IMG/VR virus record: IMGVR_UViG_3300005647_000016
Coordinates: 1 to 33,900 of that record
Direction: 5' to 3' (one strand)
DNA length: 33,900 nt
Origin: a virus
Notes under the pieces: generated by a model
The model's database searches: none
What the model was told of the DNA's origin: nothing
The model's input: the letters and a program-made list of their open reading frames with translations, nothing else
Program-made: the position numbers and the translations under genes
In this document: positions 1 through 33,900 of the stretch, piece by piece
Layout of the letters: every line of letters starts with the position of its first letter
Numbering within the stretch: position 1 is the stretch's first letter

Positions 1-99
<99 letters not shown>

Positions 100-105
100 A
101 ATAAC

Positions 106-273
106 ATGAGAAGCAAAGACGCAAGAATCGGTACAGTAGTTCGATACAACGGTGAAGATTACACGGTAACGCACAAAGGTAATGACGAACGTGTGACAAT
201 CAAGCGGAACGGTACAGAGATTGTCACAACCTTGGGGTTAGACTCAGAATACAGTCACATAGTCAAGCTATAG
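106..273 (+). CDS. small basic protein of unknown function (55 aa)
   Basis: This 55-residue frame starts at ATG 106 with an AAAAAGG ribosome binding site ten bases upstream, and starts MRSKDARIGTVVRYNGEDYT. The alternation of short beta-like stretches (IGTVVRYNGEDYTVTH, RVTIKR, TEIVTTLGL) suggests a small all-beta fold, but I recognise no family. It is the first gene after the CAA leader and would be driven by the promoter at the right end of the window if the genome is circular. The 70-residue protein at 27859-28071 has a similar size and position directly behind the same promoter type, but I cannot show homology. Confidence 0.75.
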   Translation: MRSKDARIGTVVRYNGEDYTVTHKGNDERVTIKRNGTEIVTTLGLDSEYSHIVKL

Positions 274-339
274 TATAACTTGTTAGTACCGGATTGCAAC
301 AATGTAATTCGTAAACATAAGCAGTAAAGGAAAATTAAT

Positions 340-540
340 ATGATTTTTTCAGACTTCACGAACTTCTACAGTAACCAAGTTGGTCTATCAGGTCCGGTTT
401 CGGACGATCATATCGAGCAAGGATCGGAGCATGGTGATAATGCGGTCTACAGTGCAGCACTGTACGGTACCGATGACGGTATCGACAAAGATGATTATGA
501 CGATGCGCTGGCACTGTTAGACGGGGCCTTAAACAAATGA
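340..540 (+). CDS. small acidic protein of unknown function (66 aa)
   Basis: The start at 340 has a good AAAGGA site about eight bases upstream. The protein is strongly acidic, with runs such as GTDDGIDKDDYDDALALLDG in its second half and very few basic residues. It has no cysteines, signal peptide or membrane segment. An acidic small early phage protein could be a DNA mimic or an inhibitor of a host enzyme, but that is only an inference from charge. Its stop overlaps the start of the next small gene (ATGA at 537-540), so the two are translationally coupled. Confidence 0.7.
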   Translation: MIFSDFTNFYSNQVGLSGPVSDDHIEQGSEHGDNAVYSAALYGTDDGIDKDDYDDALALLDGALNK

Positions 541-647
541 TAGTCGATAATGCGCTGTATGTTATCACATGCTTTGTAGGCATATTCTCATTTGGTATCT
601 TGTGTGCTGGACTAGCAATACAAGTCCATCGCTCATTCAGAAAGTAA
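537..647 (+). CDS. single-pass membrane microprotein (36 aa)
   Basis: An ATGA overlap with the preceding gene sets the start at 537. The 36-residue product is mostly one hydrophobic helix (LYVITCFVGIFSFGILCAGL) followed by a short basic tail (VHRSFRK), typical of an N-out/C-in membrane microprotein. I know of no family. A similar one-helix microprotein lies at 3383-3475. Small early membrane proteins of phages may act in superinfection exclusion or host membrane takeover, but nothing here shows which. Confidence 0.65.
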   Translation: MIVDNALYVITCFVGIFSFGILCAGLAIQVHRSFRK

Positions 648-651
648 AATC

Positions 652-683
652 ACTGCCCGGTAGGTTAATCCCTACCGGGCAGT
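652..683 (+). promoter_or_regulatory. perfect 13-bp hairpin without U tract in front of pentapeptide genes
   Basis: ACTGCCCGGTAGG (652-664) pairs perfectly with 671-683 around a six-base loop. No run of T follows on the + strand, so it is not a standard intrinsic terminator in the direction of the genes. It ends 29 bases before the start codon at 713. It could be a processing site, a partial attenuator or an mRNA-stabilising stem between the small early genes and the pentapeptide genes. Confidence 0.7.
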
Positions 684-712
684 CAGCCACGGCATAGTAA
701 AGGAACGAAACG

Positions 713-1600
713 ATGAACGAACAACAACTGGAAGTCATAAAAAAGGGCGCGCTAGCATGGGAAAACTACGCGGACAAGGGTTATATCGACCTAGAAGGGG
801 CTGACCTATCCGGGCTTAAGCTAGGTTACATCGACCTAAGAAACGCAAACCTAAAAGGCGCAATCATCCGAAGTACAGACTTCACCGCGGCGAACTTAAG
901 CGGTGCGGATTTGACCGATGCAAAAATAACAGATTGCGTCTTTCGAAACGCACAACTACAATCCTCTAAATTTACAGGCTGTAAAGGCTCACATGTAGAT
1001 TTTCGCGGCGCGCGGTTAATGGGTGCAGACTTCGCATACTCAAACCTAACGTTAGCGGTATTTTGCGGGTCTGACGCGCCTTACATAAATTTCACAGAAG
1101 CAGAGCTATCTAGTTGTTCCTTTCATCGGGCAGTTCTGGACTGCGCAAAATTCATAGATTCAACGTTGCCGATGTGCAGCTTTCTAGGATGTGACGTAGA
1201 GGATTCAGACTTTACAAATGCACATTTACGCTATGCTGTTTTTAAGCGTTGTGATTTATTCTCCACTGTGTTTGACCATGCCGATCTATACCATGCAAAT
1301 ATTTCTACCTGCCAGATACGGTATGCTAGCTTCGAAGGCGCAAACCTAGAAGAGTGCAAGCTACCGCTTACGTTCCTGTTTGACAAGCGCGGCCATGAGG
1401 CGCAATACAGCACCACCGAAAGCGGCGAAATTACATACCATCTTGGATGTAGAAAGTTTAGCCTCAGTCAAGCAAAAGAGCATTTCTTATCCGATGTCTA
1501 TGACTATCCGAAAGCAGGACGGTACATAATCAAGTTGCTGAAATTGTGTTGGAAGGTTAACCGCGACAGTGCAGAACTAGCAGAGGAAAAAAACCTATGA
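713..1600 (+). CDS. pentapeptide-repeat protein, copy 1 (295 aa)
   Basis: From about residue 25 to 220 the protein is built of A(D/N)LxX-type five-residue repeats (for example ADLSG, ANLKG, ANLSG, ADLTD), which fold as a right-handed square beta helix. A short N-terminal region carries the KGALAWENY motif and a C-terminal extension of about 75 residues (LTFLFDKRGHE to LLKLC) follows. Both are shared with the next gene. Some pentapeptide proteins (Qnr, MfpA) mimic DNA and bind gyrase, and others have unknown roles. The start has AAAGGAAC 8-14 bases upstream. The stop overlaps the next start by four bases. Copies 1, 2 and 3 are diverged tandem duplicates. Confidence 0.92.
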   Translation: MNEQQLEVIKKGALAWENYADKGYIDLEGADLSGLKLGYIDLRNANLKGAIIRSTDFTAANLSGADLTDAKITDCVFRNAQLQSSKFTGCKGSHVDFRGARLMGADFAYSNLTLAVFCGSDAPYINFTEAELSSCSFHRAVLDCAKFIDSTLPMCSFLGCDVEDSDFTNAHLRYAVFKRCDLFSTVFDHADLYHANISTCQIRYASFEGANLEECKLPLTFLFDKRGHEAQYSTTESGEITYHLGCRKFSLSQAKEHFLSDVYDYPKAGRYIIKLLKLCWKVNRDSAELAEEKNL

Positions 1601-2463
1601 GACGCAACCAGTACGACTTATTACTAAAAGGTGTGTCGGTATGGAACGACTTCAAAGCTAGCGCAAAACAGCACATAGACTTAAGCTGTGCGGATTTAGC
1701 ACATATGGACCTGCGCGGCATAGACCTTACCGGAGTCAACTTAAGCGGCGCGGTACTTGTCAATACGATATTAGACCACTCGAACTTATCAGATGCTGAT
1801 TTAACGGGTGCAGAACTCAATCAAGCAAGCATCCGACACTGCAATTTGACCAGTGCTGTACTTAACATGGCGGGTGGTACAGCGGCTGATTTTACAGGCT
1901 CAAACCTTACCGCGGCCTTGTTTCTTTCTGCTGTGTTTCAGTACTGTAATTTCAGAATGACCGAAGGCCCACGCGCTAACTTTGGCGGGGCTGACATAAC
2001 AAGCTCTGTGTTTGTGCAGTCTGATTTTAGAGGCGCAAATTTTGAGCGTGTGAAGGCAAGTAATACGGTTTGGTGCGGTACTATTATATCTCGCTCACAC
2101 TTTAAAGATGCTGTGTTGAGAGATAGCAACTTTGAGAGATGTAGAGCAAACAACGCAAACTTTACCGGAGCAAATCTAGAAGGCTCCGACTTTACAAATG
2201 CAAGCATAACACACGCCATAACAGATTCAGCCCACATGTACCGCTGTAGTCTGCCTATAGAACTGTTGTTCGACTCTCGCGGACATAATCTAACATATGT
2301 GACTAGGAATGGCAAGTTAGAATTCAAAGCAGGCTGTCATAATCTCAAGCCACAGCAAGCGCAAGAGTACTTTCTAAGTCCAGAATACAAAGACACAGCG
2401 CGCGGTACAGTAATAGCAGCACTTTTAAAACTATGCGAAGAGACCTATGACAGCAATTTGTAA
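1597..2463 (+). CDS. pentapeptide-repeat protein, copy 2 (288 aa)
   Basis: This paralogue of the preceding gene shows the same order: N-terminal LLKGVSVWNDF segment, pentapeptide coil from about residue 28 to 215 (ADLAHM, VNLSG, SNLSD, ADLTG and so on), and a C-terminal domain with ELLFDSRGHN and LLKLC. It starts at 1597 by ATGA overlap with copy 1, so the two are co-translated. The TAA stop at 2461-2463 is at the same time the first three bases of a promoter cassette (2461-2513) that serves copy 3. A DNA-mimic role against gyrase or a defence nuclease is possible but not shown. Confidence 0.92.
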   Translation: MRRNQYDLLLKGVSVWNDFKASAKQHIDLSCADLAHMDLRGIDLTGVNLSGAVLVNTILDHSNLSDADLTGAELNQASIRHCNLTSAVLNMAGGTAADFTGSNLTAALFLSAVFQYCNFRMTEGPRANFGGADITSSVFVQSDFRGANFERVKASNTVWCGTIISRSHFKDAVLRDSNFERCRANNANFTGANLEGSDFTNASITHAITDSAHMYRCSLPIELLFDSRGHNLTYVTRNGKLEFKAGCHNLKPQQAQEYFLSPEYKDTARGTVIAALLKLCEETYDSNL

Positions 2464-2513
2464 CATAATACGTCAAATTGCCCATTGACACGCACGAAAC
2501 ACCGTGCTAAACT
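2461..2513 (+). promoter_or_regulatory. class A promoter cassette
   Basis: TTGACA (2485-2490), 17 bp and TAAACT (2508-2513), preceded by TGC as an extended -10. The upstream block TAACATAATACGTCAAATT is shared with four other + strand copies, and its core with two - strand copies. It starts at the stop codon of copy 2 and reads into pentapeptide copy 3. Confidence 0.88.
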
Positions 2514-2533
2514 GTTGATACAGGCAAGCGCAA

Positions 2534-2553
2534 CACAGCAAGTGCTGTAACGA
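2534..2553 (+). promoter_or_regulatory. conserved leader hairpin motif
   Basis: ACAGCA-AG-TGCTGT forms a 6-bp stem in the untranslated leader of pentapeptide copy 3. The same string CACAGCAAGTGCTGTAACGA recurs in the leader after the 27753 promoter (27800-27819). A related form (CAGC...GCTGTGACG) is found after the 30639 promoter, so the leader was duplicated with the promoter. Confidence 0.55.
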
Positions 2554-2587
2554 AGGTAAAGCGTAGCCAACACAGCAAGGTGATATT

Positions 2588-3367
2588 ATGAATAACATAC
2601 AGTACGAAATAGCCCTAAAAGGTCCCAAAGCGTGGAATGAATACCGTGACGGTACCAGTGAAGTGATTGACCTATCATACGCTGATTTAGCAGGTTTAGA
2701 CCTAACTGGTATCAACTTTGACAACGCAAACCTAAGAGGCGCAATTCTACAGTTCGCAAACCTAAGTAATGCTTCTCTTGTGGGCGCAAATGGGATTGAT
2801 GCGAACCTAGCAGGAGCAACGTTCACGGAAGCAAAACTAAACGGAGCGGTACTAAAACACGCTGACTTGACAAATGCCAAATTCAAGCGTGCAGATATGC
2901 AATCCGTGGTGATGACGTGTGCCACCGCCCAAGGCGCAAGTTTTGAACTATCAGACATGACAAAATCTGTACTTGAACGGTGTAATATCTCGCAGGCTGA
3001 TTTTAGCAATGTGTTAGCACGACACGCTATAATCACCCAAGCGTTAGCACTGGACACAAACTTCTCAAATGCTGACATTGCGTATAGTAATCTATCATTT
3101 TCAAGACTTGACAGTACATCATTCTATCAGTCAAACGCTTTTGCTTGCATCTTCGATAATGCAAGTCTTGAAAATGCTGACTTTACAGAATCGTGTATGT
3201 CCTATGCTTCGATGCGAAGGGCTAACGCTTACGGAGCGACGTTCTGTATGGTAGAAAGCAACTCAGTAGATTTCACAGATTCATTACTACAAAAAGCAAA
3301 CTTCAAAGACACATACTTACGGGATACTGTCTTACCAGATGGTATCGTATCAAACACAAACAACTAA
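2588..3367 (+). CDS. pentapeptide-repeat protein, copy 3 (259 aa)
   Basis: Third member of the tandem family, with the same N-terminal ALKGPKAWNEYRDG segment and a long pentapeptide coil (ADLAG, ANLRG, ANLSN, ANLAG, ADLTN and further) that runs nearly to the C terminus. It lacks the C-terminal LFDxRGH/LLKLC domain of copies 1 and 2, so it is either a reduced version or a separate acquisition. It has its own class A promoter (2461-2513) and a 75-base CA-rich leader, with AAGGTGATATT before the ATG. The role is unknown. Three differing coils in a row suggest different targets or an arms race with a host target. Confidence 0.92.
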   Translation: MNNIQYEIALKGPKAWNEYRDGTSEVIDLSYADLAGLDLTGINFDNANLRGAILQFANLSNASLVGANGIDANLAGATFTEAKLNGAVLKHADLTNAKFKRADMQSVVMTCATAQGASFELSDMTKSVLERCNISQADFSNVLARHAIITQALALDTNFSNADIAYSNLSFSRLDSTSFYQSNAFACIFDNASLENADFTESCMSYASMRRANAYGATFCMVESNSVDFTDSLLQKANFKDTYLRDTVLPDGIVSNTNN

Positions 3368-3382
3368 CACAAGGAACAAATA

Positions 3383-3475
3383 ATGAACGAATTAGAACTG
3401 TTGATGGGTGGATTTTTCCTACTAAGCGCATTCTGTACGTTACTAATCTACGCATGTGTTGCGATAGGTCGGTAA
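3383..3475 (+). CDS. single-pass membrane microprotein (30 aa)
   Basis: A strong AAGGAAC site precedes ATG 3383. The 30-residue product is one hydrophobic helix (LMGGFFLLSAFCTLLIYACV) with a short acidic start (MNELE) and an Arg at the end. It sits between pentapeptide copy 3 and the 3477 gene with spacings of 15 bases and 1 base, so it is part of the operon. I do not recognise it. The tight operon packing and the good ribosome binding site are what make it credible. Confidence 0.65.
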   Translation: MNELELLMGGFFLLSAFCTLLIYACVAIGR

Positions 3476-3476
3476 C

Positions 3477-3704
3477 ATGGCAGACAAGATAAATTACAGA
3501 ACGCTACGCGCGGCCATAGGCAGGATTGCCCTACCGGGTACTACTGTTAAGTGGTCAGAATGCAAGGAATGGATTATCATAAGGCATGGCAGTAGAAGCC
3601 CCCTAAGGCTGACAGTAAGGGAGTATGAGGTACTGCTAGAACTAGGGGAATTTGACGCTGATTTTCATTCTATTTTAGAGGATAAAATAGGGAAGGCTGA
3701 ATGA
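3477..3704 (+). CDS. small protein of unknown function, tandem paralogue A (75 aa)
   Basis: The product contains the segments YRTLRAAIGRI, SECKEWIIIRHGSRSPLRLT and EYEVLLELGEFD. The neighbouring gene has the same pattern (YRSIAAAKARM, SECGQWVLVKYEDRQPIKLT, EYETVYAMFEFD), so the two are tandem duplicates of one family. No membrane segment or catalytic motif is visible. It follows the membrane microprotein by one base and overlaps the next gene by four bases. The function is unknown. Confidence 0.75.
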   Translation: MADKINYRTLRAAIGRIALPGTTVKWSECKEWIIIRHGSRSPLRLTVREYEVLLELGEFDADFHSILEDKIGKAE

Positions 3705-4045
3705 GCGAATCAGACAAGGTATGCTACCGCAGCATAGCCGCAGCAAAAGCCAGAATGGTACTAGACGGCTCCACAACCGAACGGTCAGAATGCGGGCAAT
3801 GGGTACTAGTAAAGTACGAAGATAGGCAACCCATTAAATTGACCGATAAAGAATATGAGACGGTATACGCCATGTTTGAATTTGACACCAAATCTAAACA
3901 TGTGTTACACTTAAGCAGTAACAGCACAGCACTAGAAGGTATCGACGCTGTGACTGACAAATCAGGGAAGAAAATCAAAGGGGGTGATAAAAAGCGCAAA
4001 TCTAACAGAAAGAAAGTACACGCTGACCAGATGAAACTGTTATAA
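3701..4045 (+). CDS. small protein of unknown function, tandem paralogue B (114 aa)
   Basis: Residues 1-70 match the preceding gene in pattern. It then adds a 45-residue tail rich in lysine (KSGKKIKGGDKKRKSNRKK), which could bind nucleic acid or anionic surfaces. ATGA overlap with paralogue A fixes the start. It is the last clear gene of the left + strand operon. Two tiny TAATG-coupled frames follow before the terminator at 4156. The function is unknown, but duplication followed by a basic extension suggests the copies have diverged. Confidence 0.78.
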   Translation: MSESDKVCYRSIAAAKARMVLDGSTTERSECGQWVLVKYEDRQPIKLTDKEYETVYAMFEFDTKSKHVLHLSSNSTALEGIDAVTDKSGKKIKGGDKKRKSNRKKVHADQMKLL

Positions 4046-4155
4046 TGAACGCTAAAAAATCAGTAGGGAACTATTAATGAAACGTGGTAAAAAAGATGAT
4101 TGGTCATATTCTGGATAGCACAGGATAAGCCAAGTACTATACTATACTAAGGGAA

Positions 4156-4194
4156 GGGTGCAGTCACGGCAAGGTGACTGCACCCTATTTTTTT
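4156..4194. terminator. strong intrinsic terminator between convergent operons
   Basis: GGGTGCAGTCAC (4156-4167) pairs perfectly with 4174-4185 around a six-base loop, followed by TATTTTTTT on the + strand. The converging - strand late operon ends at 4193, so the stem probably serves both directions. On the - strand the bases after the stem are A-poor and T-poor, so termination there is less certain. Confidence 0.92.
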
Positions 4195-4864
4195 ACCATA
4201 AAATACCGTGCGCCAGTGTTATAATTTGCATTACGACAACCAAGAGACAACAAGCCATAATCACAATCTGTCGGTTTGTTGTTTGTGTTAGACTGACCAC
4301 GCGCGTGTCCGGTCCACCTGCCCGATCCCAACAGAGCTTTGAGTAATTCTCTTTTGCCTTCGTGTAGGCAGTACCGTAGGTAAGGCCGCGTGACAAGTGA
4401 TAGTAGAATATAGCCGCGTGGCCGTTTGCCTCATTTTCTTCTATCAGTACTTCGGAGCCATTAGATACAACGTTAACGTTCGCCTTTTCTGCTAGTTCTT
4501 GCGCTATCAGTTTCGTTCCGCAGCCGTTCAAATACATCATGCTAACATTTGAACCTATGCCGGCCAAGTCACCGACTGTTAAGTTCTGCCCATTCTCCAA
4601 AGGAAAAACACACGACATCAAGTCGAACGCCCCAGCTACATGTACAATATCGAATCGCCCTACGTCTATTAAGTCTCTTACGCGTTGCGCTGTTACCATA
4701 CCGTTGCGTATTACGCTTGTATTGTGGTGGCGGGATATGCTGTCAATCTCCGACACCTGCGAGTCGTACTCTGTACTAGTGCAGATAATCAGCACAGAGC
4801 GCGCTCCTTTCTTTCTCACATAGCCAAACCAAGCAAGGGCGAAGAGTACAGATTTAATCATCAT
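4193..4864 (-). CDS. CHAT-like (caspase-fold) cysteine protease with C-terminal membrane anchor (223 aa)
   Basis: Residues 70-175 follow the pattern of CHAT peptidases: strand with histidine (FDIVHVAGAFD, H75), then LENGQNLTVGDL, then MMYLNGCGT with Cys115, then VVSNGSEVLIEENEANGHAAIFYYHLSRGLTYGTAYTKA. The His-Cys spacing of 40 is close to that of the known dyad in TPR-CHAT of Craspase (H585/C627). The usual HG after the catalytic strand is changed here (HVAGAF). Residues 199-222 form one hydrophobic helix, and the first 15 residues are also hydrophobic. It is the last gene of the late operon, nine bases after the astacin gene, with AGGTG before the start. The fold assignment is inference. 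A degenerate, inactive copy is the main alternative. Confidence 0.62.
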   Translation of the reverse strand: MMIKSVLFALAWFGYVRKKGARSVLIICTSTEYDSQVSEIDSISRHHNTSVIRNGMVTAQRVRDLIDVGRFDIVHVAGAFDLMSCVFPLENGQNLTVGDLAGIGSNVSMMYLNGCGTKLIAQELAEKANVNVVSNGSEVLIEENEANGHAAIFYYHLSRGLTYGTAYTKAKENYSKLCWDRAGGPDTRVVSLTQTTNRQIVIMACCLLVVVMQIITLAHGILW

Positions 4865-4872
4865 ACTATCAC

Positions 4873-5793
4873 CTACCTGTAAGCTATAGGGATGTACGTT
4901 TTATTCTCTTTTGGTTCCTTCTCTTCGGGTTTAGGTTCGGGTTCTTTCGGTTTAGGTTCGGGTTCTTTTGGCTTCGGTTCGGTCGGTTCGGTCGGTAGCT
5001 TGACTGTACCGTTGCCATAGTTTAGCTGTACCCAAATTCTGTCACCTTGGGACATCTTGCCATTAAATGGTATACCGTTGCCGCTTGCATCAAACTTTTT
5101 GTCAAGGTAGTAACCCATGATTGAGCTACTATCATATGGCGTTGTGGTAGCATCTTTACGATCAGGCCTGCGCATAAACATGCGGTATACACCGTCTTTG
5201 TCTATACCGTACTGTGCGAAATGGTCATACCCTGCTTGATTTATTATCACAGGGCAATCTGGGTGATCTTGCTCATGTAGCATACCTAACATATGCAATA
5301 ACTCATGGGTAACGACACGGTGTATTTCGTCGTACCGTTCGTTTTCGTGCGCCCAATCTAACCACCCAAAATTCATTGTGTTTCTATGCCAAGGCAGCTT
5401 TAACACATCGTTTCCTAGAAATGACCAGCTACCACCGTCTCTAAAAGTGCATCTGATTTCGGGCGGGAACAAAGCATCAGCACTGTCTTTGTAGGTCTCT
5501 TCGTTCTCTTCATGTGCTAGTCCAACATCCTCTGACACTGACCATACAATATTCAATCCGTGGCCTATCGCGTCGCTTGCTTCTATCACATACCTATGAT
5601 AAACAGGCAGACCGCCCCAAAACCGAAAATTTAAGGTTTGGCCTCTCTTCCATAAGTTGGCTGTAAGTCCTACGCCACGATGCGCGGCGCGTGTCCTTGC
5701 CGATTCTGCTATTTTTTGGTCAGTACCACACAAACACGACAAGTAACGCGTGTCATCCTGTGTTATTGACTGTACCGTACTTTTAATACTCAT
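4873..5793 (-). CDS. astacin-like zinc metalloprotease (306 aa)
   Basis: Residues 163-179 read HELLHMLGMLHEQDHPD, the metzincin/astacin HExxHxxGxxHE signature (zinc ligands H163, H167, H173; catalytic E164). A Met-turn SSSIMGYY follows at 223-229 (Met226). The strand pattern before it (IRCTF ... GSWSFLGND) also fits astacin and matrixin catalytic domains. There is no signal peptide and no clear prodomain. The last 45 residues are Pro/Glu/Lys/Thr repeats (PTEPTEPKPKEPEPKPKEPE), probably a stalk. Its place after the tail genes suggests a virion-associated or lysis-stage protease acting on a host surface protein. Direct proof of virion association is lacking. Confidence 0.9.
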   Translation of the reverse strand: MSIKSTVQSITQDDTRYLSCLCGTDQKIAESARTRAAHRGVGLTANLWKRGQTLNFRFWGGLPVYHRYVIEASDAIGHGLNIVWSVSEDVGLAHEENEETYKDSADALFPPEIRCTFRDGGSWSFLGNDVLKLPWHRNTMNFGWLDWAHENERYDEIHRVVTHELLHMLGMLHEQDHPDCPVIINQAGYDHFAQYGIDKDGVYRMFMRRPDRKDATTTPYDSSSIMGYYLDKKFDASGNGIPFNGKMSQGDRIWVQLNYGNGTVKLPTEPTEPKPKEPEPKPKEPEPKPEEKEPKENKTYIPIAYR

Positions 5794-5957
5794 TTTGCCT
5801 CATTTTGTCTTATTTTTCAGAATTTGACCTAACAGATAGGCCGGTACGCAACGATAACGCACCAGCCTATGCAATAGTATCATTTTGGTACTATATGCTT
5901 GTCTTGCCTCTCATAGCCCGTCTGATAGGATGTGCTGCTGAAAATTAGACTAACTGC
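5794..5957. other. 164-base gap with imperfect hairpins, no gene
   Basis: This stretch before the astacin gene has no credible frame. It holds a 10-bp stem with one G-U pair (5836-5845 with 5861-5870) and an imperfect inverted repeat ATAGTATC/GGTACTAT near 5874-5893. I found no convincing -35/-10 pair for the - strand, so the astacin gene is probably read through from the tail genes. Confidence 0.5.
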
Positions 5958-6293
5958 CTATTTTGTGGCCTTTTCTGTTACTTTCTTCTTTCGTTTTGGT
6001 ACTATCTCATCTTGCGGTACGTATTCTTCGGCTGGCTTGTCCATTCCTAGTGCTGTCCTAACTTTGTCCAGATTGACCGTACCGTCGCTGTTAATAAATG
6101 CATCCGTACCCAAGTCCAGCACGGTACCGTTCGGTAGGCTGTTACTGTCAATCAATGCTTGACCGCGACTGACGCTGGGGCTGAATGTGCTATAGCCCAT
6201 GGCCGCGGCTGTTTCTGCAACTGTCTTTCTGTTATTCTCCGTACCGCGCCAGATGATAGCTTTTTTTGCTTGTTTCTTATCGTTGCCTTCCAT
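5958..6293 (-). CDS. tail-region protein of unknown function (111 aa)
   Basis: The start has a good AAGGAG site eight bases upstream, inside the third unit of a 13-bp repeat. The product has basic ends (KKQAKKAIIWR at the start, PKRKKKVTEKATK at the end) and a polar middle (GYSTFSPSVSRGQALIDSNSLPNGTVLDLG). It lies directly after the tail hub gene, where siphophages often place a short tail-tip or fibre-assembly protein. I do not recognise the family and see no enzymatic motif or membrane segment. Confidence 0.75.
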   Translation of the reverse strand: MEGNDKKQAKKAIIWRGTENNRKTVAETAAAMGYSTFSPSVSRGQALIDSNSLPNGTVLDLGTDAFINSDGTVNLDKVRTALGMDKPAEEYVPQDEIVPKRKKKVTEKATK

Positions 6294-6301
6294 ATTCTAC
6301 T

Positions 6302-6340
6302 CCTTTTAGATTAGCCTTTTAGATTAACCTTTTAGATTAG
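6302..6340 (-). repeat. 13-bp direct repeat x3 carrying ribosome binding sites
   Basis: On the + strand CCTTTTAGATTAG, CCTTTTAGATTAA and CCTTTTAGATTAG follow each other exactly at 6302, 6315 and 6328. On the coding (-) strand each unit contributes CTAAAAGG, so three Shine-Dalgarno-like sequences stand before the start at 6293. The outermost unit covers the stop codon of the hub gene. Confidence 0.9.
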
Positions 6341-7552
6341 TCTCTTTGAGTCTCGCAGCATCGTTACAATCTCGCGGTCAAATGACGGTAGTTCATCATT
6401 TATCCGTTCTGTGGTAGTAACCGATACCGTTTCTTTTGCTTCGCTGAATTCCCATTTCAGGGACTCAACGTACATTTTTATGTTTTTGCCGCTGTGATAG
6501 ATAGTGCGCGGTGTATAAATGGTAATGATATCACCTAAACCGAACGGATGCGCTGCATCTGCCAACACAAACGATACAGAGCGTACCGTTTCAGACCGTC
6601 GCTGTAAGTCTTTAATGGCGAAGTCCACCATGCGGTTAGCGGCTGTCGTGTCGGCTGCTGCTTCGGCTGCTTCTCGCGTTGCCTTCTCCGGTTCGGTCTC
6701 ATCAACTGGTATTTCTTCGGTTCTTAATTTGTTGTATATACTGGTATAGTCTACATGCTCACTAGATATGTATGTTCTGGACGGGTCCACTACTTCTATG
6801 TATCGCAACTCCGATCCAGATGGACCATACCCAAAACCAGCCGGTAAAGTCTTGTCTGTCATGCCTAATACAATTGCGCCGCTGTCAGCCGTGGGATAGA
6901 TTCGATTGATGTATTGTTCCGTGTCTACCGTTTCAGCATAGGCTGTGGGCGTATCGTATCCGCTTTTACTATTTGGTGATATTGCTATCTTTAACTGACT
7001 GTTTATATCCTGATTTCTTACGCCCACAGCCCGATCACCGCGCTGGTACCAGTAGGCCCCGTAATAACGTGCTATATCTGTAATAAATTCCAGTACAGTA
7101 CTCCGGTTATAGTCCAGCAGTATTTCACCTGTGAATGTACCCTCTAAGCTGTACAGCAACGGGTTAAGTTCTAGGTTGCTCACGGCTTCGGACATTGCCG
7201 CATCTGCACTAATAAAAACACCGTCTCCTGCTTTGGGTGGCCCTGTATTATAGCGCGATAACTGTATAGTCTCTTCTACGCCAGTTAAGGTTAATTCATT
7301 TGTATCATGGCTGTACTCTATAGTTGTGATTATGCCATAGAATGTGTCATGTGCTTTACCTATACCTAGACGGAACGCAATTCTACGCTGCAAGGGTTCG
7401 GTTCTCATTGTTACCGTTGCAGCATCCAACACAAGAGAAAAACTACCGACTTGATTACGCGCCTTGCTGAATGATGCGGATTTTATAATGTAGTCACTGT
7501 TGGCCGGTGCAATGGCCGCATCTGTTAAATTGTGGTCAATGTACAGTGCCAT
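6332..7552 (-). CDS. tail hub / tail-associated baseplate protein (406 aa)
   Basis: The N terminus (YIIKSASFSKARNQVGSFSLVL, FRLGIGKAHDTFYGIIT, NELTLTGVEETIQL) has the alternating strands of the gp27-like hub domain of siphophage tail tips, followed by a segment about DYNRSTVLEFITDIARYYGAYWY. Residues 290-320 are alanine/glutamate-rich and probably helical. The C-terminal third (PFGLGDIITIYTPR ... MYVESLKWEFSEA) also fits hub proteins. The order tape measure, distal tail, hub is the standard siphophage order. Its start overlaps the stop of the upstream gene. No lysozyme or fibre domain is attached, which is shorter than many Tal proteins. Confidence 0.78.
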   Translation of the reverse strand: MALYIDHNLTDAAIAPANSDYIIKSASFSKARNQVGSFSLVLDAATVTMRTEPLQRRIAFRLGIGKAHDTFYGIITTIEYSHDTNELTLTGVEETIQLSRYNTGPPKAGDGVFISADAAMSEAVSNLELNPLLYSLEGTFTGEILLDYNRSTVLEFITDIARYYGAYWYQRGDRAVGVRNQDINSQLKIAISPNSKSGYDTPTAYAETVDTEQYINRIYPTADSGAIVLGMTDKTLPAGFGYGPSGSELRYIEVVDPSRTYISSEHVDYTSIYNKLRTEEIPVDETEPEKATREAAEAAADTTAANRMVDFAIKDLQRRSETVRSVSFVLADAAHPFGLGDIITIYTPRTIYHSGKNIKMYVESLKWEFSEAKETVSVTTTERINDELPSFDREIVTMLRDSKRLI

Positions 7553-8424
7553 TATTCGTACCGGCCTTCGTGGTAAAATGTCACGTCAATTTCTCCACTG
7601 CCAGATAAGCGGTAGAACCGAAATGTACTAATCGGCTTGCGCAGCGTACACCATGTTATTTCTTGATGCGCAGGCTGTAACTCTACATTGAAAGTACGGT
7701 CATGCTTGCTAGTAGTTGCCGCGGTTCGGTTCTCGCAGTCCAGCACAACGGATTGAGTAAAGCCGCCGATATCGCGGTATATCAGGTCTATCCCTTCTCC
7801 GGTCATGCGGAACCCGTCTTGACCAGCGGGTTGTGGGCTGACCAGCACGCGCGGCGCGTAACATGGTGCGCGGCCATAGCGCGGTATAGTAAAATTGCCT
7901 TCGCTTATCGCGTCGTTCTGCACTCGCGTTCGTGTGCTGTCATCTGACCAGTTAGTCGATGTTAGGATAAATTCAGCATCGAATTGTACTCCGGACACGT
8001 CCGGCCTCTCTGTGCTGGTCACGTCAAAGCGTAGCAGTACAGCGTTAGCTATCTGGTCCGGCTCAAATCCTGTGGCGTACAGCTTGCGCTTTAACTCAAT
8101 CTCCGTACCGACAAGGCCGCGCAGATAGTCAGCTAGGAATATAGCCGCAGTACCGTCATGCGCTACGCCAGAAAGTGAGTGCGGGTCTTTGCCGATAAAA
8201 TCATCATTATATCCTGTGTCGGTTAACAATCCGGACATTTTTACTGTCTTTGGCCCGGTCGGTGGCGGGTACGGTACAGATTTAATAGTCTGAGTTGATA
8301 CGTCGTATAGGCCGCGTCGCTGTGCTGGATTGCTAAATACTGTGTTGGGATAACTTACAGGTATGCTATATGATATATCCGTCCCACGTACCGCTGCCGT
8401 TTTGAACTCTGTTATCTGGTACAT
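7552..8424 (-). CDS. distal tail (Dit-like) protein (290 aa)
   Basis: The gene follows the tape measure by three bases, the invariant place of the distal tail protein that forms the ring joining tube and tip. The sequence shows GLYDVSTQTIKSVPYPPPTGPKTVKMSGLLTD near the N terminus, then a long DYLRGLVGTEIELKR segment and a C-terminal beta-rich part ending FRFYRLSGSGEIDVTFYHEGRYE. These resemble Dit N-terminal ring and galectin-like domains in pattern, but the assignment rests mostly on position. GGGGAT before ATG 8424 serves as ribosome binding site. Confidence 0.72.
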   Translation of the reverse strand: MYQITEFKTAAVRGTDISYSIPVSYPNTVFSNPAQRRGLYDVSTQTIKSVPYPPPTGPKTVKMSGLLTDTGYNDDFIGKDPHSLSGVAHDGTAAIFLADYLRGLVGTEIELKRKLYATGFEPDQIANAVLLRFDVTSTERPDVSGVQFDAEFILTSTNWSDDSTRTRVQNDAISEGNFTIPRYGRAPCYAPRVLVSPQPAGQDGFRMTGEGIDLIYRDIGGFTQSVVLDCENRTAATTSKHDRTFNVELQPAHQEITWCTLRKPISTFRFYRLSGSGEIDVTFYHEGRYE

Positions 8425-8427
8425 GCT

Positions 8428-10572
8428 TTATCCCCTTCGCATAGCGGTACTTAACGCGCGTTCTGTGGCTCGCTTGTTTTCTTGTGGCTGTGTCTGTCCA
8501 TAGAAGTTTTGGTTAACTATTGTGTTAGATGTCCGGTTACTCCCACCACCAGCATTGAAACCGGTACCTGTAGCTGGTGCAGGCTGTAACCCGCCACCAA
8601 AGCCACTAAACGGATTCTTTAGCCTATCGGTAACTGATTTTATTCTGTCCAGTGCGCCATTAAGCGGATTAGTAACTTTATCTGTAATCCACTCACTAAT
8701 GCCGTCCAGCGTGCTTTCGATACCGCGTCGTAACGCATTGCCTATGGCCGAACCGATTTTGCCGAAAAACTCAATGCTGCGAGACAGTGCAGTAATGATA
8801 GACTCTATACGGCTTGTTATGCTCTCTAGTATTTCGTCAGCGGCTTGTCTGATATCGTCACGTGCAAGCCACCAAGCCGCTATCAGTGAAGTGATGTATG
8901 CTATCACAGCAACAACAGCCGCGCCAGTAGCAGACAGTCCAGCAATAAAGCCACCGATGGAGACCACAACCGAACCTATAGCAGACACGACAGTGACCAG
9001 CGCGGCTATGAATGGCGCAAGCAGCACGACCAGTGCGGTAATGGCAATGCCCCATTTCATCGTGCTATTCTCTGTGTTGGTTAGCCATTCTATCAGTGCT
9101 GTCAGCCACTCCACAAGTTTGGGCAGTACTTTTGTAGAGAACTTCTCTATATGCGGTATTACGGATAGTACCGCGGCTTCTACAGACGGCCAAAGTTCGT
9201 TAGCCTGTTTTAGTAGGTTGTCGGTCATCGGTGTAGCGGCTGTAACAATCTTTCTGTACGTTCCTTCTACCAGTGTGCCTATGTCTTTATAGGTGTTACC
9301 CATGCTTTCGAAGGAACTTTCAAATTCTGCTTGCATGGCCGCATCTGGAGCTAGGTTTAATTCCTGCGCAACTTTTGCCAAATCTTCATATTGCGTACCG
9401 AACAATTCCATTCCGATGCGGAATTTATCCGTTTCAGAATCGACTTTTGAGAGTTCATTGTACGCCAGTTCAAATGCTTCGGTCAGCGTCAGCGCGCCAC
9501 TGGACAGACCATCTAAGAATCCGTCTGTTGTCATGGCCGAACCCGTACCACCGTGCTGCTTTTCCCACGCTGCTAGTTCTGTACGGCTGTCGGCCAACTC
9601 GCTTGTGTAGCTTTGGAGCTTATCTTCCATAGCCGATAATTTAGCAGATGCTTTACTTAGGTCTATTTCGCTTGTGTCCGCGCTTAGTCGTGACTGTTGT
9701 TCTTTGACCGACTTGATTTTGTCGGCCAACTGCTGGACTTGTGAAGTTTTCTTTCGTATTTGCTTCTCAAGTTTAGAGTTTGTTATGCCGCCAAACAGTT
9801 CGGCAAGTACGTCACGCTTTTTGTCCATACCATCACCTGACTGAATGGTTTGAACTGTATTTGAAAATTCTTTCAAACTGTCGGCTATCTTATCGGTACC
9901 TAGCACGCCACCGGCCATACCAGATTCCAGAAATGTCACTAGCTGTTTTGCGCCAATTTCGGCTTGACCAAATACTGGCGCGTATTCTGCTATTGTGTCT
10001 AAAAAATCGTCTCCTGCACCCAAGCCGCGCTTTAACCCTTCGGCTACAGTATCAAGTGCCTCATCTGCACTATATCCTGCATCGTCCATTAAGGAAACAA
10101 TGCTTTCGGATACCTTGGAAAAATCTTTATCGAACGCATCAGCAATAGTTTTTGAGCCGCGCGTTATCTTCTCTACCATTGCAGCATCCGCGCCTATCTT
10201 TGCTGACTGTAGCGCGACTTTTTCAAATGCTGCACCAGCTTCTTCTACGGAATTGAAGAAATTGTCAGACCAGATAGACCGCACTGTCAGAGCTAAACTG
10301 TCAGCGCTTTCGTCCATAGCGGATAGGCTGTCACCGAACCGCTTTTCTAACTTGTCTGTCTGTAGCGAGACCTTACCCGCTGACACAGCAACAGCACCCA
10401 ACGCGGCTACAGCACCAGCCGCGCCTGCTTTGAGCATACCGGTTCCCACGCTGGTCAGCTTTTCGTTTGCTGTTGCTGCGAAGTCTGCAATCTTACCTTT
10501 GGATTTTGCTAAACCGGGCGCGACATCTTTGTCATCGACCACAGCCTTTAATATCAGATTCGCTAGTCTCAT
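8428..10572 (-). CDS. tail tape measure protein (714 aa)
   Basis: This is the longest late gene. It has a long N-terminal helical part with the typical LTSVGTGMLKAGAAGAVAAL opening, a TP901-type core (AGYSADEALDTVAEGLKRG, FLESGMAGG), an extended coiled coil around 285-340 (KKTSQVQQLADKIKSVKEQQ), and a hydrophobic block around 505-570 (ITALVVLLAPFIAALVTVV). It ends with glycine-rich and Asn/Gln-rich residues. At about 1.5 angstrom per residue the tail would be near 105 nm long, if the common rule holds. Its ATG overlaps the stop of the -1 frame chaperone extension (TAATG). Confidence 0.93.
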   Translation of the reverse strand: MRLANLILKAVVDDKDVAPGLAKSKGKIADFAATANEKLTSVGTGMLKAGAAGAVAALGAVAVSAGKVSLQTDKLEKRFGDSLSAMDESADSLALTVRSIWSDNFFNSVEEAGAAFEKVALQSAKIGADAAMVEKITRGSKTIADAFDKDFSKVSESIVSLMDDAGYSADEALDTVAEGLKRGLGAGDDFLDTIAEYAPVFGQAEIGAKQLVTFLESGMAGGVLGTDKIADSLKEFSNTVQTIQSGDGMDKKRDVLAELFGGITNSKLEKQIRKKTSQVQQLADKIKSVKEQQSRLSADTSEIDLSKASAKLSAMEDKLQSYTSELADSRTELAAWEKQHGGTGSAMTTDGFLDGLSSGALTLTEAFELAYNELSKVDSETDKFRIGMELFGTQYEDLAKVAQELNLAPDAAMQAEFESSFESMGNTYKDIGTLVEGTYRKIVTAATPMTDNLLKQANELWPSVEAAVLSVIPHIEKFSTKVLPKLVEWLTALIEWLTNTENSTMKWGIAITALVVLLAPFIAALVTVVSAIGSVVVSIGGFIAGLSATGAAVVAVIAYITSLIAAWWLARDDIRQAADEILESITSRIESIITALSRSIEFFGKIGSAIGNALRRGIESTLDGISEWITDKVTNPLNGALDRIKSVTDRLKNPFSGFGGGLQPAPATGTGFNAGGGSNRTSNTIVNQNFYGQTQPQENKRATERALSTAMRRG

Positions 10573-10838
10573 TATCCGGCCTTACTCATCAATTGTTCTG
10601 TGCTTAGTTTGCGCGGCTTGTATCCGCTAGCTTCGGCCCGCGCGTTAAAGTGAGCTACAGCATAAGCGCGTGCTAGAAATTTCTGCCTTGACACGTAGGA
10701 GCGCGCTAGCAGCACCTTATCGGTATACGGCAAATCAAGAGAGCTAGTACCGTACTGTGACAGTACTAGCTCATCTATGTCTACTGGATTGTTTAACCAA
10801 CCGACATCTTGACTACTTGATTCACCGCTACGCCAAAA
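10572..10838 (-). CDS. tail assembly chaperone, -1 frameshift extension
   Basis: An 87-residue open frame runs in the -1 frame relative to the chaperone gene 10793-11200 and ends at TAA 10572-10574. It has no ATG until its last residues and no ribosome binding site, so it is best read as the frameshift product of the upstream gene, as in lambda G-GT and HK97. A likely slip is at UUUU (10835-10838), where the TTT codon can re-pair perfectly after a -1 shift (reading TTT TGG CGT). This gives a fusion of about 209 residues ending LSTEQLMSKAG. The -1 frame is open further upstream too, so the exact slip site is inferred. Confidence 0.75.
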   Translation of the reverse strand, partial: FWRSGESSSQDVGWLNNPVDIDELVLSQYGTSSLDLPYTDKVLLARSYVSRQKFLARAYAVAHFNARAEASGYKPRKLSTEQLMSKAG

Positions 10839-11200
10839 GGATATACTAGACTTACCTGTGATATCAGTGCAGATAGTAACTCGCTCATCTTTGCATTGTC
10901 AGCTAACACAGCCTTATCATTTTCCAGTGCTGGATTGAATGAACATACAATGTCCAGAACTACATCTGGACTGTTGAAGGCTGTGCTTACAAGCCGCTCA
11001 ACTTCACCATCGGCTGACAAAGTACTAGCAATGTCGGCAAAGTCCAAACCATCACTTACTTCTTGTGATAGTACACGGCCTATTACTGATAAGTCCCCTA
11101 CCTGTGCAGCAACAGCCGCGCGCCAAGCGCGTGACTGTTTCAGATTAGGTTCTGTAAGGGCATATGATTTACCTGCAATTTCTACTTGTAGGTCTGCCAT
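10793..11200 (-). CDS. tail assembly chaperone (135 aa)
   Basis: It lies between the major tail protein and the tape measure, the place of the tail assembly chaperone that coats the tape measure during tail polymerisation. Its opening MADLQVEIAGKSYALTEPNLKQSRAWR and helical remainder fit that family in pattern. It starts at the stop of the major tail gene (one-base overlap, TAATG type). Near its end a U-rich stretch allows -1 frameshifting into the extension 10572-10838. Confidence 0.82.
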   Translation of the reverse strand: MADLQVEIAGKSYALTEPNLKQSRAWRAAVAAQVGDLSVIGRVLSQEVSDGLDFADIASTLSADGEVERLVSTAFNSPDVVLDIVCSFNPALENDKAVLADNAKMSELLSALISQVSLVYPFGVAVNQVVKMSVG

Positions 11201-11808
11201 TATCCACCCTCTCCCGTATCTGTAATGTGTTGGTACATAAACCTTTTCGGAATGCCCGAACTAGGACTAATTACTTCCATACAGTCAAACGTTACAGGCA
11301 GTGATGTTACGGTCTCTAAGCCGTACTCTACATCGCCAGTGACAGTAACTGTAACCAGCGGGAACAACCAACGTATCGGTGTAGGTTCACCGTCCGAGCC
11401 GATACGGTAAGTATCGACGGCAAGGGAGTATTCCTTTTTAAGGTTTTCCTCGCCTATTTCTACTTCCGTACCCGTAGCTGTACCGGTTATGCTAGAAGTG
11501 CCTGATTCACCCATCAGCATTGCGACAGCGTCCGGACCTGTGCTAATAATGTTAGCCTTTACGGTACCTTCCCACCCGCTGACATAACGGCGAACCCTAC
11601 CTTTTGCCTCTGAGATTTTTACATCTGTGTAGGTTTCTGAATAGGTAAGGCTAACATTGCCTTCACTTGCCCCTACATATACCCATCCTGCTGGAAAGTC
11701 TGCACCTGCTTCTACTACTGATGGTGCAGGCAGACCGCTTTCACGCGCTGGATTCAGCCATAGCCGCGCATTTGATACGCCAAGATCGGCTTCTACAATT
11801 GTTGCCAT
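11200..11808 (-). CDS. major tail tube protein (202 aa)
   Basis: Beta-rich sequence with the marks of siphophage tube proteins: LGVSNARLWLNPA, WVYVGASEGNVSLTYSETYTDVKISEAKG (an early beta hairpin motif) and VKANIISTGPDAVAMLMG. The closing ETVTSLPVTFDCMEV is the usual C-terminal strand. The size and the place before the chaperone pair agree. It would form stacked hexameric rings around the tape measure. Confidence 0.88.
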   Translation of the reverse strand: MATIVEADLGVSNARLWLNPARESGLPAPSVVEAGADFPAGWVYVGASEGNVSLTYSETYTDVKISEAKGRVRRYVSGWEGTVKANIISTGPDAVAMLMGESGTSSITGTATGTEVEIGEENLKKEYSLAVDTYRIGSDGEPTPIRWLFPLVTVTVTGDVEYGLETVTSLPVTFDCMEVISPSSGIPKRFMYQHITDTGEGG

Positions 11809-11832
11809 TGTTTCTGTCTCTCCAGTGCCAGA

Positions 11833-12219
11833 TTATAAACTGGCGATATAGTTAATGTCGAAGTAGCCGCGTGATAACTCGCTGCTATTTTCGTATTCGT
11901 ATGATTCGTTCTCTGTGCTGCTATAGCGTAGCACTACGCCAGTTTGCTTGCCAGATAGACCGCTTTTTCTTAGGTGTTGTTTCAGCGAGTCGATTATCTC
12001 TGTCGCACGATTGTACAGTACCGATGTAACGCTTACCTGTATTCTAACTTCGCTCATTCTTTCGGTTGTCGGCATCTGGTTAATGCTAATGACCTGATAT
12101 ACTATGAACTCTTGGATACCTTGTGGTGCGAAATTTGGGTATACTGGTAGTGTGTCCGATAGCACAATAGGCGCGGTACTTAGCTGACTGTATATGGCGT
12201 TGCTGACATTTTCATTCAT
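11833..12219 (-). CDS. tail terminator / completion protein (128 aa)
   Basis: I chose ATG 12219 (MNENVSNAIYSQL) because GGGAG lies seven bases upstream and the ATG overlaps the previous stop. The longer frame to 12246 would need a TTG start without a site. Features are YSQLSTAPIVLSDTLPVYPNFAPQ near the start, YQVISINQMPTTER, and the beta strand RIQVSVTSVLYNRATEIIDSLKQHL, which fit the HK97 gp10/lambda gpU-like tail terminator in order and length. It is the last connector gene before the tube protein. Confidence 0.75.
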   Translation of the reverse strand: MNENVSNAIYSQLSTAPIVLSDTLPVYPNFAPQGIQEFIVYQVISINQMPTTERMSEVRIQVSVTSVLYNRATEIIDSLKQHLRKSGLSGKQTGVVLRYSSTENESYEYENSSELSRGYFDINYIASL

Positions 12220-12607
12220 CGGCCAACTCCCTAAATTTAGCTGCAAAACTCTTTAACACAGAATGCTTTTTGCCGTCAACAGCACGGCGAAAAAATGGTT
12301 TTGAATTGACCTTTACGGTACCGTACTCCACAAGCCGCGCGTACGCTGCACTGAAACCAACATAGCCGGACATATTATCTGGCTTTGGCTCGCGTAGTCC
12401 AGCACTAGCGCGTCGATAGTTGGAATGACCGCGACTGTTACGGAATGAGCTATTCTTTAATTCTCCAGTATCAACCGGAGCGTTAGCCTTCGCAGCATCT
12501 TCTATGTGTTCTAGTGCTGAATATATAGCCGCTGGAGCATGTGCTTTTAGTGCTTTCTGTATATCCGCTCCGAACCATTCTAGACTCGCTTTACTCGCTT
12601 TACTCAC
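12212..12607 (-). CDS. HK97 gp10-like head-tail completion protein (131 aa)
   Basis: Shows the family pattern: a helix (ALKAHAPAAIYSALEHIEDAAKANAPVDTGELKNS), then GYVGFSAAYARLVEYGT, which matches the conserved Y(A)xxVEyGT signature of HK97 gp10-like neck proteins. The start appears to be GTG 12607, inside the first unit of a perfect 23-bp tandem repeat shared with the end of the upstream gene. Its first residues (SKASKAS) are a low-complexity echo of the repeat seen in the 29777 protein. Confidence 0.85.
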   Translation of the reverse strand: MSKASKASLEWFGADIQKALKAHAPAAIYSALEHIEDAAKANAPVDTGELKNSSFRNSRGHSNYRRASAGLREPKPDNMSGYVGFSAAYARLVEYGTVKVNSKPFFRRAVDGKKHSVLKSFAAKFRELADE

Positions 12608-12647
12608 TTTGCTTGTCTCGCTTTACTCACTTTGCTTGTCTCGCTTT
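12602..12647. repeat. perfect 23-bp tandem duplication at a gene junction
   Basis: Positions 12602-12624 and 12625-12647 are identical. The duplication spans the stop of the head-tail joining gene (12623) and the start of the gp10-like gene (12607), so the latter's GTG and upstream AGCGAG are partly copied. It looks like a replication slippage event that created the junction. Confidence 0.92.
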
Positions 12648-12958
12648 ACAGCCTTGATTTTGGACCACTCGCGGCTACCGTGCAGTTGCAAGAATTCTAT
12701 CACATCATAAGCACGTCCGCGGTACAGTACTCTATTAGCTGTGCTTATATCGCGTCGCGCGCGTATTGTAAATTCTGTTATAGACTGTACCAGTTCGTTT
12801 CCCGTCCCACCCGAAACAGATTCAGTCTCTGATTGTTCACGTACACGCGTCCATACTGCTAACTGTGTACCCCATACTTTTGTACGTTCGCCACTTGGCG
12901 TTACAGTATCGGTCTGCGATTGAATTATGATACGCTCATTAAGTTCTGAAACTTTCAA
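12623..12958 (-). CDS. phage head-tail joining protein (111 aa)
   Basis: The pattern MKVSELNERIIIQSQTDTVT, VWGTQLAVWTRVREQS, TIRARRDISTANRVLYRGRAYDVIE is diagnostic of the head-tail joining family (SPP1 gp16/HK97 gp7-like stopper). The length is usual. It closes the portal ring after DNA packaging. The gene is six bases downstream of the connector gene with AAAGG before its start. Confidence 0.9.
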   Translation of the reverse strand: MKVSELNERIIIQSQTDTVTPSGERTKVWGTQLAVWTRVREQSETESVSGGTGNELVQSITEFTIRARRDISTANRVLYRGRAYDVIEFLQLHGSREWSKIKAVKRDKQSE

Positions 12959-12964
12959 GGGTGT

Positions 12965-13504
12965 TTACCTCTTTATGTTTGTAACTAGCTGCTGGACACC
13001 CATTTTGAGCGCATACGGCAATGCTGTCACGCCAGTGTCTACCGCGCTCCGGTTCTGGTACAGATGAGTACAGACCAGTAACACGGCCTGTTTCAGTTCT
13101 GCGCGTGCATCCAAGCCATAGCCCCCGGTCAACTCGACGGTAACGCGCGCATCCTGCCAATTGCGGAACTGCAAGATGCCCGGTCTAATCTCATAATCAG
13201 CGGGCTGTACTGTTACGGTGTCCGATCCGAACGTATGCGACCGTGTGGTTACAGACTGCACAGAGTCAATCGGATCGGCCATGGTAAGCAGCTTGTCACC
13301 AAGTACAGATGTGGAGAGTCGGTACGTACCCTTGTCTACAAGAGTATTTGTTAAGCTACCGATAAAATCAGCCGCCGCGCTATATATAAGGTCGATTTCG
13401 TCATCTGTATCTGTGTAATCTACTCTTAAAAATGTCTTTACTTGCTCGGTTGACAGTGATTTTTCAGTCACCGTCAGTTTTTCTACCTTGTGGTTATACC
13501 TCAT
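12965..13504 (-). CDS. head-tail connector (gp6/gp15-like adaptor) (179 aa)
   Basis: The KTFLRVDYTDTDDEIDLIYSAAADFI segment is the typical opening of HK97 gp6-type adaptor proteins, which form the ring under the portal. A beta insert (TYRLSTSVLGDKLLTMADPIDSVQSV) and a closing helix (ELKQAVLLVCTHLYQNRSAVDTG) follow, also typical. The start ATG 13504 overlaps the end of the 292-residue gene by 11 bases, with GGGAG eight bases upstream. Confidence 0.88.
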   Translation of the reverse strand: MRYNHKVEKLTVTEKSLSTEQVKTFLRVDYTDTDDEIDLIYSAAADFIGSLTNTLVDKGTYRLSTSVLGDKLLTMADPIDSVQSVTTRSHTFGSDTVTVQPADYEIRPGILQFRNWQDARVTVELTGGYGLDARAELKQAVLLVCTHLYQNRSAVDTGVTALPYALKMGVQQLVTNIKR

Positions 13505-14354
13505 TAGTTACTCCCACAGCGTCGATATAAGTATAGCAGAAAATACCCGCTCCACGGTTTTGTGTTATGCCCCACCTGCCATTGTTTGGGCTGTCGAGAA
13601 TAGTAGATATACCGTTGTTGATACTCAAAAGCATAAACTGTGATTCACTGCTGGCGCTATAGCCGAAGTACACGCGGTACACACCCGAAGCTGAAATAAC
13701 AATTCTACCGTAATACTTATCTGGCATAAAATTATCAAGCTGTTTCCATGCTCCAACTGTCAACGCACCAGCAACGTTTTGTTCGCCGCGTACCTGCCAG
13801 AATTGACCGGATGCGTTCCATTGCATACACAAACACACGTTATCGAGCGTAGAAGGCGCGCCCATTACGGATGCACTCCACACAAACCGATGATTCAAAT
13901 CAGCACCATACGCACCGTCGCGTATAGTGTAGGCAAAGTTGTAGTTAGGTGCAGTTGGGATACCAGTATTAGCCGGTCTGTCATACGCGAGGCTGTTATT
14001 GCCCGAAGTGGTAAGTAGCCGCCAGTTTGTCTCACGGTCGCTTATCGAACCGCCAGAATCTCGCATAGTCCAGCCGGGCGCGGTGCCTGAAAATGGCGTT
14101 CTGAAATGCTCTACATCTGTCCAGTTTCTAGTATATGCTTCTGTATATCCGCTTACCTTGTCACCGCGGATTGCTCCGGTTGCTTCTACGTCACCGTCCA
14201 CGTCTATATCAGACGTTGTCAGTACTTGCGTGAATTCGTTCGTACCTGTTGCCGTATTGTTAGCTGTTAGGTCAAAATAGCCAGATAGGTCTACGTTCGC
14301 GGGCGTAGCTGGTGCAGATAGCAACCTTTTTGTGTTAGCTCTTGGTATCTTCAT
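13494..14354 (-). CDS. probable head fibre / capsid decoration protein (286 aa)
   Basis: Lying between the major capsid gene and the connector, this protein has an N-terminal anchor-like part (TPANVDLSGYFDLTANNTATGTNEFTQVL, then DIDVDGDVEATGAIRGDKVSGYT) of the kind used in fibre proteins. A C-terminal domain of about 200 residues follows with alternating strands and aromatic residues (NHRFVWSASVMG, QFWQVRGEQNV, YYGRIVISASGVYRVYFGY), resembling a jelly-roll or lectin-like sandwich. No standard HK97 gene occupies this place. I use ATG 14354. GTG 14372 would lie inside a hairpin. Neither has a clear ribosome binding site. The role on the capsid is an inference. Confidence 0.6.
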   Translation of the reverse strand: MKIPRANTKRLLSAPATPANVDLSGYFDLTANNTATGTNEFTQVLTTSDIDVDGDVEATGAIRGDKVSGYTEAYTRNWTDVEHFRTPFSGTAPGWTMRDSGGSISDRETNWRLLTTSGNNSLAYDRPANTGIPTAPNYNFAYTIRDGAYGADLNHRFVWSASVMGAPSTLDNVCLCMQWNASGQFWQVRGEQNVAGALTVGAWKQLDNFMPDKYYGRIVISASGVYRVYFGYSASSESQFMLLSINNGISTILDSPNNGRWGITQNRGAGIFCYTYIDAVGVTNEV

Positions 14355-14362
14355 AATAGGGT

Positions 14363-14393
14363 AGACCGACACAGTACCGTACTGTGTCGGTCT
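14363..14393 (-). promoter_or_regulatory. 15-bp near-perfect palindrome after the major capsid gene
   Basis: AGACCGACACAGTAC (14363-14377) and its exact complement (14379-14393) flank one base. It follows the capsid stop by five bases. No T run follows on the - strand, so it is more likely a stem that stabilises or partially attenuates the abundant capsid message than a full terminator. Confidence 0.8.
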
Positions 14394-14398
14394 GTTGG

Positions 14399-15601
14399 TT
14401 ACGCTACTGTGTGAACTGCGAACGACTCATCATGCTTGATAGCGAAGTCGGCATCCTGCAATGCGTTGACCTCAATTCCACCACTCGAAGCAAAGGTATA
14501 CGGATTGACAATAATGTCCAAGCCGCTCCACAGCCCCATTATAAGACTTGACCAGTTCCCGAAGATGACTTTATCATCTGGTAACTGTGTGGTCACGGCC
14601 ACGCCGTACCCATTCAAGGGCTTGTTTGACTGCGACATGTAAGCCGCTGGTCCATCCGTACCGATAGCTGCAATTGTCTTGAGACTTCCACGGTTCGCTG
14701 GACTCATGATGTAACTCATGTTTGCCACATCCGCGTTGTCAGATGCAATCAAAGTCTCCAGTGCGACCGCGGCGTCAAAGTCCCATGCTCCAGATGCTGT
14801 GTTTGCAGCACTGCCCAACACACCGTCCGGTTGGTTAGCATCGACCGCGCTATCACCTGCCAATCCTGCCTTATCCAGCGCACGCGCAATAATAGCCGCT
14901 AGGTCATTCCGTACCATGCGCTCTACATCAAACGATGTTTGAGCAACAAAGCGACGGCTAAAGACTGTAGTAGCTGCTACCGTATGAGGCGTAAGTTGAA
15001 CCTGATCGAGAACTAGATTGCTCTTTGTTGGTGCTGCACCTTCTCCAACCCACTGTGCTGTCGCGCTCGAGCTAATGCGCGGGATAGGGATAGTACCGGA
15101 CAGACCAGATAGTACGGTAGTACCTACGCTTTGAAGCACAAGGTTACTGCGCAAAATGTCAATCAGGCTCGATGTCAAGTGGTTACTTTCAATGACCGGA
15201 GAAGTGGTCGTGTCCACGTCACGGTATTCCATGACATCAGACGGTACGAAGAAACCCTGTGCGCTTTTTCCCGTCTTTTCTTCTACTGCACGGCTCGCGC
15301 GTTGTTCAAGTCCCGCGTTTGTCCAATCGTTAGAAGCCGCTGCCAGAATAGCCGAAGATAGGCTATAGTCGCGCAGTTCTTTATCTTCCATACCGATGCT
15401 GCCGTCGTCATCTGCTGGTGCATCAGTGCGGAATCCGTTTACAGCCTCGTAATTGTCAATTCTTGTCCGCAGCTCGCCAGTTTCGGCAAGCAACTTGTCA
15501 AAATCTGCCTGCGAGAATTCTGATTCCTTCTCCAGCATCTTGTCCATAGCCGCGGTGTTATCTGCGACACGCTGGCGTAGTTCTAAAATATTAAAACTCA
15601 T
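14399..15601 (-). CDS. HK97-fold major capsid protein (400 aa)
   Basis: An N-terminal helical scaffold-like delta domain (residues 1-65, coiled-coil pattern LELRQRVADNTAAMDKMLEK) is followed by a Gly/Ser-rich link and the HK97 fold: SSLIDILRSNLVLQSVGTTV, GTIPIPRISSSATAQWVGEG, the E-loop/spine helix region VERMVRNDLAAIIARALDKA, and GYGVAVTTQLPDDKVIFGNWSSLIMGLWSGLDIIVNPYT near the end. These are conserved landmarks of this family. The delta domain is probably removed by the protease encoded next door. The start has AGGAAC. Confidence 0.95.
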   Translation of the reverse strand: MSFNILELRQRVADNTAAMDKMLEKESEFSQADFDKLLAETGELRTRIDNYEAVNGFRTDAPADDDGSIGMEDKELRDYSLSSAILAAASNDWTNAGLEQRASRAVEEKTGKSAQGFFVPSDVMEYRDVDTTTSPVIESNHLTSSLIDILRSNLVLQSVGTTVLSGLSGTIPIPRISSSATAQWVGEGAAPTKSNLVLDQVQLTPHTVAATTVFSRRFVAQTSFDVERMVRNDLAAIIARALDKAGLAGDSAVDANQPDGVLGSAANTASGAWDFDAAVALETLIASDNADVANMSYIMSPANRGSLKTIAAIGTDGPAAYMSQSNKPLNGYGVAVTTQLPDDKVIFGNWSSLIMGLWSGLDIIVNPYTFASSGGIEVNALQDADFAIKHDESFAVHTVA

Positions 15602-15712
15602 TTTTTGTTCCTGTTGGTTTTGGACCGTGCAAGCGTAACAGTTCTAGATACCACTTGGTACCTGTTGCTGTCTTGCTATCACAATCTATATATGATACCG
15701 CACTCGCGGTTA

Positions 15713-16345
15713 TTAACTATTTAGTTTGACCTTTTCTAGACTTACGATGTTGCGCGCCCTTTGCAGCGCGGCTGACCGTTCATTGTCCAGTTCTGGTTCG
15801 GTCGGTTCGGTCGGTTCGGTCGGTTCGGTCGGTTCGGGTTCTGGATTAAGTAATTCCGCAGGTATTTCTACCTCTTGACCGCTTGAGCGAATATCTCCAG
15901 AATCATAGAAAGGAAAACTTACTGGCGATATCTCATACAGTGTCATATCGTTGATTATCCGGTGTGGTTTGCCGCTGCGATTCTCCCATGTGTCGGATGC
16001 AACGTCGAAACCGAAAGACATACCTGTAACGTCACCTCGCTTGATTGCTTCGGCCTCGCGCGTGGCTGTTTCGGGTAGTTCACAATCAAAATCTATGCCT
16101 GTACTGGTTTTCACTGCCTTTAATGTACCGGATCGCGTAGAACCTAGCACGTTCTTACTGTCGTGCTGCCAAAACATGTACAGATTGTCAGCAAAATTGA
16201 CCGCGCCTTCTCTTATCTCTTCGGTAAAGCGTTCATCTCCAGATACGCTATTGTACTCTATAGCGGTACCGCGCGCTGTATACCCATTGCCAGAACTAGA
16301 CAGTTCTACTTTTGCAGGAATATTTCTAATTTCGTAGTTTCTCAT
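15713..16345 (-). CDS. prohead maturation protease (HK97 type, 210 aa)
   Basis: Contains the two landmarks of the U35 prohead protease: FWQHD (His61) and DVTGMSFGF (Ser110), followed by the acidic-aromatic segment YEISPVSFPFYDSGDI. The C-terminal 45 residues are (TEP) repeats (from a 9-bp DNA repeat at 15795-15837) and a helix, probably a scaffold tail. It cleaves capsid protein and itself in the prohead. Located between portal and major capsid as usual. AGGAAC precedes the start. Confidence 0.93.
   Translation of the reverse strand: MRNYEIRNIPAKVELSSSGNGYTARGTAIEYNSVSGDERFTEEIREGAVNFADNLYMFWQHDSKNVLGSTRSGTLKAVKTSTGIDFDCELPETATREAEAIKRGDVTGMSFGFDVASDTWENRSGKPHRIINDMTLYEISPVSFPFYDSGDIRSSGQEVEIPAELLNPEPEPTEPTEPTEPTEPELDNERSAALQRARNIVSLEKVKLNS
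15795..15837 (-). repeat. 9-bp tandem repeat encoding Thr-Glu-Pro in the protease tail
   Basis: Unit GGTTCGGTC occurs four times exactly from 15795 to 15830 and then partially. On the coding strand it gives TEP units. The same unit appears in the astacin gene (near 4976) and in the 20488-20919 gene, so Thr-Glu-Pro runs arose in three proteins from the same nucleotide unit. Confidence 0.9.
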
Positions 16346-16354
16346 TTTTTGTTC

Positions 16355-18316
16355 CTATGGCGTCACAATGCAATCACAACCATCATGTAGTGGACCGTGA
16401 CTGATATTATGGCTGATTTTTAGCTCATTTTCTCCAGATTCAACGCTTGAACCCTTGTTTAGAAAGGATTCGCCTATTTTAGCCCTTTTGCCGTTCATTT
16501 TCTGGCAAAACTCGCAGCTATCACCACGCGCACGCCAGTACAGATATTCAACCCCAGCTATAGAATAGCCTATGGTCAGCGCGGCATTTGTTACCCTGCG
16601 ACCGTGGCGTTGCGCTGCTGTAGCCGGTAAGGTCTCTTTGCGCTGCTGCACGGTCTCCAGCAGCACAGTATCAACTGTTTTTTCTTCGTCTGTCACCGGA
16701 TCGGACAGTAATTCTATAGCAGAATCGGACCAAGCCGCAGCTAGTGAAGCCATGTATGCTAACACAAAAGCATCAGCCCGCGCGGTGGACTCCGTGAAAA
16801 TTTCAGATTCTGCTATGTCAATGCCTTTCTGTACCGTTAATGGTACGGATAGCTCTAGGATGCTTTCGATTTGCCTTACCAAATTGCCCGGTGCGGTCTC
16901 TGTGAAGTACAGACTCAACCACTCGCTGAAACTCTCAAAGTCCAGCGCGCCAGATTTAGATAAGGATTTTATCTTGCCTGTTATGTCATTAGATTCTATA
17001 TTTACTGCACGCGTGAAGGCCGGCAACAGCGCGGCGATTAGCTTGTCAGCGCTCGCTCTGACCTGTGCAGCGTGCTTGTCTGTATTGCGGTATTCTTTGG
17101 TAGGCTCTGTGGAGCGCGTGTCTGTAGCGTCCGGTACAGTCGGCTTTTTGGTCTCTACTGGACTATAGCCGACAAGGTTTTCGATACTGTGCAGATTAAG
17201 CGGTACCAGATACACGTCACCATTTTCAATAGCCGGTAGGTTCTCTTTTGCCCGAACGTCATTTGGACTTAACCATCCGTTTGTAATGCCGCTTGCATAA
17301 AATGACTGTCTAGATTCTGTGTCACCGCGCAGTAGTCCATCGAGTCCGAACTCTATATGGTATGTACCGTCTCGATTGCCCGGTAGCAAGTCGCGCATCA
17401 TAGATTGTTCTATGCGTGACAACCAAGGCCGGATAGTATGCATGACAAAATCTATAGACTGTTGCTCTACATTTGAGAATGTAGAACGGCTTAAGTCGGC
17501 GATTATGTGCGGTGGCACTCTAAACCATCGGGCTATATCTGTAATTTGGAACTCGCGCGTTGCTATAAATTCGCTGTCACGCTTGCTTACGGATATTGTG
17601 TCAATCTCTATGCCTTCTTCTAGTAGTGCCACCTTACCGGCATTGTCTACGCCGCTATGCCGCGACTCCCAACTATTGATTAGCCTATTGTAAGCATCGT
17701 CTGTCAACAGCGTAGGATGTTTTAGTACCAGTGACGGGCTTGCTCCGTTTTTGTAGAATGCGGTATCTGCTTTTTCAGCATCCGCAGCATAATCTATTGT
17801 AGTTCGGGCAAGGTCCACAATCGAGCGCCCGGTCAGACCGTCACCCTTGGTCCGAACGTGTAATACTTGCCAATCCCTATATACTATCGGGTCTGTACCA
17901 TTGTCTGACTTGTAAAGGTAGATTTTTTCCTTACCTTTACGCTTGACCTCTACCTTGTCCGCAGACATAGGAGTAAGCGAGAGTATTTCGCCGTTTCGGT
18001 TCGACTCAATGAATGAGTAGCTGTTACCGCGCAGTAGCACAGATACAACTATGGACTCTATGAACTCAAACCGCGTCTGATCGGCATTTGGCCTGCTTGC
18101 CAACACAGAATACAATGGATTATCGCGCGCCTTCTCGCGTGATTCGCCAGTTCGTTCATACAAAAATAATGGCAGGCTCGCGACAGTTTCAGATATCGCA
18201 GTTACGCAAGCGTGTACCGCGCTAATTTGCATCGGGTTAGTACCACTGGTTAGGCCCGCGCGCAGCGTTGAAAGTGCAGCGTCTGATCGTCTCTCTGTTT
18301 GTTTTCCGTTTGTCAT
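16355..18316 (-). CDS. portal protein fused to MuF-like minor head domain (653 aa)
   Basis: Residues 1-390 are an HK97-type portal (MQISAVHACVTAISETVASLPLFLYERTGE, then ILSLTPMSADKVEV, TGRSIVDLARTTIDYA, ARWFRVPPHIIADLSRSTFSNVEQQSIDFV). Residues from about 440 form a helical region and a C-terminal MuF/SPP1 gp7-like domain ending in CEFCQKMNG and SHGPLHDGCDC, with cysteines and histidine in a metal-binding arrangement. Fusion of these two normally separate genes is seen in some phages. The start at 18316 overlaps the terminase stop. It forms the DNA entry dodecamer and probably brings the MuF domain inside the head. Confidence 0.93.
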   Translation of the reverse strand: MTNGKQTERRSDAALSTLRAGLTSGTNPMQISAVHACVTAISETVASLPLFLYERTGESREKARDNPLYSVLASRPNADQTRFEFIESIVVSVLLRGNSYSFIESNRNGEILSLTPMSADKVEVKRKGKEKIYLYKSDNGTDPIVYRDWQVLHVRTKGDGLTGRSIVDLARTTIDYAADAEKADTAFYKNGASPSLVLKHPTLLTDDAYNRLINSWESRHSGVDNAGKVALLEEGIEIDTISVSKRDSEFIATREFQITDIARWFRVPPHIIADLSRSTFSNVEQQSIDFVMHTIRPWLSRIEQSMMRDLLPGNRDGTYHIEFGLDGLLRGDTESRQSFYASGITNGWLSPNDVRAKENLPAIENGDVYLVPLNLHSIENLVGYSPVETKKPTVPDATDTRSTEPTKEYRNTDKHAAQVRASADKLIAALLPAFTRAVNIESNDITGKIKSLSKSGALDFESFSEWLSLYFTETAPGNLVRQIESILELSVPLTVQKGIDIAESEIFTESTARADAFVLAYMASLAAAWSDSAIELLSDPVTDEEKTVDTVLLETVQQRKETLPATAAQRHGRRVTNAALTIGYSIAGVEYLYWRARGDSCEFCQKMNGKRAKIGESFLNKGSSVESGENELKISHNISHGPLHDGCDCIVTP

Positions 18317-19974
18317 ATTATACGTATACCGCGTGATTCGTATATGCTTTCGTTTTTAGTTTCGGCTGTGTCGGCCATAGCCAAGGCCATAATCAGTGCG
18401 ACTATCCCGTCGATTTTCTCAATCGAGCGTTCCTTATCTGGCTTTTTGTTACCGGATGGGTCCATTCTAATTACTGTGTTGGCAATCATCCAATTCAGCA
18501 CGGCGTTTCCACCGTGATTTAATTTCTTGCCAAGTGTGAGACGCTCCAGTTCTTTTGTTGGCGGGGACATCGAGGCAAAGCCCTGCCCAAATTCGACAAT
18601 AGGCAGACCGTTGTCTTGCATATCCAAACGCATACGCGACGCGCCCCAGCGGTCATATGCTATGTTCTGGATATCGAATAGCTCTGAGTCTTTGACTATT
18701 CTATCTAACACAAAGTCATAATCTAGAACGTTGCCTTCGCTGGACTCGATTAATCCGTCGCGTATCCATACATCGTACGGTACCTTATCGGACCGCACCC
18801 GTTCGGCAACAGAATCCGCAGGCAGCCAGAACCGCGGCAAAACTGAAAATGTACCGTCGCTGTTCTTGAACACAAGTACGAAAGCGGTAATGTCGCGCGT
18901 GCTGGACAAGTCCAAACCCGCCCAGCATTTTTTACCGTAAAAATCACGCTCATTAATAGGTTCAATATCACATGCTGACCACACGGCAGACTCTATAAAG
19001 CGCGTCTCCGACTCAGTCCATACGTTGAGATGCAAGCGCACGAACGAATTATACGATGACGGCATATTTTCAGCCTGTTTGCTTGCCGTGGATAACTTAC
19101 TGTGCAGTGCGGAAACCCCATAGTTTGGGTTAGCTTTTCTCCAGCTTTCTATGCTATGCGGGTCATCGTCAGCGTCAATGCTGTAAATAACGCCAAAGAA
19201 AGAATCATCGTCAGTTAATCCTGAATTGATGCGCTCCGTGTAATCATGCATGGCATAGCATACACTGTGACGATTGTACCCTGCTGTTGTGATTGCCATT
19301 ACAAGCGGGTTAACGCGAGAACCGGTACCAGTATTCAGCACATCCCAAGTATCCCGCGTTCTGTGAGCGTGCAGTTCGTCCACAATAGCACAGTGTATAT
19401 TCAGACCGTCCATACCGTCAGCGTCACGCCCCAGCGGTACAAAAGATGATGCTGTTTCTTCCACAGTGATTAAGTTGCGCCTTACCGTTACATGTTCTGA
19501 CAATTCAGGCGATTTCTTGACCATCTGGACGGCATTTTCAAAGCAGATTTTAGCCTGATCTCTTTTTGTGGCCGCGCTGTACACTTCCGCACCAGCTTCA
19601 CCATCCGCAACTAGCATATACAGCGCAATGGCCGAAGCTAGCATGGTTTTCCCGTTTTTGCGCGGTACCTCTACATAAGCAGTTTTGACCAAGCGCTTTC
19701 TGGTACCCGCATAATAAAATCCAAAAATAGATGCTACTAAAAACTGTTGCCATGGTTCTAATTTAAGTGTCTGACCGGACAGTTCACCTTTGTGATGCTT
19801 ACACAAATGCAAAAAATCCACGGCATGGTTAGCCGCAGATTCTACGAAATCATATTCTTTTTTTTGCTGTAGCTGCACAAATCGACGACAAGCTAACCTT
19901 ACGTTTTCGCATGTGCTGACTTTGCCGTCTATAACGTCTTGTGCGTACTGTTGGTACGTGTACTTGTTTGTCAA
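18313..19974 (-). CDS. terL: terminase large subunit (553 aa)
   Basis: ATPase N-terminal half with a Walker A PRKNGKT (104-110) and Walker B CAIVDE (195-200), followed by the motif III-like AITTAGYNR. The nuclease half has the acidic GLDLSSTRDI (Asp355 region) and a closing KIDGIVALIMAL, as in HK97-type terminases. It pumps and cuts the genome into the prohead via the portal. The start overlaps the small subunit's stop. The type suggests a cos- or pac-type mechanism, but sequence alone does not tell which. Confidence 0.97.
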   Translation of the reverse strand: MTNKYTYQQYAQDVIDGKVSTCENVRLACRRFVQLQQKKEYDFVESAANHAVDFLHLCKHHKGELSGQTLKLEPWQQFLVASIFGFYYAGTRKRLVKTAYVEVPRKNGKTMLASAIALYMLVADGEAGAEVYSAATKRDQAKICFENAVQMVKKSPELSEHVTVRRNLITVEETASSFVPLGRDADGMDGLNIHCAIVDELHAHRTRDTWDVLNTGTGSRVNPLVMAITTAGYNRHSVCYAMHDYTERINSGLTDDDSFFGVIYSIDADDDPHSIESWRKANPNYGVSALHSKLSTASKQAENMPSSYNSFVRLHLNVWTESETRFIESAVWSACDIEPINERDFYGKKCWAGLDLSSTRDITAFVLVFKNSDGTFSVLPRFWLPADSVAERVRSDKVPYDVWIRDGLIESSEGNVLDYDFVLDRIVKDSELFDIQNIAYDRWGASRMRLDMQDNGLPIVEFGQGFASMSPPTKELERLTLGKKLNHGGNAVLNWMIANTVIRMDPSGNKKPDKERSIEKIDGIVALIMALAMADTAETKNESIYESRGIRII

Positions 19975-20477
19975 TCTTCAAATTTTCCACTTGCCCACAG
20001 TGCGGAACCGCTCAACTTTTCAGCATCTTCTCCAGATAAACCCATGCGCTGCCTGCTGGACGGTGACATACCAAATAGGTTACATACCATTGAAATCTCT
20101 CTTGCAGAATCTTGAGCAATTTGTACAGACGGATTCTTGAACTTTCTACCGTCTTTATTTTCTGCACCCATTTGACCGCTCTCTAGCGTGTCTGTATATG
20201 CCGTTCTGTACCGACTGTAAGCGGAGCAATACACTTCTAGCGCTACTCTGTCCAAGTCAGTATACAAGTCTAGCTGGACAAGTATAGGCAGGATTCTATG
20301 CCATTCTGCAAGCGCAATTTCATCAAAATAATCGGGCGGGTTCTTGCCTTCTTCGGACAAAAAATCTAATGGCTTTGCCTCTTTATCACCTAGCGCTTTA
20401 CGTAATCCCGCTGGTTTTGGCCGACTGTTAAATTTTGGTATATCACCGTCTGACGCTCTAGCTTTCTTTGGCTTCAC
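19971..20477 (-). CDS. terS: terminase small subunit, P27 family (168 aa)
   Basis: The central part (YFDEIALAEWHRILPILVQLDLYTDLDRVALEVYCSAYSRYRTA) matches the P27-type small terminase signature, and the C terminus (FGMSPSSRQRMGL) is the conserved end of the family. I choose GTG 20477, with AAGG eight bases before it. GTG 20483 is too close to that site. The N terminus is basic and would bind the packaging site. It overlaps the large subunit by four bases. Confidence 0.93.
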   Translation of the reverse strand: MKPKKARASDGDIPKFNSRPKPAGLRKALGDKEAKPLDFLSEEGKNPPDYFDEIALAEWHRILPILVQLDLYTDLDRVALEVYCSAYSRYRTAYTDTLESGQMGAENKDGRKFKNPSVQIAQDSAREISMVCNLFGMSPSSRQRMGLSGEDAEKLSGSALWASGKFED

Positions 20478-20487
20478 AAACACAACC

Positions 20488-20919
20488 TTACAATTCTACG
20501 CCAGTATCGCGAGATACAAATATTTGCCTCATGCGGTAACGTGGCTGTACTTCTTCGATTTCAAATGCGCCATAACCGGGCATACAGTCATCGTAATCGC
20601 CATTACCAAAGTTGCTTTCAAGGTCAGTGCAAGAGAAGTAACGTGCTGTATGCGCTCCGTTGGTTCCGCATACTATCTTGCCGATAAACTTTGAGTAAAG
20701 TTCATCGCCGTGCAGTCTAGAATGTACTTCCCTGTAGCGCGTAGACTGCAAAATCGCAGAAATATATTTCGGTTCGAGTTCTCTTATGCTGGAGACGTTG
20801 TAACCTTGATTGCGCGCCTTGCTAGAAAGTAACTCTTCAATTGTCGGTTCGGTCGGTTCTGTAGTTGTTTCTGTCGGTTCTGTAGTCGGTTCGGTCGGTT
20901 CTGTAGCTGTTTCTGTCAT
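20488..20919 (-). CDS. protein of unknown function with Thr-Glu-Pro repeat head (143 aa)
   Basis: First gene of the late operon, ahead of the terminase. The first 27 residues are Thr-Glu-Pro repeats (TEPTEPTTEPTETTTEPTEP) and the rest is a compact domain (NVSSIRELEPKYISAILQSTRYREVHSRLHGDELYSKFIGKIVCG, then TARYFSCTDLESNFGNGDYDD). No known family. Its position suggests a late regulator or packaging helper, but this is only position. The promoter 21034-21062 lies about 115 bases upstream, with a class A box fragment between them (20951-20963). Confidence 0.7.
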   Translation of the reverse strand: MTETATEPTEPTTEPTETTTEPTEPTIEELLSSKARNQGYNVSSIRELEPKYISAILQSTRYREVHSRLHGDELYSKFIGKIVCGTNGAHTARYFSCTDLESNFGNGDYDDCMPGYGAFEIEEVQPRYRMRQIFVSRDTGVEL

Positions 20920-20950
20920 GGTTAAGCCCTTTGGCCGTTTAGCCCTTGGT

Positions 20951-20963
20951 GTACATTTGACGT
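20951..20963 (-). promoter_or_regulatory. class A box fragment in late operon leader
   Basis: On the - strand it reads ACGTCAAATGTAC, matching the upstream block of the class A promoters (ACGTCAAATGTCC) but without a TTGACA behind it. It sits about 70 bases downstream of the late promoter's -10, where a bound protein could block transcription. This would link early and late control. Confidence 0.45.
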
Positions 20964-21033
20964 AAAGTGTTTGATATTTTCAGTTGGTCCGCGTTTTCCC
21001 CCCGCTCCGGTCCCCCGGTCGAAATTCGTAGAG

Positions 21034-21062
21034 ATTTTACCATACCCTGCCTGCTGTGTCAA
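21034..21062 (-). promoter_or_regulatory. class B promoter of the late operon
   Basis: On the - strand TTGACA (21057-21062) and TAAAAT (21034-21039) are 17 bp apart. The spacer ends GTATGG, as does that of the promoter at 23049-23077, so these two form a second class. It is the only good promoter ahead of the terminase and structural genes. Confidence 0.8.
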
Positions 21063-21103
21063 GTAAGAAAGTATTGAAACTGCTGTATATGGGGGATAAA
21101 ATT

Positions 21104-21421
21104 CTATTCGCCACGTCCAGTTCTGCTACTGTGGCAAGGTTTGCACAGTGACATTAGGTTTGATTGTTTGTTCGTACCACCGTCTGCTACCTTGACCATA
21201 TGATGTACTTCGCTTGCTACTGTACCGCAGTCGTGACAGAATGGGTTAGACAGTAGCTTACGCCTTCGGGCCTTTTGCCAAGCTCTACCGTACCGCTTAC
21301 GCTTTGCTGTGTCGTGTATGTCTACACGCCATGCTAGCTTTTGGCATTCCGCACAGTAGCCCTTACCAGTTTTGATTCTGTTGCACTTGGGGCAAGCCCT
21401 TACGTCTAAAAATCTTGCCAT
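21104..21421 (-). CDS. HNH endonuclease, packaging associated (105 aa)
   Basis: Two zinc-ribbon-like CxxC pairs near the N terminus (CPKCNRIKTGKGYCAEC) and the HNH core EVHHMVKVADGGTNKQSNLMSLCKPCHS, with metal-binding CHDC. HNH proteins of this size are common next to the terminase of HK97-like phages and help it cut DNA ends. Here the gene lies just upstream of the terminase but in the separate hydrolase operon. It follows the hydrolase gene by two bases. Confidence 0.92.
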   Translation of the reverse strand: MARFLDVRACPKCNRIKTGKGYCAECQKLAWRVDIHDTAKRKRYGRAWQKARRRKLLSNPFCHDCGTVASEVHHMVKVADGGTNKQSNLMSLCKPCHSSRTGRGE

Positions 21422-21423
21422 AT

Positions 21424-21867
21424 CTAGTACAGAGAATAGAAAGTATGGTTCTCTATCCGCACTGTGATTAGTTCATCTACGGCCCAAGTTGGCTTATCAT
21501 CCAACACAGCAAGGTTGCAATAGTGTGTCGCGCCAAATGTTATGTCATCTAGCAAGCCATACACAACTTGAGAAGCTACGGTCCAACACTCTATGTCAAT
21601 CTCGCTGTGCTTAACGTCAACGCTGTCTATGGCATTAAAGCAGGAGAACTGCCAAGGTTCGGCCATAACGTCCACGTAGGACATACCGCGTTTACGCGCA
21701 CGATTGACTATCACAGATGCAACAGCCTGTTTTCCTATCAGTGGTTCTCCACGGCATTCAAGGTGCAGACACAGCGCAATCTGCGCAATAGCCGCGGCGT
21801 ACCGTCGCGAGTACTGTATGCCGTAGTCTTTAAGAAAGTTAAAGGTTTCTGACCGTTTAGGAGCCAT
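21424..21867 (-). CDS. SleB/CwlJ-type cell wall hydrolase, endolysin candidate (147 aa)
   Basis: Contains the Hydrolase_2 signature: CLHLECRGEPLIGKQAVASVIVNRARKRG with the catalytic glutamate, PWQFSCFN, and GATHYCN at the end. This family cleaves glycan strands and is used by many phages as endolysin. I choose ATG 21867, as AGGTAG lies nine bases upstream. ATG 21888 would give seven more residues with no site. No signal peptide, so release needs the neighbouring holin candidate. Confidence 0.9.
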   Translation of the reverse strand: MAPKRSETFNFLKDYGIQYSRRYAAAIAQIALCLHLECRGEPLIGKQAVASVIVNRARKRGMSYVDVMAEPWQFSCFNAIDSVDVKHSEIDIECWTVASQVVYGLLDDITFGATHYCNLAVLDDKPTWAVDELITVRIENHTFYSLY

Positions 21868-21872
21868 GGCTT

Positions 21873-22214
21873 CTACCTGCCTATCCATCGACGCATAGCT
21901 CGCTCATTGCGTGTTAGGCTACTGTACGATGGACTTATGGCGTTAAGCGGCTTCGGCTCCGTGTTGTGGTAAACATCTATGTACACACCAAGAAACTTGG
22001 CAGCAAAAGCCGTGGCAACCGATACGAACGTCGCAATCGAGAATTCAGTCGATATCATCTCATTACTTGTCAGCGCTGCTATAGCATTGAATATAACTAT
22101 CAACGCAACTAAGCGGCTTGTTTTTTTCATAGTCGGTAGACCGTCAAGTACGGGTCCGACGTATCGAACGATGAAGTTAATCATTGAGTTGTTGCTCATT
22201 TGGTTACTATCCAT
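21873..22214 (-). CDS. two-helix membrane protein, holin candidate (113 aa)
   Basis: Two hydrophobic segments (about residues 34-49 RLVALIVIFNAIAALTS, and 57-78 FSIATFVSVATAFAAKFLGVYI) with a short polar loop and a basic C-terminal tail (RNERAMRRWIGR). Sitting immediately upstream of the endolysin and overlapping it, it fits a class II holin. GAGG lies ten bases before ATG 22214. It overlaps the end of the VRR-NUC gene by eight bases. Function by position and topology only. Confidence 0.7.
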   Translation of the reverse strand: MDSNQMSNNSMINFIVRYVGPVLDGLPTMKKTSRLVALIVIFNAIAALTSNEMISTEFSIATFVSVATAFAAKFLGVYIDVYHNTEPKPLNAISPSYSSLTRNERAMRRWIGR

Positions 22215-22557
22215 TTTCTATATCCTCATACGATGCTATTACTTCGATAGGTACACCGGTATAATCGGAGAAGTACATCATTATGTTTTCTGCACTGGTA
22301 CCGATATACACCTCTCCGAACCAGCAAGCAATAAAATCAACCTGTGCTGGCGTCAGCATATTGAATTTTGCTTCTTCGATCTTACCGTCTAGGTTCTTGA
22401 TTTCGACAAGCAGGTTAGCGTCAGATTCAGGATGCGAAATACAAATATCAGGTACACCAGCACCAACGCGTGAGAAGTCTATAACTCCGAATCCGAATCT
22501 ACTTAACTCCCTTACAATCTGCGACTGGTTTTTATCTACTTTTTTCTTGTATCCCAT
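22207..22557 (-). CDS. VRR-NUC nuclease (116 aa)
   Basis: The pattern ELSRFGFGVIDFSRVGAGVPDICISHPESDANLLVEIKNLDGK, with the PD...EIK core (PDICI, VEIK) and the closing LTPAQVDFIACWFGEVYI, is the VRR-NUC fold found in phage Holliday-junction or structure-specific nucleases. The start is set at ATG 22557. A longer frame begins with TTG at 22602 but lies within a hairpin (22582-22619). The ribosome binding site is weak. It likely resolves branched DNA before packaging or in recombination. Confidence 0.85.
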   Translation of the reverse strand: MGYKKKVDKNQSQIVRELSRFGFGVIDFSRVGAGVPDICISHPESDANLLVEIKNLDGKIEEAKFNMLTPAQVDFIACWFGEVYIGTSAENIMMYFSDYTGVPIEVIASYEDIENG

Positions 22558-22581
22558 ATGTTCTAGATTCTCATATTGTGA

Positions 22582-22619
22582 GCGCACGTACTGATTAGTC
22601 AAGCGGTCAGTACGTGCGC
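22582..22619 (-). promoter_or_regulatory. 13-bp inverted repeat before the VRR-NUC gene
   Basis: GCGCACGTACTGA (22582-22594) pairs perfectly with 22607-22619 around a 12-base loop. It lies between the end of the 22628 gene and the nuclease start. There is no T run in the direction of transcription. It may attenuate read-through or shield the nuclease start. Confidence 0.75.
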
Positions 22620-22627
22620 CTTATCTG

Positions 22628-22990
22628 TTATAGCTCTACGTCAACCGGGGCTGACTTGGCGGCTTCTACATCCGAAAATGTAATCGTATCGCCTTTCTGT
22701 GTTGGTGCAACACCTAGCGTTAGCTGTACTCCTACAGGGTCAAATTCTGTACCCAGCGCGTCAGTCAACGACGTGGCACGGGTCTTGTTGAGTCGAACAT
22801 AACGTTCAGGGTCTAATTCGTTTGTACCGTTAGCCGATTCAAAGTACAGTCGAATCTCTGTTTTATCTTCACCATCGTAATTTACGGTAACAGCCTCATA
22901 GTTGATAACTGTTACTCGCTTGTCTTTTAGTTCTTTAATTTCTGGCGCTGCGATTCTTGGCCCATAAGCAATAATACTTAAGTCTAGCAT
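22628..22990 (-). CDS. early protein of unknown function (120 aa)
   Basis: Opens MLDLSIIAYGPRIAAPEIKELKDKRVTVINYEAVTVNYDGEDKTEIRLYF and is beta-rich and acidic at the end (SDVEAAKSAPVDVEL). The pattern of alternating strands and its early place recall small OB-fold or ssDNA-associated proteins, but no motif proves it. It has a class B promoter (23049-23077) and AAAGGAAC before ATG 22990. The hairpin 22582-22619 lies just beyond its stop. Confidence 0.75.
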   Translation of the reverse strand: MLDLSIIAYGPRIAAPEIKELKDKRVTVINYEAVTVNYDGEDKTEIRLYFESANGTNELDPERYVRLNKTRATSLTDALGTEFDPVGVQLTLGVAPTQKGDTITFSDVEAAKSAPVDVEL

Positions 22991-23048
22991 GTATGTTCCT
23001 TTGGCTATTTAGCCCTTGGTTTTGACTGCTTTTTTCTGCTGCTTTCGA

Positions 23049-23077
23049 ATTGTACCATACTGTGAAAATATTGTCAA
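23049..23077 (-). promoter_or_regulatory. class B promoter for the 22628-22990 gene
   Basis: On the - strand TTGACA (23072-23077), 17 bp and TACAAT (23049-23054). The spacer ends CAGTATGG, matching the late operon promoter at 21034 (GGGTATGG). It reads into the nuclease, holin and hydrolase genes. Confidence 0.8.
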
Positions 23078-23126
23078 GCTATAGACTGCTATTGTCTACA
23101 CTTGCTGTATGTCTCTGTGAACGTCT

Positions 23127-23207
23127 CACAAGCCCGCCACTGGTTTTTATTTGTCATCTGGTATGTTAGCACCAAATAAGGCATAATCTATCAGTGGCGG
23201 GCTTGTG
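23127..23207. ncRNA. 81-nt nested hairpin element
   Basis: A perfect 16-bp outer stem (CACAAGCCCGCCACTG at 23127-23142 with 23192-23207) encloses an inner TTATTTG/CAAATAA stem (23147-23153 with 23173-23179). No T run follows on either side. It lies seven bases downstream of the stop of the 23214 gene. It could be a structured RNA at the message end, a transcription barrier or a DNA site. No coding frame within is convincing. Confidence 0.55.
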
Positions 23208-23213
23208 TGTCGT

Positions 23214-23669
23214 CTAGGAGCGATAATACCAACGTTTCCATGCTCGCAATGTTCCGCTTGGGGCATATGCTGACAGTCTAGCAAGCCCTTCTTCACCTTC
23301 TTCAAAGGATATAGCGGAACCGTCGTCATAGTTTATCGTGTGCGGTCCATTTGTCGGCCTATCCGTACCGTACTCTGAGTAAAAGTCTTGTATGTGCTGC
23401 GCAGAACTGAAATACTCTTCGCTCGATTCTGGACAGTAATTGCGCTCATGTACTGATAGCTGAAAGCTATTGACTAGACTAATGTCTGAATTCCACATAC
23501 CCTTGACTAAGCATTCTGTTTGGTCTGTACTTTGTGCAATCACTAGGTACAGTCTGTCACTGTAGACAACGGTATCACCTACTAGCGGTGTAAGGTGTAT
23601 TACTGCTGGCTTGTCTGCGGGTTGCATATCAAAAGGCGTACTCATTGTCTCAAAAATATTAATAGTCAT
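23214..23669 (-). CDS. early protein of unknown function (151 aa)
   Basis: I set the start at ATG 23669 (MTINIFETMSTPF). The longer frame would run into the promoter at 23713-23760, and an AAGGAAC site lies eight bases before this ATG. The product has VVYSDRLYLVIAQSTDQTECLVKGMWNSD, QHIQDFYSEYGTDRPTNGPHTINYDDGSAISFEEGEEGLA and a basic end (RAWKRWYYRS). It has no known motif. It is the first gene of a class A promoter whose leader ends in the same AACAAACACATG as the 24050 gene. Confidence 0.75.
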   Translation of the reverse strand: MTINIFETMSTPFDMQPADKPAVIHLTPLVGDTVVYSDRLYLVIAQSTDQTECLVKGMWNSDISLVNSFQLSVHERNYCPESSEEYFSSAQHIQDFYSEYGTDRPTNGPHTINYDDGSAISFEEGEEGLARLSAYAPSGTLRAWKRWYYRS

Positions 23670-23712
23670 GTGTTTGTTCCTTGCTGGATTGTTTTGTGCT
23701 GGCTGTGGTTGA

Positions 23713-23760
23713 AGTATAGCATCTGCTTGCATGGCTGTCAATGGGACATTTGACGTATCA
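23713..23760 (-). promoter_or_regulatory. class A promoter for the 23214-23669 gene
   Basis: On the - strand TTGACA (23736-23741), 17 bp and TATACT (23713-23718), preceded by TGC. The upstream box TACGTCAAATGTCCCA matches the + strand cassettes. Positions 23709-23755 are identical to 24394-24440. Confidence 0.88.
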
Positions 23761-24030
23761 TTCCGCGTCTGTTGCCGTCTCTAAGGCTAACTGTATTAGT
23801 CCCACTTCCATTACATAGGCAGCGTATTCCAAAGCTCCTTGTGAGCTACAATCATAATCATAAGGTGGCATGATATTGCGTAGACCGTCGAAACAGAATG
23901 CTTTCTCTTTGTCGTTCCAGTAAAAAGTTACCTTGTATGGACCGTGCATCTTTTCGTAATCTTGATTTGGTTGACCTTGTAAGCCCCTTGAGACTAGCAA
24001 CTGTGACATTTTCGCTCTTTGTTTGCTCAT
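23758..24030 (-). CDS. early protein of unknown function (90 aa)
   Basis: Small protein with a basic N terminus (MSKQRAKMSQLLVSRG) and the segment YKVTFYWNDKEKAFCFDGLRNIMPPYDYD. It ends within the promoter of the next gene. GAGGATAA precedes the ATG. It is co-transcribed with the 24050 gene from the promoter at 24398. The family is not recognised. Confidence 0.72.
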   Translation of the reverse strand: MSKQRAKMSQLLVSRGLQGQPNQDYEKMHGPYKVTFYWNDKEKAFCFDGLRNIMPPYDYDCSSQGALEYAAYVMEVGLIQLALETATDAE

Positions 24031-24049
24031 GGTTATTTTATCCTCTAAT

Positions 24050-24337
24050 TTAACAGAATGATGATTTTAACAATTTTAATGTTGGGTATGCTTCGCTATG
24101 GTTGAACCCGTCAACACTTCGCGCTATCCAGCAGCCATTTAGATCGTGTTTTTCTTCATAGTCTAATTTTTCGAACTCCCACACTTTACATCCGTCAAAC
24201 CAAAAGTAGAAACCTGCACGTACTTTCTTGAGCTTGCCCGGTTCATTCGTGGCTTGACTGTACTTTTTGTTAGCGTGTTTCATTGCGGGTCTCAATGATT
24301 CTGGTACTACCTTCAAATCTATGTAAGCGCTTGTCAT
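24050..24337 (-). CDS. early protein of unknown function (95 aa)
   Basis: The start at 24337 (MTSAYIDLKVVPESLRPAM) is set by AAGGAAC eight bases upstream. A longer frame would reach through the promoter and is therefore rejected. The product is basic in the middle (KLKKVRAGFYFWFDGCKVWEFEKLDYEEKHD) and ends in two cysteine-containing strands. First gene of the leftward early operon beside the possible replication origin. Function unknown. Confidence 0.75.
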   Translation of the reverse strand: MTSAYIDLKVVPESLRPAMKHANKKYSQATNEPGKLKKVRAGFYFWFDGCKVWEFEKLDYEEKHDLNGCWIARSVDGFNHSEAYPTLKLLKSSFC

Positions 24338-24397
24338 GTGTTTGTTCCTTCGCCGTTTGGCGTTTGTGCTGCACTTGGTTGTGCTTGCTGTGTTTGA

Positions 24398-24440
24398 AGT
24401 ATAGCATCTGCTTGCATGGCTGTCAATGGGACATTTGACG
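24398..24440 (-). promoter_or_regulatory. class A promoter, duplicate of 23713
   Basis: On the - strand TTGACA (24421-24426), 17 bp and TATACT (24398-24403) with TGC. It shares 47 identical bases with the 23709-23755 promoter. It opens the leftward early operon and diverges from the primase promoter. Confidence 0.88.
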
Positions 24441-24595
24441 CATTCTGTTACGAATTGCTGACACATCGTAAACGTGGATATAGTTTGTGCTGTTGCCGTT
24501 GCCGTTCTGGACAGTTTTACTATCACAATGTTAAAATAGTCAGCCGCGCCAGATTCGCCGTTCTGGAATGTGTCAGAAAAACAGCAGCAGCACGG

Positions 24596-24686
24596 CAACA
24601 GTCCAGTCCAGCAACAGTCCAGTCCAGCAACAGTCCAGTCCAGCAACAGTCCAGTCCAGCAACAGTCCAGTCCAGCAACAGTCCAG
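24596..24686. repeat. 16-bp tandem repeat, 5.7 copies
   Basis: Unit CAACAGTCCAGTCCAG repeats five times exactly from 24596 to 24675, then an 11-base partial copy to 24686. CAG triplets precede it. It lies in the non-coding gap between divergent early promoters, where iterons for a replication initiator would be expected. Confidence 0.95.
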
Positions 24687-25120
24687 AATATGACAGAAAG
24701 GAGGACAAGGGAGGAATTAGACCTTTTCCCTACCCTTCCCTATAGTACTTTTCTCTCTCTCTTTACTACTATTTATTATATTTCTTCTACTTTCTATAAA
24801 AAAAGTCCTAAATAGTCCTTATTCCTTATAACAGTTAATTACTGCATCTTTTGCTTAACAGAAAGTTAGGTCTATGCGAAACGATTTTCGGGAGCAATTG
24901 AAAGGATTGCACAGGATTTTACCGTTTTAGCCAAGTACTATACGAAACGGTACTAATTTAACCCCTAAAACACAGTAGTTTTTACTTTTATAAACTGCTA
25001 CAAACAGCCCATAAAGTACAGCAATGTATAAAAGTCAACGTTAGAAATTCCCCCCTTTTGGGCTAAATCAGCACTATTTCGGTTCCGTTTTGCTGTTTTG
25101 TCCCATGCGACAAATGGCTT
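24687..25120. other. AT-rich non-coding region, candidate replication origin
   Basis: No gene is visible for about 430 bases. A pyrimidine-rich, AT-rich stretch (24720-24830) follows the iteron-like repeats. An inverted repeat ACCGTTT (24921-24927) with AAACGGT (24945-24951) follows, and related CGAAACG motifs occur near 24878 and 24943. The region is flanked by divergent promoters and adjoins the primase-helicase gene. This combination is typical of a phage origin, but the function is inferred. Confidence 0.5.
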
Positions 25121-25166
25121 ATTTATCGTCAAATTGCTTGACATCAGCACTTTGCCGTGCTATAGT
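25121..25166 (+). promoter_or_regulatory. class A-like promoter of the primase-helicase
   Basis: TTGACA (25138-25143), 17 bp and TATAGT (25161-25166) with CGTGC before the -10. The upstream box is CGTCAAATTGC, but the CCCA between box and -35 seen in the other copies is missing. This promoter lies inside the longest open frame, showing that the gene begins at 25230. Confidence 0.82.
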
Positions 25167-25229
25167 TCAAGTCCAGATATAAACCAACAGCCGCCCAAAC
25201 AGCGCGGTACTAGTAAAGGATATGTACAA

Positions 25230-27731
25230 ATGAATAAGAACCAGATACAGGCATTGAAAGATATTGACCGCGCGTTAGGCAACAAGCCGGTATGGGTTGT
25301 GTCAGATACTGGCGGCTTCCCCCGGTGCGGTACAGACCGTCATATACCGGCTTCACATTCCGATCCTAGCACGTGGTCCACTTTGGATGTTGTGCTGGAG
25401 ACCTGTAAGAAAGTACCGCGCGGCCTACCCGGGTTAGCGGTAGGTAGTGGAGTAGTAGCACTGGATTTAGACGATTGTTTAGGTCCGCACGGTGAAGTAA
25501 CAGAATTTGCCGAAGAGATACTGTCAGAGTTCGATACTACATATATAGAACGCTCTAGAAGTGGTACGGGTATTCATGTAATACTAATCAGTGAACTGGA
25601 GCCACGCAAGGGACGGAAACGACCAGAAATAGAGATGTACAGTCGTAAGCGATTTATTGCCTTGACGGGTGACAGTATGGGTTATGGACGCGTACCGTCC
25701 AACTGTGACGCGCAGTTGGCAAGACTCTATAGTGAGTATGAGTGTCTAACAGACGCGGAATATCACAGTATAGCAACTGAATACGGTATGTCACCGAAGG
25801 ATGTAGTAAACGGTACGGCTACTGCTAGCTACGAAGGGGCTGACGATACGGTACGGCTAATACAGGATGCTATATACACAGCGCGCAACGGTTCCGAAAT
25901 AGGGCAGCTATGGCACGGTCGGTGGCACGGCTTATATCCTTCACAATCCGAAGCTGACCTTGCGCTGTGCTGTCATATAGTGTTCTATGCTGGAGAGGAT
26001 GCGACAGTGGACCATATCAAAGCGGTATTTGCTCAATCCGGTCTGTATGGCTCGCGTCCATACATGAGAGTCCCAAAATGGGACAGAATAGATTACAGCA
26101 CGGATACCGTCAGAGAAGCTATGAAAGCCACAATTTCGTACTATACAGTTGTGGACGTAGAGCAAAAAAAGAAAGATATAGAGTCGCTTACTCTTCACTT
26201 GGCTAATTTGTCAGAGGCGCGCACTGAAACGGTACAGATAATGCCGCTTGTCGAAGTGGTACAGGGCCTAGATTTTCGGAAAATGGAAGATATAACAATA
26301 GCGTTTCAGTATGTCATAGCGCGCGACTTCGCAGCACGTAAACCACTTGTGATAGACTCAGTCACTGGAGAGTGGCTATTACGTAACGAAACAGGCTATA
26401 AAGTGGCTGACCGTATCTTCGCTGTAAAGTATGCTTGCGCTGTTGCATGGGAAGTATGTGAAGCAAAGGTAAAATCAATCAGACCGGGCAGTATGGACGA
26501 TAAGGAATATCAAAAGTTCGTAAGCAGCACAGAGAATATATTTCGTTCCGACACAACCAACAAGCAGAACAATCATTACAGCGCTCTCTTGGCCGCGCAA
26601 GACATTATTACTGTGAGCGTAAACAGTCGCAGTCACGTTAATTTTCCTAACGGAGTACTGGACTTATCAGACATCGACGGTGAAGGCCCGGTATTTCGCT
26701 CACATACAGAACTAGATAATAGCATTGTGTTTGATTATGTAATGCCGTTTGAGTACAGCCCAACGGCCAAGTGTCCGAACTTTGAGAAGTTTGTGCTAGA
26801 AGTTACAGCGGTACGGCAAGGTGCTGAATTCAAAGAGTCTGACCGTGCTGTCAAGTCCCTACAGGCTGTGTCCGGTAAGGCATTACACCCGCGCGGTCAC
26901 CTGATAGAAAAAATGGGATGGCTTTTAGGCGCTGGCGGCAACGGTAAAAGTACCCTGATCAGGGCTATAACTAGCGCGTTAGGCCCACTGTGCAAAAAGA
27001 TAGATTTTACCATGCTGGATAAGCCATTCTATGTATCGTCAATAGGTCAGCCATGGCTTATCTATTCAGATGAGCAACCGGAGCGTTTCGGGTCTGTTTG
27101 GCAATCGGCCATGCGCTATATAGTCAGTGGCGAATCTGTAATGGCAGAAAAAAAGTACGGTAAGTCTTATAATTTGCGTATTCTGTCCAGCGCACTATGG
27201 GCCATGAATAGCTTACCAGTATCCACCGAAGCCGCCGCGAACCTACGCCGCGTAGTGCTGTACAGGTTTGACCGTGACTATACAAACGGTACCGCTGACT
27301 TTGGCCTAAAGGATAGGCTACTGACCGAACGGGCCGGCATATTTAACTGGTTACTTGCTGGCGCGGTCTCTATCTCAAAATCTGTAGCCCATCCGTACCG
27401 TATAGAACAACTACCAGAATATGCTGACACAATAGAAGATTCAAAGGTTAGCAGCAACAGCGCTTACGCTTTCGTTTCAGAGCGTTACACTATACAGCCC
27501 CATGGTGAATTATCTGCCAAGAACCCAACAGTCACCGACGCGTTCAAAGAGTACAGAGACTACTGTGTGGACAACGAAAATAAGCCGATGTCACGACACA
27601 GGTTTAGTCAGGAACTGGTCAAAATGAGCGTAGAAAAGGATAAGAAAAGCGGCTATTTTCGTTTTGGACTTGAACCCAAGTTTGACAAGGTACCACTTAA
27701 CGCTCCAAATTTCGTTGTTAGAGATTCGTAA
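25230..27731 (+). CDS. primase-helicase, NrS-1/D5 type (833 aa)
   Basis: I use ATG 25230: AAAGGA is nine bases upstream and the promoter lies further upstream, inside the longer frame from 25098. Residues 20-160 look like a prim-pol domain: DLD (79-81), SGTGIH (His116) and RFIALTG (141-147), as in the single-subunit polymerase of phage NrS-1. A helper region (SEADLALCCHIVFYAGED) follows. The superfamily 3 helicase part has GAGGNGKST (567-575) and WLIYSDEQPE (609-618). It primes and unwinds DNA at the nearby origin and may also polymerise. It is the only replication enzyme visible. The TAA stop is shared with a promoter cassette. Confidence 0.93.
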   Translation: MNKNQIQALKDIDRALGNKPVWVVSDTGGFPRCGTDRHIPASHSDPSTWSTLDVVLETCKKVPRGLPGLAVGSGVVALDLDDCLGPHGEVTEFAEEILSEFDTTYIERSRSGTGIHVILISELEPRKGRKRPEIEMYSRKRFIALTGDSMGYGRVPSNCDAQLARLYSEYECLTDAEYHSIATEYGMSPKDVVNGTATASYEGADDTVRLIQDAIYTARNGSEIGQLWHGRWHGLYPSQSEADLALCCHIVFYAGEDATVDHIKAVFAQSGLYGSRPYMRVPKWDRIDYSTDTVREAMKATISYYTVVDVEQKKKDIESLTLHLANLSEARTETVQIMPLVEVVQGLDFRKMEDITIAFQYVIARDFAARKPLVIDSVTGEWLLRNETGYKVADRIFAVKYACAVAWEVCEAKVKSIRPGSMDDKEYQKFVSSTENIFRSDTTNKQNNHYSALLAAQDIITVSVNSRSHVNFPNGVLDLSDIDGEGPVFRSHTELDNSIVFDYVMPFEYSPTAKCPNFEKFVLEVTAVRQGAEFKESDRAVKSLQAVSGKALHPRGHLIEKMGWLLGAGGNGKSTLIRAITSALGPLCKKIDFTMLDKPFYVSSIGQPWLIYSDEQPERFGSVWQSAMRYIVSGESVMAEKKYGKSYNLRILSSALWAMNSLPVSTEAAANLRRVVLYRFDRDYTNGTADFGLKDRLLTERAGIFNWLLAGAVSISKSVAHPYRIEQLPEYADTIEDSKVSSNSAYAFVSERYTIQPHGELSAKNPTVTDAFKEYRDYCVDNENKPMSRHRFSQELVKMSVEKDKKSGYFRFGLEPKFDKVPLNAPNFVVRDS

Positions 27732-27781
27732 CATAATACGCCAAATGTCCTATTGACGTACACACGGCCACGTGCTAAACT
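27729..27781 (+). promoter_or_regulatory. class A promoter cassette
   Basis: Begins with the primase stop codon (TAACATAATACGCCAAAT). TTGACG (27753-27758), 17 bp, TAAACT (27776-27781) after CGTGC. It serves the 27859 gene. The leader contains the same ACAGCAAGTGCTGT hairpin as the 2461 copy. Confidence 0.87.
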
Positions 27782-27858
27782 GTTTACAGGCAAGCACAAC
27801 ACAGCAAGTGCTGTAACGACAGTAAGGTGCTGCTAACACAAAGTAAAGGATACTTACC

Positions 27859-28071
27859 ATGGGACTATATACAGACTACCTACCAGTTGAAGAGTTACAA
27901 GAGAATGACATTATAATTTCTGACAATCAAGCGCATCGAGTGAGCGACGTAGACTCTGACGGTCTAGGGAAGACAGTAATCACGCTGTTTGACCTTTACA
28001 GCAATGCGCGGTCGGTCAAGACGCTTGACAGTAACGCTACTGTCGTATCTATCCTTACAAGCAATTCGTAA
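27859..28071 (+). CDS. small protein of unknown function (70 aa)
   Basis: Acidic small protein (MGLYTDYLPVEELQENDIII) followed by strand-rich segments (HRVSDVDSDGLGKTVITLFDLYSNARSVKTL). The pattern suggests a compact beta barrel, but no family is recognised. Monocistronic: it has its own promoter upstream and another promoter cassette beginning at its stop codon. AAAGGATACTTACC precedes the ATG. Confidence 0.72.
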   Translation: MGLYTDYLPVEELQENDIIISDNQAHRVSDVDSDGLGKTVITLFDLYSNARSVKTLDSNATVVSILTSNS

Positions 28072-28131
28072 CATAATACGTCAAATAGCCCATTGACAGC
28101 CTAACAGCCACGTGCTACACTGTCAATGGGC
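28069..28131 (+). promoter_or_regulatory. class A promoter cassette with flanking 12-bp inverted repeat
   Basis: TTGACA (28093-28098), 17 bp, TACACT (28116-28121). GCCCATTGACAG (28088-28099) is repeated exactly inverted at 28120-28131, so the core promoter lies between two arms. It begins with the stop codon of the 27859 gene and drives the three paralogues 28185-29283. Confidence 0.88.
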
Positions 28132-28184
28132 AGCAACGACCGATAGGCTATACAGACAAGCAAACCAGCGAAGGAAAAAATCAA

Positions 28185-28544
28185 ATGGAAAACATTAAGC
28201 GTAGTCACAACGTTAAAATCGAAAAAGAGGCAATAGAAGGTTGTAAGCAGCTAGAGACAAACACGTTAGGCCATGCAGTAGTAGACGGCATACGCGAGTA
28301 CTTCGACGGGCTTATTGACGGCTTTGTCGGTATGTGCTTTTACAGCCAAGAGCAACAAGAAATATACATGAACACCGTCAATACTCAGATGACACAAGAA
28401 ACAGAAATTACTCTTGGCGTTCATGTAGAAGTAGCGGAACTATTCAACGTACCGCTTGACGCTGTAGAGAAGGATACGTTTCTGATTCTCGATTTGGAGA
28501 AGTTCGACAAAAATACTATACGATTCTTTCTAAGGCTGAAATAA
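28185..28544 (+). CDS. tandem family protein 1 (119 aa)
   Basis: First of three tandem paralogues sharing the pattern KxhxxxHxhxIxxEAI...LGxAVVDGIREYFDGLIDGFV: a short strand, a helix, then LG/FG, a hydrophobic helix ending in YF..L..G. The C-terminal half is less conserved (VEVAELFNVPLDAVEKDTFLILDLEKF). AAGGA precedes the start. No family is known to me, and no catalytic motif, membrane segment or cysteine pair is visible. Because they are tandem, early and small, an anti-host role is plausible but unproven. Confidence 0.75.
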   Translation: MENIKRSHNVKIEKEAIEGCKQLETNTLGHAVVDGIREYFDGLIDGFVGMCFYSQEQQEIYMNTVNTQMTQETEITLGVHVEVAELFNVPLDAVEKDTFLILDLEKFDKNTIRFFLRLK

Positions 28545-28546
28545 AC

Positions 28547-28921
28547 ATGAAGAAAATAGCGAAGGACCATAGACTGACCATACCGACCGAAGGAATAGCG
28601 CAGGCATTAATCAGTAATGAGTACGCCTTCGGTGATGTTGTTACAGCGTTTATTGAAAGGTATTTTTCAGACCTTACCGGGGGTTCGGTCTGCGGCTTGT
28701 CTTTCGGGCTGTGTACACAGGATGTAACATTCCGCATAGAATGGACCGAATACGGAACTATATACGTGTCAATAGCGCTTAATTCTATTCTCACGGCAAA
28801 GTTTACCGAACCAGTGCAGATTGACCGCGGCAACATACAAATTGACCTGTATTTGTTACAGGAAAACAAAGATAATACACTGCTGTTTGATATGACAGCT
28901 AACCAAAGGCTAACACAATGA
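28547..28921 (+). CDS. tandem family protein 2 (124 aa)
   Basis: Second paralogue, with KKIAKDHRLTIPTEGIAQALISNEYAFGDVVTAFIERYFSDLTGGSV at the N terminus, matching copy 1 and copy 3 in the spacing of hydrophobic positions. The C-terminal half has a VTFRIEWTEYGTIYVSIALNSIL strand pair also found in similar form in the others. It starts two bases after copy 1 stops and overlaps copy 3 by four bases. Confidence 0.75.
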   Translation: MKKIAKDHRLTIPTEGIAQALISNEYAFGDVVTAFIERYFSDLTGGSVCGLSFGLCTQDVTFRIEWTEYGTIYVSIALNSILTAKFTEPVQIDRGNIQIDLYLLQENKDNTLLFDMTANQRLTQ

Positions 28922-29283
28922 AAGACGTAAGCAAAGACCATACTATCACTGTCACCGAAGATATGATAGACAATGCAAAGTATTCAAGTAAGGCAACCTT
29001 GGGAGAAGTTATCCTAGAAGCCATAGAAAGTCACTTTGAGAACCTAACAACTGGTACCGTTGAAGTATTCGAAGCAGAATACAACCACAGCACTGGGGAA
29101 GTGCTTGTAATGCTGGCGGGTGAATGGACCGACGATACGAAAGACTACCGTATAACGATTAGCGAAGAATTAGAAGAGATTTTTAGTTATCGTGTAGACC
29201 TGCAACCGTACGGCTTTGACATCGAGTTAAAGCACACAGAGACGGAAAATAACACTATAAGTTACAGCGCATATTTGGAGTAG
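28918..29283 (+). CDS. tandem family protein 3 (121 aa)
   Basis: Third paralogue, KDVSKDHTITVTEDMIDNAKYSSKATLGEVILEAIESHFENLTTGTV at the N terminus, then EVLVMLAGEWTDDTKDYRITISEELEEIF. It is markedly acidic. ATGA overlap with copy 2 fixes the start. Divergence between the three is large at the residue level, so the duplication is old or selection is diversifying. Confidence 0.75.
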   Translation: MKDVSKDHTITVTEDMIDNAKYSSKATLGEVILEAIESHFENLTTGTVEVFEAEYNHSTGEVLVMLAGEWTDDTKDYRITISEELEEIFSYRVDLQPYGFDIELKHTETENNTISYSAYLE

Positions 29284-29286
29284 ACT

Positions 29287-29784
29287 ATGATAAATTACAG
29301 AAAAGCCGCCGCAGATGCATTGTGGACGAAAGAAGGCAAGCAACTGAAAAAGTTTCCTTCTCCAGAACTGTTAAATGATGTGCTTGTCCGCGGCAAGACT
29401 TCGGACGATTACAGCACAGCATTTGAAAGGGCAAAGCGCAAGACAGAACGCTTTCAACTACCGCGGATGCACCAGCTAATATCGGAATTGTGGTTGATGT
29501 CATATATCTGTGTTGACGTTAACGACCGTACGCAAGCCCCGCGCACATCTATCACCATGCTAAGACACGTCTGTAATCGTTCTGGACTTGTGCCAAGCGG
29601 CCACAGAATAGATACAGATAAGGCATTCATAATTGAACTCTTTGACCTAAACAAGACGTTAGGACCTTTGGCAGCACAGCGCATACTTGGACGGAAACTT
29701 CGACTTGCCGACATCGAGCCAACTATAGAAGTCTTGAGCGGTCTCTTTTTGGGCGAATCTGCACAGGATACGATTAATGAGTAA
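29287..29784 (+). CDS. early protein of unknown function (165 aa)
   Basis: Mostly helical and basic in the first half (MINYRKAAADALWTKEGKQLKKFPSPELLNDVLVRGKTSDD, RAKRKTERFQLPRMHQLISELWLMSYICVDV) with a second half ending IEPTIEVLSGLFLGESAQDTINE. It has no known family signature. Follows the paralogue triplet by three bases and overlaps the following gene by eight, so belongs to the same operon. A DNA-associated role would suit the basic helices but is only a guess. Confidence 0.72.
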   Translation: MINYRKAAADALWTKEGKQLKKFPSPELLNDVLVRGKTSDDYSTAFERAKRKTERFQLPRMHQLISELWLMSYICVDVNDRTQAPRTSITMLRHVCNRSGLVPSGHRIDTDKAFIIELFDLNKTLGPLAAQRILGRKLRLADIEPTIEVLSGLFLGESAQDTINE

Positions 29785-30502
29785 GGCAAGCGCGGCAAAG
29801 GCAAGCAAAGCGAGCAAGGCAAGCGCGGCAAAGGCAAGCAAAGCGAGTGCAGGCAAGGCAAGCAAAGCGAGTACAGCACGACAAACCAAGGGCGGCATCA
29901 TTAAAGAATTCCACCGCGAGATATTCAAAGACTGGGGAAGTGCTGGACTAGATGCGTACCAACTGGACCTATACGAAAAGGTCCCTTTGGTACCGTCTCC
30001 AGCGGTACAGTTGTATGCCGCTTGTTTAGCTCATGGTGCTATGCTGGGGCTTAACGGTAACACGCTTTGCACGTTAGCCACCACAGCCGATACATGGCAG
30101 CACTACAAGAGTCTGTACCGCGCAGGCATACAAAAACATGCACGCTCGCTGGCTGAAATACTCAGACCGTCAACAATTTATACTGACAACCGCGGGGCTG
30201 ATTCTTTCTTTTCTGACATATTACGGCCATGCGACATTAACGAATCCGCAACTGTTGGTGCTGCGCTGTACTTGTCATTGCAATTTTTCGACAAGCTGGA
30301 CGGGTATAAACTGGTACGAACGCGCGCGGCTAATAGGGAGTATTTCTGGCTTAAGCGCGACGCGACCGACGCGAACGACGCGACCGACGCGACCGACGCG
30401 ACCGACGCGAACGACGCGACCGACGCGACCGACGCGACCGACGCGACCGACGCGACCGACGCGACCGACGCGACCGACGCGACCGACGCGACCGATGGTT
30501 AG
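29777..30502 (+). CDS. protein with basic Lys-Ala-Ser repeat head and acidic Asp-Ala-Thr repeat tail (241 aa)
   Basis: The first 32 residues are KASAAKASKAS repeats (two exact 33-bp DNA copies, 29783-29848, and a partial one), basic like a histone tail. The central 155 residues are a compact helical domain (IIKEFHREIFKDWGSAGLDAYQLDLYEKVPL, VQLYAACLAHGAMLGL, YLSLQFFDKLDGYKLV). The last 47 residues are fifteen Asp-Ala-(Thr/Asn) units from a 9-bp repeat. The opposite charges could fold back on each other or bridge partners. The family is not recognised. Both repeats are young, as the DNA copies are nearly exact. Confidence 0.8.
   Translation: MSKASAAKASKASKASAAKASKASAGKASKASTARQTKGGIIKEFHREIFKDWGSAGLDAYQLDLYEKVPLVPSPAVQLYAACLAHGAMLGLNGNTLCTLATTADTWQHYKSLYRAGIQKHARSLAEILRPSTIYTDNRGADSFFSDILRPCDINESATVGAALYLSLQFFDKLDGYKLVRTRAANREYFWLKRDATDANDATDATDATDANDATDATDATDATDATDATDATDATDATDG
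30359..30493 (+). repeat. 9-bp tandem repeat, 15 copies
   Basis: Unit GACGCGACC, with AAC instead of ACC in units 2 and 6, fills positions 30359-30493 without interruption and stays in frame. It is almost perfect, so it is recent or kept by gene conversion. Confidence 0.95.
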
Positions 30503-30565
30503 GGTACCTACCCTACCACCACTCCTACCACCACTCCCCCACGTATACACTAGTGTATACGTGGG
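30501..30565. other. palindrome cluster after the repeat protein gene
   Basis: AGGGTA-cc-TACCCT (30501-30514), a 12-bp direct repeat TACCACCACTCC (30514-30537) and a perfect 28-bp palindrome centred at 30551 (half-site CCCACGTATACACT). A C-rich/G-rich pair (30533-30540 with 30587-30595) can close around it. No T run. It may be a protein-binding site, a transcription barrier or part of an origin. Confidence 0.75.
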
Positions 30566-30613
30566 ATAAGAGGTACTATTGCCTCAGTGGGGGGAGTAGA
30601 TTAACAGCGTTTA

Positions 30614-30668
30614 GTAACATAATACGCCAAATGTCCTATTGACGTACACGCGCCCACCATGCTACACT
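30614..30668 (+). promoter_or_regulatory. class A promoter cassette
   Basis: TTGACG (30639-30644), 18 bp, TACACT (30663-30668) after TGC. The upstream block TAACATAATACGCCAAATGTCC is the same as at 27729 but here is not part of a coding frame. Its leader is CA-rich and carries CAGC...GCTGTGACG. It drives 30749 onward. Confidence 0.85.
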
Positions 30669-30748
30669 ACTAGCACAGCAAGCGCATCAAACGCTGTGAC
30701 GCAAGCGCAACCAAGCGCAAGCAAACACAAACACAAAAGGAATATATA

Positions 30749-30916
30749 ATGTTCGGTAAGAAAAAACCTACATCATTTGAAATAGCATCCGATTATAAAC
30801 TGTGGCGAAAGCACTTTGACCGCAAAGGTACAATCACAGAATACCAGTTCAACGAACTGACCATTACAGATAAGCAGAACTGCATCGAAAAAATAAAAGG
30901 TAAGCGAAAATCATAG
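30749..30916 (+). CDS. small basic protein of unknown function (55 aa)
   Basis: ATG 30749 with AAAAGGAA upstream. The 55-residue product (MFGKKKPTSFEIASDYKLWRKHFDRKG) is basic at both ends (KGKRKS at the C terminus) and helical in the middle. First gene of the operon that runs to the methyltransferase. No family recognised. Its TAG stop lies inside the start region of the next gene. Confidence 0.72.
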   Translation: MFGKKKPTSFEIASDYKLWRKHFDRKGTITEYQFNELTITDKQNCIEKIKGKRKS

Positions 30917-31299
30917 ACTCTCTAGAAAGCGACTTTCTTAATCAGCCTCTGACAGTTACTGACAGTACGGATAACCTACACGTACGGCTACTGCACACGT
31001 TACGCAAATGCGGCTATACAGTGACTGTCAAGGGCAGCAAGCTATGCATCGAAGGCAAGCCATGGAAAGGCTCATGTAAGCGCATACAGGCAGCACTGAC
31101 GGAGCGCGACAAGCAAGCCATATATAACCTACTTGTGATTGACTTATCACTGTCTATACCGTTTCGCATAGCAAGGTATATCGGAGTTGCTCTGACTTAT
31201 CCCGAAGCTGACACAGTAATTAGAATAGCAAAAAAAAGCGGCATAGTGCTGTATAAAACAGAACTAGACACAGCCGCGTATCTATGGACAAAAAAGTAA
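30913..31299 (+). CDS. protein of unknown function with a possible ATA start (128 aa)
   Basis: The open frame continues upstream of GTG 31021 back to 30904 and contains no ATG, GTG or TTG before 31021. AAAAGG (30895-30900) has suitable spacing to ATA 30913, which overlaps the preceding stop (ATAG), so translation probably starts there. A GTG 31021 start (92 aa) has no ribosome binding site. The product has RLLHTLRKCGYTVTVKGSKLCIEGKPWKGSCKRIQAAL and a closing helical part (IAKKSGIVLYKTELDTAAYLW). Function unknown. Confidence 0.55.
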   Translation: MDSLESDFLNQPLTVTDSTDNLHVRLLHTLRKCGYTVTVKGSKLCIEGKPWKGSCKRIQAALTERDKQAIYNLLVIDLSLSIPFRIARYIGVALTYPEADTVIRIAKKSGIVLYKTELDTAAYLWTKK

Positions 31300-32018
31300 T
31301 GAGCAAGAAATTACATAAGGATGAACTAGATTCACTAACTAACGTGTATTCAAAACTAGCACAGCAACAATCACGCGCTGCAATAGGCCAACTAAAATCT
31401 ATATTTGCCGTTGCTGCTTTTGCAAGAATGGCGGTAGACAATGCCGACTATATACTCGATATGCCGACATTAAAAGTAAGGCCGAACGTGTCTCTACCGT
31501 GGGGACATCAAGGCCGTCGCTTGTGGGGACTTACACGTACAGTCGCGGATGCAACAAGGCAGATAATCACATACAATTCAGTTGTGTGTAATACCAAGTA
31601 CGGTATCGTGCGCAATGCTGTATTTGACGGGTGGTACGTTATCTTCGACGATATGGAGCAATTCAAGCGGTACATAACCGAAGATGTACCGGACATTATG
31701 CATTCAGAGTATGCTAATTCAGTATATAGCAGCATGGAAAATGTAAGGGCTTCGAACTACAGGCCCGAAGTATTGAGTGCAGAATCCCATAGCCGCCGCG
31801 CTGGTATGCTGGACGGTGATAACAGCCCGGTGCCACCACTGGACATAGTCGGTGATAAATGCCGTGCGTGTGGTAGCTGCAAGAACTTATCGGTAGACCA
31901 TATAATACCGGTCTCAAAAGGTGGGGATAACAGACTTACTAACTTGCAGGTGCTTTGTCGGATTTGCAATTCAGCTAAGAATAACATGCTGAAATATGCC
32001 GAAGGGAAAAACGGATAA
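31299..32018 (+). CDS. HNH endonuclease with long N-terminal domain (239 aa)
   Basis: C-terminal HNH core with CRACGSCKNLSVDHIIPVSKGGDNRLTNLQVLCRICNSAKNN: zinc CxxC pairs plus the DHIIP histidine and final N. The N-terminal 180 residues form a helical region with no known motif. I prefer ATG 31299, which overlaps the stop of the previous gene (TAATG). ATG 31284 has no site. Its length, larger than packaging HNH proteins, suggests a homing-like or host-DNA nuclease rather than a terminase partner. Confidence 0.88.
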   Translation: MSKKLHKDELDSLTNVYSKLAQQQSRAAIGQLKSIFAVAAFARMAVDNADYILDMPTLKVRPNVSLPWGHQGRRLWGLTRTVADATRQIITYNSVVCNTKYGIVRNAVFDGWYVIFDDMEQFKRYITEDVPDIMHSEYANSVYSSMENVRASNYRPEVLSAESHSRRAGMLDGDNSPVPPLDIVGDKCRACGSCKNLSVDHIIPVSKGGDNRLTNLQVLCRICNSAKNNMLKYAEGKNG

Positions 32019-32677
32019 TGTCAAACACAGGTAGAATATACTTAGAGACGGTACACTCAGACGGTACCGTGACAGACCATATTAGCGGTGGCCGCGGTAA
32101 AAAGTGGTCAAAGGATGACATAATCCCGCCTATCAACGAACTAAGGGACTTTCTAGCACTTAACCCGAACGTGACAAACAAGGAGACGTTTGACCAGTAC
32201 AGGCCTTACGGGTGGCGTAGTTGGGTACGTGTCAAAGCTGCCTACAAGATAAAATTAAGCTGGATTAGACCAGCTACGTGTCAACCGGACCTGTGCGGTG
32301 AATGGTCAGAATATGCCGTAAACCACAGAGACCTATTCTTCGGTGGGCGCGACTTGGCAACTGACGGTATGGTTGAGTTTCTATGTGCTGGCTGTATGCG
32401 TCGGCTTGTGCAGTCTCTAGAAGAAAATAAAAGGGACTATGGCGTTGCACCACGGATAGACATTACAAAGTTCAAGAACGTATTCAACGGGTTAGAAACA
32501 GGCAAACCAGTAGCAGCGGAACCGTACCAAATGGACCCAACACTGTTTTTTAGGGGCGATAAGCCGCAACTCAAAGACATACACAGGAGAGATATCCAAA
32601 GGGTAATATCAAATGGAAAAACCTACAGAGCGCGAAGAAAAAATAGCAAAAGGAAAGCGGTTCCGGTCAGCGGCTGA
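32018..32677 (+). CDS. early protein of unknown function with cysteine pairs (219 aa)
   Basis: Basic protein with a central part including CQPDLCGEWSEYAVNHRDLF and a CAGCMRRLVQSL motif (two CxxC-like pairs, possibly a zinc site), and a very basic C terminus (RRKNSKRKAVPVSG). Starts with ATG overlapping the previous stop. Its 3' end overlaps the next gene by 65 bases in another frame. No family is recognised. A nucleic acid-binding role would fit. Confidence 0.72.
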   Translation: MSNTGRIYLETVHSDGTVTDHISGGRGKKWSKDDIIPPINELRDFLALNPNVTNKETFDQYRPYGWRSWVRVKAAYKIKLSWIRPATCQPDLCGEWSEYAVNHRDLFFGGRDLATDGMVEFLCAGCMRRLVQSLEENKRDYGVAPRIDITKFKNVFNGLETGKPVAAEPYQMDPTLFFRGDKPQLKDIHRRDIQRVISNGKTYRARRKNSKRKAVPVSG

Positions 32678-33026
32678 CTTGGGTTTTGAGCAAGCATACA
32701 CGGAGACGCCAACTGTTACAGGTCTAACAGCGTCCGAAGTAGCAGCACAGATAGAAAAGGCAAAAGTTGGACCTACATATCGCGCGCGGGCCAAAGGGTT
32801 TTTAGCGTTGTGTGCGCCTATTGCACTGTCTATACCGACTGCACTAGTCTTGCCTTTGGCAGATTATCTGTATGTTAGCGTATGGGAGCCATTAATAATG
32901 TCACTGTGGCTTGTAATATTCTCGTTGGTTTGGCTCGCTCTCATGACCGCGACAGACTTTATCGGCAATGGCTGGATATCATTTTTCAAGAGTTTTTTAC
33001 TAATCAGATATGGACATAAAAAATGA
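32613..33026 (+). CDS. membrane protein of unknown function (137 aa)
   Basis: A hydrophilic N-terminal half (EREEKIAKGKRFRSAADLGFEQAYTETP) is followed by two hydrophobic segments (about 62-86, FLALCAPIALSIPTALVLPLADYLY, and 92-111, LIMSLWLVIFSLVWLALMTA). AAAGGG lies nine bases before ATG 32613. It starts inside the end of the 32018 gene and overlaps the methyltransferase by four bases. Small early membrane proteins can block superinfection, but this is not shown. Confidence 0.75.
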   Translation: MEKPTEREEKIAKGKRFRSAADLGFEQAYTETPTVTGLTASEVAAQIEKAKVGPTYRARAKGFLALCAPIALSIPTALVLPLADYLYVSVWEPLIMSLWLVIFSLVWLALMTATDFIGNGWISFFKSFLLIRYGHKK

Positions 33027-33778
33027 ACAAATACGAATTAATAACACATGATATAACAAAGACAAGCACTCATGCTGTACTAGGTAAGCACTACGGTACG
33101 GTGGATATGGTCATAACAAGCCCACCTTACAACGTCGGCATAGAATACGACACGACAGACGATAAGACACCGCGCATAGACTATGAGACCTTTACAGACC
33201 GTTACATAGACATCTGTCACAGCATGTTACGTCCAGATGGCAGAATCGCCGTCAACGTAGCCAACACAGGGCGCAACCCATACGTCGATAACGTGTCAAT
33301 GGTCAGTCGCTCACTGGAGCGGTACGGCTTTACCTTGAGAGGTCATATCATATGGGACAAGGCAGCATCAGCGGGTGGTAGCTGTGCATGGGGTTCTTGG
33401 AAGTCAGCAGCTAACCCAACGCTGCGAGATGTCAACGAATTCATTGTGGTAGCACACAAAGACAAGCCGAAGAAGGAAACGCCCGGTACGTCAGACATTG
33501 ACCGTGATGATTTCATGGAATGGACCAAAAGCATATGGACCATGAGAACGGAGTCAGCAAAGCGCATCGGCCATCCTGCACCCTTTCCGGTTGAGCTACC
33601 AAGAAGACTAATCAAGCTCTACACATACGTAGGAGATATAGTATTCGATCCATTCAGCGGATCGGGAAGTACTGGCGTAGCCGCGGTCGAGGGTGGACGG
33701 TACTATATAGGTATGGATAGCTCGCAGGTATACAACGAACTCGCAGATGCGCGTATTAACGCTGTGACAGAATTGTAA
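33023..33778 (+). CDS. beta-class DNA methyltransferase (N4-cytosine or N6-adenine) (251 aa)
   Basis: Motif IV TSPPY (32-36) near the N terminus and motif I FDPFSGSGSTG (208-218) near the C terminus, in the circular order typical of the beta class. SPPY occurs in both N4-cytosine and N6-adenine methylases. It transfers a methyl group from S-adenosylmethionine to host or phage DNA. No partner restriction gene is visible, so it probably protects phage DNA. Its stop codon begins the promoter cassette at 33776. Confidence 0.93.
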   Translation: MNKYELITHDITKTSTHAVLGKHYGTVDMVITSPPYNVGIEYDTTDDKTPRIDYETFTDRYIDICHSMLRPDGRIAVNVANTGRNPYVDNVSMVSRSLERYGFTLRGHIIWDKAASAGGSCAWGSWKSAANPTLRDVNEFIVVAHKDKPKKETPGTSDIDRDDFMEWTKSIWTMRTESAKRIGHPAPFPVELPRRLIKLYTYVGDIVFDPFSGSGSTGVAAVEGGRYYIGMDSSQVYNELADARINAVTEL

Positions 33779-33828
33779 CATAATACGTCAAATTGCCCAT
33801 TGACAGTGTAGTAATCCCGTGCTACACT
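33776..33828 (+). promoter_or_regulatory. class A promoter reading into the CAA tract
   Basis: TTGACA (33800-33805), 17 bp, TACACT (33823-33828) after CGTGC, with the full block TAACATAATACGTCAAATTG. The block starts with the methyltransferase stop codon. Only the CAA tract lies after it, so the gene it serves is outside the window, or is the 106-273 gene if the genome is circular. Confidence 0.88.
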
Positions 33829-33838
33829 GTTGATACGG

Positions 33839-33900
<62 letters not shown>

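Follow-up and report, generated by a model that had tools for sequence, protein, structure and literature searches.

Introduction

CHAT proteases are executioners of bacterial immunity, as in Craspase and SAVED-CHAT, and those acting in bacterial immunity also include gasdermin-activating proteases. In Csx29, the H615A/C658A mutation abolishes activity, and the CHAT1 domain is a pseudo-caspase domain that interfaces with Cas7-11 (PMC10028731). Viruses are able to reuse defence-effector domains, as is the case for AcrIII-2, a viral SAVED domain that serves as an anti-CRISPR (PMC12751052). A conserved, dead, and membrane-anchored phage CHAT protein would suggest that phages counter CHAT immunity with pseudoenzymes; among open-licence PMC papers, we found none that describes such a protein. 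Here, we compare these systems with a gene located in a 33.9-kb stretch of phage DNA, the whole of which is referred to below as the window.

Results

A conserved last gene in the late operon

The window contains a siphovirus-like late block on the minus strand, with genes for the terminase large subunit, portal, prohead protease, capsid, major tail protein, a tape-measure-like protein, and tail proteins. The features at the end of this operon are as follows:

4193 to 4864, minus strand: gene for a predicted CHAT-like pseudoprotease of 223 amino acids (aa) with a C-terminal membrane helix (ORF, dN/dS, CHAT profile, hhalign, and structural model)
4155 to 4186, no strand assigned: hairpin terminator of 13 pairs with T tails, between the converging late operon and left-hand operon
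4873 to 5793, minus strand: predicted astacin-like zinc metalloprotease (HELLHMLGMLHE, SIMGYY), directly upstream of the CHAT-like gene

The ORF at 4193 to 4864 runs from an ATG start to a stop codon. A sister locus, the 26.4-kb IMG/VR contig L001, encodes a copy of the protein that is 95% identical. Because dN/dS between the two copies is 0.02 (100 synonymous and 15 nonsynonymous changes) and 94 of the 115 base differences fall at third codon positions, we conclude from sequence comparison that this is a genuine gene under strong purifying selection. Apart from the sister copy and one weak plasmid match, no relatives were found among phages, genome contigs, 198 genomes of the Saprospiraceae phylum, or viral contigs.

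The gene is the last of the late operon, with a strong terminator-like hairpin just past its stop codon. The hairpin stem is preserved in the sister contig, where one pair is changed on both sides. The product of the neighbouring gene at 4873 to 5793 matches Astacin (PF01400) at 27.6 bits (cut-off, 22.5). It keeps the HExxHxxGxxHE zinc motif intact, carries a tail of proline-rich repeats, and resembled no protein in 50,697 phage records. The gene is separated from the CHAT-like gene by 8 bp, and the two are neighbours in the sister contig as well. The first-pass annotation, made from the window sequence, had described the CHAT-like gene as closing the late operon and lying next to a metalloprotease; the T-tailed hairpin with its 13-bp stem and the Astacin match bear out both statements.

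Several other features of the window deserve mention. The operon converging on the CHAT-like gene includes three consecutive plus-strand genes (713 to 3367), the third of which encodes a pentapeptide-repeat protein (PF00805, 130 bits); the products of the first two carry similar repeats. DNA mimicry is common among pentapeptide-repeat proteins. Also on the plus strand are an HNH protein (31284 to 32018), whose HNH part scores 35.8 bits against an IscB model, a weak match far below the cut-off, and low-complexity ATDATDATD repeats (30300 to 30500) in the tail of the ORF at 29777 to 30502. As for the host, the capsid is nearest to that of Synechococcus phage S-LBS1 (37.5%), but the terminase, portal, and primase have other affinities, and the window lacks the cyanobacterial HIP1 octamer. 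GATC is strongly under-represented across the whole window (23 observed versus about 95 expected), which suggests avoidance of a GATC-cutting host enzyme. Outside the window, a Saprospiraceae metagenome-assembled genome (MAG; L005-L026) carries 27 CHAT domains, many of them N-terminal in much larger proteins, and thus has an expanded effector repertoire.

Relationship to CHAT domains

4346 to 4798, minus strand: CHAT/caspase-fold domain, residues 23 to 173 (hhalign columns 24 to 173; AlphaFold secondary structure)
4199 to 4270, minus strand: C-terminal transmembrane helix, residues 199 to 222 (hydropathy; helix in both AlphaFold models)

Scans of the ORF with Pfam, NCBIfam, PADLOC, and PHROGs yielded only noise, and phmmer found no match to the protein in the PDB. 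A weak tblastn match (E 0.2) gave the first lead: it fell in the N-terminal part of a TPR protein encoded on a Haliscomenobacter plasmid, in a domain that Pfam identifies as CHAT at 30 bits. A profile built from 14 short N-terminal CHAT domains, mostly of NLR/TPR-type proteins, scored 34.6 bits (E 1.8e-9) against the phage protein; 2,000 shuffled versions of this protein reached 7.6 bits at most, and no other ORF in the window passed E 1. When the two phage sequences were aligned and compared by hhalign with seven CHAT domains, the match had a probability of 95.3% over 148 columns. The protein is thus homologous to the N-terminal CHAT domains of bacterial NLR/TPR-type proteins and to the CHAT domain of SAVED-CHAT.

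Two AlphaFold models were obtained. That built from the two near-identical phage sequences, without CHAT relatives, had a pLDDT of 45.7 and was discarded as too poor; flavodoxins led its fold search, and SAVED-CHAT (PDB 8tl0) appeared at rank 19 (E 0.025), a weaker hint. The second model covers residues 20 to 223 and was built from five sequences (pLDDT 70.4, pTM 0.66). Its top PDB matches were five SAVED-CHAT chains (8tl0; E 7.8e-7 to 2.3e-5), although this resemblance is not independent of the sequence evidence because CHAT relatives are in the model's alignment. The best of these matches had a Foldseek probability of 1.00, an E value of 7.8e-7, and a TM score of 0.62 by query length, with the caspase CED-3 lower in the ranking. 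Against a library of viral models, the second model resembled uncharacterised phage proteins and viral caspase-like proteins. The protein is therefore predicted to adopt a caspase-type alpha/beta fold.

Residues 199 to 222, with a peak 19-residue Kyte-Doolittle mean of 2.86, make up a strong membrane helix. The domain is therefore probably anchored by its tail, the body lying on the cytoplasmic side. The ORF stands alone, ending in this helix, and is not fused to TPR, NTPase, or SAVED sensor modules. The CHAT/caspase fold and C-terminal membrane helix proposed in the first-pass annotation agree with the profile, hhalign, 8tl0, and hydropathy results. The Foldseek and profile check that it put forward gave a divided outcome: the fold matched SAVED-CHAT, but Pfam CHAT (PF12770; gathering cut-off, 24 bits) gave no match by hmmscan at E 10 or in a genome search.

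Loss of the catalytic histidine

4640 to 4642, minus strand: H75, first, noncatalytic His of the HxxGH motif (alignments; Csx29 has L611 here)
4628 to 4630, minus strand: A79, catalytic-His position, lost (alignments; Val in the sister copy)
4520 to 4522, minus strand: C115, nucleophilic Cys position in the LNGC motif, kept (alignments)

CHAT domains carry a two-His motif, HxxGH, which in the phage protein reads H75-V-A-G-A79. A profile alignment that takes in solved structures shows Csx29 as LLLLCHG, with the aligned His and Cys at chain positions 615 and 658. H615 aligns to phage position 79, C658 to C115, and L611 to H75. Since the role of H615 is proven by mutation, the catalytic His of CHAT domains is the second His of the motif. 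The spacing of 40 between H75 and C115 is that between the first, noncatalytic His and the Cys in CHAT relatives, whose catalytic His precedes the Cys by 36 residues. H75 itself is invariant in the CHAT profile alignment. Position 79, Ala in this phage and Val in the sister copy, is among the few residues that differ between the two proteins, as expected for a noncatalytic site. In a pattern survey that did not require His at the catalytic position, all 46 cellular CHAT matches had His there, several near-duplicate loci being included in this count.

Of the hallmarks of a CHAT cysteine protease, the phage protein hence retains the Cys after the LxxC strand (C115 in LNGC) and has Ala in place of the catalytic His. 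Because of this replacement (A79, and V79 in the sister copy), the simplest reading of the sequence is that the product is a membrane-anchored CHAT pseudoprotease, in which C115 would be inert. The H75/C115 dyad proposed in the first-pass annotation holds up as far as both residues are present and C115 is at the nucleophile position, but H75 is the first, noncatalytic His: it aligns with Csx29 L611, and the catalytic H615 aligns with A79. The working cysteine protease put forward there is at odds with the Ala and Val at this position. It was right to be cautious about the altered HVAGAF motif, as the second His is replaced by A79.

Probable lysis genes elsewhere in the window

21424 to 21888, minus strand: SleB-type cell-wall hydrolase, likely the endolysin (PF07486, 54.9 bits)
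21873 to 22214, minus strand: holin-like 113-aa ORF with hydrophobic stretches (overlaps the hydrolase gene; no family match)

Host lysis had also been suggested as a role for the CHAT-like protein. No endolysin gene adjoins it, the hydrolase gene lying ~16.6 kb away. Because the hydrolase and holin-like ORFs overlap at 21424 to 22214, this role is unlikely and was rejected as a first choice; lysis is probably handled by that pair. The other role named in the first-pass annotation, against a defence system, may still apply.

Discussion

A proposed binding-only role against host CHAT defence

Our best guess, to which we give a probability of roughly 40%, is that the phage protein acts late in infection, by binding only, to interfere with host CHAT-dependent defence. 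On this view, a domain taken by the phage from a defence effector would have been retained in a dead form. Made late and held in the host membrane by its C-terminal helix, the pseudoprotease may act by binding rather than cutting, most likely by taking up, at the membrane, either the substrate of a host CHAT effector or the surface through which that effector contacts its partner. The CHAT-dependent abortive-infection response would thereby be blunted until lysis. We favour interference with a host CHAT response because the phage protein is most closely related to multidomain NLR/TPR-type proteins and to SAVED-CHAT, and a binding-only role fits a dead effector domain that is under strong selection, at the membrane, and late in infection. 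More tentatively, and on balance doubtfully, an NLR-type CHAT domain that was captured, lost its His, and gained an anchor could inhibit CHAT-dependent bacterial cell death as a decoy or in a dominant-negative manner. Two observations count against the favoured reading. C115 is conserved, which would fit residual or unusual activity, and anti-defence genes are often in early regions, whereas this gene ends the late operon.

Other explanations are less probable. It is rather unlikely that the protein is a nonenzymatic membrane scaffold that simply reuses the CHAT fold for a task of the phage's own, such as partnering the astacin or acting in late timing or exit. The dead active site and place in the late operon would suit such a role, as would the tight linkage to the astacin gene in both phages; however, linkage is weak evidence when it comes from only two close genomes, and the nearest cellular relatives are defence-type multidomain proteins. 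Superinfection exclusion and host takeover are frequent jobs of small membrane-anchored phage proteins, and the membrane helix, seen by hydropathy and in the second model, would allow the protein to bind a target in the host membrane or division machinery that has no connection with CHAT defence. We consider this improbable: such proteins are usually expressed early or come from prophages, and no integrase was present among the ORFs examined. Still less probable is an active cysteine protease that pairs C115 with H75 or another residue in a noncanonical dyad. Retention of C115 within LNGC and the invariance of H75 are consistent with activity, but H75 lies four residues upstream of the true catalytic-His position in the same strand, its equivalent is Leu in Csx29 with the proven H615/C658 dyad, and the catalytic-His position itself holds Ala or Val. 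Finally, the lack of any Pfam, NCBIfam, PADLOC, or PHROG family match and the flavodoxin matches of the first model might suggest that the protein is an unrelated one of alpha/beta type whose motifs match by chance. This is very unlikely given the profile E value of 1.8e-9 versus shuffles, the 95% hhalign match over 148 columns, and the fold match to 8tl0 (E 7.8e-7).

Comparison with known systems

The N-terminal CHAT domains of NLR/TPR-type proteins, for example WP_013769074 of Haliscomenobacter plasmid pHALHY02 and the Saprospiraceae MAG copies, share with the phage protein the order of strands and helices and the HxxG, LNGC, and FY-A motifs, with domain identities of about 16 to 24%. They differ in keeping the catalytic second His, which leaves the phage protein predicted to be dead by comparison. 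They are also mostly parts of much larger proteins, whereas the phage protein stands alone and is membrane-anchored; the full-length Haliscomenobacter plasmid TPR protein has no C-terminal membrane helix.

SAVED-CHAT (PDB 8tl0), a CRISPR-associated CHAT protease, is the closest solved structure to the phage model. It differs in having His in the catalytic position (H355, chain numbering), a SAVED sensor domain, and a soluble filament form. Csx29/TPR-CHAT of type III-E CRISPR (Craspase) belongs to the same fold family and defines the catalytic positions, although it showed no direct sequence match with the phage protein. Its CHAT1 offers a precedent for a pseudo-caspase domain, but its CHAT2 is active with H615/C658, and the protein is TPR-fused.

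Bacterial pseudo-orthocaspases (PMC6426788) are likewise caspase-fold proteins conserved without the His/Cys dyad; they are cellular, carry Tyr/Ser replacements, and form a separate family. AcrIII-2 (PMC12751052) is similar in that a virus turns a defence-effector domain against defence. It has a different fold and is active as a ring nuclease, whereas the activity of the phage CHAT protein is predicted to be lost.
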